Origin: an uncultured Lachnospiraceae bacterium
GTDB taxonomy: Bacteria; Bacillota; Clostridia; Lachnospirales; Lachnospiraceae
Assembly: GCA_902781325.1 (NCBI GenBank)
Contig: CACZJD010000016.1
Coordinates: 1 to 48,706, forward strand
Length of the DNA: 48,706 nt
Reading direction: 5' to 3'
This document shows positions 1-48,706 of this stretch, in pieces. Numbering within the stretch: the stretch's first letter is position 1; each line of letters begins with the position of its first letter. Position numbers and translations under genes: made by a program. The notes under the pieces were generated by a model, which saw only the letters and a program-made list of their open reading frames with translations, did not search any database and was not told the DNA's origin.

Positions 1-72
1 TCTTCTTTTTAGGAATATATTCAGGGTTGCATTTCTGTTAAGTTGTCATATATTCGATTGTGATGGTTTTTC

Positions 73-96
73 GGACGCCTGTCTGACAGGCTGTCC
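73..96 (-). other. Leader hairpin downstream of the tandem promoters
   Basis: GGAC/GTCC outer pairs and GCCTGTC/GACAGGC inner pairs form an almost perfect hairpin with a minimal loop about 30 bases after P2. There is no T-tract, so it is unlikely to terminate. It may be a structural element of a stable-RNA leader. The rest of 1-365 shows only A+T-rich sequence and short unsupported reading frames. Confidence 0.4.
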
Positions 97-126
97 GTGC
101 TGCCCCTTTTCAGCGGCAACTCTAAT

Positions 127-155
127 ATCATATATCACGCCGTTTCGATTGTCAA
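127..155 (-). promoter_or_regulatory. Downstream member of tandem rRNA-type promoters (P2)
   Basis: Minus-strand -35 TTGACA (155-150), 17-base spacer, -10 TATGAT (132-127). This is a near-consensus sigma-A promoter. The transcript runs leftwards through about 120 bases of leader and out of the window. Tandem strong promoters without a following reading frame are typical of rrn operons in Clostridia; the 16S gene itself is not visible here. Confidence 0.6.
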
Positions 156-232
156 GCACTTTTTTAAGTTTTTCTTGAGCCGTCAGGCTCGAAAACTCTT
201 TTGTGCCCGCCTCTCTTTCAACGGCGAATGCT

Positions 233-261
233 ATATTACCACTCCCAAACACCCTTTTCAA
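233..261 (-). promoter_or_regulatory. Upstream member of tandem rRNA-type promoters (P1)
   Basis: On the minus strand a -35 TTGAAA (261-256) and a -10 TAATAT (238-233) are separated by exactly 17 bases. It lies about 80 bp upstream of a second promoter, and both are followed by similar GC-containing stretches. No protein gene with a good ribosome binding site follows before the window edge, so a stable RNA operon to the left is the likely target (inference). Confidence 0.55.
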
Positions 262-365
262 GTATTATTTTCAAAAATCAAATATTAGTTTATTTATGGC
301 GAAATGATTGATTATTGTATTCACAATACCGACTTACGTTCAAACAAATCTGAACGATTATGACG

Positions 366-1580
366 TCAGTCGACAAACACATAGGCCGCAAGTCTATCAA
401 ATGCTTCTTTTACTCTTGAAAACGGAAGCGCCAGATTGATCCGTGTATGGCATTCTCCGTGGAACGGGCGTCCATCCTGTATCGCGACGCCGACTCTCCA
501 TGCAGCACTGAGCACATCATCCAGACTTTTTCCTGTCCTCTCGCAATACTTCGAGCAATCAGCAAACAGCATATATGTGCCTTCCGGCCTTGTAACTTCC
601 ACATCCGGAAGAAAATTAGCAATATAACCGCAGGCATAGTCGATATTTTGACCCAGCACTTTTAATAATTCGTCGACCCAGGCATACCCTTCCGGAGAAT
701 AGGCGCCGATCAGCGCGTACATTGAAAGTACATTCATATTATTGTAATGGGACATCGAACTCTCTTTGAGGACTCGGTCGCGTATTGTCTTATTATAAAT
801 AATATGATAAGAGCCAACGAGTCCGGCGAGATTGAAAGTCTTTGAAGGAGCATAGAGCGCAACAGTTCTGTTTCTCGCGTCTTCAGACACCGACTGAGTG
901 GGAATATGCCTGTTTCCGAAAAGGATCATATCGGACCATATCTCATCTGAGATGATCTTTACATCGTATTTCCGGCACAGCTCGGTGAACTCAAGTATCT
1001 CTCCCCTGCTCCACACTCTGCCGCAGGGATTATGGGGCGAACAGAATATCGCCGCGTGAATGCGGCGGCTTTTGATCTTTTCCTCCATATCTTCAAAATC
1101 CATGCGCCAGATACCCTGTGCATCCTTTTTGAGAGGGGAGTGAACGATATTATACCCGCTGTTCTTTAAGCTGTTCGTAAACCCGATGTATGTGGGTGAA
1201 TGCAGGAGGACATTATCTCCTTTGGAGCAGAATACTCCCAGAGCCGAGAGCACACCGCCAAGCACTCCATTTTCATATCCAATGCAATCTGCCGTCAGGC
1301 CTGTCACACCGTTTCTTACTTCATGCCATTTAATGATCTCATCGTAGTATTCTTTTCTTATGTCAAAATATCCATAGGCCGGATGCTCTGCTCTTTCGAT
1401 CATTGCCTTCGGGATCGAGGGGCATGTCGGAAAGTTCATATCCGCAACCCACATAGGAATGACATCATACCCTTCCTCCGGCTTATCCGGAATAAAAGAC
1501 CGGCTTCCGGTGCCCAGGGCATCTACAGCTATAGCGTCCTTTCCATGTCTGTTCATTATTGACTCAAAATCATATTTCAT
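366..1580 (-). CDS. MalY/PatB-type aminotransferase (probable cystathionine beta-lyase)
   Basis: A 404-residue PLP-dependent class I/II fold enzyme of the MalY/PatB subfamily, which usually cleaves C-S bonds of cystathionine or related thiol conjugates in the cytoplasm. Visible family marks are the N-terminal PMWVADMNF block, the CSPHNPCGRVW segment, the SDEIWSDM segment holding the PLP-binding Asp, and the APSKTFNLAG block with the Schiff-base Lys. Length is normal. The start is preceded by AGAGG at about 10 bases. It follows dtd by 15 bases, so the two are probably cotranscribed. Physiological substrate (cystathionine or another thioether) cannot be told from sequence. Confidence 0.88.
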   Translation of the reverse strand: MKYDFESIMNRHGKDAIAVDALGTGSRSFIPDKPEEGYDVIPMWVADMNFPTCPSIPKAMIERAEHPAYGYFDIRKEYYDEIIKWHEVRNGVTGLTADCIGYENGVLGGVLSALGVFCSKGDNVLLHSPTYIGFTNSLKNSGYNIVHSPLKKDAQGIWRMDFEDMEEKIKSRRIHAAIFCSPHNPCGRVWSRGEILEFTELCRKYDVKIISDEIWSDMILFGNRHIPTQSVSEDARNRTVALYAPSKTFNLAGLVGSYHIIYNKTIRDRVLKESSMSHYNNMNVLSMYALIGAYSPEGYAWVDELLKVLGQNIDYACGYIANFLPDVEVTRPEGTYMLFADCSKYCERTGKSLDDVLSAAWRVGVAIQDGRPFHGECHTRINLALPFSRVKEAFDRLAAYVFVD

Positions 1581-1595
1581 AGATCTTTTTCCTCT

Positions 1596-2051
1596 TTAAT
1601 ACCCCAGTTCTTCCGAATCCATCAATATAGTAAAAGGTCCGTTGTTTGTCAGACGCACTTTCATGAGAGCGCCAAATTCTCCGGTCTGAGGTTTTCTTCC
1701 TGTCAATTGCTCACACTTTTCGATCAGATAATTATAGAGTTCTTCCGCATGCTGGGGCGAACCGGCCTTAATAAAGGAAGGACGGTTTCCCTTGCGGCAG
1801 TCTGCGTACAGCGTAAATTGAGAGACAAGCAGGATCTCTCCACCGACTGCAGCGAGGTTAAGGTTTGTTTTTCCGTTTTCGTCCTCAAAGATCCGAAGCT
1901 TGAGCATCTTTTCCACCATACGGTCGGCAGTAGCACGCGTATCCTTTTCGCAGATTCCTGCAAGTACCAGATAGCCTTTGCCAATCTTTCCCACAATTCC
2001 GCCATCAATCTCAACTTCTGCATTATCCACACATTGTATTACAAAACGCAT
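1596..2051 (-). CDS. dtd: D-aminoacyl-tRNA deacylase
   Basis: A 151-residue DTD protein, full length. It hydrolyses D-amino acids from mischarged tRNA and so keeps them out of translation. The [20 protein letters not shown] block is the family signature. The C-terminal Gly-cisPro motif reads NNGPFTI, where most members have GPVT, a mild substitution next to the substrate pocket. The start has a GGAGG ribosome binding site (minus strand, just upstream of 2051). A TATACT box lies at 2107-2102, but no good -35 is visible. malY follows directly. Confidence 0.93.
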
Positions 2052-2139
2052 TAACAGTTTCCTCCGCGATCATTTGTTTTTGCCCTGGTCGGACAGAGAT
2101 AAGTATACCATTACCGGCAGAAAAAGCATTAATTTTAAA

Positions 2140-2176
2140 TGAAAAAGACTCCGGCCGTCGCCGAAGTCTTTTTCTG
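2140..2176 (-). terminator. Rho-independent terminator after the L,D-transpeptidase gene
   Basis: A hairpin with arms AAAAAGACTTCGGC and GCCGGAGTCTTTTT (one mismatch) runs into a T-tract on the minus strand. It sits 22 bases past the stop of the L,D-transpeptidase and separates that gene from dtd. Confidence 0.8.
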
Positions 2177-2197
2177 CCTTTTCAACTTTGTGATTTC

Positions 2198-3358
2198 TCA
2201 CTCATAAACAACCAACTTGGTACCATGTGGTATGTTTGTGTAAATCCAGCGTGCGTGTTCGAGCGCAAGGCGGATGCAGCTCATGGAAATATTCATTCCA
2301 AGTCTGTCATCTGCGATGTCTGCGTACTCCGGATTCCCTTCACTATACTTATCATAAAGGATTGTGTGAAGCATAAATCCGGCAGTGGTCCAGTAAACAT
2401 AAGCAGCCTTACATTTTTCGAACCTCTTCCATCCGTAATCAGACTGATTCTTCCAGCATAGTTCGAACTGCCCGCAAGGGGTTCTTGTTGCGGGAGCACC
2501 GCACGAAAACTCCCAATCCCCCTTGATCCTTGTCCATTCACCTTTCTTGCCCTGATAAATTCTGAGCGCATGCTCAGACAGATTGGCGAGAACAAGATAC
2601 TGTGTATCGCTATCGTACCACTGTGCCTTCTGGTCCATTACGTCATTGACTTTATTTACAGCAATGCCTTCTCCATTTATGACCTTGCCGTCAATCTCCT
2701 TGTTGGTCACAACAGTACCGTTACTATTCGTATAGAAAGTGTTCCCTTTATCGGAAACCTGTAATCCCGTCTTGGTTGTAAGAGCTCCTGAGCTCTCAAA
2801 GAAATAATAAACGCCATCTATCTTATAGACGTGAGGTCCGGTGTACATCGCTCCGCCATTGCCCAGATAGTACCATTTACTGTCAACTTTTCTCCACCCG
2901 TGTGCCATGGCGCCGCTCGGATCCAGGTAGTACCAGTGTCCGTCAGTCTTCACCCAGCCTGTCTTCATTGCTCCGCTTGCCAGGTCAAAATAGTACCATG
3001 TTCCCTGGATCTTCTGCCAGCCGACTTTCATATAACCGGCGCCGGTACAGAAATACCATTTGCCATTATCTTTAATAAAACCGGTTTGCATTGCACCGTC
3101 TTTATTGAAGAAGTAAAACTTACCATTGATCTTGGCCCAGCCGGTATGGTTGCCCTTTTCAGTTACATAATACCAGTCATTGCCTTTTTTCACCCAGCCA
3201 AGCTGTCCGGTAGCTGCCGCAGCTCCCTGAGCCTCTTCTTTTACAATAATACTCTCCGTATCCGATACCTTCTGCGCCGCGCTTACGCTCGTCACAGGAA
3301 TCGAGGACATAAATAATGCAGATGTAAGAAGCATTGCAAACAGACGTACACGTTTCAT
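2198..3358 (-). CDS. Secreted L,D-transpeptidase (YkuD) with cell-wall-binding repeats
   Basis: A 386-residue exported protein. Residues 1-28 form a Sec signal peptide (basic start, hydrophobic core, AxA-like SVSAAQ end). From about residue 53 to 215 there are some seven to eight cell-wall/choline-binding repeats of about 20 residues, with the recurring pattern GW-K-x-GxWYY. The C-terminal part (about 245-386) is a YkuD domain: LHTIL supplies the conserved His region and MSCIRL the catalytic Cys/Arg. The usual S-H-G-C motif is S-M-S-C here. Such enzymes make 3-3 peptidoglycan cross-links or attach proteins. The start has an excellent AAGGAG site. It is monocistronic, with its own promoter and terminator. 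Confidence 0.88.
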   Translation of the reverse strand: MKRVRLFAMLLTSALFMSSIPVTSVSAAQKVSDTESIIVKEEAQGAAAATGQLGWVKKGNDWYYVTEKGNHTGWAKINGKFYFFNKDGAMQTGFIKDNGKWYFCTGAGYMKVGWQKIQGTWYYFDLASGAMKTGWVKTDGHWYYLDPSGAMAHGWRKVDSKWYYLGNGGAMYTGPHVYKIDGVYYFFESSGALTTKTGLQVSDKGNTFYTNSNGTVVTNKEIDGKVINGEGIAVNKVNDVMDQKAQWYDSDTQYLVLANLSEHALRIYQGKKGEWTRIKGDWEFSCGAPATRTPCGQFELCWKNQSDYGWKRFEKCKAAYVYWTTAGFMLHTILYDKYSEGNPEYADIADDRLGMNISMSCIRLALEHARWIYTNIPHGTKLVVYE

Positions 3359-3470
3359 CTTTTTTCTCCTTATAATTTGATCGACTTAATAGTTACACGC
3401 GACAATATAAGGAGTGAACAACGCATACGCTCTCTCACAAATATCATCACAAAGTTGTTTGGCAATTGTT

Positions 3471-3499
3471 ATGTTACAACATTGTGATATAAAATGCAA
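3471..3499 (-). promoter_or_regulatory. Probable promoter of the L,D-transpeptidase gene
   Basis: Minus-strand TTGCAT (3499-3494), 17-base spacer, TAACAT (3476-3471), about 110 bases upstream of the start codon. The whole 3359-3741 interval is strongly A+T-rich and otherwise holds only the short hairpin at 3693-3708. Confidence 0.5.
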
Positions 3500-3692
3500 G
3501 TATTTTTTAATATTTTTGTAATAAATATTTTGATATATTAATCCTTTCGTATTAAATTGATTATTTATCGAAACATTTGATATTCTCAAGCATTGACCCG
3601 CCTGATAATATACGGAAAAGACCTAAACCCGGTCAAATTACCCCGTTTTAATTTTTCTGAAGTTCAGATAGAATCCGCATTGTAAACACAAC

Positions 3693-3708
3693 AGCGGAGT
3701 GATCCGCT
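3693..3708 (+). other. Small hairpin in front of the 3742 gene
   Basis: AGCGGA and TCCGCT flank a GTGA loop, 16 bases upstream of the ribosome binding site of the small plus-strand gene. It may be a stabilising 5' UTR element. No -35/-10 pair of good quality was found for this gene. Confidence 0.3.
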
Positions 3709-3741
3709 CAAATCCAGAAAGTGAGAGGAAAAAAGAATTAT

Positions 3742-4053
3742 ATGTTTGATGTTATGAACTATGCAGACAGAAACGATGTCGAAGTTTCCATCCGCAAAGG
3801 TCACGACGGACGTACAGAATGGGAAATCTTCCTGCGTGACCACCGGCTGAATATGACCGAGTTCACACGTATTATAGATATAGAGATCAGAGGTCGGATG
3901 GATCAGGACGCATACATTGAGTTCAGATGCGAACAACTGATGGACATGATCCGTTCAGCCAGAATGAAAAAAGAGTTTTCGGACATCGAATCCGTAAAAG
4001 AAAAAAACGCCCTGCAGCCTGAGGCTGCCGGGCAGTTTTTCTTTTTCTCCTGA
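3742..4053 (+). CDS. Unknown small protein
   Basis: A 103-residue product not recognised by family. The start at 3742 (MFDVMNYADR) is preferred over the in-frame GTG at 3721, because AGAGG at 3724-3728 then acts as ribosome binding site, although the 13-base spacing is long. The protein is soluble, charged and has no membrane segment or known motif. Its last 15 codons (NALQPEAAGQFFFFS) are the translation of a bidirectional terminator hairpin with its T-tract. The tail is therefore probably not under protein-level selection, or most transcripts end before the stop codon. It converges on the CobW gene at 4077. Confidence 0.5.
   Translation: MFDVMNYADRNDVEVSIRKGHDGRTEWEIFLRDHRLNMTEFTRIIDIEIRGRMDQDAYIEFRCEQLMDMIRSARMKKEFSDIESVKEKNALQPEAAGQFFFFS
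4009..4048. terminator. Bidirectional terminator between convergent genes
   Basis: GCCCTGCAGCC and GGCTGCCGGGC form a GC-rich stem with one mismatch and a TGA loop. On the plus strand it is followed by TTTTTCTTTTT. On the minus strand it is followed by seven T residues. It can end transcription of both the plus-strand small gene and the minus-strand CobW gene, and it overlaps the 3' end of the former's reading frame. Confidence 0.8.
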
Positions 4054-4076
4054 TTTTTTGTTTGGCGAGAGCTTGT

Positions 4077-5033
4077 TTAGAGTTCACCGTGATATTTTGC
4101 CCGCTGTGCGAAGCATTTATCGATCAGTTCTCTGTTCAGGCTCTCTCCTATAATTATAAGAGCATTTTGTCCCCTGTCTCTCTCTTCAATTTCTATTTGT
4201 CCGGGAACAGCGTTGATCCTGAGCCAGTTCCCTGCCATATTCTCAACAAAGCCTTTGATCCTGTGCACATTTCCAAATGCAGGATCGCTGAAGATGTGCT
4301 CAGCAGCCGCCCGGATTTCCGGTTCCTGCATTTTTACATAAAAATAAAACAGCGAACGGTACCCGTTATCCTGTTCAACCTGATATTTTACATGATCTTC
4401 AAGCCGATAGCCGCAGCTGCCGATCTTCCTGTAATCGCTTTCATCAAATTGCTCCCAGTTTCCCGATACTACATCATCGTCAAATCTCCTGCTGCAATGA
4501 TACTCGTTCATAACTTCATTTAAGAGGCTGACCGTATTACGGATCTCCCGCTCGGTAACTTCCTGAGTTCTGCTCAGAACGACACATCCCGCATTTGCAA
4601 CCTGTGAAGCTAAAAGATATCTGGCTTCGGCAGAGAGAAGCTTTTCCTGCCTCGCACTCACAATAGATATCACATTTCCGGGAGTGTACCAGCGGTCAAG
4701 AGGATCTTCTCTGAGCACATCAAAAAACTCGTCCACATCGAAAACGCCTGAAGGTTCCACGAGAACTCTGTCGTATCCCATCATAGCCATAGAGATCAGC
4801 TTAGTCTTAAATCTCCTTCTGTGTGCTTCATATCCGTCTCCTCCAATGACCATTTCCAATTCGCATTGTTCACCGAGAAGATCCTGCAAAAACATAACGT
4901 CTACATTCACTGCGCCGTAATCATTCTCAAGAATGCATATTCTATTGCCCTTTTTCATCAGATACTTCGCGTAAGAACGAATAAATGTTGTCTTACCGGC
5001 GCCTAAAAAACCGGTGATCAGATCAATTATCAT
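4077..5033 (-). CDS. CobW/P47K-family GTPase, atypical (no CxCC motif)
   Basis: A 318-residue G3E-type GTPase. The P-loop is GFLGAGKTT near the N-terminus and VLVEPSGV is the switch region. The family is linked to delivery or sensing of metals such as zinc and cobalt. Two usual marks are missing. The CxCC metal site that follows the second strand is replaced by VIGGDGYEA, and the NKxD guanine-specificity motif reads SRTQ. Metal binding and nucleotide preference may therefore differ from classic members. The start at 5033 is fixed by AAAGGAG seven bases upstream. The open frame extends 37 codons further, but that part has no ribosome binding site. Two other CobW proteins lie at 36596-38785. 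Confidence 0.82.
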   Translation of the reverse strand: MIIDLITGFLGAGKTTFIRSYAKYLMKKGNRICILENDYGAVNVDVMFLQDLLGEQCELEMVIGGDGYEAHRRRFKTKLISMAMMGYDRVLVEPSGVFDVDEFFDVLREDPLDRWYTPGNVISIVSARQEKLLSAEARYLLASQVANAGCVVLSRTQEVTEREIRNTVSLLNEVMNEYHCSRRFDDDVVSGNWEQFDESDYRKIGSCGYRLEDHVKYQVEQDNGYRSLFYFYVKMQEPEIRAAAEHIFSDPAFGNVHRIKGFVENMAGNWLRINAVPGQIEIEERDRGQNALIIIGESLNRELIDKCFAQRAKYHGEL

Positions 5034-5106
5034 ATTTTCTCCTTTATTATCAGAACGGACGACACAAGTATAACAGAATATCCTGAAATATGTTTGTATA
5101 ATCACT

Positions 5107-5141
5107 AAGGCTGCCCGGTCATGTATTGACCAGGCAGCCTT
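5107..5141. other. Intergenic hairpin between the yneA-like and cobW genes
   Basis: AAGGCTGCC at 5107-5115 pairs with GGCAGCCTT at 5133-5141, with extra pairing inside (GGTCA/TGACC). No T-tract follows on either strand, so it may be a weak terminator of the yneA-like gene or an mRNA-stability element. Confidence 0.45.
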
Positions 5142-5173
5142 CAAATCTGCAGATTCTGATAGTTAATGAATGC

Positions 5174-5719
5174 TTATTTCAATTCTGTAGAATAATAGGG
5201 CACAACAAGATGTGTTCCCGGGGTGACAACAGGATAAGATGATTTGTCATAGTCCAGATTATTGATCCTGCAGAGTTCCTCCAGATAATCATTCTGTGTC
5301 TTGTAATAATTCCTGTCATCATACCGCTGCACAATATCCAAAAGATTCTCCTCATAGGCCACTGTGATCGTGTCGTAATACTTGTAAGCTTCCGGAATCT
5401 CTTTACTCTTCGCTCTTGAAGCGATGCCTCCTATACCGAACACTACACTGACAAGAATGAAGGCAGCAAGGGCCGAGCGCAGGATGCGTACCTTTCTGGC
5501 TCTCGCTCTGGCCGCTTTCCTTCTGGATAGCGCTCTTCTTCTCGCCGTCCCCCTTTCATCAATGCAGGATGTTCCGGCTGTTTCTCCACTGAAATTGTAT
5601 ACTGCACAAGTCTTATTCTCCTTAACGGATTTCTCATAATATCTCACAGAATCGAAAGATCTTGCTGTATTCCCCTGTACGCATGCGATAACGTTAATTC
5701 CCGAATATGACTTACTCAT
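5174..5719 (-). CDS. YneA-like membrane-anchored LysM-type protein (probable SOS cell-division inhibitor)
   Basis: A 181-residue protein with a very basic region (about 58-76), one transmembrane helix (about 80-102) and a C-terminal LysM-like region starting at DTITVAYEENLLDIV and ending in TPGTHLVVPY. In Bacillus, YneA is a LysM membrane protein that halts division during DNA damage and is encoded divergently from lexA. The same arrangement is seen here. Its promoter carries two LexA-box-like sites. Bacillus YneA is about 105 residues, so the 75-residue N-terminal extension is unusual. RBS is GAGGAG at about 7 bases. The function is inferred from context and topology. Confidence 0.7.
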   Translation of the reverse strand: MSKSYSGINVIACVQGNTARSFDSVRYYEKSVKENKTCAVYNFSGETAGTSCIDERGTARRRALSRRKAARARARKVRILRSALAAFILVSVVFGIGGIASRAKSKEIPEAYKYYDTITVAYEENLLDIVQRYDDRNYYKTQNDYLEELCRINNLDYDKSSYPVVTPGTHLVVPYYSTELK

Positions 5720-5750
5720 TGTCTATCTCCTCTTTCGTATGCTATTACAA

Positions 5751-5764
5751 CGAACCTATGTTTG
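5751..5764. promoter_or_regulatory. LexA (SOS) box 1
   Basis: CGAACCTATGTTTG matches the Firmicute SOS consensus CGAAC-N4-GTTYG at every fixed position. It lies immediately downstream of the yneA-like -10. Confidence 0.8.
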
Positions 5765-5773
5765 CATGCCTTT

Positions 5774-5802
5774 ATTCTATCGAACATTCATTCTGCTGTC
5801 AA
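5774..5802 (-). promoter_or_regulatory. Promoter of the yneA-like gene
   Basis: Minus-strand TTGACA (5802-5797), 17-base spacer, TAGAAT (5779-5774). One LexA-box-like site lies in the spacer and another just downstream of the -10, an arrangement expected to give tight repression. Confidence 0.75.
5781..5794. promoter_or_regulatory. LexA (SOS) box 2
   Basis: CGAACATTCATTCT is a CGAAC-N4-RTTCT variant of the SOS box and occupies the spacer of the yneA-like promoter. Confidence 0.6.
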
Positions 5803-5809
5803 GAAAAAT

Positions 5810-5823
5810 CGAACAAATATTCT
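5810..5823. promoter_or_regulatory. LexA (SOS) box 3
   Basis: CGAACAAATATTCT has a perfect left half-site and a degenerate right half-site. It lies upstream of the lexA -35 and directly abuts box 4. Confidence 0.55.
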
Positions 5824-5836
5824 GAATATATGTTTG
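5823..5836. promoter_or_regulatory. LexA (SOS) box 4
   Basis: TGAATATATGTTTG has a perfect right half-site and a degenerate left half-site. It overlaps the -35 of the lexA promoter, consistent with autorepression. Confidence 0.5.
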
Positions 5837-5862
5837 CTTTTTTAAGATTTTGATTGTATAAT
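5834..5862 (+). promoter_or_regulatory. lexA promoter
   Basis: TTGCTT (5834-5839), 17-base spacer, TATAAT (5857-5862), about 56 bases upstream of the lexA start. Confidence 0.75.
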
Positions 5863-5918
5863 CAAAACAGATTAAGCCTATTATCATTTAATACTATAGA
5901 AAGCAGGAGGTCATACCA

Positions 5919-6530
5919 ATGCCCGCTAAGATTTCCAAGAAGCAGCAGGAAATTCTGGATTATCTCAAGGATGAGATCCTGTCCAAGGGATATCCTCCCA
6001 CAGTGCGGGAGATCTGTGAGAAAGTCGGACTCAAGTCCACTTCTTCTGTGCATTCTCACCTTTCGACCCTTGAGAGGAATGGATTTATTCGCAGAGATCC
6101 CACCAAACCGAGAGCAATAGAGATCTGTGATGACAGTTTTCAGATGGTACGTACAGAGATGGCATCCCTGCCGGTAGTTGGAAATGTAGCCGCAGGACAG
6201 CCCATCCTCGCGCAGGAAAATATTGAGAATTATTTTCCCGTTCCCGCGGATATTCTCCCCCCCGGTGACTCCTTTGCCTTGAGAGTACGGGGAGAATCCA
6301 TGATCAATGCCGGTATCTTTAACGGCGATCTTGTGTTTGTCAATTCCTGCAATACCGCCAGAAACGGAGACATAGTCGTCGCTCTTATTGAGGACGGCGC
6401 TACCGTGAAGACTTTCTACAAAGAGAACGGGCATTTCCGGCTGCAGCCCGAGAACGACTCTATGGAACCGATCATTGTAGATCAGTGCATGATCCTCGGG
6501 AAAGTCTTCGGTGTTTTCAGGACCATGTGA
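5919..6530 (+). CDS. lexA: SOS repressor LexA
   Basis: A 203-residue LexA of normal length. The N-terminal winged helix-turn-helix (about residues 2-66) includes [19 protein letters not shown]. The peptidase S24 domain has the Ala92-Gly93 self-cleavage site in NVAAGQP, the nucleophile Ser127 in RGESM, and the general base Lys164 in ATVKTF. RecA-stimulated autocleavage derepresses SOS genes. The start has a strong AGGAGG site. The promoter and adjacent boxes suggest autoregulation together with the divergent yneA-like gene. A long-stem terminator follows. Confidence 0.97.
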
Positions 6531-6573
6531 TATCGCATTCCGTTATGAAATGAATTTGTTAACTGAAATGATT

Positions 6574-6632
6574 AAAAGAGAGGCTGTAAAGAAATGAGGA
6601 TTTCTTCCCATTTCTTTACAGCCTCTCTTTTA
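6574..6632. terminator. Long perfect-stem bidirectional terminator (lexA / rsfS)
   Basis: A perfect 23-bp stem pairs 6574-6596 with 6609-6631 around a 12-base loop, with T-rich flanks on both strands (arms begin AAAAGAGAGGC and end GCCTCTCTTTT). It lies between the convergent lexA and rsfS genes and can stop both transcripts. Confidence 0.85.
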
Positions 6633-6683
6633 TTATGAACATCTATTCAGTTTATTCTATGGACCGCCAAGGCAGTATGGATC

Positions 6684-7055
6684 TTACAGATGATCGGGAT
6701 CTATCTGCTTGCCGTCTCTCCATATTCTCTCAAGATCGTAGAGAAGGCGGTCTTCCTGATTAAAAATATGAACGATCACATCGCCGAAATCGAGAAGGAT
6801 CCACTTCGCGTGCTCGTATCCTTCCACCTGTTTGAGAACAGCGCCGGCTTTTTCCATCTTCTCGCTCACTTCATCAGATAATGCCTGGATCTGGGGACGG
6901 CTTGAACCGTTTGCAATAATGAAATAATCTGCGAGAACAGACACTTCACTGATGTCGATCACGCGGATATCAGCCGCCTTTTTCTCTTCAAGTGCCGCGA
7001 TCGCGATGCGGGCAAGTTCTCCGGATCTCTCTTTGGTGTTAGCCATTTCACTCAT
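6684..7055 (-). CDS. rsfS: Ribosomal silencing factor RsfS
   Basis: A 123-residue RsfS/YbeB/Iojap protein. It binds L14 on the large subunit and prevents subunit joining when nutrients are short. Family blocks are DISEVSVLADYFIIANGSS, EGYEHAKWILLDFGDVIVHIF and the C-terminal LERIW. The start at 7055 (MSEMANT) is chosen because GAGAGG lies eight bases upstream; the frame is open to 7094 but without such a site. It is the last gene of the rplU-to-rsfS operon. The ancestral end of yqeK overlapped its start codon. Confidence 0.92.
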   Translation of the reverse strand: MSEMANTKERSGELARIAIAALEEKKAADIRVIDISEVSVLADYFIIANGSSRPQIQALSDEVSEKMEKAGAVLKQVEGYEHAKWILLDFGDVIVHIFNQEDRLLYDLERIWRDGKQIDPDHL

Positions 7056-7140
7056 AGAATTTCCTCTCTTCATCACATCTTCTGTAATACTCATAGGTTT
7101 TCTGTGTCATGGGATCCACTTCCGCTCCTGTCGTGCCCAG
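7048..7140 (-). pseudogene. Out-of-frame C-terminal remnant of yqeK
   Basis: In a different frame from the intact part of yqeK, the minus strand from 7140 to 7048 encodes LGTTGAEVDPMTQ followed by KTYEYYRRCDEERKFYE and a TGA that overlaps the rsfS start. A tail with DPMT-x-x-TYxYY is what complete YqeK proteins of Clostridia carry (from memory of the family). The stop/start overlap is the expected coupling with rsfS. About 30-40 codons between ADYI and this tail appear to be lost, with a net frameshift. Confidence 0.6.
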
Positions 7141-7538
7141 ATATAGTCCGCCGTAAAAATGATCTTTTCCAACAGGCTCATGCCCGGTCTTCCTGTAGTG
7201 TGATACCTGATCGCATTGAGAATATCCTCATCCTTTACTCCATATTTTGACTGAGCCAGTTCTGCTCCGGCCTTGGAGTGAAGCAGCGATCCGCTTTTTT
7301 TCTCTATCTCAGAGAGTTCCAGCCCCGCTTTTTCACAGATCTTGAGCATTTTTCCGAGATTCATGCATTTGGCGCAGTCATGCAGAAGACCGGCCGTTTC
7401 AGCTTTATCAATGTCAAAGTCATAGCACATAGCAAGATTCGCTGCAGTGCTTGCGACATTCAACGTATGAATGAAACGACCGTATGCGAGTTCCGATTCC
7501 AGCTCTCTGATTAGATTAATGCGCTCTTTTTTGTTCAA
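7107..7538 (-). CDS. yqeK: YqeK-type HD-domain nucleotide hydrolase, truncated
   Basis: A 143-residue HD-superfamily protein. YqeK hydrolyses diadenosine tetraphosphate (Ap4A) symmetrically and is normally about 185-195 residues. The metal-binding parts are present: RFIHTLNVA, LLHDCAK (the HD doublet), LLHSKAGAELA and the RYHTTGRPGMSLLEKIIF block. After ADYI the protein ends abruptly with WARQERKWIP, which is not family-like. The normal C-terminal helices are missing, and their last part is found downstream in another frame. The product may be unstable or inactive. Position between nadD and rsfS is standard. Confidence 0.8.
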   Translation of the reverse strand: MNKKERINLIRELESELAYGRFIHTLNVASTAANLAMCYDFDIDKAETAGLLHDCAKCMNLGKMLKICEKAGLELSEIEKKSGSLLHSKAGAELAQSKYGVKDEDILNAIRYHTTGRPGMSLLEKIIFTADYIWARQERKWIP

Positions 7539-7577
7539 GGGTACGCTCCTTCATATTTGAACTTGCATATTCGAATC

Positions 7578-8210
7578 TCATTTGTATATCCCAGTTTCTA
7601 TTATATAACTTTCCAGGGCATCAGGCACGAGATAATGTACAGATTTTCCAAAAGCTGCCCTTTCGCGGATCTGGGTCGATGATATTCCGATATTCGGTAT
7701 CGACACAGGATAAATCCTGGCGCCGAAATCTCTCTCTAAAGCTTCAGTCTCTTTTTTAAATTCTTCCGGGTCCACCTGATCTTCTCTCATAGCCGCGAGA
7801 ACAGTACAGACGTCGAAGATCCTTTGCGGTTCCCTCCAGGTTCTCATGGAGCAGATCGTATCCGCCCCAACAATGAAAAACAGTTCCGATTCAGGATTCT
7901 GAGTCTTCAACTCCTCAAGTGTCTCAAAACTGTAGGTATTGCCCGGCCTGTTCACTTCGATGTCGGAAACTTCGAAGGGCTTATAACTTCCTGCCGCGAT
8001 CTTAGTCATCTCCAGCCTGACCTGGGCGGGCTGTACTTTTTTGCTCCTGTTATCCTTGAAATAGGAATGACCGGAAGGGATAAGCAGCACTCTGTCGAGC
8101 TGATACTGGTCCCTGGCCTGCTCTGCTATGATCAGATGTCCGATATGAATGGGATCAAAGGTTCCTCCGAGGATTCCGATCCTCTCCGCTTTTATCTTCT
8201 GTTCTCTCAT
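7578..8210 (-). CDS. nadD: Nicotinate-nucleotide adenylyltransferase
   Basis: A 210-residue NadD, full length. It joins nicotinate mononucleotide to AMP from ATP in NAD synthesis. The nucleotidyltransferase signature GGTFDPIHIGHL is at about residues 15-26 and the second signature is ISSTQIRER near the C-terminus. FIVGADTICSMRTWREP is a typical NadD block. It lies between yhbY and yqeK in the conserved operon order. Confidence 0.95.
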   Translation of the reverse strand: MREQKIKAERIGILGGTFDPIHIGHLIIAEQARDQYQLDRVLLIPSGHSYFKDNRSKKVQPAQVRLEMTKIAAGSYKPFEVSDIEVNRPGNTYSFETLEELKTQNPESELFFIVGADTICSMRTWREPQRIFDVCTVLAAMREDQVDPEEFKKETEALERDFGARIYPVSIPNIGISSTQIRERAAFGKSVHYLVPDALESYIIETGIYK

Positions 8211-8224
8211 GATCCCACCCCTTT

Positions 8225-8518
8225 TTACTTAGGAAGAACGATCTTAGGGTTTTCCTTAAACGGCTTATAAAGTACAAATTTTCTGCCGATGACCATCACA
8301 ACCTGTGAACGTGTGCGTCCTGCAAGCGTCTCTGCTGCTTCCCTGGGATCAACGGGAGCCATCTTCATCACAGCGCCCTTTAAAAGCTCTCTGGTGTTAA
8401 ACGCTTCCTCTGTGGAGACCACTGTCTCCGGGCTGACTCCGTTTTTGCCGATCTGAACGACCGGATCGAGCTGATTGGAAAGACCGATCAGAAACGATCT
8501 CTGTTTACTGGTAAGCAT
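8225..8518 (-). CDS. yhbY: YhbY/CRM-domain RNA-binding protein
   Basis: A 97-residue single CRM (CRS1-YhbY) domain protein associated with assembly of the 50S subunit. The GKNGVSPETVVSTEEAFNT region and the LAGRTRSQVVMVIGRKFVLYK segment are typical. It follows obgE by 18 bases. Confidence 0.92.
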   Translation of the reverse strand: MLTSKQRSFLIGLSNQLDPVVQIGKNGVSPETVVSTEEAFNTRELLKGAVMKMAPVDPREAAETLAGRTRSQVVMVIGRKFVLYKPFKENPKIVLPK

Positions 8519-8536
8519 CTTGTCTCCTTTATCAAA

Positions 8537-9883
<1,347 letters not shown>

Positions 9884-10174
9884 TTACTGCTGAGCCTCTA
9901 CGGGATGGACAGAAGCTCTCTTCTTGTCCTTGCCTACGCGCTCAAAGCGAAGGATTCCGTCGGTCAGAGCATACAGAGTGTCATCACCGCCGATGCCTAC
10001 GTTAAGACCGGGGTGAATGCTTGTGCCGCGCTGTCTGTAAAGAATGTTGCCGGCCTTGACAAACTGGCCGTCAGCCTTCTTGGCGCCAAGTCTCTTAGCA
10101 TTGGAATCACGACCGTTCTTGGTGGATCCCATTCCCTTTTTATGGGCAAAGAACTGAAGGTTCAAATTTAACAT
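9884..10174 (-). CDS. rpmA: 50S ribosomal protein L27 (with Prp-cleaved leader)
   Basis: A 96-residue L27 with the Firmicute N-terminal extension [14 protein letters not shown]. In this group the leader is removed after LQFFA by Prp to expose the residues that reach the peptidyl-transferase centre. The prp gene is immediately upstream, three bases away. The [17 protein letters not shown] block is the L27 signature. Confidence 0.97.
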
Positions 10175-10176
10175 GT

Positions 10177-10533
10177 CTATACCTCCTCGATTTCGAATTT
10201 AAGATATCTCTCACCGTATTCACTCCTGATCCATTCAAGTCCGTGGATCATAGAGTCGATGAGAAGTGATGCTTCATGGGTCGGAATACTGCGGAAGGCG
10301 CATGTGATAAGGCCGCCTTCCTCACTGTCATAATCACAGCCGATATCTTCGTGAAGAAGATCCTGCAGACAATTAACAGTGTTGATGACTATTGCGGATA
10401 CTCCCGCGCACACCACATCGCCCTGCGGTTTTAAAAATCTTCCAAAGCCTCTTTCGGGCTTAAATCCCGCATGTCCGCTGCAGATAAAAGACTTGTAAGT
10501 TCCATTCTGCCTTGTGATTACAACCTGTATCAT
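10177..10533 (-). CDS. prp: Ribosomal-processing cysteine protease Prp
   Basis: A 118-residue Prp of normal length. The catalytic dyad is His21 in CSGHAG and Cys42 in [11 protein letters not shown]. It cleaves the L27 leader encoded by the next gene. Its position between rplU and rpmA is the usual one in Firmicutes. Confidence 0.94.
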
Positions 10534-10547
10534 AGGAATGTCTCTAA

Positions 10548-10853
10548 TCAGCCGTTGATCTTGTCGATCTTAACGCGGGTATAGAGCTGTCTGTGACCGT
10601 TCTTCTTGTGATAACCGGTCTTTCTCTTGTAGTGATAAACTACAACCTTCTTGCCCTTGCCCTGATCCATAACAGTTCCTGTGACAGTTGCGGATGCGAC
10701 ATCTTCGCCAACCTTCATAGCGTCGCCGCCGATGCAGATTACCTTGTCAAAAGTAACCTCTGTTCCGCTCTCGCCCTCGATCTTCTCGATATCGATGATA
10801 TCTCCCTCGGAAACTTTGTACTGCTTGCCACCTGTTGCGATAATTGCGTACAT
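10548..10853 (-). CDS. rplU: 50S ribosomal protein L21
   Basis: A 101-residue L21. [18 protein letters not shown] at the start and [17 protein letters not shown] near the end are family signatures. AGGAGG is present ahead of the start. It is the first gene of the operon. An 87-base 5' leader lies between the -10 and the start, a region where L21 autogenous leader structures occur in Firmicutes; no firm match was made here. Confidence 0.97.
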
Positions 10854-10940
10854 TCTGGTACCTCCTTCTTATAAAAACTCGCTGATTACGGCGTCCCTAG
10901 CGCAGCACATAAAGAGCCTCATCACGCGGCATACTCAATA

Positions 10941-10969
10941 AACATAGCAGAAGGGCGAAAGCATGTCAA
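10941..10969 (-). promoter_or_regulatory. Promoter of the rplU-to-rsfS operon
   Basis: Minus-strand TTGACA (10969-10964), 17-base spacer, TATGTT (10946-10941). The -35 lies inside one arm of the hairpin at 10953-10995. Confidence 0.75.
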
Positions 10970-10995
10970 GAATGATTCGTGACATTTTTTCGCCC
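10953..10995 (-). terminator. Terminator-like hairpin after hisIE, overlapping the rplU promoter
   Basis: GGGCGAAA (10953-10960) pairs with TTTCGCCC (10988-10995), and ATGTCA pairs with TGACAT inside. On the minus strand it is followed by a short T-containing stretch (TTCTG). It is placed where the histidine operon should end, and it includes the -35 of the next operon. Confidence 0.5.
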
Positions 10996-11044
10996 TCAAT
11001 CTGATTTTTCAAAATTTATCTTTGCACCGCTGCCAAAATGCAGG

Positions 11045-12349
11045 TCAGTTCTCTTTTTTCTGTCTGCGCGCCAGTTCTCCGGTCACATCCTCCCATGTGA
11101 TCCCTTTCTCCGCCATGACCACCATCAGGTGATAAAGATAATCGGAAATCTCGTAGACGATCTCGTTGGGATTGGGATTTTTGGCCGCGATCACGATCTC
11201 TGTCGCCTCTTCGCCAAGCTTCTTGAGCATTTTGTCAAGGCCCTTGTCAAAAAGGTAATTGGTATAGGACCCCTTTTTAGGATGATCCCTGCGGTCTGTG
11301 ATCGTCTGATAATCTCTTAATAGAACTGTCTGCGGATTGAACTCCTCTTTTCCTTCCTCTGTGAGGACTTTGTTGAAAAAGCAGGAGTGACTGCCTGTAT
11401 GGCAGGCCGCCCCGATCTGTTCGACTTTGGCAAGAAGAGTATCCATATCGCAGTCGGCAGTCAGAGATTGCACGTATTGGAAATGACCGCTTGTAAGACC
11501 TTTGACCCAGATCTCATTCCTGCTTCTTGACCAGTAGGTCATCTTTCCGGTGGCTACGGTCAGGTCATAGGCCTCCTCGTTCATATAGGCCACCATGAGC
11601 ACCTGATCCGTCGAAGCCTCCTGAACGACTACCGGCAGAAGTCCGTCGGGACCGAGTTTGAAATCTCCCCACTCATACGCCGCAGTGCGCACCTTCACGG
11701 GAATTCCCGATGAGAGCAGTTTATTTCTTACAAACTGAAGCTTTCCCGTCCTCTTATTTACACCGTTTCCGGTCACACCGTTGATTCCTTCATGGGAGAG
11801 AGACACTCTCACGCAGTCATTTTCAGTGATCTGGGCAATTACAGGCAGATCTGTCCAATTACCGCTTATGCTTTCAAGGGGATCGCTGCCAACATAGACC
11901 AGGCAGCAGACATTGCCGTCAATAAGGTCCTTATTCTCAGCGATCTGGTCTTTAGAAGAGAAGCAGCACGCTATTTTGTCAGAGCCGAATTTGTCCGCCA
12001 CTTCCTGCGCGATCTGCGCATTTGAATCCTTGGAGAGGTTAAGGCACGCCATGCTGCAGCCGGCGTAGAGAAATTTCTTAATATCCTCCATCCTCCTGAC
12101 TCTTCCGGCGGCAATTACAGGGATCCGCACCGACGCGCAGATTTTACGAATGATGTCATTGTGCATCTCCTGCTCACTGTCTGAATCAGAGAGGTCAAAG
12201 ATCATCAGGGCGTCTGTAAATCCATTATCATATTGTGCCGCAAGAGCTGCGGGATCTTCATTGACTGTATTCAAATCCCCCAGGCCCTTTACTGCCTTTC
12301 CTTCATACAGATAAATGCTGGGAATCAGCTTCTTAAACTGTGTATCCAT
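11045..12349 (-). CDS. hisIE: HisA/HisF-like domain fused to HisI-HisE (phosphoribosyl-AMP cyclohydrolase / phosphoribosyl-ATP pyrophosphatase)
   Basis: A 434-residue fusion; ordinary HisIE is about 200-220. Residues 1 to about 215 resemble the HisA/HisF half-barrel ([16 protein letters not shown], then [20 protein letters not shown] and AGC). The catalytic Asp of HisF's CLDV motif is replaced (IYLY), so this part is probably not a working synthase. Residues about 225-335 are HisI with its zinc motif (TADCDMDTL, then [12 protein letters not shown]). Residues about 345-434 are HisE ([25 protein letters not shown]). The C-terminal halves catalyse steps 2 and 3 of histidine synthesis. It is the last gene of hisZGDB-IE; hisA, hisF, hisH and hisC are not in the window. 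Confidence 0.9.
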
Positions 12350-12368
12350 TATTATCCTCGATAGGGGA

Positions 12369-12962
12369 TCAGAGACTCCCCTTTGTGCTCAGAACGTCTG
12401 TGATCCGTTCCTCTTTCTGTGTTGCCATGTCAAGGGCCTTGGAGAAGCACTTGAACATTCCCTCGATGATGTGATGGGCATTTGTGCCCGACAGGATCCT
12501 GAAATGAAGGTTCATCGCGGCGCTGTAGGAGACCGAATAGAAAAACTCCCGGACCAGCTCCGTGTCAAAGTCTCCGACCATGGGCGCACTGATCGGCGCT
12601 CCCTCCATGACAAAATACGGCCTTCCGCACAGGTCAACCGCGCACAGGATCAGGGCTTCGTCCATAGGAAGGACGAAAAATCCATATCTTTTGATTCCTT
12701 TCTTGTCCCCAACAGCCTCTTTGATCGCCTGCCCCAGAACAATTCCGGTATCCTCCACTGTGTGATGACCGTCCACATTAAGGTCGCCTTCCGCCTTCAG
12801 CTGCATGTCAAACAGGCCATGTCTTGTAAAAGCATCCATCATATGGTCAAAAAATCCGATCCCCGTGGAGATCTCCGCTTTTCCGCTGCCATCGATGCAG
12901 AAATTCATGGAAATATCCGTCTCGCCGGTTTTCCTGTGGATCTTCGCTGTTCTCTTATCCAT
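12369..12962 (-). CDS. hisB: Imidazoleglycerol-phosphate dehydratase
   Basis: A 197-residue monofunctional HisB. The metal-binding pairs are visible in [23 protein letters not shown] and [12 protein letters not shown]. The start at 12962 (MDKRTAK) has AGGAGG seven bases upstream; an ATG two codons earlier is too close to that site. It begins two bases after the hisD stop, suggesting translational coupling. Confidence 0.95.
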
Positions 12963-12964
12963 GA

Positions 12965-14263
12965 TCATTCCTCCTCTTCGAAACGGACAGCGATGGAATT
13001 AGCGTGCGCTGTAAGGCCCTCGCTGATCGCAAATAATTCGATATCTTTGTGAACAGCCCGAAGAGCATCCTTTGAGTAAGAAATAATGCTGCTCTTCTTG
13101 ACAAAATCATCCACTCCAAGAGGGGAGAAAAATCTCGCCGTGCCGTTTGTGGGCAGGATGTGGTTGGGGCCGGCAAAATAGTCGCCCAGCGGCTCCGAAG
13201 AATAACTCCCGAGGAAGATCGCGCCGGCATTGCGGATCTTCGTCATGACCTCATACGGATTTTCCGTGATGATCTCAAGGTGCTCGGACGCGATAGTATT
13301 GGCGGCTTCTATAAGATCCTCCATTGTATCGCCGACAAAAATGTATCCGTAGTCCTCAAGGGACTTTGTAATGATCTCTGCTCTTGAAAGCGTCTTCAAA
13401 AAGCCGTCGATCTCTTCAGAAACAGCCTTAGCGACATTTTCGTCAGTTGTCAGGAGGATTGCGCTGGCCATCGGATCGTGCTCTGCCTGGGACAGAAGAT
13501 CTGCCGCAACAAACCTGGGATTGGCTGTGCTGTCAGCGATGATCAGGATCTCGCTGGGACCTGCCACAGAGTCAATACCGGTAACACCAAAGCAGGCTTT
13601 TTTTGCCAGTGCAACAAAAATATTACCGGGCCCAGTGATTTTATCCACCTTCGGGATCGTCTCAGTGCCGTACGCCATTGCCGCGATGGCCTGTGCCCCG
13701 CCGACCTTGTAGATCTCATCGGCACCTGCGATATCAGCCGCGACAACAGTGCCTGCGGCCGCTTTGCCGTCAGCGCCGGGAGGCGTGCACATAATGATCT
13801 TTTCTACTCCCGCTACCTTCGCCGGGACAATGTTCATAAGAACGCTGGACGGATAGACAGCGCGTCCTCCCGGAACATAGCAGCCGGAAACCTCTATGGG
13901 CGTCACCTTCTGTCCGAGGATCACGCCGTCTTCCCTGGTAGTGATCCAGCTTGTGCGTTTCTGTTTCTCATGGTATTCACGGATGTTCTCCGCAGCCTTC
14001 CGCATCACGTTCACCAGGGCGGGATGCAGTTCTCTGTAAGCATCCGCGATCTCCCGCTCTGATACACGAAGCGTATCAGAAGTCAGGTCACAGCGGTCAA
14101 ATTTTTTCTCCAATGCGATTACCGCTTCGTCGCCTGATTCGCGCACGTCCGCGATTATATTCTGCACGGTCTTCTCATATTCCCCGTATCCGGAAGCCGC
14201 CCGGCCGATCAGCCTGGCGAGCGCCTGTGACTTTGTATTTTCATCGAGTTTTACTATTCTCAT
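12965..14263 (-). CDS. hisD: Histidinol dehydrogenase
   Basis: A 432-residue zinc enzyme for the last two oxidation steps of histidine synthesis. Blocks include YVPGGRAVYPSSVLM, VGGAQAIAAMAYGT, KITGPGN, AGPSE and SQAEHDPMA, plus the C-terminal EGLTAHANS with a zinc-ligand His. The start at 14263 (MRIVKLDE) gives the normal family length and has AAGGA upstream. A frame extension to 14314 would overlap hisG needlessly close to its stop. Confidence 0.96.
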   Translation of the reverse strand: MRIVKLDENTKSQALARLIGRAASGYGEYEKTVQNIIADVRESGDEAVIALEKKFDRCDLTSDTLRVSEREIADAYRELHPALVNVMRKAAENIREYHEKQKRTSWITTREDGVILGQKVTPIEVSGCYVPGGRAVYPSSVLMNIVPAKVAGVEKIIMCTPPGADGKAAAGTVVAADIAGADEIYKVGGAQAIAAMAYGTETIPKVDKITGPGNIFVALAKKACFGVTGIDSVAGPSEILIIADSTANPRFVAADLLSQAEHDPMASAILLTTDENVAKAVSEEIDGFLKTLSRAEIITKSLEDYGYIFVGDTMEDLIEAANTIASEHLEIITENPYEVMTKIRNAGAIFLGSYSSEPLGDYFAGPNHILPTNGTARFFSPLGVDDFVKKSSIISYSKDALRAVHKDIELFAISEGLTAHANSIAVRFEEEE

Positions 14264-14291
14264 CTGAGCACTTATCCTTTCTGCCTGTCTG

Positions 14292-14933
14292 TCACTCGAG
14301 GCAGTCACGCACACTTGCTATGATTTCCCTGATCCTGCGCGTCTTCATCTGCATAGAGACCTGATTGACGATCATTCTCGCAGACACGGGACACACCTCC
14401 TCCAGGACCGCAAGACCGTTCTCCCGAAGTGTCGAGCCCGTCTCCACGATATCGACGATCACATCGCCGAGATCTACGATCGGTCCCAGCTCCACGGAAC
14501 CGTTCAGTTTAATGATCTCCACTGTCTGGTGCTTCCTGTTGTAGAAATGCTCCCTTGCAATGTTCGGATATTTTGAAGTTACCCGTATCATCTCGTGGTG
14601 TTTTAAAAGTTCTCCCGCCTCTTCCGGTCCGCAGACACACATCCTGCATTTTCCGAAGCCCAGATCGAGCACTTCATATACCCGCCTGTTCTCCTCCATT
14701 ATGATGTCTGAGCCGACTACCCCGATGTCCGCCGCGCCGTATTCCACATAGGTCGGAACGTCCGGTCCTTTGGCGAGGAAAAACCTGAGTTTCTGCTCCT
14801 CATTGACAAAGATCAGTTTCCGCGAGTTCTTGTCCTTAAGTTCTTCGCAGTAATAACCGGCTTCACCCAGAAGCTTCATTGTCTGATCCGCAAGGCGTCC
14901 CTTCGTAAGGGCAATGGTTATGTAATCGTTCAC
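14292..14933 (-). CDS. hisG: ATP phosphoribosyltransferase, short form
   Basis: A 213-residue short-form HisG, which lacks the C-terminal regulatory domain and needs HisZ for activity and histidine feedback. It starts MNDYITIALTKGRLADQ from a GTG codon, with GGAGG five bases upstream. The DLGDVIVDIVETGSTLRENG block is the PRPP-binding signature. It follows hisZ by 19 bases. Confidence 0.95.
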   Translation of the reverse strand: MNDYITIALTKGRLADQTMKLLGEAGYYCEELKDKNSRKLIFVNEEQKLRFFLAKGPDVPTYVEYGAADIGVVGSDIIMEENRRVYEVLDLGFGKCRMCVCGPEEAGELLKHHEMIRVTSKYPNIAREHFYNRKHQTVEIIKLNGSVELGPIVDLGDVIVDIVETGSTLRENGLAVLEEVCPVSARMIVNQVSMQMKTRRIREIIASVRDCLE

Positions 14934-14952
14934 GCTGTCCTCCGTTTGCTCT

Positions 14953-16092
14953 TTACTCCTCTGCGCATTCCGGCAGCAGAACCGTCCTGAAGCCCGCCAT
15001 ACGGCTCATACGGGCAGTTTTGAGGGCTTCCCGGTAGTTTGAGTCATTGTAATAAATCTTTTGAATTTCGGGCTCCTCGTCGTCCACAATATGCTGTCTG
15101 TACATCGCCTCCATCAGTGTATCGATGGAGATCATGCAGCCTATGGCCGGCGCTGTTTTGCCAAAGCAGCTCAGAAGCTGGTCGTATCTTCCGCCGGACG
15201 CGACAGGCTCGCCGGTTCCGTATGTATAGCCCTTGAATATAATACCTGTATAGTAACGGTATTTGCTAAGCAGTGACAGATCGAAGCTGACATATTTTGA
15301 AAGCCCGTATGCGTCCACAACGTTAAATACATCGATCAGGCGTTTTACAGCTTTTCCGGCGCGCTTGTTCGGAGCCGACTCCCAGGCTTTGTGAAGATCC
15401 TCGGCCGTCTCCATAAAATCACGAAAGCGCAGGAACAGATCCCTGTCCTTCCTGCTGTATCCCTCACTCATTAAAAGGTCCTCGGCGGCAAAATAGTTCT
15501 TGCCTGAGATCTCATCTCTCAGGTCAGTCTCCACTTCGCTGTCCATTCCAAGATATACGCAGATCCCCTTAAAATACTCGACATTCCCGACGCTGATCTG
15601 AAACTCTTCAAGGCCTGCTGCCAGAAGGCTCTCGATCAGCATAGCGATCATTTCTCCGTCCGCCTGCGCACCGGCGTCATTGATGAGCTCGGCGCCCATC
15701 TGGAAAGTCTCCTTGCGTTTGCCCTGAAGATCCGATGTATTAGAGAAAGCGCTTCCCTGATAGCAGAAACGGAGGGGATTCTTTTCGTCCATGAAGTATT
15801 TGGCGGCGCATCTTGCTACAGAAGGCGTGAAGTCCGGCCTGAGCACCAGTGTGTTTCCCTCTTTGTCGAAGAACTTGTACAGTTCTCTTGAGGAAGTTGT
15901 CCCGATCTCATTGGAGAACACATCAAAATATTCAAATGAGGGAGTCTGAAGGTCTTTGTATCCGTACAGATGGATCTGTTCAGCGATCTTTTCGATCGTT
16001 CTGCTTCTGGCAGTGTTCTCTTTTCCATAGCAGTCCCTTACCCCTTCCGGAGTATGCAGCAGCTGCTGCGCTTTTCTGTTGGCGTAATTCAT
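14953..16092 (-). CDS. hisZ: ATP phosphoribosyltransferase regulatory subunit HisZ
   Basis: A 379-residue HisRS-like protein without tRNA-synthetase function. Class II fold markers include LHTPEGVRDCYG, the FKLQTPSFEYF-like strand (KDLQTPSFEYFDVF), TLVLRPDFTPSVAR and ASGGRYDQLLSCFG. Together with short HisG it forms the regulated first enzyme of the pathway. GGGAG lies five bases ahead of the ATG. It is the first gene of the operon, next to a strong promoter. Confidence 0.94.
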   Translation of the reverse strand: MNYANRKAQQLLHTPEGVRDCYGKENTARSRTIEKIAEQIHLYGYKDLQTPSFEYFDVFSNEIGTTSSRELYKFFDKEGNTLVLRPDFTPSVARCAAKYFMDEKNPLRFCYQGSAFSNTSDLQGKRKETFQMGAELINDAGAQADGEMIAMLIESLLAAGLEEFQISVGNVEYFKGICVYLGMDSEVETDLRDEISGKNYFAAEDLLMSEGYSRKDRDLFLRFRDFMETAEDLHKAWESAPNKRAGKAVKRLIDVFNVVDAYGLSKYVSFDLSLLSKYRYYTGIIFKGYTYGTGEPVASGGRYDQLLSCFGKTAPAIGCMISIDTLMEAMYRQHIVDDEEPEIQKIYYNDSNYREALKTARMSRMAGFRTVLLPECAEE

Positions 16093-16120
16093 GAGTTCTC
16101 CCTCGCTTTATTATGTTACA

Positions 16121-16138
16121 GTGCTAATTCGATAGCAC
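16121..16138. promoter_or_regulatory. Candidate operator of the histidine operon
   Basis: GTGCTAATTCGATAGCAC is a palindrome (GTGCTA, six-base spacer, TAGCAC) lying 15 bases downstream of the -10 and upstream of hisZ. Position fits a repressor site. A HisR/YerC-type TrpR-family regulator of histidine genes is known in Firmicutes and is a reasonable candidate, but its site was not verified. It could also act as an RNA hairpin. Confidence 0.5.
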
Positions 16139-16152
16139 GTGAAATTATTGGA

Positions 16153-16181
16153 AGTATACAGGAATATGCTCAGCCTGTCAA
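16153..16181 (-). promoter_or_regulatory. Promoter of the hisZGDB-IE operon
   Basis: Minus-strand TTGACA (16181-16176), 17-base spacer, TATACT (16158-16153). The -35 overlaps the stop codon of recU. Confidence 0.8.
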
Positions 16182-16726
16182 ATTTGCGCTTCGCTGTCTC
16201 TCTCCGCGAGGTCCCTGTTGATCATTTCCAGATACGGTACCAGAATACCATGTTTATGGGGCAGCACCCAGTTCATATCCAGTTCATCCATCCTGAAGCT
16301 TTTCCTGCCGCCCGATTCTGCGCGTTCCCAGAAAGGCAGAAAGTGCCTGAAAGGAAGATAGTAATAAAAGCCTTCTTCTGTATAACTGATCAGAAAGAAA
16401 GCGATGCCGTCCTGCTTTTCGAACAATCTCATGAACTCCACCTGATGGGGGTGGATATTCTGCAGCGCAAAGGTCTTCTGCCTGCACTCCTTGGCATCAA
16501 AACATACCGGGATTCCCTGAATCACGCCGATATAGTCTACGGTGCTCTTCTGATCAAAATAAGCGAGCGTAATATGTCTGTTCTCGCTGTCGATCTTCAT
16601 AGGGGTGATTGGAGTAGGCACTTTCTGAATGAGCGCAAGATTCTGTTCTTTGTATTTTTCATTGGTCCGGTTGATCTCGTCCTCGAAGAGAGACCCCCGG
16701 AGTCCTCTTGATTTCCATGTCGGCAT
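16178..16726 (-). CDS. recU: Holliday junction resolvase RecU
   Basis: A 182-residue RecU of the Firmicute type, which cuts four-way recombination intermediates. The nuclease core is visible as STVDYIGV followed by CFDAKEC, and the FFLISYTEEGFYYYLP strand pair is typical. The start is ATG 16726, with GGAG eight bases upstream; an in-frame GTG three codons earlier overlaps that site. Its stop overlaps the histidine promoter. RecU is more often beside ponA; here it follows an rluA-type gene. Confidence 0.9.
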   Translation of the reverse strand: MPTWKSRGLRGSLFEDEINRTNEKYKEQNLALIQKVPTPITPMKIDSENRHITLAYFDQKSTVDYIGVIQGIPVCFDAKECRQKTFALQNIHPHQVEFMRLFEKQDGIAFFLISYTEEGFYYYLPFRHFLPFWERAESGGRKSFRMDELDMNWVLPHKHGILVPYLEMINRDLAERDSEAQI

Positions 16727-16762
16727 AGCAGCCACTCCCGTTCTGTTGTAATAACCCGGCTT

Positions 16763-17791
16763 TTACTTTACACCGCAGATCTCTGTGTAAATGCGGGGAG
16801 GATCACAACAGATCACCTTTTCAGAGAGTCTTGCCAGATCCCCGTTCATGCGGGGAAACTCCACCCTGCAGCACCAGAGCATCTGTCCCCGGAGCCCGAA
16901 TTCACTGCGGATTTTTTCGTTGACTTTCCTGTCGCCGTATTTGGGATCTCCAAGTATCGGATGTCCCATCTGCGCAAGATGGCTGCGCAGCTGATGTGTC
17001 TTGCCGGTGATCAGTTCCATCTCCAAAAGCGAATAGCGGTCTCCCGGGATGACAGGTACGTAGGTTGTCTTCGTCCAGCTCCCTCCGTTTTTCGCGTTTT
17101 CCGCATAATTGACTGTATTGGTCACTGCGTCTTTGCTCAGATATCCCTCGATTTTACCGCCCTTTATCACAGTTCCGAGTACCGCGGCCCGATAATACTT
17201 GCGGAGAGTCCTGTCTCTTAACATCTCTGAGATTGTTCTGGCGCCCGTCAGAGATTTGGAACAGATCAGGATCCCTCCCGTATTTCTGTCAAGCCTGTTG
17301 CACACAGACGGTTTGAACCGGCTGAGTGAGGAGGCATCTGCCTCTCCTTTCCGGACAAGGTAGCCCAAAAGCCATTCATTCATAGACCGGTCTGTCTCTG
17401 ACGCTTTCTGGGACAGAATTCCCACCGGTTTTCTCACGACGAGAATATCCGGATCCTCATAAAGGATCCCGTCTTCTCCGATTCTTCCGCGGATCTGCCG
17501 GTATGCTTTCATATACTCCTGCAGCGCGTCATCCAGGCCGACTTCCGCTTTCGTCTCCCCGGAACCTGCCTCTCCGCCGAATTTCACGATCGTATCATCA
17601 GAAAGAAAAAGCGTCACCAGATCTCCTTCCAGAAGAAGCTCACTGCCGGACGCTTTTTTGCCATTGAGTGTGATATTCTTTTTCCTGAGCATCTTATAGA
17701 GAAAAGAGGAAGGGGCGCCGGGCAGTCTGCGCTGCAGATACTTGCTGAATCGCTGATCCTTTTCTCCGCTCTTAACTGTCCACTCTCTCAT
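16763..17791 (-). CDS. RluA-family pseudouridine synthase
   Basis: A 342-residue RluC/RluD-type enzyme. An N-terminal S4-like RNA-binding domain covers about residues 12-75. The catalytic block is CNRLDRNTGGILI with the nucleophilic Asp, and the C-terminal part has GKTHQLRSHLAQMGHPILGD. It modifies uridines in 23S rRNA or tRNA; the exact target is not clear. It follows the membrane-protein gene by 12 bases and precedes recU. Confidence 0.9.
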   Translation of the reverse strand: MREWTVKSGEKDQRFSKYLQRRLPGAPSSFLYKMLRKKNITLNGKKASGSELLLEGDLVTLFLSDDTIVKFGGEAGSGETKAEVGLDDALQEYMKAYRQIRGRIGEDGILYEDPDILVVRKPVGILSQKASETDRSMNEWLLGYLVRKGEADASSLSRFKPSVCNRLDRNTGGILICSKSLTGARTISEMLRDRTLRKYYRAAVLGTVIKGGKIEGYLSKDAVTNTVNYAENAKNGGSWTKTTYVPVIPGDRYSLLEMELITGKTHQLRSHLAQMGHPILGDPKYGDRKVNEKIRSEFGLRGQMLWCCRVEFPRMNGDLARLSEKVICCDPPRIYTEICGVK

Positions 17792-17803
17792 CAGCCGTTT
17801 TCC

Positions 17804-18370
17804 TCACAGGGAGATGGATTTCAAAAGATCCATTACGCCCTGAATACTCTTTCTCTCTTTGCTGTCTTCCAGCCTGTTCAGTTCATCCAGGCGCTGCGTG
17901 TAGTTGTCCTGATTTCTGAAGATCTTGACGGTATATCCCTTGAACCCGTCATTCTCCAGCATTGTCCTGATATGCATCTCTCCGCTCTTAACATCACATC
18001 CCGTGTCCTCTGTAAGCGCGCATACGGATCTCCCCGCGCACACCGCGTGGCTGATCGCGAAGTTCTTATCATAGCTGGTCATAAAGAGGTCGTAAGCACC
18101 GGCCAGTTCGCCGATATGCAGTTCGATGGCGTCCCTTGCGCTCTCCGAGCAGCATTTTGCCCTGCAGAACATCACAAGATCTACCGCGAATTTCCCGACG
18201 CCTATACAGCTCAGAGCCGCAAGGATCGTGAACACATTCTTGTTGGTTCCAAAATACCTGAGCGCGCCGAAATACATCCCCAGTACTGCAGCAAGCAGAC
18301 CGAAAGTGACGGCAGCGTAGATGATCCTCCCTCTTTTTATGTAACCGTAAGTTCCTTTTTTTCCGATCAT
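17804..18370 (-). CDS. Conserved-looking membrane protein of unknown function
   Basis: A 188-residue product. Two hydrophobic helices lie near the N-terminus (about residues 16-36 and 43-63), and a soluble, Cys-containing domain of about 120 residues follows. No known motif is recognised. The start at 18370 (MIGKKGTYGYIKRG) has GGAG five bases upstream. The frame is open to 18400, but that part lies inside a terminator-like hairpin. It probably heads an rluA-recU transcription unit. Confidence 0.6.
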   Translation of the reverse strand: MIGKKGTYGYIKRGRIIYAAVTFGLLAAVLGMYFGALRYFGTNKNVFTILAALSCIGVGKFAVDLVMFCRAKCCSESARDAIELHIGELAGAYDLFMTSYDKNFAISHAVCAGRSVCALTEDTGCDVKSGEMHIRTMLENDGFKGYTVKIFRNQDNYTQRLDELNRLEDSKERKSIQGVMDLLKSISL

Positions 18371-18394
18371 GATCACTCCATTTACGTCAAAACA

Positions 18395-18425
18395 GGACAT
18401 CTCTCCGCTTAGCGAAAAGATGTCC
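18395..18425 (-). terminator. Terminator-like hairpin after the coiled-coil gene
   Basis: GGACATCT (18395-18402) pairs with AGATGTCC (18418-18425), with a second inner stem CGCT/AGCG. On the minus strand it is followed by TGTTTTG. It separates the 18446 gene from the membrane-protein gene. Confidence 0.5.
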
Positions 18426-18445
18426 CGACGAATATTCCTTCGGTA

Positions 18446-19096
18446 TTAACCCTCAAACATGTCAGTGTTTACGAATTCGGAATCATCCTCCTCTTCCTGA
18501 TAGTCCTCAGGCTCCCCGTCCATATTCTGCATCAGGCCTGAGTCCTCTTCCTCTTCCGGCTGCGGGCTGATTTCCGTGAGGTTCTGGCCAATGGTGTCGA
18601 TATAATCCGACATTTCATCGTGGAAGTTGGAGAAGATGGAAGTCATGTTATTGCGCGCGCTGATCGTGCTCTTCTCAAGGTCCGCGAGCATTCCTTCCAT
18701 GTATTGCCTGAAGGCTTCACGCTGCGCGTCAGACTCATTAACAGCCTTATCGAGAATATCCTGCGCCTGCTGCGTTGCCATCCTGACGATCTCATTAGCC
18801 TGAGCATAAGCCTGCTGCATGATCTCATGCTCGTTGACAAGTTCATTTGTGTGCGCCGTAGCTTCGTTGATCATCTCTTCCGCTTTTCTCTTAGCGTCGT
18901 CAAGGATCGCTTCCTTATTGGCGATGATCCGCTGATAATGCCTGATCTCATCCGGAGTCTTCGCGCGAAGCTCCTCAAGAAGCGCATCCATTTCGTCCTT
19001 GTCCACGATTATATTTGTTTTTGAAAAAGTCTGGTATCTGCAGGAATCAATAAAATCCTCAATCTGGTCGATCATCTGCTCGATTTTGCTGCTCAT
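18446..19096 (-). CDS. Coiled-coil protein (DivIVA/V-ATPase-H-like), function unknown
   Basis: A 216-residue soluble protein. Residues about 45-165 are predicted coiled coil (heptad-rich, e.g. DAKRKAEEMINEATAHTNEL). Residues about 180-216 are a strongly acidic tail. Similar proteins are often labelled ATPase subunit H or DivIVA-like because of the coiled coil; neither function is shown. It lies directly after coaD (15 bases), a common neighbourhood in Lachnospiraceae-type genomes, which hints at a cell-envelope or division-linked role. Confidence 0.65.
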   Translation of the reverse strand: MSSKIEQMIDQIEDFIDSCRYQTFSKTNIIVDKDEMDALLEELRAKTPDEIRHYQRIIANKEAILDDAKRKAEEMINEATAHTNELVNEHEIMQQAYAQANEIVRMATQQAQDILDKAVNESDAQREAFRQYMEGMLADLEKSTISARNNMTSIFSNFHDEMSDYIDTIGQNLTEISPQPEEEEDSGLMQNMDGEPEDYQEEEDDSEFVNTDMFEG

Positions 19097-19111
19097 CTTT
19101 TCCGATCCTCC

Positions 19112-19621
19112 TTATTTATTCTGGTAAAATTCCGGATGAAGAACTCTCATCTTGCCGATCACTTCCTCTTCGATCGAAGGCGGAACGCACAGGCTGATGT
19201 CGCCGCCGAATGATGCGATCTCCTTTACAACAGAGGAACTCAGATACGCGAATTCCATGCTGCTCGTGATAAAGATCGTGTCAAGCCAGCCGTCTGAGAT
19301 CGTTCGGTTCGCGTGCGCAATCTGCAGTTCATACTCAAAATCGGTCACTGCACGAAGACCGCGTACAGCAATATGACAGTCGATTTTCCGTGCATAATCC
19401 ATAAGCAATCCGTAGTAGGAATCAACATACACGTTCGGAATATTTTCTGACACTTTGCGTAACATTTTAACACGTTCATCAACAGAAAACAATGGAGTTT
19501 TCGCTTTATTGTCCAAAACGCAGACGGTCAGATCATCAAACATTTCCGCCGCTCTTTTAATGATGTCAATATGTCCATAGGTAACGGGGTCAAAACTTCC
19601 CGGGTAAATCGCATGTTTCAT
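19112..19621 (-). CDS. coaD: Phosphopantetheine adenylyltransferase
   Basis: A 169-residue CoaD, penultimate enzyme of coenzyme A synthesis. YPGSFDPVTYGHIDII carries the nucleotidyltransferase T/HxGH motif. AVRGLRAVTDFEYELQ and the YLSSSVVKEIASFGGD block are family typical. It follows rsmD by 22 bases, as in many Gram-positives. Confidence 0.96.
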   Translation of the reverse strand: MKHAIYPGSFDPVTYGHIDIIKRAAEMFDDLTVCVLDNKAKTPLFSVDERVKMLRKVSENIPNVYVDSYYGLLMDYARKIDCHIAVRGLRAVTDFEYELQIAHANRTISDGWLDTIFITSSMEFAYLSSSVVKEIASFGGDISLCVPPSIEEEVIGKMRVLHPEFYQNK

Positions 19622-19643
19622 CCTGAATCCTTTCTGCTGCCGA

Positions 19644-20201
19644 TCAATTCTTAGTAGAACGCCTGATGAAGAGATGTCTGTTCGCTTTATAATCTTTTTC
19701 CCTTACAAGTTCAAGTCCGATATCGCCCAGATAAGAGAAATCCGTGTCCAGTGAGGATTCCACCATGATCAGTGTATTCTCAGTGACAAATTTCTCTGCT
19801 GCCAGCGCATTCAGTATATCGTGAACTGTCTGTGATTCGTATGGAGGATCCACATAGATGAGATCCACTTCCTTCTCGTGGATGTGCCGCAGCGCGCTGA
19901 GCGCGTCCTGTTTTAAGAGCACGGCTTCCTCTTCAAAATGTGTTGTGTGAAGATTCTTCTGGATACAGGCACATGCTTCCCTGCCGTTTTCAACAAAATA
20001 GGCTCGTTTGGCTCCACGGCTCAAGGCTTCGATCCCGATCGCTCCGCTTCCCGCGCACAGATCCAGAAAGACCGATCCGGGCACATCCGCCTGAATGATA
20101 TTGAAAAGAGTCTCTTTGATAATGTCCTGTGTGGGTCTTGTGTCAAGGCCGTATGGCGCGACGAGTTTTAACCTTCTTGCGCTTCCTGCTATTACTCTCA
20201 T
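19644..20201 (-). CDS. rsmD: 16S rRNA (guanine966-N2)-methyltransferase
   Basis: A 185-residue RsmD. The N-terminal MRVIAGSARRLKL, the SAM-binding LDLCAGSGAIGIEALSRGA and the catalytic DPPY in YVDPPYES are all present. GAGG eight bases before the ATG serves as ribosome binding site and lies within a possible hairpin. It follows the parC-like gene and precedes coaD. Confidence 0.95.
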   Translation of the reverse strand: MRVIAGSARRLKLVAPYGLDTRPTQDIIKETLFNIIQADVPGSVFLDLCAGSGAIGIEALSRGAKRAYFVENGREACACIQKNLHTTHFEEEAVLLKQDALSALRHIHEKEVDLIYVDPPYESQTVHDILNALAAEKFVTENTLIMVESSLDTDFSYLGDIGLELVREKDYKANRHLFIRRSTKN

Positions 20202-20209
20202 ACCTTATT

Positions 20210-20242
20210 CCTCGAAATGCGAGGCGGAATCATTTCCGCCTC
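20210..20242 (-). other. Two overlapping hairpins in the rsmD leader
   Basis: On the minus strand GAGGCGGAAATGATTCCGCC with TC forms a strong hairpin (20242-20221). CCTCGCATTTCGAGG (20224-20210) forms a second that would hide the rsmD ribosome binding site. They share the CCTC bases and so exclude each other. There is no T-tract. Confidence 0.35.
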
Positions 20243-20313
20243 TTCTATATCTAAAGTGTATTAAATCTTGCCTTTTTTGTCTATCTCCAAATGCCTGTCC
20301 GGGCGCTGCGGCA

Positions 20314-22623
20314 TCAGAAGCGCTTGCTGCCTCTGCCGTTTCTCGCTCCGGCTCGGACTTTATCGAGATCGATCTCCGTATCTCTGTGTACGAGCGGAGC
20401 AGGCTCTTTGTCCTTTGCGAGCACTGCTCTCTCTACGTAGTCTTCCTTGCTCAGCTTGATTCCGGCGACGCCCGCAGCCGCTTTTTTCTTCTCCGGGACC
20501 TGTTCCAGCGGGAGCTTGAGAAGATACCCGTTCGCAGTCATCAAAACAGCATATTTCTGGTCTGTGATGACGCCGGCAAAGACGAGAGAATCTCCATCGG
20601 CAAGCTTTGTCGCGTTCATTGTCTTCATTCGGGTCTCAAATTCGCCGCCGCTCACTGTTTTGACAAGTCCGCTTTTTGTGACGAAAAGAAGCCTGTAGAG
20701 GTTGAGATCTGTCTGGCTGCAGGCCATGACAATCTCTTCCTTCGAGGAGTCATAATTGCCGATATTGTCGATCGGAATACCTTTATCTCTCAGTTTTCCG
20801 AGAGGCAGGTCGGAGACTTTTACAGTATGAAGAGTACCGTTATCCGTGAACAGGCAGATCTTTCCGGTGCTTCTGCACATGAAATAGTATTTGTAACCTG
20901 TTTCCACCGACTCCTGGTTTCTCGTGTATGCGGACGGATCCATCGTCTTGGCGTATCCGAAACGATCCATGACGAACAGAAGTTCTCTGTCTTCCTCTTC
21001 CTCTTTTACGACAAAGGAAGCTGTTTCCGCCTGTGTGATCTCCGTTTTTCTGGGCTGCGCATACCTGTCTCTGATCTGGGCCAGGTCACTGCGCAAAACC
21101 TTTGTCATGGAGTCGCGTTCCTCCAGTATGTCTTCGTAGCGGTAGATATTGGCAACAGTCTCATCATGTTCTTTAATGAGTGCATCCAGTTCGAGTCCGA
21201 TAAGTTTATACAGACGCATATCAAGGATCGCGTCAGCCTGGGCCTCTGTAAAGGCAAGCTGAGTCGCCATGATCTCCGATTCTTCGCTTCGGAATTTGAT
21301 TCCGCCCGTCTCACCGTTTACAAGACAGTTCTTGACAGTCTTTCTGTCCCTTGCGCCACGAAGGATCTCAATAATGAGATCAATAACATTGACCGCTTTG
21401 ATGAGTCCTTCCTGGATCTCCCTCTTTTTGCGTTCCTTTTCAAGAAGATTCTCGTACTTTCTTGTAGTCGTCTCGTAAAGAAAATCTGTATTGGCTTTGA
21501 GGATCTCTCTAAGGCTCAGTGTCTCAGGCCTGCCGTTCCGGATCGCGAGCATATTCACGCCGAAGGTATCTTCCAGCCGGGTCTTTTTATAGAGAAGATT
21601 CCGGAAATTGTCGATATCCGTGTCTTTCTTTAATTCGATGACGATCCGGATTCCTTCTTTGTCGGACTGGTTTGTGATGTCTATGATATCATTTGTGACC
21701 TTTTTCTCGGCGAGTGCGGCCACATCTGAGAGAAACTTGCCGATGCCGGCGCCGATCATAGTATAAGGGATCTCCGTGATCACCAGATTGACATGTCCGG
21801 AGCGCCCTTTTTCTACCATTGTGCGGCCTCTCAGGCGCACCTTTCCGACACCGGTCTCATAGACTTCCGGAAGTTCGTCTTTGTTGACAACAATACCTCC
21901 CGTCGGGAAATCGGGTCCCTTGACATACCGCATCAGCTCCTTGTTCGTCAGTTCCGGGTTCTCAAGCAGCGCGATCTCCGCGTCGATGATCTCCGCGAGA
22001 TTGTGAGGAGGTGTGCTTGTAGCCATTCCTACCGCAATACCTTCGGATCCGTTGATCAGAAAGTTGGGAATCTTGACAGGAAGAACTTCGGGTTCCTTCT
22101 CGTTCTCATCGAAGTTGGGAACAAAATCCACGACATCTTTATCCAGATCCGCAAGAAAAGCCTCTTCCGTGATCTTTTCGAGCCGCGCCTCGGTATAACG
22201 CATTGCTGCAGCGCCGTCGCCTTCTATATTGCCGAAGTTTCCGTGACCGTCAATCAGAGGGATCTCTTTTTTGAAATCCTGTGCCATGACGACCAGCGCG
22301 TCATAGATCGAACTGTCGCCGTGGGGATGATATTTACCCATCGTATCGCCGACGATTCGCGCGCTCTTTCTGAAGGGTCTGTCCGACCGGATCCCGAGCT
22401 CATGCATGTCATAAAGAGTTCTTCTCTGCACAGGCTTTAGTCCGTCCCGGACATCCGGGAGCGCCCGCGCGACGATTACGCTCATCGCGTAGTCGATGTA
22501 GGATTTCTGCATCAGTTCGGAATACTCTGTCTTGAGGATCTGCTCCTGCGGAGTCTCCGCAAAAGTGTCTTCCGTCAGTCTCTTTCCTTTTTTACTGTTC
22601 TTGTTCTGGTCGTCTCTAGGCAT
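20314..22623 (-). CDS. parC: Type II topoisomerase subunit A (probable topoisomerase IV ParC)
   Basis: A 769-residue DNA-breakage subunit. The active-site Tyr is in AAAMRYTEAR, preceded by GKYHPHGDSSIYDALVVMAQ and GHGNFG. The C-terminal beta-pinwheel region is present but no QRRGGKG-type GyrA box is seen. That argues for a topoisomerase IV-like decatenase rather than gyrase, though annotation as GyrA is possible. It follows parE by 30 bases. The pair lies with recG, rsmD and coaD instead of near dnaA-recF, the usual home of gyrBA. Confidence 0.85.
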   Translation of the reverse strand: MPRDDQNKNSKKGKRLTEDTFAETPQEQILKTEYSELMQKSYIDYAMSVIVARALPDVRDGLKPVQRRTLYDMHELGIRSDRPFRKSARIVGDTMGKYHPHGDSSIYDALVVMAQDFKKEIPLIDGHGNFGNIEGDGAAAMRYTEARLEKITEEAFLADLDKDVVDFVPNFDENEKEPEVLPVKIPNFLINGSEGIAVGMATSTPPHNLAEIIDAEIALLENPELTNKELMRYVKGPDFPTGGIVVNKDELPEVYETGVGKVRLRGRTMVEKGRSGHVNLVITEIPYTMIGAGIGKFLSDVAALAEKKVTNDIIDITNQSDKEGIRIVIELKKDTDIDNFRNLLYKKTRLEDTFGVNMLAIRNGRPETLSLREILKANTDFLYETTTRKYENLLEKERKKREIQEGLIKAVNVIDLIIEILRGARDRKTVKNCLVNGETGGIKFRSEESEIMATQLAFTEAQADAILDMRLYKLIGLELDALIKEHDETVANIYRYEDILEERDSMTKVLRSDLAQIRDRYAQPRKTEITQAETASFVVKEEEEDRELLFVMDRFGYAKTMDPSAYTRNQESVETGYKYYFMCRSTGKICLFTDNGTLHTVKVSDLPLGKLRDKGIPIDNIGNYDSSKEEIVMACSQTDLNLYRLLFVTKSGLVKTVSGGEFETRMKTMNATKLADGDSLVFAGVITDQKYAVLMTANGYLLKLPLEQVPEKKKAAAGVAGIKLSKEDYVERAVLAKDKEPAPLVHRDTEIDLDKVRAGARNGRGSKRF

Positions 22624-22652
22624 ATTGATTACTGTTTCTCCGTTTATTAACG

Positions 22653-24593
22653 TCAGATATCAAGTTCCGCGTCGTCCGCATGGTCGTGGATGAACATCCT
22701 GCGGGGCGGAACTTCGCTTCCCATCAGAAGTTCCGTGATGTCTGAAGCATGTATTGCGTCTTCGATCTGTACCTGCCTCATGTATCTTCTCTTCGGATCA
22801 AGGGTCGTCTCCCAGAGCTGTTCGGGATCCATCTCTCCAAGGCCCTTGTATCTCTGCAGAGTAAAATCGTTTTTGTGCGTCTTTCTGTATTTTGCCAGCG
22901 CGTAATCATCGTAGAGATACTCGCCTTCTCCGCTTCCCTTTTTGGGAACCACCTTATACAGCGGCGGCATGGCGACATAGACATGTCCTTCATAGATCAG
23001 TTCCGGCATAAAGCGATAGAACAGAGTGAGAAGAAGCGTCGAGATATGGGCGCCGTCAACATCCGCATCAGCCATGATGATGATCTTATCGTATCGCAGC
23101 TTCGAGATGTCGAAGTCATTGCCGTACCCTTCTGAAAATCCGCAGCCGAAGGCGTTGATCATAGTCTTGATCTCAGCATTTGCCAGCACTTTGTCTATAC
23201 TGGCCTTCTCAACATTAAGGATCTTGCCGCGGATCGGCAGAATTGCCTGATACATTCTGTCTCTCGCCATCTTGGCACTTCCGCCTGCGGAGTCACCCTC
23301 GACGATGAAGATCTCGCATTTGGACGCATCCTTGCTGGTGCAGTTCGCCAGTTTCCCGTTGGAATCAAAGGAAAACTTCTGCTTGACCAGCATATTGGTC
23401 CTGGTCTTCTCCTCGGTCTTCCTGATCTTCGCTGCCTTCTCGGCGCATCCGATCACCGTCTTGAGGACCTCCAGATTTCTGTCAAAATAGTGAACGATCT
23501 CATCTCCCGTGACCTGACTGACAGCCTTGGCGGCATCCTGGTTATCCAGTTTAGTCTTGGTCTGTCCCTCAAACCTGGGATCCGGATGCTTGATGGAAAT
23601 GACAGCCGTCATTCCGTTTCTGATATCAGCGCCGGTAAAATTTGTATCCTTTTCCTTGAGGACACCGATCTGGCGGGCATAATTATTGATCACCTGAGTG
23701 AAGACGGTCTTAAACCCTGTAAGATGCGTTCCGCCTTCCGCGTTATAAATATTGTTGCAGAATCCCAGGACGTTTTCGTGGAACTCATTGACAAACTGAA
23801 ACGCGGCTTCTACCGTGATCTGATCACTCATTCCCTTGAAATAGATAATGTCCGTGACAGCTTCCTTGGACTTATTGAGCGCACGGATAAAACCGACGAT
23901 CCCGTCGGGTTCATGGAACACGATCTCTTCAGCGGGCTCCTGCCTTCTGTCCGTATATTCTATCGTGAGTTCAGGGTTGAGATAGGCAGTCTCATGCATG
24001 CGGCTCTTAATGTCTTCTTCCCTGAACCTCGTCTTCTCAAAGATCTCCGGGTCAGGCAGAAAGTTGATCCTTGTGCCGGTCCATCTGGTCTTGCCAACCA
24101 CAGGCAGCAGGCCGTCTTCAAGTTCCACAACGGGATTTCCCCGCTCATATTTATCCTCATAAAGAAAACCGCCGCTGCCAACGCTGACGGTCATTCTTTC
24201 AGAAAGAGCGTTTACCACGGAAGATCCCACTCCGTGGAGGCCTCCGCTGGTCTTGTACGCATTGTTATCAAATTTTCCTCCGGCGTGAAGTGTTGTAAAC
24301 ACCACGCGCTCCGCGCTCACACCTTTTTCATGCATTCCGATCGGAATGCCTCTTCCGTTGTCCTCCACTGTACAGGAGCCGTCCGCCTCAAGGATCACCT
24401 TGATCGTGGAGCAGAATCCGGCAAGATGTTCATCGACGGAGTTGTCCACGATTTCATAGATCAGATGATTGAGACCCCTTGTGGAAACGCTGCCGATATA
24501 CATGCCGGGCCTTGTCCTTACAGCCTCAAGTCCCTCCAGCACTTTGATACTGGCGGCGTCGTAATTATTAGTATCCTGATTCAGGTTTGCCAT
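22653..24593 (-). CDS. parE: Type II topoisomerase subunit B (probable topoisomerase IV ParE)
   Basis: A 646-residue ATPase subunit. The GHKL ATP site is shown by YEIVDNSVDEHLAG, VEDNGRGIPIG and GGLHGVGSSVVNALS. The TOPRIM domain has EGDSAGGSAK and DADVDGAHI. The C-terminal end has QRYKGLGEMDPEQLWETT. It partners with the adjacent ParC-like subunit. Discrimination between GyrB and ParE from sequence alone is not certain. Confidence 0.86.
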   Translation of the reverse strand: MANLNQDTNNYDAASIKVLEGLEAVRTRPGMYIGSVSTRGLNHLIYEIVDNSVDEHLAGFCSTIKVILEADGSCTVEDNGRGIPIGMHEKGVSAERVVFTTLHAGGKFDNNAYKTSGGLHGVGSSVVNALSERMTVSVGSGGFLYEDKYERGNPVVELEDGLLPVVGKTRWTGTRINFLPDPEIFEKTRFREEDIKSRMHETAYLNPELTIEYTDRRQEPAEEIVFHEPDGIVGFIRALNKSKEAVTDIIYFKGMSDQITVEAAFQFVNEFHENVLGFCNNIYNAEGGTHLTGFKTVFTQVINNYARQIGVLKEKDTNFTGADIRNGMTAVISIKHPDPRFEGQTKTKLDNQDAAKAVSQVTGDEIVHYFDRNLEVLKTVIGCAEKAAKIRKTEEKTRTNMLVKQKFSFDSNGKLANCTSKDASKCEIFIVEGDSAGGSAKMARDRMYQAILPIRGKILNVEKASIDKVLANAEIKTMINAFGCGFSEGYGNDFDISKLRYDKIIIMADADVDGAHISTLLLTLFYRFMPELIYEGHVYVAMPPLYKVVPKKGSGEGEYLYDDYALAKYRKTHKNDFTLQRYKGLGEMDPEQLWETTLDPKRRYMRQVQIEDAIHASDITELLMGSEVPPRRMFIHDHADDAELDI

Positions 24594-24632
24594 GCAGATT
24601 TCCTATTCCTGGTTGTACTTGGTTGTTCACGC

Positions 24633-25511
24633 TCAGACATTTTTGCGCAGCGGGATCTTCTTCGAGCAGGCGATCGCGAGCGCGCCCGGGCCGATATGGC
24701 AGGCGATACTCAGCGAAAGCACATCATCCTGCACGTTGAACGCGGGGAAAGCAGCTCTGACTTCCTGGGAAAACTCCGCGAACTGATCCGGCACATTGCC
24801 ATGCACAGCGTAAAGCCAGACATTCTCTTTATCTGTTCCGCCATACAGAGTTTCTATATCATGCTTCATCGCGTTGATCATTATATTCTTGCCCTGGTTC
24901 ATGGTGCGGGCCTTGGAGAAGGCATCGAGTCTCTCACCCTTGATCTGCAGGACCGGCTTAATGCGAAGGAGTGTGCCCACAGCGGCTGCGGCCGGAGTGA
25001 TCCTGCCGCCCTTCTTCAGATAATAGAGAGTGTCGAGCATGATATAGATACTGGATTCATACTTCACATGCTCCAGTTCTTCGCGGATCTCCGCGGCGCT
25101 CATGCCCATCTCCGCCATTTCCAGCGCGTCAAGCACGGATCTCTTCTGTGTTACAGAGATCCTCTGGTTGTTGACTACCTGGACCTTACCGTCGTAGTCA
25201 TCCGCGAGCATTCTTGCGCTCTGGCATGAACCTGACAGCCCGCTGCTCATAGGAATATAAACCACTTCATCGTGAGTCTTGAGGGCATCGTCCCAAATGC
25301 CCATCACGTCGGAGGGGGAGGGCTGGCTTGTAACAATATTGGCTCCGCTCTCCATCTTCGCGTAAAATTCTTCTCTTGAAAGAGTGATCCCCTCATAAAA
25401 AGTCTCGTCACCGATCGTGAATGGCATGGGCACTACCGTGATCCCGAGCTTCTCGGCTTCCTGCGGGGTGATATGAGCGTTACTGTCGGTTATAACTGCA
25501 ATCTTCGACAT
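24633..25511 (-). CDS. DegV-family fatty-acid-binding protein
   Basis: A 292-residue DegV/FakB-type protein. These bind a fatty acid and present it to the kinase FakA; a FakA homologue is encoded at 27790. KIAVITDSNAHITPQEAEKLGI, TSQPSPSDV and PMSSGLSGSCQSA are family blocks. The start at 25511 has GGAG six bases upstream. It has a near-consensus promoter and may lead the degV-parE-parC-rsmD-coaD unit. Confidence 0.88.
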   Translation of the reverse strand: MSKIAVITDSNAHITPQEAEKLGITVVPMPFTIGDETFYEGITLSREEFYAKMESGANIVTSQPSPSDVMGIWDDALKTHDEVVYIPMSSGLSGSCQSARMLADDYDGKVQVVNNQRISVTQKRSVLDALEMAEMGMSAAEIREELEHVKYESSIYIMLDTLYYLKKGGRITPAAAAVGTLLRIKPVLQIKGERLDAFSKARTMNQGKNIMINAMKHDIETLYGGTDKENVWLYAVHGNVPDQFAEFSQEVRAAFPAFNVQDDVLSLSIACHIGPGALAIACSKKIPLRKNV

Positions 25512-25567
25512 CTTCTTCTCCATTTCTTTAAAACCGTGGTTTAAGCAACAAACTACAGTTAGAAATC

Positions 25568-25596
25568 ATCATAATAATATGAGCGCCGAAAGTCAA
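25568..25596 (-). promoter_or_regulatory. Promoter of degV and downstream genes
   Basis: Minus-strand TTGACT (25596-25591), 17-base spacer, TATGAT (25573-25568), about 57 bases upstream of the DegV start. Confidence 0.7.
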
Positions 25597-25603
25597 CCTT
25601 GCA

Positions 25604-27646
25604 CTAAATCGTTCTTAGGTCAAGCTGTCTCATATGAGGCGTTTCAAATTCAGGATCAGCCAGAAGCACTTCCTCTACGTGGGCTGCCGCTTTTCGCATG
25701 ATCGCCGAGTCCTCGTAAATATCAGCGAGTACGAAGCCCAAAGCGCCGCTCTGCCTCTCTCCGAACAGGTCGCCGGGACCTCTGAGTTTTAAATCTTCTT
25801 CCGCAATTTTAAACCCGTCATTGGTCTTCTCAAGAATTTCCAGCCGACGCGGTTTTTTGTCCGGATCATCTTCTCCCGCCGCGCCCGGCGTATAGAGAAA
25901 TACGCAATAAGACTGCCACTGCCCCCTTCCGACCCTTCCTCTGAGCTGATGAAGCTGTGACATTCCGAAGCGCTCCGCATTTTCAATGGCGATGACCGTG
26001 GCGTTGGGAACATCGATCCCGACCTCTATGACAGTTGTGGATACCAGTATATCCACAGCTCCGCTGCCGAACCGTTCCATAACTTCCGTCTTTTCAGATG
26101 GTTTCATACGTCCGTTCAAAGAATCGATCCGCACCTCTGCCGGAAAGATCTTCCGCAGTTTTTCAGTGTAATCGCGGACGTTTTCAAGTTCACTCATCTC
26201 GCCTTCTTCTACTTCGGGACAGATCACATAGGCCTGCCTCCCCTGTTTGATCTGTCCGTACATAAAGCGGTAGATCCTGCGGCGTTCGCTGCTGCTTATG
26301 GCAAGGTTTTTGATAGGAATCCTTCCCACCGGCATCTCATCGAGAACAGAGATCTGCAGGTCTCCGTACATGATTATGGCAAGTGTTCTCGGAATAGGAG
26401 TTGCGCTCATAACAAGCACCGGCACGGAATTTCCTTTTCCCGCGAGAGATTCTCTCTGCCTTACCCCGAAGCGGTGCTGCTCGTCCGTGATCACAAGAGC
26501 AAGATCCGAATACTCCACGCTGTCCTGGATCAGCGCATGTGTGCCTATGATGATATCCGCACTTCCGGAAGCGATCTTCTTATACACCTCTTTTCGAGCC
26601 TTACCTTTTACCGATCCGGTCAAAAGGACAGGATTGATGGGAAGATCGTACTGTTCCTTAAGTTTCAAAAGATTATCCATATGCTGCTTCGCAAGGACTT
26701 CCGTCGGAGCCATGAGCGCTCCCTGCCTGTGATTTGCGCTGCAAAGAAGAAGCGCGAGAAAAGCAAGTATTGTCTTGCCCGATCCAACATCTCCCTGAAG
26801 AAGACGGCTCATCACATACTCGCCGGTCAGGTCTCTTTTGATTTCTTCCCACGCTTTCTTCTGAGCTCCGGTAAGGGAATAGGGAAGTTTTGACAAAAGT
26901 TCCTCCGGCAGTTTTTCAGGAAGCAGGGGGCTGCTGTTTCTGAGGCCTTCGTTCTCTTTTTTCTTCTTTCTTATACCAAGGATAAACTCAAAAAACTCGT
27001 CAAAGATCAGCCGGTTCCTGGCCATTCCGAGTTCCTGCATGCTGCCCGGATGGTGGATCGCTCTTAGAGCCAGATCTCTTTCGCACAGGCCCAGGCGTTC
27101 TCTTTCTTCCCTGCCGAGATAATCCTCGAACGCCGGAAGTTCCTCCAAAGCCTGTCCGATCAGCGCGGAGATCTGTTTGTTTTTCATTCCCTGAAAGAGG
27201 GGGTATACCGGTTGGAGAGTTCCTTCCAGATTGTGATAATCCTCCAGTGAATATACTCTGGGCTGCTCCATGTACCGCAGTCCTCTCGGCGTCATTTTCA
27301 TGATCCCCATGAAAACACGCTGACTGCCCGGCGGCAGGTTTTTGACCATGTAGGGCATATTAAAGAATGTCAGCCGGCAGTCGCCTGTCGCATCCGCGGC
27401 CTTGAAATGGCTGATGGTCCTGCCTCCGGCCCTGATCGTGCTTCCTCTCCCGATCACCGTAAGGAGAACGGCGCACTCCGCATTCTCCGCCGCCGCTGAG
27501 ACCGCGGACAAACTGACATACTTTTCGTATCGCGAGGGGTAATAGCTGACAAGGTCGCCGGCTGTATTAAGTCCTCTGCTCTGCAGGAGCTCCGCTGTAC
27601 GGGGACCTACTCTCTTCAGTTTTCCCACTTCCGTATTTACATTCAT
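25604..27646 (-). CDS. recG: ATP-dependent DNA helicase RecG
   Basis: A 680-residue RecG that remodels stalled forks and branched recombination intermediates. The N-terminal wedge/OB region is followed by the helicase core with GDVGSGKTILAFLAL (Walker A), DEQHRFG (Walker B) and SATPIPRTLA. Motif VI is QLRGRVGRGQWQSYC. Length is normal. It begins after the fakA terminator, so it likely has its own weak promoter within 27647-27695. Confidence 0.96.
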   Translation of the reverse strand: MNVNTEVGKLKRVGPRTAELLQSRGLNTAGDLVSYYPSRYEKYVSLSAVSAAAENAECAVLLTVIGRGSTIRAGGRTISHFKAADATGDCRLTFFNMPYMVKNLPPGSQRVFMGIMKMTPRGLRYMEQPRVYSLEDYHNLEGTLQPVYPLFQGMKNKQISALIGQALEELPAFEDYLGREERERLGLCERDLALRAIHHPGSMQELGMARNRLIFDEFFEFILGIRKKKKENEGLRNSSPLLPEKLPEELLSKLPYSLTGAQKKAWEEIKRDLTGEYVMSRLLQGDVGSGKTILAFLALLLCSANHRQGALMAPTEVLAKQHMDNLLKLKEQYDLPINPVLLTGSVKGKARKEVYKKIASGSADIIIGTHALIQDSVEYSDLALVITDEQHRFGVRQRESLAGKGNSVPVLVMSATPIPRTLAIIMYGDLQISVLDEMPVGRIPIKNLAISSSERRRIYRFMYGQIKQGRQAYVICPEVEEGEMSELENVRDYTEKLRKIFPAEVRIDSLNGRMKPSEKTEVMERFGSGAVDILVSTTVIEVGIDVPNATVIAIENAERFGMSQLHQLRGRVGRGQWQSYCVFLYTPGAAGEDDPDKKPRRLEILEKTNDGFKIAEEDLKLRGPGDLFGERQSGALGFVLADIYEDSAIMRKAAAHVEEVLLADPEFETPHMRQLDLRTI

Positions 27647-27694
27647 ATAGAAACCTGTCTGACCTCTGCATCTCGGTCTTTGATGAAAAGATTG

Positions 27695-27730
27695 CTAAAA
27701 GAAACCGGATGCCTCCGTGACATCCGGTTT
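27695..27730 (-). terminator. Terminator after fakA
   Basis: AAACCGGATG (27702-27711) pairs with CATCCGGTTT (27721-27730). On the minus strand it is followed by CTTTTAG, giving a U-rich tail. Confidence 0.75.
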
Positions 27731-27789
27731 GTGTAACTGCATATTACGCGCTGCTCCCTGATCAGGTGACCTAATACTCTGTATCCCGC

Positions 27790-29499
27790 TTACTCGGCAG
27801 ACAAAATATAGTAGTAGATGGGCTGTCCGCCATACTGAAGCTCCACGTCACAATTCGGGAATGCTTCCGCGGCCCTTTCCCTGAACTGTTCAGCGGTTTC
27901 TTCTGCTACATCTTCACCGTAGTAAACACTGATGATCTCTGTATTCTCATCCACGATCTTCTTTAAAGACTCAAAAGTCACATCTTCGATATCATTGCCG
28001 GTAGTGAGAATGCCGCTGTCGCCGATTCCCATGATATCACCCTCGTGAATCTTAATGTTGTCGATCTCCGTATCTCTTACAGCATAAGTGATCTCCGCGC
28101 TGTGCACGGCGCCGATCTCCTCGCACATGTTGGCTTTGTTAGCCTCGGCGTCCAGATCGGGCATGTAATTGATCACCGCGGTGATTCCCTGGGGAACTGT
28201 AGTCGTAGGAACAACTACCACTTTCTTATCAGTGGTGAGGGAAGCTGCCTGGTTAGCAGCCATGATGATGTTCTTGTTGTTCGGGAGGACAAATACAACA
28301 TCTGCATTGACACTCTCTACAGCCTTCAGCACATCATCCGTGCTGGGATTCATTGTCTGACCGCCGCTGATCACATAATCGACTCCGAGTCCGGTGAAGA
28401 TCTCCCTGATCCCGTCGCCGACAGATACTGTAATGAAACCGACTTCCTTTCTGGGCTGTTCGGGCGCCTTAGGAGCTTCTGCTTCAGCAGGCTTTTTCAC
28501 ATCTGCGATATCAGGTCTGGAAGACTTGCCCGCATCCGCGTTTCTTCCGCCGGATTCCGCTTCCTTGAGATTGAGAAGTCTCACTTCTCCAAGTTCACCG
28601 AATTTCTGGCTTCTCTGAATGATCAGGCCGGGGTCATTGGTCTGGCATTTGACATGGAGAATATCTCCTTCCACCGCGCATTTTACGCGGTCGCCGAGAG
28701 ACTTGAGAAATTCCAGATATTCTTTCTGGTCTCTGGAAGAGGGCTTCTTAGCCATCAGCACCGTCATCCTCATCTTATAGATAAAACGGAGTTCCTCTTT
28801 TTCCAAGATTTCTTTCTCAGGCTCAGCCTCAGGCTTTTCTTCTTCCTTCTCTATAAGAGCGCTGTAGTCGATTTCCTTACCGAGGAAGCGGTCGTATGCT
28901 CCCTTCATGACCTGGACGAGACCCTGTCCGCCGGAGTCAACTACTCCTGCCTGCTTGAGGACCGGCAGCAGTTCAGGTGTATTGGCAAGAACCTTCTCCG
29001 CTTCCTCAAGGACCGCTCCGAGAAATACTTCCAAATTCTCTTCCCCCGCGTCAGCCAGTTCCCTTGACTTGAGCGAGGCTCCCTTGGCTACTGTAAGGAT
29101 CGTGCCTTCCTTGGGCTTCATGACAGCTTTGTAAGCAGTCTCCACTGCTCTGTCAAAACCGTCTGCCAGTACAGGAATTGTGAGCTCTGTCTCTGACTTT
29201 GCCACTTTTCCGAATCCTCGGATCAACTGGGAGAGAATAACGCCCGAATTTCCTCTCGCTCCTCTCAGGGATCCTGATGACATCGCCTTGCAGATGTCCT
29301 TCATGCTGTCCGTGCTTCCAAGAGCGGAAACCTCCTTGACGGCAGATTTGATCGTAAGAGTCATATTCGTGCCGGTATCTCCGTCGGGAACGGGGAATAC
29401 ATTGAGTTCATTGATCCATTCTTTATTTGCTTCCAAATTGGCTGCTCCGGCAAAAAACATCTCTGCCAGCAGTTTTGCATCGATTGCGCTGGTCGTCAC
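27790..29499 (-). CDS. fakA: Fatty acid kinase FakA-like (DAK2 domain)
   Basis: A 569-residue YloV/FakA protein that phosphorylates fatty acids held by DegV/FakB partners. The N-terminal DAK2 kinase domain shows NVFPVPDGDTGTNM and SLRGARGNSGVILSQL. A middle linker is rich in Lys, Glu and Pro (about residues 325-365), and a C-terminal EDD/DegV-like domain follows. A GTG start at 29499 is chosen because AGGAGG lies eight bases upstream; an ATG at 29532 has no such site. It is preceded by yloU, as in Bacillus. Confidence 0.9.
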   Translation of the reverse strand: MTTSAIDAKLLAEMFFAGAANLEANKEWINELNVFPVPDGDTGTNMTLTIKSAVKEVSALGSTDSMKDICKAMSSGSLRGARGNSGVILSQLIRGFGKVAKSETELTIPVLADGFDRAVETAYKAVMKPKEGTILTVAKGASLKSRELADAGEENLEVFLGAVLEEAEKVLANTPELLPVLKQAGVVDSGGQGLVQVMKGAYDRFLGKEIDYSALIEKEEEKPEAEPEKEILEKEELRFIYKMRMTVLMAKKPSSRDQKEYLEFLKSLGDRVKCAVEGDILHVKCQTNDPGLIIQRSQKFGELGEVRLLNLKEAESGGRNADAGKSSRPDIADVKKPAEAEAPKAPEQPRKEVGFITVSVGDGIREIFTGLGVDYVISGGQTMNPSTDDVLKAVESVNADVVFVLPNNKNIIMAANQAASLTTDKKVVVVPTTTVPQGITAVINYMPDLDAEANKANMCEEIGAVHSAEITYAVRDTEIDNIKIHEGDIMGIGDSGILTTGNDIEDVTFESLKKIVDENTEIISVYYGEDVAEETAEQFRERAAEAFPNCDVELQYGGQPIYYYILSAE

Positions 29500-29557
29500 C
29501 GCATCTTCCTCCTGATTACTATAAAATTTCATGATTGATCGGGCAGTGCACTGTTAC

Positions 29558-29920
29558 TCAGTCAATGACGCGTACACCTTCTACATAAACATTGATCTTC
29601 TCGACCTCAAGACCGGTGAAGTCTTCCACGCGGTATGCGACGGACGAAACCAGATTATCAGCCACAGCCATAATGTTGACTCCATAAGATACGATCACAT
29701 GGAAGTCGATGACAAGTTTGTCCCTGGAGTTGAGAGTTACGTTGATCCCCTTGGTCATACTCTCTCTCTTGAGAAGGTTGGCAAATCCTTCCTTGTTGTT
29801 GACAGCAGCCATGCCCACAATGCCAAAGCACTCATTTGCGACATTGCCGGCATACCTGGCGATCACTTCGGGGTCAACACTAATGCTGCCCATATGTGTA
29901 TTAAATAAAAATGTCTTCAA
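29558..29920 (-). CDS. Asp23/Gls24-family protein YloU
   Basis: A 120-residue envelope-stress-type Asp23 protein. The blocks MGSISVDPEVIARYAG, FHVIVSYGVNI and INVYVEGVRV are characteristic. The start is TTG at 29920, with AAGGAG eight bases upstream. It precedes fakA and is divergent from rpmB, exactly the yloU-yloV / rpmB layout of Bacillus. Confidence 0.9.
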   Translation of the reverse strand: MKTFLFNTHMGSISVDPEVIARYAGNVANECFGIVGMAAVNNKEGFANLLKRESMTKGINVTLNSRDKLVIDFHVIVSYGVNIMAVADNLVSSVAYRVEDFTGLEVEKINVYVEGVRVID

Positions 29921-30131
29921 AGGCTATTCTCCTTTCAAGCCGAACGATCGGCGTAGTGATGATTCGATCACATTCATGTCCTGAAACAATATTCCCTAAT
30001 TCTTTACGTGATAAATCATTATAGATTATAACCTTAAAACAGCGAAAAGAAAAGGTTGTATTGCGGGATCGATTATTATAATTCCCTTGTAATTCGTTGA
30101 TTTTTTTCTTGCATTCATGTTTCATTTTTGA

Positions 30132-30137
30132 TACTAT
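30132..30137 (+). promoter_or_regulatory. rpmB promoter -10 (with -35 at 30109)
   Basis: TTGCAT at 30109-30114, 17-base spacer, TACTAT at 30132-30137. It lies 45 bases ahead of the rpmB start. On the opposite strand TATAAT boxes at 30023-30018 and 30030-30025 may serve yloU, but without a clear -35. Confidence 0.6.
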
Positions 30138-30181
30138 ACAAATGTTGTAGACCCGAATATGTACGTTAGGAGGTGTTTAAG

Positions 30182-30370
30182 ATGGCAAAATGTGATATCT
30201 GCGGCAAGGGCGCTCATTTTGGAAATAACGTCAGCCATTCTCATAGAAGATCAAACAGAATCTGGAATTCCAACGTCCAGAAGGTTGCTGTGAACGTAGG
30301 CGGCGCCAAGAAGAGAATGCACGTCTGCACCAGCTGCCTTAGATCCGGCAAGGTCGAGCGCGCTATCTAA
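30182..30370 (+). CDS. rpmB: 50S ribosomal protein L28 (zinc-binding form)
   Basis: A 62-residue L28. Cys4, Cys7, Cys49 and Cys52 (CDIC and CTSC) form the zinc-ribbon of the C+ paralogue type. AGGAGG precedes the ATG at 30182; an in-frame ATG three codons upstream is inside the leader. It is transcribed divergently from yloU and followed by its own terminator. Confidence 0.96.
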   Translation: MAKCDICGKGAHFGNNVSHSHRRSNRIWNSNVQKVAVNVGGAKKRMHVCTSCLRSGKVERAI

Positions 30371-30428
30371 TATAGCCGCGTGACCGCAGCCATTACAATC
30401 TGGATATGTAAATATCGAATGATTAATT

Positions 30429-30460
30429 AAAAAGGACTGTTTGAAACAGTCCTTTTTCTT
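30429..30460 (+). terminator. rpmB terminator
   Basis: AAAAAGGACTGTTT and AAACAGTCCTTTTT are perfect complements around a minimal loop, ending in a T-tract. The preceding 58 bases after the rpmB stop hold nothing else recognisable. Confidence 0.88.
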
Positions 30461-30500
30461 GTGCTCATTTTCAATATCTGTTTTGCCGGGTCCGTCTTTT

Positions 30501-31553
30501 TCACATCATTGAACGAAGATACTCTTCGAGTCTCCCGTACATCCAGGCAAGGTCATTCTCAGGTTCCCATCCCAGACTCTGTATCTTTGAGATGTCCATA
30601 TTCAGGAAACTGGGGGCCGGATAGCGGGAGGCGTCTCCGCCCTCGTCAACCCTGACAGCGATCTTCCCTCCGGCCACCTCCCTGGCCACCATCTCTCCCA
30701 TCTCAAATATAGAACAGTAAGTGGCAGGATTTGCGGCGTTATAGGTCTCTCCGGGTACACCTTTCAGAAGAACTGTCAGGATCGCCGTCACAGCCTGTGC
30801 GGTATACAGATAGGGGTGCCGGCTTGTGCCTTTTGTCGCCAGTACGATATCTTTTCCGTCAATGGCGTTTCTGGTCATCATCGCGAATACCCGGCGGTCA
30901 TTGTAGTCTACGCCGGGTCCGAAAGTCTGTGCGAGACGTATACTCATCGAGGGAAGGCCGTATTGCGCGGCATACGCGGTACAGAGCATCTCACACATTC
31001 TCTTGCTCTCGGGATAACAGCTTCTCGTTTTTTTAAGATCCACTTTGCCAAGTGAACCTTCCTTCAGCAGTTCTTCCGTGTTCACTTCTCCGAAAGCTTC
31101 CATACTGGAAAGGAATACAAAACCTTGCGTCCGGCGCTTTTTTGCCTCCTCGAGTAAGCCGATCGTCCCCTCCACAGAGGTGCGGATGACATCCACCGGA
31201 TGCTCATTCATGAAAGCGCTGGCTGTCGGACAGGCTCCGTGGATCCAGTAATCGATATTTTCAGGGAGCAGAGGAAGTTCCTCCATTGTTCCCGTCAAAA
31301 GATGGAGTTCCGGGGCGTTCACCAGGCTCCCGAGGACTCTGCCCGCTTTCGCGGTATCTCTGACGACCGCGCAGACCTTAAGTCTGAGTCCGCGCTCGCG
31401 TCCCGCATGGATCAGGGCGCTGATCATAGTCATTCCGATCAGCCCTGTTCCACCTGTCACAAGAATAGTTCTGTTTTCGAGTTTCTCCCAGGGCAGGTCC
31501 GCTTCACAGATCCACCTCATATCTTCCTTAAAGATCTCTGATTTTTCTGTCAT
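30501..31553 (-). CDS. NAD-dependent epimerase/dehydratase (extended SDR)
   Basis: A 350-residue nucleotide-sugar-type enzyme. The NAD-binding loop is VTGGTGLIGMT and the catalytic pair is Tyr/Lys in SCYPESKRMCE, with the SSMEAFGE Ser region. IRLAQTFGPGVDYNDRRVF is typical of UDP-sugar epimerases and dTDP-glucose dehydratases. The start at 31553 (MTEKSEIF) has GGGAG about seven bases upstream; a longer frame would overlap the cytidylyltransferase. It follows that gene by 16 bases, suggesting a role in making an activated surface-polymer precursor. The substrate is unknown. Confidence 0.82.
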   Translation of the reverse strand: MTEKSEIFKEDMRWICEADLPWEKLENRTILVTGGTGLIGMTMISALIHAGRERGLRLKVCAVVRDTAKAGRVLGSLVNAPELHLLTGTMEELPLLPENIDYWIHGACPTASAFMNEHPVDVIRTSVEGTIGLLEEAKKRRTQGFVFLSSMEAFGEVNTEELLKEGSLGKVDLKKTRSCYPESKRMCEMLCTAYAAQYGLPSMSIRLAQTFGPGVDYNDRRVFAMMTRNAIDGKDIVLATKGTSRHPYLYTAQAVTAILTVLLKGVPGETYNAANPATYCSIFEMGEMVAREVAGGKIAVRVDEGGDASRYPAPSFLNMDISKIQSLGWEPENDLAWMYGRLEEYLRSMM

Positions 31554-31569
31554 TCCTATCTCCCGGTAA

Positions 31570-32295
31570 TCAGATTCCGAAGATCTGAGAACTCTCTCTC
31601 GCGTCAACCATAGCCCGGAAAATATAGAAGTCGCTCGGTGTAGTGATCTTTATGTTCTCAGGCTTTCCCTGCACTGTGTAAAGCTTATATCCGTAATGCT
31701 TCATCATACTGGCAGAATCAATAAAACCGGTCCCGCTGTTTTCCTCACGCACCTTGTTGTGAACACTGAGGATCTCTCCGAGGTAGAAACTTTGGGGCGC
31801 TCTGGCGAGTTCGCATCTGGACCTGTCGATGATCGTACCGACGGCTCCCGTCTCATCCTTCATCGTGATCGTCTCAATAGCAGAGGTAACCGTGATCGCC
31901 GTTCCCCGTTCCTTCACAGTCCTGATATTCGCGGATATGGTTTCCTCGTCGATCAGAGGCCTTACGCCGTCATGGATCAGTACTATGTCGTTATCGCCAT
32001 AGAACTCCGCAGCCGCGCACAGTCCGTTATAGATGGACTCCTGTCCTGTGCTTCCTCCCGGAACGATCTTCTTTATCTTGCCAAGCCCGAACCTGCGCAC
32101 CAGTTCCTGTGTATAACCGATCCAGCTTTCCAGCATTACAACAACAATGCCGTCGATCTCGCTGTGCCGGTCAAAAGCTTCAAGCGTATAAACGATAATA
32201 GGTTTTCCGTGCAGTTCAAGAAACTGTTTGGGCCTGGTTCTTGTATTCATTCTCTGCCCGGTGCCACCGGCAAAGATCAATGCGACATTACTCAT
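31570..32295 (-). CDS. IspD/TarI-type cytidylyltransferase
   Basis: A 241-residue CTP-dependent transferase. The nucleotide-binding loop FAGGTGQRMNTRTRPKQFLE and the VLIHDGVRPLI block are shared by IspD (methylerythritol phosphate pathway) and TarI (CDP-ribitol for teichoic acids). The AGGTGQRM rather than AAGxGxRM loop and the adjacent SDR, LicD and glycosyltransferase genes favour a TarI-like role. Its ATG overlaps the gerW stop by four bases (ATGA). Confidence 0.82.
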   Translation of the reverse strand: MSNVALIFAGGTGQRMNTRTRPKQFLELHGKPIIVYTLEAFDRHSEIDGIVVVMLESWIGYTQELVRRFGLGKIKKIVPGGSTGQESIYNGLCAAAEFYGDNDIVLIHDGVRPLIDEETISANIRTVKERGTAITVTSAIETITMKDETGAVGTIIDRSRCELARAPQSFYLGEILSVHNKVREENSGTGFIDSASMMKHYGYKLYTVQGKPENIKITTPSDFYIFRAMVDARESSQIFGI

Positions 32296-32726
32296 TTGTC
32301 CGCTCCCGCATCCCTGACGGAAATATCCTTTACCTCGGGCTCGGGGAACGCGGCTTTTACAGCCTCATCATCGGAGATCATGCCGTTGTTTCTGCCTTTG
32401 ATCTTGTCTACTACATCCGGAATCATATCAACCAGCTTGGTGATCGCAGTCTGATCTTTGATATTGACCACCTTGGTCTGTCCGTTCTTAATGATAAGTA
32501 TTGCTGTAGGTGTCATCTTTGCGGAGAATCCGCCGGCGCCAGCATCCTTATGGTCTGTACCGTTAGAACCTGCTCCGCATCCGATGGAAACATCGGAAAG
32601 CGGAATGATGATCTGGTCACCGATCCTCACGGGAGCACCGACCACAGTCTTGGAAGTAAGCACACTCTCCGCTCCGTCCATCAGAGATTTCACTACTGTT
32701 GCAATACTGTTCTTTACTTCAGCCAT
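32292..32726 (-). CDS. gerW: GerW/YtfJ sporulation protein
   Basis: A 144-residue YtfJ/GerW protein, required for proper spore germination in Bacillus. Typical blocks are VVGAPVRIGDQIIIPLSDVS, GCGAGSNG and TPTAILIIKNGQTKVV. DUF2953 (YtfI) lies upstream as in Bacillus. Its stop overlaps the start of a cytidylyltransferase, an unusual link. Presence suggests a spore-forming ancestry. Confidence 0.9.
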   Translation of the reverse strand: MAEVKNSIATVVKSLMDGAESVLTSKTVVGAPVRIGDQIIIPLSDVSIGCGAGSNGTDHKDAGAGGFSAKMTPTAILIIKNGQTKVVNIKDQTAITKLVDMIPDVVDKIKGRNNGMISDDEAVKAAFPEPEVKDISVRDAGADK

Positions 32727-32813
32727 TTCCGTTCCCTCTTTCTTTGCTTTACAGCCTGAACCTGTTAATTATATGTTTCTGTTTTAATATGATCATTTTA
32801 TAAATATACGCAT

Positions 32814-33614
32814 TTACTGCAGTTTGCTTTTTACCTTCCTGAGTTTTTTGAGTACTTTTCGGCAGTCCTTGTCAAAAACCAGGGGGACTGTCTCTTTAAG
32901 CGGCGTGATGAGCCTGAATTTCCCGTCCATTTCCGCCTCCATGTCGCAGCGGTAAAGGTCCCATTCCGTATCGATTCCCAGGTGCTCATCCATAAACGGC
33001 ATCAGTATCGATGTGAAACCCGAAAATCTGCCGTTGAGGCATGGGTCATTAAGTCCCACGTTTCCTCTGATCTTCCAGTGATCCGGCATCAGGGAATCCA
33101 AAATATTCAAGAGGCGCCTGCTGACCTTTCTGAAGGCTCTTCTGCCGCAGCTTCCCGTCAGGACTCTGTGGACATAATCAACCGCGTTTATGATCTTCTC
33201 CGCCTTGGCCGCCAGAACTTCCAGTCTCTTTTCGAGGGAAGTTTCTTCTTTTTCTTCCTCTTCCTTCTCCTCCGCAGCCTCTTCCTCTTCTTTTTCCCCG
33301 GTCTCGTCTTTTTTGAGTCTGTCCATGAGCCCGATGTCTTTGCCGAAGACTTTCATGGCGATCAGCTCATCTCCCGGGAAAGCAACAAGGATCTTTACAG
33401 CGCCGAAAAGCCAGGAGATCAGGGCATTCACCTCCGATTTTTCCCTCAGTACCGCAAAGGGAAACTCCTCATGTCGTTCAGGGTCTTCTACTGCCGCCCT
33501 CGCATTGTATTTGATCGGCACCAGCAGCACGATGAGAAGGATCACAAGGATCAGTGCCAGAAGGACAAGCAATATGATTCCAACCCATTTTAATATAGTA
33601 AGAAATACTGCCAT
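32814..33614 (-). CDS. DUF2953 (YtfI-like) membrane-anchored protein
   Basis: A 266-residue product with one strong N-terminal transmembrane helix (about residues 3-28) and a highly acidic Lys/Glu-rich segment (about 103-135). A conserved C-terminal DUF2953 region contains GNVGLNDPCLNGRFSG. The start at 33614 (MAVFLTI) has AGGAGG five bases upstream. It precedes gerW and is normally found with it. Function unknown. Confidence 0.82.
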   Translation of the reverse strand: MAVFLTILKWVGIILLVLLALILVILLIVLLVPIKYNARAAVEDPERHEEFPFAVLREKSEVNALISWLFGAVKILVAFPGDELIAMKVFGKDIGLMDRLKKDETGEKEEEEAAEEKEEEEKEETSLEKRLEVLAAKAEKIINAVDYVHRVLTGSCGRRAFRKVSRRLLNILDSLMPDHWKIRGNVGLNDPCLNGRFSGFTSILMPFMDEHLGIDTEWDLYRCDMEAEMDGKFRLITPLKETVPLVFDKDCRKVLKKLRKVKSKLQ

Positions 33615-33624
33615 TTCCGCCTCC

Positions 33625-34062
33625 TTACTCTGACTGCGGTTGCTGCGGATCATCCCGAGTCATCGGGGCGCTGCCGCCGGACAACTGCGCATTTTTATCA
33701 GAAATTGTAAGTGCGGCACTCCTGCCTTTCAGTTTCCTCACTCCGTGAGGAAACAGATAAGCTCTCACATCAGCGCTCCCGGTGTGATCATATGCCTCCT
33801 GAACCAGCCTCTGTACAAGTTCCACTGCTTCTGTTCGGCCTGCGGCAATGCCTATGATATATGGGGGATACTTTTTGTAATACGGCTGTTGAAGATTGAC
33901 GCAGTGGAGAATCTCAAGCTGGTTGGAACCCGGCCCGGGTATTGACGGACTCAGCGCAAGCACGTAGATCGTGAACTGACCCTCCCCGCGCATCAGCTTC
34001 CTCTTCACTTCTTCAGGGTCCCTTATGGAAGGTCCTGCATAGAGATTCTTATAAAAATACAT
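33625..34062 (-). CDS. Unknown conserved-looking protein upstream of DUF2953
   Basis: A 145-residue soluble protein starting MYFYKNLYAGPSIRDPEEVK. The motif YPPYIIGIAAGRTEAVELVQ and the length suggest a small clostridial family of unknown function. The last 30 residues are low complexity (Ser, Pro, Gln). AGGAG nine bases upstream supports the start. It sits six bases after the glycosyltransferase and ten bases before DUF2953, so it is probably cotranscribed with both. Confidence 0.65.
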   Translation of the reverse strand: MYFYKNLYAGPSIRDPEEVKRKLMRGEGQFTIYVLALSPSIPGPGSNQLEILHCVNLQQPYYKKYPPYIIGIAAGRTEAVELVQRLVQEAYDHTGSADVRAYLFPHGVRKLKGRSAALTISDKNAQLSGGSAPMTRDDPQQPQSE

Positions 34063-34068
34063 ACAGAT

Positions 34069-35142
34069 CTACTCCTTTTGACCCAGAACTCTCTCCAGCG
34101 CTCTTGCGGTATATTTCCCCTTTCGCAACCTGCCGGAGATCTTCATGGTATTGGACCGGATCGCTTCATACTCTTCCTTCGTCATTTCCGCGATCCTTCC
34201 GGGGATCTCATCGATGGAGTCCACTGTGATGCCGCATCCGTTCTTTGTGATATAGCCGGCCAGTGCCGCTTCTCTCCAAATGATCACCGGCATTCCTGAC
34301 GCAAGGTACAGGGAAGCCTTGTGCGGATCGTTGATCCTCAGATACTCTCCGTATATGCCGCTGCATGTCCCGGTGGTCTCTCCATCCCACACAAGCCCGA
34401 AACTGCCTTCCATCACTTCCGGCAGTTTGTCCGGCTCAAAAGATCCGAGATATTTCACATTCTCCTGCGGCTCCGCTTCGTAACCTACACCATAGAGGTT
34501 GAAATCGATCCCTTCCGGCAGGTGATAAGCATAACCGGCTTTGTGGGGTCTGAGCGCGCCTGCAATAACGACCGGTCCGTCTGCCCTCGTCTTGGCGTAA
34601 CCGGCTTCAGGGATCAGGTAGTCAAAGATTCCGAGCACTTCCATCCTGGATGAGGGAATTCCCATAGACGCAAGCTTTTTCTTCATATTTGCGTTGTGAA
34701 CAATGATCCCGTCGCAGTTCCGTAGAAGCGTCTCCTCTTCAAGGCGCAGTCTTATCTTCTCCCTGCGCGAAGTAGTGCCTCTGACAGCAGTCCTGAGGAT
34801 CTCCAGATCATGGATCAGGAGTATGATCCTGACGCCTCTTTTTCTGGCCTTCCTGATGCAGGACGAAAGAAGCACCGAGTGATTGACTATGGGAAACTGA
34901 ATAACAAGGATATCTCCCTCACCTGTCACGGAAAGACAGTCATCCCAGGCTCTCATAAGCTTGTAGTGATATCCTGCTTTCTGAAAGACATTCTGCCCCT
35001 CCCTGTCGGTCTGAGGCATGCAGATCTCAATTCCTTTATATCCGTTTTTTTCAAGGATCACATCGACGTCATCTCTGGCTTTGATGCCTGCTGTGCGCTG
35101 ATAGCCCTCTTCATTCCATATCTCTTTGGTGTAATACTTCAT
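34069..35142 (-). CDS. Gtf3-like glycosyltransferase (possible galactofuranosyltransferase)
   Basis: A 357-residue GT-B type enzyme. Blocks such as GSFGLVWDGETTGTCSG, EYLRINDPHKASLYLASGMP and VIIWREAALAGYI match Gtf3/galactofuranosyltransferase-like proteins (from family memory). It would add sugar to a surface glycan or glycoprotein at the cytoplasmic face. Its ATG overlaps the licD stop by four bases. Confidence 0.8.
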   Translation of the reverse strand: MKYYTKEIWNEEGYQRTAGIKARDDVDVILEKNGYKGIEICMPQTDREGQNVFQKAGYHYKLMRAWDDCLSVTGEGDILVIQFPIVNHSVLLSSCIRKARKRGVRIILLIHDLEILRTAVRGTTSRREKIRLRLEEETLLRNCDGIIVHNANMKKKLASMGIPSSRMEVLGIFDYLIPEAGYAKTRADGPVVIAGALRPHKAGYAYHLPEGIDFNLYGVGYEAEPQENVKYLGSFEPDKLPEVMEGSFGLVWDGETTGTCSGIYGEYLRINDPHKASLYLASGMPVIIWREAALAGYITKNGCGITVDSIDEIPGRIAEMTKEEYEAIRSNTMKISGRLRKGKYTARALERVLGQKE

Positions 35143-35990
35143 AGACTCTGTTCCTGTTCACAGTCTGTCTGTGCCCACACATCCATGTCATGGGTGATCC
35201 TTTTTTCTTCCGGCGGCAGCTGCATATAATCCCCGTAGAGATTGCGGAGATAATACTCCCAGCATCCGGGCGCTGAAACCTCCATGTCCTCAAACTGCAT
35301 TGGCACAGATTTTAGATAAAGCTTTCTGGGGACGCGCTCCTGAGGGCCGTATCCGTTCGCAATACCGCCCATATATCCGCATTCATCGACCTTGTAAGTG
35401 CGGCAGGTCCTGTTGATATAATCAAGGATCCGCGCGTCATCAAGAGGCGCCAAAAGGGCTTTTATAAAGGGCTTCAGCGCTCTTCTGAGGGCTGTCTTTC
35501 CTTCCCCTGCCCTGGCCTGCCTGACCCTCAGGATCCTTCTTGCCGCAAGGGTCTTTCTGAAGATCCGTTTTACCTCTTTCTCATCGTCCGGAAGGCCGTC
35601 CATAGGAAAAATATCGATCCAGAGATTCTTCTCCGTTTCATCATGATCGTACAATTTCCTGATGCTTGTGCGCAGATCGTAGATCTTCGCGAAAGGATAG
35701 TTCAGATTTCCCAGTTCACAGGCCGCCAGTTTGTATTCGCCTGAGGCATTGATCTCATCTGCATGGGACAGCAGAAGGTCATAGTCCTCTCTCGGCATAT
35801 TCACATCAATGTCATCGTCCCAGGGAATAAACCCCTTATGCCTGACAGCGCCCAGAAGAGTTCCTCCGGCAAGATAATACCGGATCCCGTACTGTTCGCA
35901 GATTTGAGTAAAAACCTTAAAGATCTTCAGTTCTCTCTGCTGAATCTCGCCGAGGTCCAGTTTCTTCATATCATCAGTCGTATTATTCAT
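35139..35990 (-). CDS. LicD-family phosphotransferase
   Basis: A 283-residue nucleotidyltransferase-fold protein. The signature is YYLAGGTLLGAVRHKGFIPW followed by DDDIDV with catalytic Asp residues. LicD proteins transfer phosphocholine or polyol phosphate from a CDP carrier to surface glycans. The start at 35990 (MNNTTDD) uses GGAG 11 bases upstream; a GTG at 36002 overlaps that site. The nearby CDP-forming enzyme at 31570 could supply its donor (inference). Confidence 0.87.
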   Translation of the reverse strand: MNNTTDDMKKLDLGEIQQRELKIFKVFTQICEQYGIRYYLAGGTLLGAVRHKGFIPWDDDIDVNMPREDYDLLLSHADEINASGEYKLAACELGNLNYPFAKIYDLRTSIRKLYDHDETEKNLWIDIFPMDGLPDDEKEVKRIFRKTLAARRILRVRQARAGEGKTALRRALKPFIKALLAPLDDARILDYINRTCRTYKVDECGYMGGIANGYGPQERVPRKLYLKSVPMQFEDMEVSAPGCWEYYLRNLYGDYMQLPPEEKRITHDMDVWAQTDCEQEQSL

Positions 35991-36083
35991 TTGTTGAATC
36001 ACTCCGTAAGTCTTATCCTATAAAAAAGAGTATAATCCATATCAAAATAGATGTCCACAGCCCATATTTTCCTTATTTCGTGC

Positions 36084-36112
36084 TTGACATTCATTTTTTG
36101 TTCCACTAAGAT
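36084..36112 (+). promoter_or_regulatory. rpsT promoter
   Basis: TTGACA (36084-36089), 17-base spacer, TAAGAT (36107-36112). A leader of about 70 bases follows before the S20 start. Confidence 0.7.
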
Positions 36113-36189
36113 ATTATCGTATGTGCAGAAAGAGTTTTCGTGTCTTCTCTGCTGCACTCCTTACTGTACATTACATGGAGGTATGTAGA

Positions 36190-36450
36190 ATGGCAAACAT
36201 CAAATCTGCCAAGAAGAGAATTCTCACAAGCGCTAAGAAGACCGCTGCAAACAAGGCTGTAAAGTCTTCCGTCAAGACTGCGATCAAGAAAGTCAACAAG
36301 GCTGTAGAGGCCGGCGACAAGGCAGCTGCAACAGCAGCTCTTATTGCTGCAGAAGCTACCATCGACAAGGCCTGCACAAAGGGTGTTCTTCACAAGAACA
36401 ACGCATCCCGCAAGGTCTCCCGTCTTGCCAGCAGCATCAACAAGATCTGA
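36190..36450 (+). CDS. rpsT: 30S ribosomal protein S20
   Basis: An 86-residue S20, starting MANIKSAKKRILTSAKK. The Lys/Ala-rich helical composition and C-terminal NNASRKVSRLASSINK are typical. GGAGG is nine bases upstream. The reading frame is open further upstream but those codons belong to the leader. Confidence 0.96.
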   Translation: MANIKSAKKRILTSAKKTAANKAVKSSVKTAIKKVNKAVEAGDKAAATAALIAAEATIDKACTKGVLHKNNASRKVSRLASSINKI

Positions 36451-36472
36451 GCAGCGGATATAAATTGTTAAT

Positions 36473-36524
36473 AAGACTTTCCGTACAGTCCACGACCCAT
36501 AGGACAAGCGGAAAGTCTTTTTTT
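36473..36524 (+). terminator. rpsT terminator
   Basis: AAGACTTTCCG (36473-36483) pairs with CGGAAAGTCTT (36509-36519), with an inner GTCC/GGAC pair, followed by a T run. Confidence 0.85.
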
Positions 36525-36536
36525 GCGGCATAAGAC

Positions 36537-36578
36537 AAAAAATCGCAGTTCCCTTTGATCGGATCTGCGATTTTTTTT
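36537..36578. terminator. Bidirectional terminator after the CobW pair
   Basis: AAAAAATCGCAG (36537-36548) pairs with CTGCGATTTTTT (36565-36576). Both strands end in a T-tract. It lies 18 bases past the stop of the minus-strand CobW-DUF1980 gene. Confidence 0.85.
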
Positions 36579-36595
36579 CTGTTTATGAGCAGATG

Positions 36596-37579
36596 TCAGC
36601 CTGCGAAATTGATCACAGGCTCTTTGGGCTCCGCTGTCTTTTCGACTTTTTCAGCGTAGAGAACTATGCCTTTGCCCTCATATTCGGAGAATGTCTCATA
36701 GGAAACTCTTGCCCTGACCCTCACCCATGTTCTTTCGGGGAAGATCATGTCCTTCTCTGCTTTACACGCATATCCGAGGAAGGACATATCATTAGCGCAG
36801 CAGGTCATGGCCATTCTTCCGGGGACAAAATATCCCTTGGGGAATTTGTCGGGGATCATCACCATACCGGTGTACTCGATCTCCTTGCCGTCATAGCGGT
36901 CCGGATGCTCCATCGCGTCAAGATACCAGATTCCGTAATTGAGATTCTCCAGGACGATTGGCTCTTTGTGAATATCGTAAGGAAGATCCTCTTCCGTTGT
37001 CATATCGATCTCACCGTTCGCATCCTCAAAGATCAGATCAGCCTGCTGGTTGATCGCCTTGATATTTCTCTTATAGGAGATCAGGGTCTTCTCATCAATA
37101 CCGTCGCAGCGGTTGAGCATGATCAGCTCGGAGTTTCTGAGCTGTTCTGCCAACAGGGATCTCATGTTTGTAAAGTACATTGAGAATGTGGAGGCATCGA
37201 TCGAGGTGATCTGCTGTTCCAGCCTCCATGCTCTCGGAAGCCTGAACTTTCTGAAATCCCACATGCCGTTATACTCTATGAGGATTCTCTCAGGTCTGTA
37301 TTTTGCCTCCAGTGCCATCATCGCAGAGGGAGTCAGATCCTCTTCATTTTCAAACACCTCAATCTCTGTGTTCGTCTGACGGAGAAGCCGCTCACTGTAC
37401 TCCACTTCTCCTTCCTCGCAGACGATCAGAAGGGTGGTTCCGGACGTCTGAAAGTACGGCTGAGCGATCGTATAGGAGAAGAAGGAAGTTTTCCCGCTGT
37501 CCAGAAATCCATTGATCACATAAACCGGTTTTTGTACCATTTTTTTCTCTTTTCCTCTTCCAAATCCAAATAGCGCCAT
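36596..37579 (-). CDS. CobW-family GTPase fused to a DUF1980-like domain
   Basis: A 327-residue protein. Residues about 17-200 are a divergent G3E GTPase (GFLDSGKTS P-loop, ILIEYNG switch, LNRCD in place of NKxD) without the CxCC site. Residues about 225-320 resemble the C-terminal part of YcgQ/TIGR03943 (DUF1980): EYTGMVMIPDKFPKGYFVPG followed by RMAMTCCANDMSFLGY. In Bacillus, YcgQ-YcgR are part of the zinc-starvation response, as is a CobW protein. Here both modules are joined. ATG 37579 has AAAGG six bases upstream, overlapping the stop of the His-rich CobW gene. Confidence 0.78.
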   Translation of the reverse strand: MALFGFGRGKEKKMVQKPVYVINGFLDSGKTSFFSYTIAQPYFQTSGTTLLIVCEEGEVEYSERLLRQTNTEIEVFENEEDLTPSAMMALEAKYRPERILIEYNGMWDFRKFRLPRAWRLEQQITSIDASTFSMYFTNMRSLLAEQLRNSELIMLNRCDGIDEKTLISYKRNIKAINQQADLIFEDANGEIDMTTEEDLPYDIHKEPIVLENLNYGIWYLDAMEHPDRYDGKEIEYTGMVMIPDKFPKGYFVPGRMAMTCCANDMSFLGYACKAEKDMIFPERTWVRVRARVSYETFSEYEGKGIVLYAEKVEKTAEPKEPVINFAG

Positions 37580-37588
37580 AACGCACCT

Positions 37589-38785
37589 TTATTTGCGGAA
37601 CAGATCCGCGAGTGCATCTTCCTTGAGACCGGAACCGATCACGCAGATCTTGCCGGTAACATCAGCGGCACCGAAACGTACTTCTGTCTCTTCGGGAACA
37701 TAATCAAAGTGGATCCAGCGTCCCTCTTTATCGGGAACCATGCCCTTAGAGCGGAGAACAAATCCATAGGTCTCTGAATCATCAAGTTTCTCAAGGATCT
37801 GCCTGATCTCCTCTTCAGAGTATCTGGCAGGTGTCTCCATTCCCCAGCTCGCGAAGATCTCGTCTGCGTCATGTCCGCCGTGGTGGTGATGGTGATGATG
37901 GTGGCTGTGGGACTTGTAGATCCTGTTGCCGTTTTCATCCTCTTCCACTTCCGCGTGTTCATGATCATGATCGTGATGATGGTGGTGCTCATGTTCATCT
38001 TCGTCATCGTCGTCGTGATGATGGTGATGATGCTCATGTTCATCTTCGTCATCGTCGTCGTGATGATGGTGATGATGCTCATGCTCTTCATCATCTTCCT
38101 CATCGTGATGATGGTGATGATGCTCGCGCTCTTCTTCCTCTTCCTCCTGCTCGCGCATGAATTCCTCGAAGATCTCTGCCTGCAGATTGGATCTGCCTTC
38201 AATCGTCGCTAGGATCTGCTTGCCGTCGAGCTCCGCGAGAGGAGTTGTGATGATCGTCGCCTTCGGATTGTGCTCGCGAAGGATCTCTGCGCACTCAGCG
38301 ATCTTCTCCTGGCTTGCCTTGTCAGTTCTTGTCAGAATGATCGTGCCTGCGCACTCGATCTGGTTGATGAAGAACTCGCCGAAATTCTTCATATAGAGTT
38401 TGCACTTGGAAGCGTCCACAACCGCCACAGCGGTATTGAGGGCCATATCTGAGCCTTCGGCTGCATCCTTTACTGCCTGCATTACATCTGAGAGCTTTCC
38501 TACTCCGGAGGGTTCGATCAGGATCCTGTCAGGAGCATACTGATTCATTACTTCCCGCAGGGATGTCCCGAAATCACCTACCAGTGAGCAGCAGATGCAG
38601 CCGGAATTCATCTCGCGGATCTCAATTCCCGCTTCCTTGAGAAAGCCGCCGTCAATGCCGATCTCGCCGAACTCGTTCTCGATCAGCACGACGCGAGTGC
38701 CTGCAAGTGCCTCTTTGATCAGCTTCTTGATCAGCGTTGTCTTGCCGGCTCCCAGGAAACCGGACACAATATCAATCTTCGTCAT
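37589..38785 (-). CDS. CobW/ZNG-family GTPase with long His/Asp-rich metal-binding region
   Basis: A 398-residue G3E GTPase, probable zinc metallochaperone. The P-loop is SGFLGAGKTTLI, the metal site GCICC is intact, and the switch is ILIEPSGV. Residues about 213-312 are dominated by His, Asp and Glu, including three tandem 15-residue units of the type HEHHHHHHDDDDEDE and a run of eight His. The CobW C-terminal domain follows (YGFVLRSKGMV, IHFDYVPEE). The start at 38785 has AAGGA upstream. It forms a two-gene operon with the DUF1980 fusion. No Zur-like palindrome was found ahead of it. Confidence 0.9.
   Translation of the reverse strand: MTKIDIVSGFLGAGKTTLIKKLIKEALAGTRVVLIENEFGEIGIDGGFLKEAGIEIREMNSGCICCSLVGDFGTSLREVMNQYAPDRILIEPSGVGKLSDVMQAVKDAAEGSDMALNTAVAVVDASKCKLYMKNFGEFFINQIECAGTIILTRTDKASQEKIAECAEILREHNPKATIITTPLAELDGKQILATIEGRSNLQAEIFEEFMREQEEEEEEREHHHHHHDEEDDEEHEHHHHHHDDDDEDEHEHHHHHHDDDDEDEHEHHHHHDHDHEHAEVEEDENGNRIYKSHSHHHHHHHHGGHDADEIFASWGMETPARYSEEEIRQILEKLDDSETYGFVLRSKGMVPDKEGRWIHFDYVPEETEVRFGAADVTGKICVIGSGLKEDALADLFRK
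37988..38122 (-). repeat. 45-bp tandem repeats encoding the His/Asp-rich segment
   Basis: Two identical 45-bp units (37988-38032 and 38033-38077) are followed by a third, diverged unit (38078-38122). Each encodes 15 residues of His and Asp/Glu. Identity at the DNA level, including third codon positions, indicates recent duplication or slippage. Confidence 0.85.
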
Positions 38786-38814
38786 TATATATCGCTTCCT
38801 TTCTGACTGAATGA

Positions 38815-38835
38815 AGGATCCGCGCAGCGGATCCT
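38815..38835 (-). terminator. Hairpin after rnpB, possible terminator
   Basis: AGGATCCGC (38815-38823) and GCGGATCCT (38827-38835) are perfect complements around a three-base loop. On the minus strand the following TCATTC is only weakly T-rich. It lies just past the 3' end of RNase P RNA, and leaves about 30 bases for the cobW ribosome binding site. Read-through into cobW is possible. Confidence 0.55.
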
Positions 38836-38854
38836 GATCATTAATAACCATAAT

Positions 38855-39222
38855 ATATAAGCAGAGCTGTAAGCCGGGTTATGTCTTGGACGATCATCTA
38901 TCTAGGACCGCCGTCGCCGGCGGCCTCAAGCGACCCACCTGAGAGCGAGCCGGGCAAGCTCACAGCCCTCGTTTCGGTCTTGCTTCGGATGGGGTTTACA
39001 TGGCTCTCCGTGTTACCACGAAGACGGTAGTCTCTTACACTGCCTTTCCACCCTTACGGGCAGCGGGCACCGGCCCGCTGCTTCGCGGTATATCTCTGTT
39101 GCACTGGCCTGGGAGTCACCTCCACCGGACGTTATCCGGCATCCTGCCCTGTGAAGCCCGGACTTTCCTCGTCTGCGCCCTTTCGGGACCTGCAGCCGCG
39201 ATCGCCCGCCCTGCTTATATCC
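38855..39222 (-). ncRNA. rnpB: RNase P RNA, type A
   Basis: The minus strand shows the universal RNase P cores: GAGGAAAGTCCGGGCTTCAC near the 5' end, GTAAACCCCATCCG in the middle, and the AACCCGGCTTACAG 3' signature. The ends ATAAGCAG and CTGCTTAT pair to form P1. The approximately 365-nt length is normal for type A. The RNA is the catalytic part of the tRNA 5'-processing enzyme. Exact ends are estimated from P1 and the promoter. Confidence 0.95.
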
Positions 39223-39228
39223 TTATGC

Positions 39229-39257
39229 ATTTTACTCGCGAGTCTGACAGTTGTCAA
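39229..39257 (-). promoter_or_regulatory. rnpB promoter
   Basis: Minus-strand TTGACA (39257-39252), 17-base spacer, TAAAAT (39234-39229), placing the start at about 39222-39220. The -35 begins two bases after the stop codon of the upstream nucleoside kinase. Confidence 0.85.
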
Positions 39258-39258
39258 C

Positions 39259-40917
39259 TCAGGCGTCAAAACAACCTCCGCCCACAAATTCCCGCAGAAG
39301 CGAGTTTGTGGGAACCGCCGCTGTATCTACACCGACAAAGTACTCGAGGAATTTAAGAAGCCTTTTTGCCTCGTAATAGGCAGGCTCGTTCTGCCTTACA
39401 TTAAACAGAAGAGGTTCCGCAAACTGCTTGATCACAGCGAGCTCATAGATCAGCACGGAATTGAATACGGCGTCCGCATCATCCTGATAGGGGAAAATAT
39501 TCATATCTTCTCCCGCTCTGACCTTGGGCCACAATTCAAATGTATGCTGTGCGGAATTCCCTCTTGTCCTCGCATCTCTTACCATTCTGCGCAGCAGTCT
39601 CGCGTCCGTGGACGGGATCCTGTTGTGTTCATCAATATTCAGACTGGTCATGCAGCTGATGTAGATCTTGAAAATGCTTTCCTTGGGAAGTTCCTCGGAA
39701 GTCCTGGGATTGAGCCCGTGGATCCCTTCGATGATCAGAATATCCTCCTTGCCAAGCTGGAGGAATCTCCCTTTGTAGACTCTTTTACCTGCCTTGAAAT
39801 CAAACTGAGGCATCTCAATTCTTTCACCCTCGAGCAGATCAAGCATATCGTCGTTAAACAGATCAATATCGACAGCTTCAAAAACTTCATAATTGTAATT
39901 GCCGTCAATGTCGATCGGCGTCTGCTCCCGGTTGACAAAATAGTCATCCATACTGATGATATGAGGCTTCAGGCCAAAGGATCTGAGCTGGATCGCCAGT
40001 CTGTGAGAAAATGTGGTCTTGCCGGATGAACTCGGTCCCGCCACGAGCACGATCTTCGTATCTTTTTTCTGAAAGATCTGCGCCGCGATCTCGCCGATCC
40101 TGCGTTCCTGAAGAGCTTCCTGTACCAGGATCATGTCGCTGATGCTGCCTTCACAGATCGCGTCGTTAAGGTCGCCGACAGTTGTGATATTGACAAGATC
40201 TCCCCACTTTGTGGACAGATAGAGCTGTTCGAACAGGCTCTCCTGATCCTCGAATTCTTCCAGTTCAAAGGGATTCTCCTGACGGGGCAGGATCAGAAGA
40301 AGACCTCCATTATATGCTTTTACTTTGAAAAGATTGACATATCCGGCAGAAGGAAGCATATATCCGTAGAAATAGTCATAGTATCCGTCCATACTGTACA
40401 CGTTTATCGTGGATCCCCGCCGATAATGGAAAAGTTTCTCCTTGTCGAGCATGCCCTGTCTCTTAAACAGTTCGATCGCATCGTCAATGGGATAAGTCTT
40501 CTTGACGATCGGCATGTTCCTGTCCCTGAGCCTCTTCATCTCATTTTCCACTTTCTGCGCGAAGTCATCCGTGACACGGACGCCTTCGTGTACCGAGCAA
40601 TAAAACGCATTTCCAAGGGCGAACTCTATTTTGACGCGCACAGTGTTACCCTGTTCCTTCAGCACGTCCCTGACGGCTTTGACCAGCATCATCTGTGCCG
40701 TCCGCACATAGGAATTGTGACCCGCGTTCTCCCGGGTAGTGATCAGAGAGATCACGCCGTCCCGCTCAAGTCTTTTGTTAAGTTCCCTCATCTTTCCGTT
40801 AAAAAAGATAAGCGCAATGGAATTGTTGTACTGCTCCTGGAACTCTTTGACGATAGTCTCGAAGGTTGTTCCCTTGTCATATTGACGGATTGCTCCTTTG
40901 ATCATTACGGTCGGCAT
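39259..40917 (-). CDS. Uridine-kinase-like nucleoside kinase with TGS/ThrRS-like N-terminus
   Basis: A 552-residue protein. Residues 1 to about 230 resemble the TGS and second additional domain of threonyl-tRNA synthetase (with an FYCSVHEGVRV region). Residues about 290-500 are a P-loop phosphoribulokinase/uridine kinase domain, with GPSSSGKTTFSHRLA and ISMDDYFVNREQTP. This architecture is common in Firmicutes; the substrate is presumed to be uridine or cytidine. A TTTACA-17-TATGTG promoter may lie at 40972-40944. It is followed directly by rnpB. Confidence 0.86.
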   Translation of the reverse strand: MPTVMIKGAIRQYDKGTTFETIVKEFQEQYNNSIALIFFNGKMRELNKRLERDGVISLITTRENAGHNSYVRTAQMMLVKAVRDVLKEQGNTVRVKIEFALGNAFYCSVHEGVRVTDDFAQKVENEMKRLRDRNMPIVKKTYPIDDAIELFKRQGMLDKEKLFHYRRGSTINVYSMDGYYDYFYGYMLPSAGYVNLFKVKAYNGGLLLILPRQENPFELEEFEDQESLFEQLYLSTKWGDLVNITTVGDLNDAICEGSISDMILVQEALQERRIGEIAAQIFQKKDTKIVLVAGPSSSGKTTFSHRLAIQLRSFGLKPHIISMDDYFVNREQTPIDIDGNYNYEVFEAVDIDLFNDDMLDLLEGERIEMPQFDFKAGKRVYKGRFLQLGKEDILIIEGIHGLNPRTSEELPKESIFKIYISCMTSLNIDEHNRIPSTDARLLRRMVRDARTRGNSAQHTFELWPKVRAGEDMNIFPYQDDADAVFNSVLIYELAVIKQFAEPLLFNVRQNEPAYYEAKRLLKFLEYFVGVDTAAVPTNSLLREFVGGGCFDA

Positions 40918-40992
40918 TGAAATCCCCCTCTCTGTGATTTAAGAACACATATCGCAGTATCATTATCATGTAAAAAAGCCGTGCGCTGCCCG

Positions 40993-41775
40993 TCACGTCT
41001 CAATGAAAGGCGCGCCTGCATCGCAGGAGACGATCCTGAGTTCCGGCATTTCTCTTTCAAGGTACTCTTTCATATACGGGATAAAGATCTTCTCGATCCC
41101 GTAATGGCCGGCATCGATCACGGCCACTCCCTTTTCCACAGCGTCAATGCCGTCGTGATGGGAAATATCACCGGTTATGTAAACATCCGCACCGGCCTTT
41201 ACCGCGAGATCGATCTCACCTTTTCCTGATCCCGGCAGTATAGCGCATGTCACAAGCATCTGATCGGGATCTCCGTAATATCTGACATGTCCGATCTCAA
41301 AAACTTCAGCGACTTTCTCGGCATATTCAGACAGTTTCACCGGTTCAAGGAGTGTCCCGATCCTGCCGATCCCCTCCACCGAGATATCGTCCTCATATGT
41401 GACCTCAAGCACTTCTCTGTCCGAGAGATGAAGCAGGTCAGCTGCTGCGTCCGCCATTCCCAGCACATCAAAATTTGTGTGCATCGAATAGCAGCAGATA
41501 TCATTACGGATCAGGTCAAGGATCCTTCTCCCCACATAATCACTGTCCGTAATGTTTTTGACTCCGCTAAAGAGTAGCGGGTGATGAGTCACGATCAGGT
41601 CTGCGTCTTGCGCTTTTGCGGCTTCGATCACTTCAGAAGTGGCATCAAGGGCAAGAGCAATGGTATGGACTTCCTTGTCGGAATATCCCACCTGAAGCCC
41701 GACATTATCCCAGGACATCGCGAAACTCCGGGGACACATTTCCTCAAGTGTCTTCATGATCTCTTTCAGTTTCAT
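40993..41775 (-). CDS. Nif3-like dinuclear metal centre protein
   Basis: A 260-residue NIF3/YqfO-type protein. SWDNVGLQVGY at the N-terminus, VTHHPLLF, the HTNFD block and GDISHHDGIDA near the C-terminus are the metal-ligand regions. Some members act as GTP cyclohydrolase-like proteins but the role is unsettled. It follows trmK by 11 bases, the usual order. Confidence 0.9.
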   Translation of the reverse strand: MKLKEIMKTLEEMCPRSFAMSWDNVGLQVGYSDKEVHTIALALDATSEVIEAAKAQDADLIVTHHPLLFSGVKNITDSDYVGRRILDLIRNDICCYSMHTNFDVLGMADAAADLLHLSDREVLEVTYEDDISVEGIGRIGTLLEPVKLSEYAEKVAEVFEIGHVRYYGDPDQMLVTCAILPGSGKGEIDLAVKAGADVYITGDISHHDGIDAVEKGVAVIDAGHYGIEKIFIPYMKEYLEREMPELRIVSCDAGAPFIET

Positions 41776-41786
41776 ATCCGGCTCCT

Positions 41787-42590
41787 TTAACCCTTGATTT
41801 CAAAATATTCCAGCACTGTCCTGATCAGTCTCTCTTTTTTGACGACTTCAGCCCTTTTTTCTCTTACAGCATCTGTTTCCGCTTTATTTGCTTTCTGAAG
41901 GGAATACATGATCCTGTCGTTGACGCCCTTCTGCCATAAGAGGTAGCTTCTGAGCATGCTGTCACGGTCTCTGATCAGGACGGGGCCAAACAGATCCTCC
42001 GCTTCCTGAAACAATTCTTTATCTTCATCGCCGGTATTGTCCGCGCCGGATCTCCATAGCGGACCGGCGCACCGTCTGCGGCTCACATGCATAACCGGAT
42101 AATATTTGTTGTCTTCCAGAACGATCTTCTCACGGTCAATGAATAAGCCCAGTTCTCTGACCGCTCTTCTGACAAATTCCGGATCTGCCTGCGGCTGGAG
42201 TATGATCTCGTCAAAATCCCGTGTTTTATCGGGCTCCCTGAGGAGGATCCTGCTCATGATCCTTCCTCCCATACCGGCGATCACAAGCCCCTGCGCTTCT
42301 CCGGGCCTGTATGCGTCAAGCCCGTCGGAAATCCTTAGAGTCACTTTATCTGCGACGCCATACAGTTCAATATTCCCGCCGGCTTTTTCAAGAGGGCCTT
42401 CGATGACGTCCATGGCTATGGCTTTATCAATGACTCCGTCCATTAAAAGCCTGATCGGAATATGCGCGTGATCTGTTCCCACATCGCAGAGACAATAATC
42501 TGTTCTTCCCTTTTGTTCTCCGGGGCCGGCCGCGTTCACCATTTCCGCGATCGCGGTCAGCCTCTTCGAAAGTTTTACATCTGCAGCCAT
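41787..42590 (-). CDS. trmK: tRNA (adenine22-N1)-methyltransferase TrmK
   Basis: A 267-residue Rossmann methyltransferase. The SAM-binding block is CDVGTDHAHIPIRLL and the catalytic-side block is VIAGMGGRIM. It methylates A22 in tRNA. It sits six bases after rpoD and before nif3, the standard order in Firmicutes. Confidence 0.92.
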   Translation of the reverse strand: MAADVKLSKRLTAIAEMVNAAGPGEQKGRTDYCLCDVGTDHAHIPIRLLMDGVIDKAIAMDVIEGPLEKAGGNIELYGVADKVTLRISDGLDAYRPGEAQGLVIAGMGGRIMSRILLREPDKTRDFDEIILQPQADPEFVRRAVRELGLFIDREKIVLEDNKYYPVMHVSRRRCAGPLWRSGADNTGDEDKELFQEAEDLFGPVLIRDRDSMLRSYLLWQKGVNDRIMYSLQKANKAETDAVREKRAEVVKKERLIRTVLEYFEIKG

Positions 42591-42596
42591 AACAGA

Positions 42597-43742
42597 TCAG
42601 TCAAGATAATCCTTGAGTTTGCGGCTTCTGCTGGGATGGCGGAGTTTGCGCAGCGCCTTTGCCTCGATCTGTCTGATACGCTCTCTGGTGACGTTGAATT
42701 CCTTGCCGACCTCTTCAAGTGTTCTGGCTCTTCCGTCATCAAGACCGAATCTGAGTCTGAGCACCTTCTGCTCCCTCTCAGTCAGTGTTCCGAGAACTTC
42801 CTTGAGCTGCTCGCGCAGAAGGGTAAAAGCAGCCGCGTCCGCAGGTACAGGAACATTGTCATCCTGGATAAAATCGCCCAGATGGCTGTCTTCCTCTTCG
42901 CCGATGGGCGTCTCGAGGGAAACCGGTTCTTGAGAGATCTTAAGGATCTCGCGGACTCTCTCCACAGGAATCTCCATTCTCTCCGCGATCTCTTCGGGAG
43001 TAGGTTCTCTTCCAAGCTCCTGGAGGAGTTGTCTGCTCACTCTGACCAGTTTGTTGATGGTCTCGACCATATGTACAGGAATCCTGATCGTTCTGGCCTG
43101 ATCCGCAATCGCTCTGGTGATGGCCTGACGGATCCACCATGTCGCGTAAGTAGAGAATTTAAATCCCTTATTATAATCGAATTTCTCTACTGCCTTGATC
43201 AGGCCGAGATTTCCTTCCTGGATCAGATCCAGGAACAGCATGCCGCGGCCGACATAGCGCTTGGCGATACTCACAACGAGACGCAGGTTTGCTTCCGCAA
43301 GTCTCTTTTTGGCCTCTTCATCTCCGTTTTCCATTCTTTTGGCCAGTTCGATCTCCTCTTCAGCGGTCAGAAGCGGCACTTTACCGATCTCCTTGAGGTA
43401 CATGCGCACCGGATCTTCAATGTTGATGCTGTCCGGAATGCTCAGATCCATCAGATCCGGCTCCTCTTCACCGTTCTCTTCGATCATTCCCAGATCGTCA
43501 TCGTGCACATCTGTGTCATCTTCTTCCACAACCTGCAGCACATCGATATCATTCTTTTCAAGCACGCGTACGATCAGCTCATACTGATCATCCGACAGCT
43601 TCATATTCTTGAATTCCGCGCGAATCTCCGTTTCTTCAAGTACGCCTTTTTTCTGCTTGCCGGCGGCGATCAGATCACCGATCTTTCTCATGAACTCTTC
43701 CTGATTGACTGTTTCATGATTTTTGTTGTCCGCTTTGCTCAT
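42597..43742 (-). CDS. rpoD: Primary sigma factor SigA
   Basis: A 381-residue sigma-70 group 1 factor. A region 1.1-like start is followed by region 1.2, region 2 ([20 protein letters not shown], then [17 protein letters not shown]), region 3 and region 4 ([33 protein letters not shown]). It recognises the TTGACA/TATAAT promoters seen across the window. The start at 43742 has GGAGG about ten bases upstream; the frame is open to 43793 without one. Middle gene of dgt-dnaG-rpoD-trmK-nif3. Confidence 0.97.
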
Positions 43743-43817
43743 AGTAGATGTTCCTCCGTTCTTATATCTATAAACAGATCGTTGCGATCCCATTTATCAG
43801 TGATTGTGATTCAGCAG

Positions 43818-45656
43818 TCATTGCGGGGCTTCCGCGTCGCCGAGTTTGAAACTGATCTTCTGAAGCGCCTGCAGTTCCTTTCTGGCAGTCATGATGCCTG
43901 TGAGGATCTCCGCCGAAGGTTCCTGCATTCCTTCCTCGATCCGTTTTCGCTCCCTCTCCGCGGCTGATCTTCTGATCGAGATCACGATGTCCTTGAGGGC
44001 CTTTTCTCTCTCCCTCGCGTCGCGAAGTCCCCCCAGCCTGGTATTGAATAGGGATGCCGCCTGTTCCTGTTCTTCCTGCGTTCCGAACATTCCGATCACA
44101 GAAGCCGCATTGCCTCCCTGCTGCTCCTCAAGGATCTTCCAGTATCCTTCCGCCGCCTGCCTGGATACACCTTCCTGAAAATGCTCCGGCCGGATATAAG
44201 GCTTGATCTGTGTGAAGATCTCCGGTTCATCACAAAGCCATGTCATGAGCAGCTTTTCATTTCTTTCGGCGCGCTCATCACGGGTTGGCCTGGTGCGGCG
44301 GTTCAAAGGCTGCTCCGGCTCTCTCCCTGCAGGCTCCGCTCCTTTTTTCCAGACATTCTCCGCAGCACCTGACCTGCCATAGGAGGCAACCAGTCTTCTG
44401 AGACTCCCTTCGTCCACATAGTAGCGCCGGGCGACCTCTCTGATATAGTTTTCTCTCTCGATCTCATCCGAGATGCTGCATAGTTTAGCGGCAGCGGCGT
44501 GGTGAAACTGCGTCCTCTGCGCGGGATCCTGCATGGAATAGTCTCTTTCCATCATGCGCAGTTCGTAAAAAAAGCTGTTCTCCGCATTTTCTACTCTCCC
44601 CAGGAAAGCCTCTCTGCCGTTTGCTTTTATGAACTCATCCGGGTCCTTGCAGGGGCGCAGATCAATAACTCTGCCTTCAAGTCCGGCTTTTCTCAAAATG
44701 CCGATGCTTCTGATCGCGGCTCTGACGCCGGCATCATCGCTGTCATAGGCGAGAAGCACAAGCTTCGTGTACCGTTTGAGCAGCGCGGCCTGTCCCTCAG
44801 TAAAAGAAGTTCCCAGGGACGCCACCGCCTCGTGAAAACCCGCCTGGTGCATGGAAATCACATCCATGTATCCTTCGCACAGGATCTTATACGGCGCTTT
44901 CGATCTTTTGGCAATGTGCAGACCGTATAGGTTTCTGCTCTTGTCAAATATTTCTGTCTCAGGGGAATTGAGGTATTTGGGTTTGCCGTCTCCCATCACA
45001 CGGCCTCCGAAACCGATCACCTGTCCTCTGACATCCATGATCGGAAAGATCACCCGGTTCCAGAATTTATCGTGCATTCCCCTTTTTTCGTCAAACGCGG
45101 CGACTCCCGCCTCGAGGATCACTTCATCGGAGAAGCCCAAGCTTTTCAAATGCGCGCACAGATCGTTTCCCGATCCGTCCGCATAGCCGAGCCCGAAATC
45201 CCGCATCGTTGACTGATCCAGTTTTCTCTCCACAAGATACCTCTGACCCTTCACCCCTTTTCGGGATCTGAGGAGCTTGTAATAGTAGATCGCCGCCTCT
45301 TTGTTGACGGCCCGCAGCTGCTGTCTTTTCTCTTCTTTTCTTTTGGCTTCTTCGCCGTAATTGACTTCGGGCAGTTTGATCCCCGCTCTGTCAGCCAGCG
45401 TCTCAAGCGCTTCTCTGAAACTGTAATTTTCATATTTCATCAGAAAAGTCGCCGCATTGCCTCCCGCGCCGCATCCAAAACAGTAAAACATCTGCTTGGG
45501 CTCCGAGACGGAGAAGGATGGAGATTTTTCATTATGGAAAGGACACAGGCCAAAATAGTTAGCGCCTTTCTTCTGCAAATGGACATAAGACCCCACGACA
45601 TCAACGATATTGTTGGATCGAAGAACCTCCTCCACTTTGTCATCAGGATAATACAT
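43818..45656 (-). CDS. dnaG: DNA primase
   Basis: A 612-residue DnaG. The N-terminal zinc finger is GLCPFHNEKSPSF plus FYCFGCGAGG. The TOPRIM core has CEGYMDVISMHQAGF and LAYDSDDAG. The C-terminal helicase-interacting region is charged. ATG 45656 has GGGAAG eight bases upstream; a TTG two codons earlier overlaps that site. It lies between dgt and rpoD. Confidence 0.96.
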   Translation of the reverse strand: MYYPDDKVEEVLRSNNIVDVVGSYVHLQKKGANYFGLCPFHNEKSPSFSVSEPKQMFYCFGCGAGGNAATFLMKYENYSFREALETLADRAGIKLPEVNYGEEAKRKEEKRQQLRAVNKEAAIYYYKLLRSRKGVKGQRYLVERKLDQSTMRDFGLGYADGSGNDLCAHLKSLGFSDEVILEAGVAAFDEKRGMHDKFWNRVIFPIMDVRGQVIGFGGRVMGDGKPKYLNSPETEIFDKSRNLYGLHIAKRSKAPYKILCEGYMDVISMHQAGFHEAVASLGTSFTEGQAALLKRYTKLVLLAYDSDDAGVRAAIRSIGILRKAGLEGRVIDLRPCKDPDEFIKANGREAFLGRVENAENSFFYELRMMERDYSMQDPAQRTQFHHAAAAKLCSISDEIERENYIREVARRYYVDEGSLRRLVASYGRSGAAENVWKKGAEPAGREPEQPLNRRTRPTRDERAERNEKLLMTWLCDEPEIFTQIKPYIRPEHFQEGVSRQAAEGYWKILEEQQGGNAASVIGMFGTQEEQEQAASLFNTRLGGLRDAREREKALKDIVISIRRSAAERERKRIEEGMQEPSAEILTGIMTARKELQALQKISFKLGDAEAPQ

Positions 45657-45671
45657 ACTCAAAACTTCCCG

Positions 45672-46679
45672 TTATAGCACATCCCAGGTCTTGGGAATAT
45701 AGATTGATTCGAACATCTTGATCGCATATCTGTCAGTCATTGACGCGATGTAGTCGCAGACAGCTCTCCATACCGGTGTTCCGCTGCCGATCATCTTTTT
45801 CTGCAGTTCCGGCATCTCTTCCGGATGTTTCATGTAGTAATCGTAGAGGACCCCGATCATATTTTCCGCCCTGGACTCCTCAGCTTTGGCTACCGGATTG
45901 GTATACACCCGCTCAAACATAAAAGCCCGGAGTTTTTCAAAAGCCTCCCCGATCTCCTCTGACATGGTGATCACGGGTCTTCCCTGGCTGCTGGTAATGA
46001 TATCATGGATGAAGCGGTCCAGCCGCTGTCCCAAGGTCCTTCCGACCACAGAGGCAATACTCTCGGGAACATCCTCGTCAGTGAGGATCCCACCCCGGAT
46101 CGCGTCATCCATATCATGGTGGACATAAGCGATCTTGTCAGACAGCCGCACGATCTGTCCCTCGAGCGTAAAGGGCATCGTGTTCACCTGATGATTCACA
46201 ATCCCGTCCCTGACTTCCTCAGTGAGATTCATTCCGGCGCCGTTCTTCTCCAAAAGATCCACTGTCCGAAGGCTCTGCTCATTGTGACGGAACCCTTCAG
46301 GACTGATCCTGTTCAGGGCCCTTTCGCCGGCATGTCCGAACGGTGTGTGACCAAGATCATGGCCAAGCGCGATAGCTTCCGCCAGATCCTCATTGAGACG
46401 CAGCGCTTTGGCAATAGTCCTTGCGTTCTGCGAAACCTCCAGAGTATGCGTCATTCTGGTCCTGTAATGATCTCCGTCGGGGGACAGAAATACCTGCGTC
46501 TTATCTTTCAGTCTCCTGAATGATTTGCTGTGCAGGATCCTGTCTCTGTCTCTCTGAAATACAGGTCGTATGTCACACTGTTCTTCAGAAACCGATCTTC
46601 CCCTTGACTGCGCCGAAAATGCAGCCCAGGGAGCAAGGATCTCTTTTTCTCTTAATTCCAATTCTTCTCTGATCGTCAA
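45672..46679 (-). CDS. dgt: Deoxyguanosinetriphosphate triphosphohydrolase-like HD protein
   Basis: A 335-residue HD-domain dNTPase. Metal-site blocks are YRTRMTHTLEVSQ and ALGHDLGHTPFGHAGE, with SDKIAYVHHDMDDA further on. It converts dNTPs to nucleosides and tripolyphosphate, or hydrolyses related substrates. A TTG start at 46679 is chosen: AGAGG lies seven bases upstream, and the resulting LTIREELELREKE start (Met in vivo) matches family N-termini. The frame is open to 46745 without a site. It leads the dnaG-rpoD operon. Confidence 0.9.
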   Translation of the reverse strand: MTIREELELREKEILAPWAAFSAQSRGRSVSEEQCDIRPVFQRDRDRILHSKSFRRLKDKTQVFLSPDGDHYRTRMTHTLEVSQNARTIAKALRLNEDLAEAIALGHDLGHTPFGHAGERALNRISPEGFRHNEQSLRTVDLLEKNGAGMNLTEEVRDGIVNHQVNTMPFTLEGQIVRLSDKIAYVHHDMDDAIRGGILTDEDVPESIASVVGRTLGQRLDRFIHDIITSSQGRPVITMSEEIGEAFEKLRAFMFERVYTNPVAKAEESRAENMIGVLYDYYMKHPEEMPELQKKMIGSGTPVWRAVCDYIASMTDRYAIKMFESIYIPKTWDVL

Positions 46680-46715
46680 TGGAAGGCCTCTTTTACACCT
46701 GTAAATATCGAAATG

Positions 46716-46745
46716 ATAACAGAATTGCGAGACCGGCCTGTCCAA
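46716..46745 (-). promoter_or_regulatory. Possible promoter of the dgt-dnaG-rpoD operon
   Basis: Minus-strand TTGGAC (46745-46740), 18-base spacer, TGTTAT (46721-46716), about 37 bases ahead of the TTG start. The match is moderate. The stretch 46750-46830 upstream is extremely A+T-rich and shows nothing else. Confidence 0.4.
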
Positions 46746-46830
46746 AAACGGAACAAACCGAGTCTATTTTTATTATTCTTCATTTCTTTTGTATTTCCTT
46801 TTTATTAAATAAATATTTTTGAATTATAGG

Positions 46831-46859
46831 TTGACTTTTTTTTCTATAACTAATAAAAT
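46831..46859 (+). promoter_or_regulatory. Promoter of the tRNA-Leu pair
   Basis: TTGACT (46831-46836), 17-base spacer, TAAAAT (46854-46859), with the first tRNA starting 12 bases later. Confidence 0.8.
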
Positions 46860-46870
46860 AACATTTGTTC

Positions 46871-46953
46871 GCAGGAGTGGCGGAATGGCAGACGCGCAGG
46901 CTTCAGGTGCCTGTTATGGCAACATAGTGTGGGTTCAAGTCCCATCTCCTGCA
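46871..46953 (+). tRNA. tRNA-Leu(CAG)
   Basis: Acceptor GCAGGAG/CTCCTGC, class II long variable arm, T loop TTCAAGT, and anticodon stem CAGGC/GCCTG around loop TTCAGGT with anticodon CAG. Discriminator A; no encoded CCA. Confidence 0.95.
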
Positions 46954-46978
46954 TCCTTGATAATTTAATCAGGAATAC

Positions 46979-47062
46979 GCGGAAGTGTCGGAACTGGCAG
47001 ACGAGCAAGACTAAGGATCTTGTGGTGGATACACCGTGTGGGTTCAAGTCCCATCTTCCGCA
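46979..47062 (+). tRNA. tRNA-Leu(AAG)
   Basis: Acceptor GCGGAAG/CTTCCGC, class II variable arm, T arm GTGGG/CCCAT, and anticodon stem CAAGA/TCTTG around loop CTAAGGA, giving anticodon AAG. An A34 leucine tRNA is uncommon in bacteria and would be expected to be edited to inosine. No encoded CCA. Confidence 0.92.
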
Positions 47063-47065
47063 GTA

Positions 47066-47096
47066 AAGAGAGAGCAGAAATGCTCTCTTTTTCTTT
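47066..47096 (+). terminator. Terminator of the tRNA-Leu operon
   Basis: AGAGAGCA (47069-47076) and TGCTCTCT (47081-47088) flank a GAAA loop and lead into TTTTTCTTT. Confidence 0.88.
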
Positions 47097-47102
47097 GCGC
47101 GT

Positions 47103-47253
47103 AAGCAATCCGCCATGCGCGGACAAACATGGGTACAGACGCAGAGAGCTCGCTCTCGTGTGGATGTACACATGGTTGGCCGCATACGGCGGATGCCGCG
47201 ACAGTCCCAAGCCGCGAAGCGGCGCAGGGACCTGTCGGCATGGCGAATTGCTT
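47103..47253. ncRNA. Compact four-way-junction structured element of unknown identity
   Basis: A 151-nt stretch folds almost completely. The closing stem is AAGCAAT (47103-47109) plus CGCCATGC (47111-47118) with GCATGGCG (47238-47245) plus ATTGCTT (47247-47253), one mismatch. Hairpin A spans 47119-47183 (GCGG/CCGC base, ATGGGTACA/TGTACACAT middle, GAGAG/CTCTC top). Hairpin B is 47187-47198 (CGGC/GCCG). Hairpin C is 47200-47236 (GACAGTCCC/GGGACCTGTC, then GCCGC/GCGGC). Only about five bases join the helices. It is flanked by terminators on both sides. Strand is unknown, and it could be a structured RNA or a palindromic repeat element. Confidence 0.6.
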
Positions 47254-47274
47254 CATATAACTCTTCAAATGCTG

Positions 47275-47307
47275 AAAAAAGCTGCCGCATATGCGACAGC
47301 TTTTTCT
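47275..47307. terminator. Bidirectional terminator between the structured element and tRNA-Val
   Basis: AAAAAGCTG and CAGCTTTTT, with inner CGCATATGCG, form a hairpin with T-tracts on both strands. On the minus strand it ends the tRNA-Val operon. On the plus strand it could end a transcript of the structured element. Confidence 0.82.
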
Positions 47308-47310
47308 TCG

Positions 47311-47384
47311 TGGAACCGACGGGGCTCGAACCCATGACCTCCCGCACGTCAAGCGGACGCTCATCCCAGCTGAGCTACGGTTCC
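47311..47384 (-). tRNA. tRNA-Val(GAC)
   Basis: Acceptor GGAACCG/CGGTTCC, T loop TTCGAGC, anticodon stem TCCGC/GCGGG and loop TTGACGT with anticodon GAC. No encoded CCA. Confidence 0.95.
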
Positions 47385-47413
47385 ATATTCTGTTCGTCCT
47401 CCGATAAGGACAG

Positions 47414-47487
47414 TGGAACCGACGGGGCTCGAACCCGTGACCTCTCGCGTGTGAGGCGAACGCTCATCCCAGCTGAGCTACGGTTCC
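47414..47487 (-). tRNA. tRNA-Val(CAC)
   Basis: The body is nearly identical to the neighbouring tRNA-Val(GAC), differing mainly in the anticodon arm: stem TTCGC/GCGAG, loop CTCACAC, anticodon CAC. The pair most likely arose by duplication. No encoded CCA. Confidence 0.95.
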
Positions 47488-47534
47488 ATGACCCTGTGCG
47501 ATTCTCTCTGACCTCGCCTTCAGAGTACCTATGT

Positions 47535-47563
47535 ATATTATTACATTGCCTCTGAATTGTCAA
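47535..47563 (-). promoter_or_regulatory. Promoter of the tRNA-Val pair
   Basis: Minus-strand TTGACA (47563-47558), 17-base spacer, TAATAT (47540-47535). It lies just past the stop of the pyridoxal kinase gene. Confidence 0.82.
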
Positions 47564-47572
47564 TTGATATTT

Positions 47573-48367
47573 TTAAAGATATTTCGATGCCATCTCTATC
47601 AGCAGCGGAAGCGTTGATTCGAAGTCCACGCCATACCAGGGGTGATCCGGATTTCTCATCGTCGCGCGGATCGTCTCCGCTGTGTAGTCAGAAGCAATCT
47701 TGAAAGCGTCATCCATCGAGATACCTCTGACCATGGCTGCGGCTGCAGTGCTCGCGAACAGGTCTCCGGTGCCGTGGTAGGAAGCCGCGACTTTGTCATT
47801 CTGGTAGTTGAAGGCTGCGCGGTCAGCTGCTCTCATTCCATACACACCGGTCTTCCCCTCTGACAGGGAAGCACCTGTCAGGACTGCGGTCTTCGCTCCC
47901 ATATCACATAATTTACCGCAGAGCGCGGCATAATACGATTCATCCCGGTCTTCTCTGTATTTTGTCCCGGTCAGCATACAGGCTTCCGTGAGATTGGGTA
48001 CGATGATATCCGAACATTCGCAGAGTTTCCTGTTGCGGATCACATACTCCTCATCAAATCCTCTGTACAGCTTTCCGTTGTCTCCCATGACAGGATCAAC
48101 AAACACAAGCGTATTCTCATCCCTGAACATATCAACCAGGGAAAGAACCGTGTCGATCTCCTCAATGGAGCCCAGATATCCTGTGTAGATCGCGTCAAAC
48201 CTTATACCGTTATTCTTCCACTGCTCCGCAAACGCCATCATCTGCTCACTCAGACTGATCTTTTTGTAGTCAGGAAACAGCGTGTGTGTAGAAAAAAGCG
48301 CTGTGGGTATTGTAATGGAGCATTTGCCAAAACAGGATATATCCTGGATCGTCAGTATTCTTTTCAT
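47573..48367 (-). CDS. Pyridoxal/pyridoxamine kinase-like protein with an apparent core deletion
   Basis: A 264-residue ribokinase-fold protein of the PdxY/PdxK type, which phosphorylates vitamin B6 vitamers. Family blocks are ILTIQDISCFGKCSITI, STHTLF, FDAIYTGYLGS, FVDPVMGDNGK, PNLTEACMLTG and SYHGTGDLFAST (anion hole and catalytic Asp). Between CSITI and PTALFSTHT the usual stretch of about 15-17 residues (ALPIISAxG-type helix) is missing, without a frameshift; junction near 48308. Related proteins are about 280-290 residues. Activity is doubtful. It precedes the tRNA-Val promoter. Confidence 0.85.
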   Translation of the reverse strand: MKRILTIQDISCFGKCSITIPTALFSTHTLFPDYKKISLSEQMMAFAEQWKNNGIRFDAIYTGYLGSIEEIDTVLSLVDMFRDENTLVFVDPVMGDNGKLYRGFDEEYVIRNRKLCECSDIIVPNLTEACMLTGTKYREDRDESYYAALCGKLCDMGAKTAVLTGASLSEGKTGVYGMRAADRAAFNYQNDKVAASYHGTGDLFASTAAAAMVRGISMDDAFKIASDYTAETIRATMRNPDHPWYGVDFESTLPLLIEMASKYL

Positions 48368-48406
48368 AATCTTACTATTCTCCCTGTCCGCGGCGTAAAA
48401 GACCGG

Positions 48407-48706
48407 TCACTCCGCAGTAACACCCATTCCGTCTGTGCTGGCATATGTCCCGTCCTCAAGGATAAAGAAAGCCTCAAATCCGTCCATCTCCTCCAGCATC
48501 TTCATTGCCCTCTCCTCTCCCATGATCAGGAGGATCGTCGCAAGCGCATCACAATCTGCCGATTTGCCGTCAGCTGCTTTAAGTGTGACGCCGACTATAT
48601 CTGACCGGGCAGGAAGCCCCGTAGTGGCGTCCAGAATATGATGGTATTGTATGCCATCCTTCTCGAAATATCTCTGGTATACCCCGGATGTGACCACTGT
48701 CTCATC
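48407..48706 (-). CDS. apbE: FAD:protein FMN transferase (ApbE), partial
   Basis: The C-terminal 99 residues of ApbE, with the 5' part beyond the window edge. TSGVYQRYFEKDGIQYHHI and LDATTGLPA are the family signature and KSADCDALAT holds the metal-binding Asp. ApbE attaches FMN to proteins such as Rnf/Nqr subunits at the cell surface. It precedes the pyridoxal kinase gene by 39 bases. Confidence 0.92.
   Translation of the reverse strand, partial: DETVVTSGVYQRYFEKDGIQYHHILDATTGLPARSDIVGVTLKAADGKSADCDALATILLIMGEERAMKMLEEMDGFEAFFILEDGTYASTDGMGVTAE

Follow-up and report, generated by a model that had tools for sequence, protein, structure and literature searches.

The question raised by this locus is what kind of sequence lies between two converging tRNA operons at positions 47103-47253 of the window (the whole 48,706-nt stretch of DNA that was analysed). 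An earlier note, made from the letters alone, had described this interval as a tightly folded four-way junction bounded by terminators, and had left a choice between an undescribed small RNA and a palindromic repeat that inserts near tRNA genes. The upstream transcription unit codes for tRNA-Leu(CAG) and tRNA-Leu(AAG) (46871-47062, + strand; Rfam tRNA matches) and ends in an intrinsic terminator at 47065-47096 (+ strand) composed of an A-tract, a stem-loop at 47069-47088 with an 8-bp stem and a GAAA loop, and a T-run at 47088-47096, which would be the insertion target in the model proposed below. This terminator was identified by reading the sequence; a terminator scan of the 46840-47520 region did not list it on the + strand, probably because its stem continues into the T-run. 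The same terminator is present in genomes G013 and G079 (-14.5 kcal/mol), and locus L140 has the orthologous tRNA-Leu terminator with no element behind it. Converging from the other side are tRNA-Val(GAC) and tRNA-Val(CAC) (47310-47487, - strand; Rfam tRNA matches) with a terminator at 47274-47305 (- strand; stem 47300-47284, tail AGCTTTTTTC) that was listed by the scan; bounding terminators are indeed present on both sides. The neighbouring protein genes, coding for a dGTP triphosphohydrolase (45672-46745, - strand) and a pyridoxamine kinase (47573-48367, - strand), are ordinary-looking. Over the whole window, Rfam families above threshold were limited to four tRNAs and an ordinary class A RNase P RNA (38854-39217, - strand, 300 bits), and around the element only tRNAs were recovered at gathering thresholds, with no known family over threshold on the element. 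A consensus scan for promoter-like sites gave none in 46840-47520. A small RNA gene is not supported for this copy, given the flanking terminators, the negative promoter scan and the lack of upstream conservation beyond about 12 nt, and its location between two terminators probably renders it inert for its neighbours.

The near-complete folding of the interval was confirmed by minimum free energy predictions. Specifically, 47103-47253 folds at -88.9 kcal/mol as + strand RNA (z -7.77 relative to 200 dinucleotide shuffles), at -84.3 kcal/mol as - strand RNA (z -8.77, dinucleotide shuffles) and at -55.9 as + strand DNA (z -8.76, dinucleotide shuffles), and none of 200 shuffles was as stable. The predicted + strand fold contains the 15-pair closing stem that had been claimed, with one interruption (5' half AAGCAATCCGCCATGC at 47103-47118; 3' half at 47238-47253, where ATTGCGT ends many copies), as well as the 65-nt long hairpin, now termed arm 1, at 47119-47183. 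Internal loops of the G.A type interrupt arm 1, whose tip is GAGCTCGCTC; for the copy in the window, 47138-47139 and 47163-47164 form the GA/GA loop closest to this tip. The 12-nt hairpin 2 is at 47187-47198 (CGGCGGATGCCG; family consensus CGGCGAATGCCG). Hairpin 3, which had also been described as bulged, is present at 47199-47237 but measures 39 nt and not 37, and exhibits a conserved CGACAG/CTGTCG base and a variable distal helix in the A1 and other-genus alignments described below. The start of the element required correction, as comparison of copies places the 5' boundary at GCGCG (47097-47101) instead of at 47103; this belongs to a GYGYG(T) motif (here GCGCGT, 47097-47102, + strand) that adjoins the T-run of the tRNA-Leu terminator. 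Overall the element measures about 155-160 nt, and its closing stem opens into a junction from which three arms extend.

The folded interval is not a single-locus gene but a member of a dispersed family of structured repeats that has many copies in gut and rumen Lachnospiraceae. The window's genome has a second full copy with 79% identity (BLAST), and many copies are present in genomes of the same genus. A covariance model (R1), built from an alignment of 24 full-length copies (A1), detected the family at E <= 0.01 in 42 of 62 genus genomes, the window's own included, with 0-22 matches per genome when at most 50 candidates were scored in each and with weaker antisense readings of one place possibly among them. 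The 20 genus genomes without any R1 match include many that are incomplete. At E <= 1e-4 the family was detected in 26 of 196 sampled genomes of the order, again counting the window's own, and other genera and families are among them. An exact core pattern, by which part of the loci were fetched, matched at least 118 stretches in GTDB genomes, and the titles among the 80 records listed name Lachnospiraceae, Clostridia, Clostridiales, Eubacterium, Roseburia, Blautia and Sarcina sp. DSM 11001. This exact pattern, 21 nt in length, had no match in viral contigs, and a blastn search with one copy gave nothing in phages and plasmids. The copy-count and homologue searches that the earlier note had proposed thus reveal a dispersed, multicopy family with homologues in many genomes. 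An open-licence literature search on the element, Clostridiales-1 and terminator-targeted repeats found no description of the element. Our analysis adds to the known repertoire a structured family with strong covariation that is absent from Rfam 15. The copy counts given below use 85 nonredundant copies, obtained from the best 91 of 150 aligned R1 matches (at least 78.6 bits, 98 loci) after removal of those at least 95% identical, and because orthologues are included they do not represent 85 independent insertions; nine were skipped in the arm-1 count and one in the flank-conservation and tandem counts. Counts for other genera use 19 of 43 other-genus R1 matches, mostly the best-scoring, with 17 of those loci taken for the Rfam scan.

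The pairing is conserved by covariation in all helices, both within the genus and in the copies from other genera, so the check for compensatory changes has a positive outcome. In A1, from whose sequences the structure was itself derived, 89.8% of cells are paired, and 182 cells exhibit two-sided changes, where shuffles gave 67 and sliding the partner gave no more than 36; further pair types were not above shuffles (55 versus 59.1). Two-sided changes occur in 18 of 23 pairs of arm 1, the sequence of which is very variable with its pairing retained, and hairpin 2 is almost invariant with 99% of its cells paired. The other-genus copies lie outside the model and constitute a stronger test. In their alignment, which was fitted to the model's structure in a manner that favours pairing and holds 22 matches from 19 loci (the three extra being two neighbouring copies and one antisense partial), 89.2% of cells are paired and 300 cells show two-sided changes, compared with 90 for shuffles and no more than 61 for a slid partner. 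These changes affect 49 of 55 pairs, including 11 of 14 closing-stem pairs, and further pair types are above shuffles. Palindromes are common between convergent genes, which would suit a chance or assembly palindrome; however, the presence of covarying homologues in many separate assemblies refutes that explanation, to which we assign virtually no weight.

The proposal that either strand could be functional finds no support in the mismatches of arm 1. Across 76 copies, with the two sides aligned under a scoring equal for G.U and A.C, arm 1 has 1826 Watson-Crick pairs, 337 G.A or A.G, 3 T.C or C.T, 39 G.U and 16 A.C, and the 337 versus 3 imbalance indicates that the G.A loops are a feature of the + strand. 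These + strand loops and the strong covariation both favour the explanation that the element is a host-functional structured RNA (a 3'-end or leader element, or a protein-binding small RNA) present in several copies per genome, with a fold that is kept as the RNA acts in trans or stabilises transcript ends. The excess of G.U over A.C, seen in arm 1 and in well-paired alignment columns (68 versus 42), also favours a host RNA, but in arm 1 only some 2% of the pairs are G.U, and its excess is not significant when Watson-Crick neighbours are required (19 versus 11, p = 0.20). The scarcity of G.U fits single-stranded DNA and RNA alike and does not decide between them. Also at odds with a host RNA is the distribution described above, with 0-22 matches per genome and none in 20 of 62 genus genomes, even though many of these are incomplete.

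The flanks of the copies show where the element begins and ends. Among 84 copies, conservation begins with the T-run and GYGYG just before the closing stem and stops with the closing stem, and there is little conservation more than about 12 nt upstream or directly downstream. GYGYG is present in 79 of the 85 copies (GCGCG in 59, GCGTG in 10 and GTGCG in 10). With conservation limited to these 12 or so nucleotides, the 84 copies have no conserved promoter upstream, which argues against a host RNA, as does the finding that a hairpin of -8 kcal/mol or lower abuts the T-run side in 52/79 copies, versus 12/79 windows further upstream and 15/79 shuffles. When an upstream hairpin and a T-run are both required, 48 of 85 copies pass and 37 fail; about half of the copies sit exactly at the end of an intrinsic-terminator T-run. 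Copies are mostly located at the 3' ends of transcription units and collinear with the upstream gene, which is co-directional for 53 of the 73 genus copies with both neighbours called, by a crude definition of neighbouring reading frames (at least 80 aa). By the same calls, a tRNA neighbours only 9 of 73 copies. The suggestion of a palindromic repeat that inserts near tRNA genes therefore stands as regards a dispersed, multicopy element with element-free orthologous sites and no Rfam family, but its tRNA part is too narrow, as what recurs is an intrinsic-terminator hairpin with its T-run. In a subset of loci (L201, L198, L179, L056, L203, L174 and others), a conserved tail resembling CCCGACCGAATCCACAACAGTTCGAAAAACTGGAA and bearing a small hairpin comes after the copy, and in L198 another element begins right after this tail.

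Element-free orthologous sites exist, and what the loci have in common is that one exact position behind a terminator is either occupied or vacant. In the leader of a trpB-like gene (locus B; 16 loci given), the element is present in 4 of 14 resolved orthologues and absent in 10, and it stands behind an orthologous T-box-type terminator; the T-box matches there (86 and 78.9 bits) are below the 93-bit cut-off, and the downstream product is a TrpB-like enzyme. In the carA leader (locus A), the 11 resolved of 12 orthologues comprise four full copies, three that keep only the 5' end (the first 30 nt or so of the element) and four other states. At the tRNA locus, with 11 resolved of 30 given, there are three full copies, one internally deleted copy, one nearly empty and one empty site, one different element of like architecture and four cases of other sequence. 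The tRNA-Leu/Val locus of G081 (L299:3064-3223, - strand) carries, in the position taken by the element in the window's genome, a different four-arm element with a GAGCTCGCTC arm tip that scores 26.6 bits with R1. As for the terminal inverted repeats and target-site duplications expected of transposase-mobilised MITEs, the closing stem supplies inverted ends, and no duplication is visible by eye in the locus A and B orthologues. Their 3' junctions lack a clean edge, and in locus B the replacement of a few bases of the target makes the 3' end uncertain. The copies in the carA and trpB-like leaders retain pairing and would be transcribed on read-through, and for this reason host RNA function stays the main rival, although we consider it unlikely.

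The element also leaves partial units behind itself. A truncated copy of its own 5' end is present downstream of 18 of 84 copies, where distant flank gave 3 and shuffles gave 1, and in several cases the trailing partial copy shares private arm sequence with the full one. When G013 and G079 are compared at the tRNA locus, the flanks are about 97% identical and the 55 pairs of the element differ by eight pair-keeping two-sided, five one-sided and two two-sided unpaired changes, so point mutation at the flank rate is insufficient as an explanation. We infer that differential retention of array units can explain this difference, as both loci keep array remnants. Separately, palindromic repeats with a spacing of about 140 nt, found via sub-threshold microRNA matches, are present downstream of a trpB-like gene at L044:3736-4325.

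When copies from other genera were analysed, a hairpin with a T-run was found inside arm 1 on the + strand in 16/19, and on the reverse strand likewise in 16/19; the corresponding count for the window's genus is 17/85 (Fisher p = 2e-7). Such frequent internal terminators count against a host RNA as well. Among the 17 of these copies with both neighbours called, 14 follow a co-directional gene or tRNA at a median distance of 6.5 nt. Thus, in other genera the element tends to be a terminator-like gene-end structure, and in the window's genus its place tends to be behind such a structure. The idea that genus copies without an upstream terminator more often carry an internal one was rejected (Fisher p = 0.60); upstream and internal terminators are independent within the genus, so no simple either-or rule applies. 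In the window's genome, a third copy (G000:C69:10223-10350, L448; 63.6 bits with R1) resembles the form with a terminator that prevails in other genera (AAAAAATGAGAGG...CCTCTCATTTTTT). At L429:3373-3443 (- strand), a group II intron match of 44.4 bits (cut-off 40) lies about 1.2 kb from an other-genus copy.

On balance we favour the conclusion that this is a non-autonomous structured element inserted strand-specifically at the 3' ends of transcription units, a reading we regard as probable though far from secure. The element would spread by insertion as a folded single strand, either ssDNA or RNA, and a putative trans-acting enzyme would recognise the terminator hairpin and T-run, or simply a T-rich 3'-end site. 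The bidirectional terminator that most of the other-genus copies examined carry should make full-length transcription rare in both forms, and the conserved fold may therefore serve propagation at least as much as a stable-RNA role. Terminator-hairpin targeting is made plausible by group IIC introns, for which passages of PMC10190682 describe recognition of a 5' DNA stem-loop at the insertion site. As counterpoints, the position behind terminators could reflect tolerance and not targeting, and pairing-retaining copies at orthologous sites could also mean host function. Neither a transposition event nor a responsible enzyme was seen in the genomes compared. If true, this model implies that an enzyme recognising terminator hairpins awaits discovery, and structured 'ncRNAs' that occur in many copies at the gene ends of Clostridia would be read differently.

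We considered two types of enzyme as partners. Fold, strand specificity and tandem units characterise REP biology, and the element resembles it in all three, as would befit a REP/BIME-like repeat that owes its mobility to a RAYT or IS200-type HUH transposase acting on single-stranded hairpins. Y1_Tnp genes are indeed present in 42 of 62 genus genomes, many of which have a lower-scoring, mostly longer class. However, R1 had no match in 32 fetched Y1 loci (20 of the RAYT-like lower-scoring class and 12 of the IS200 type), which are part of the genus set, and genomes G016 and G076 (96% complete) have elements and no Y1 match at E <= 1e-5. In addition, 8 of the 12 RAYT-like loci inspected have another repeat, CCCCAGAGGTC, no more than about 220 nt away from the gene. 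An HUH/RAYT partner is thus not supported by distribution or adjacency, and we give this explanation little credence. The eight loci with CCCCAGAGGTC nearby (L384, L385, L387, L389, L390, L391, L394 and L399) code for RAYT-like Y1 transposases of 251-292 aa, and L397 has a near match; CCCCAGAGGTC is a candidate REP partner of the RAYT-like genes of this genus. The second possibility is that a group IIC intron-type reverse transcriptase, of the kind that targets DNA stem-loops, mobilises the element in trans as its satellite. The target geometry is the same, with a hairpin 5' of the insertion site, and the GYGYG boundary resembles the GUGYG with which group II introns start. In opposition to this, no group II ribozyme match was present in the window or in 20 scanned copies, just 25 of the 62 genus genomes have RVT_1 (E <= 1e-5), and it is absent from G008, G005, G064 and G067, some of them incomplete, which have 19, 22, 14 and 8 element matches. 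The RVT_1 distribution thus does not support a reverse transcriptase partner, and this origin also seems quite improbable.

The closest relative among described families is Clostridiales-1 RNA (RF01699), for which the open-licence literature search found no explanation beyond its status as a 2010 candidate RNA. It carries the marks 'y n n' in the table of Weinberg et al. 2010 (PMC2864571), which we read as a likely RNA that is not cis-regulatory. RF01699 is over its cut-off in 21 of 61 genus genomes searched, in dispersed positions, and in G015 it gave 38 matches at E <= 10 from 38 candidates scored. When Rfam membership of the element was considered at permissive thresholds, only sub-threshold Clostridiales-1 matches were taken as meaningful, and microRNA matches were rejected as palindrome artefacts. 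On 20 element copies, RF01699 gave three matches with E < 1 (31.9, 22.8 and 21.9 bits; gathering cut-off 48) that did not include the window copy, and on 17 other-genus loci it matched three copies at 31.0-38.6 bits, again under the cut-off. Conversely, R1 aligns full-length and on the right strand to 10 of 20 Clostridiales-1 copies at 11.4-28.2 bits, scores that stand without a structure-preserving null.

The two families are alike in having a closing stem, a long arm 1 with a GCUUGC-type tip and two further arms in the same order and register, and in being dispersed in genomes of the same genus. In the 20 Clostridiales-1 copies the arm-1 mismatches are 56 G.A versus 1 C.T, and 10 of the 20 have their own partial 5' copy downstream, a count made without control; arm 1 shows no G.U excess (G.U 17 versus A.C 18). 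The differences are in arm 2, which is the 12-nt CGGCGAATGCCG in the element and long with a UGAGGA/UCCGAA internal motif in Clostridiales-1, in the flanks, as no GYGYG start behind a T-run was seen by eye in those of the 20 copies, and in the scores, all of which are below the 48-bit gathering cut-off for the element. A -10 box at the Clostridiales-1 start did not hold on longer flanks. The shared arm order, tip and trailing 5' copy, set against the differing arm 2, flanks and internal terminator, led us to file the element as probably a sister family of Clostridiales-1 and not Clostridiales-1 itself. A more tentative idea, which we rate as possible but would not expect to hold, is that both form one clan of mobile elements that act as a folded single strand, track intrinsic terminators (behind the host's or with their own bidirectional one in arm 1) and are moved by a terminator-recognising enzyme, as a bacterial analogue of SINEs. 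The rarity of internal terminators in Clostridiales-1 (3/20 by the same test) does not help this single-clan reading. Taken with the tie between the two families, the analysis suggests that the Clostridiales-1-type class comprises terminator-associated mobile elements and not RNA genes.

How does the element compare with known mobile systems? REP/REPIN-RAYT and BIME repeats are short, imperfectly palindromic, intergenic and strand-specific and form tandem units. The element is likewise palindromic, intergenic and strand-specific with tandem units, whereas its four-helix-junction fold is much larger and no R1 match lies beside the 20 fetched RAYT-like genes. The pneumococcal BOX, RUP and SPRITE repeats are, according to sections of PMC3049150, overrepresented between convergent genes; they are other families from another genus, set apart here by description and not by sequence, and those sections do not report insertion exactly behind host terminators. 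The element is nonetheless like them as they are portrayed there, namely as small interspersed repeats with extensive secondary structure that are thought to be non-autonomous. Finally, the element differs from group IIC introns in that it has no match to the ribozyme core or domain V, carries no protein gene and is only about 150 nt long, and it resembles their insertion, as passages of PMC10190682 describe it, in adjoining a 5' stem-loop in 52/79 copies.
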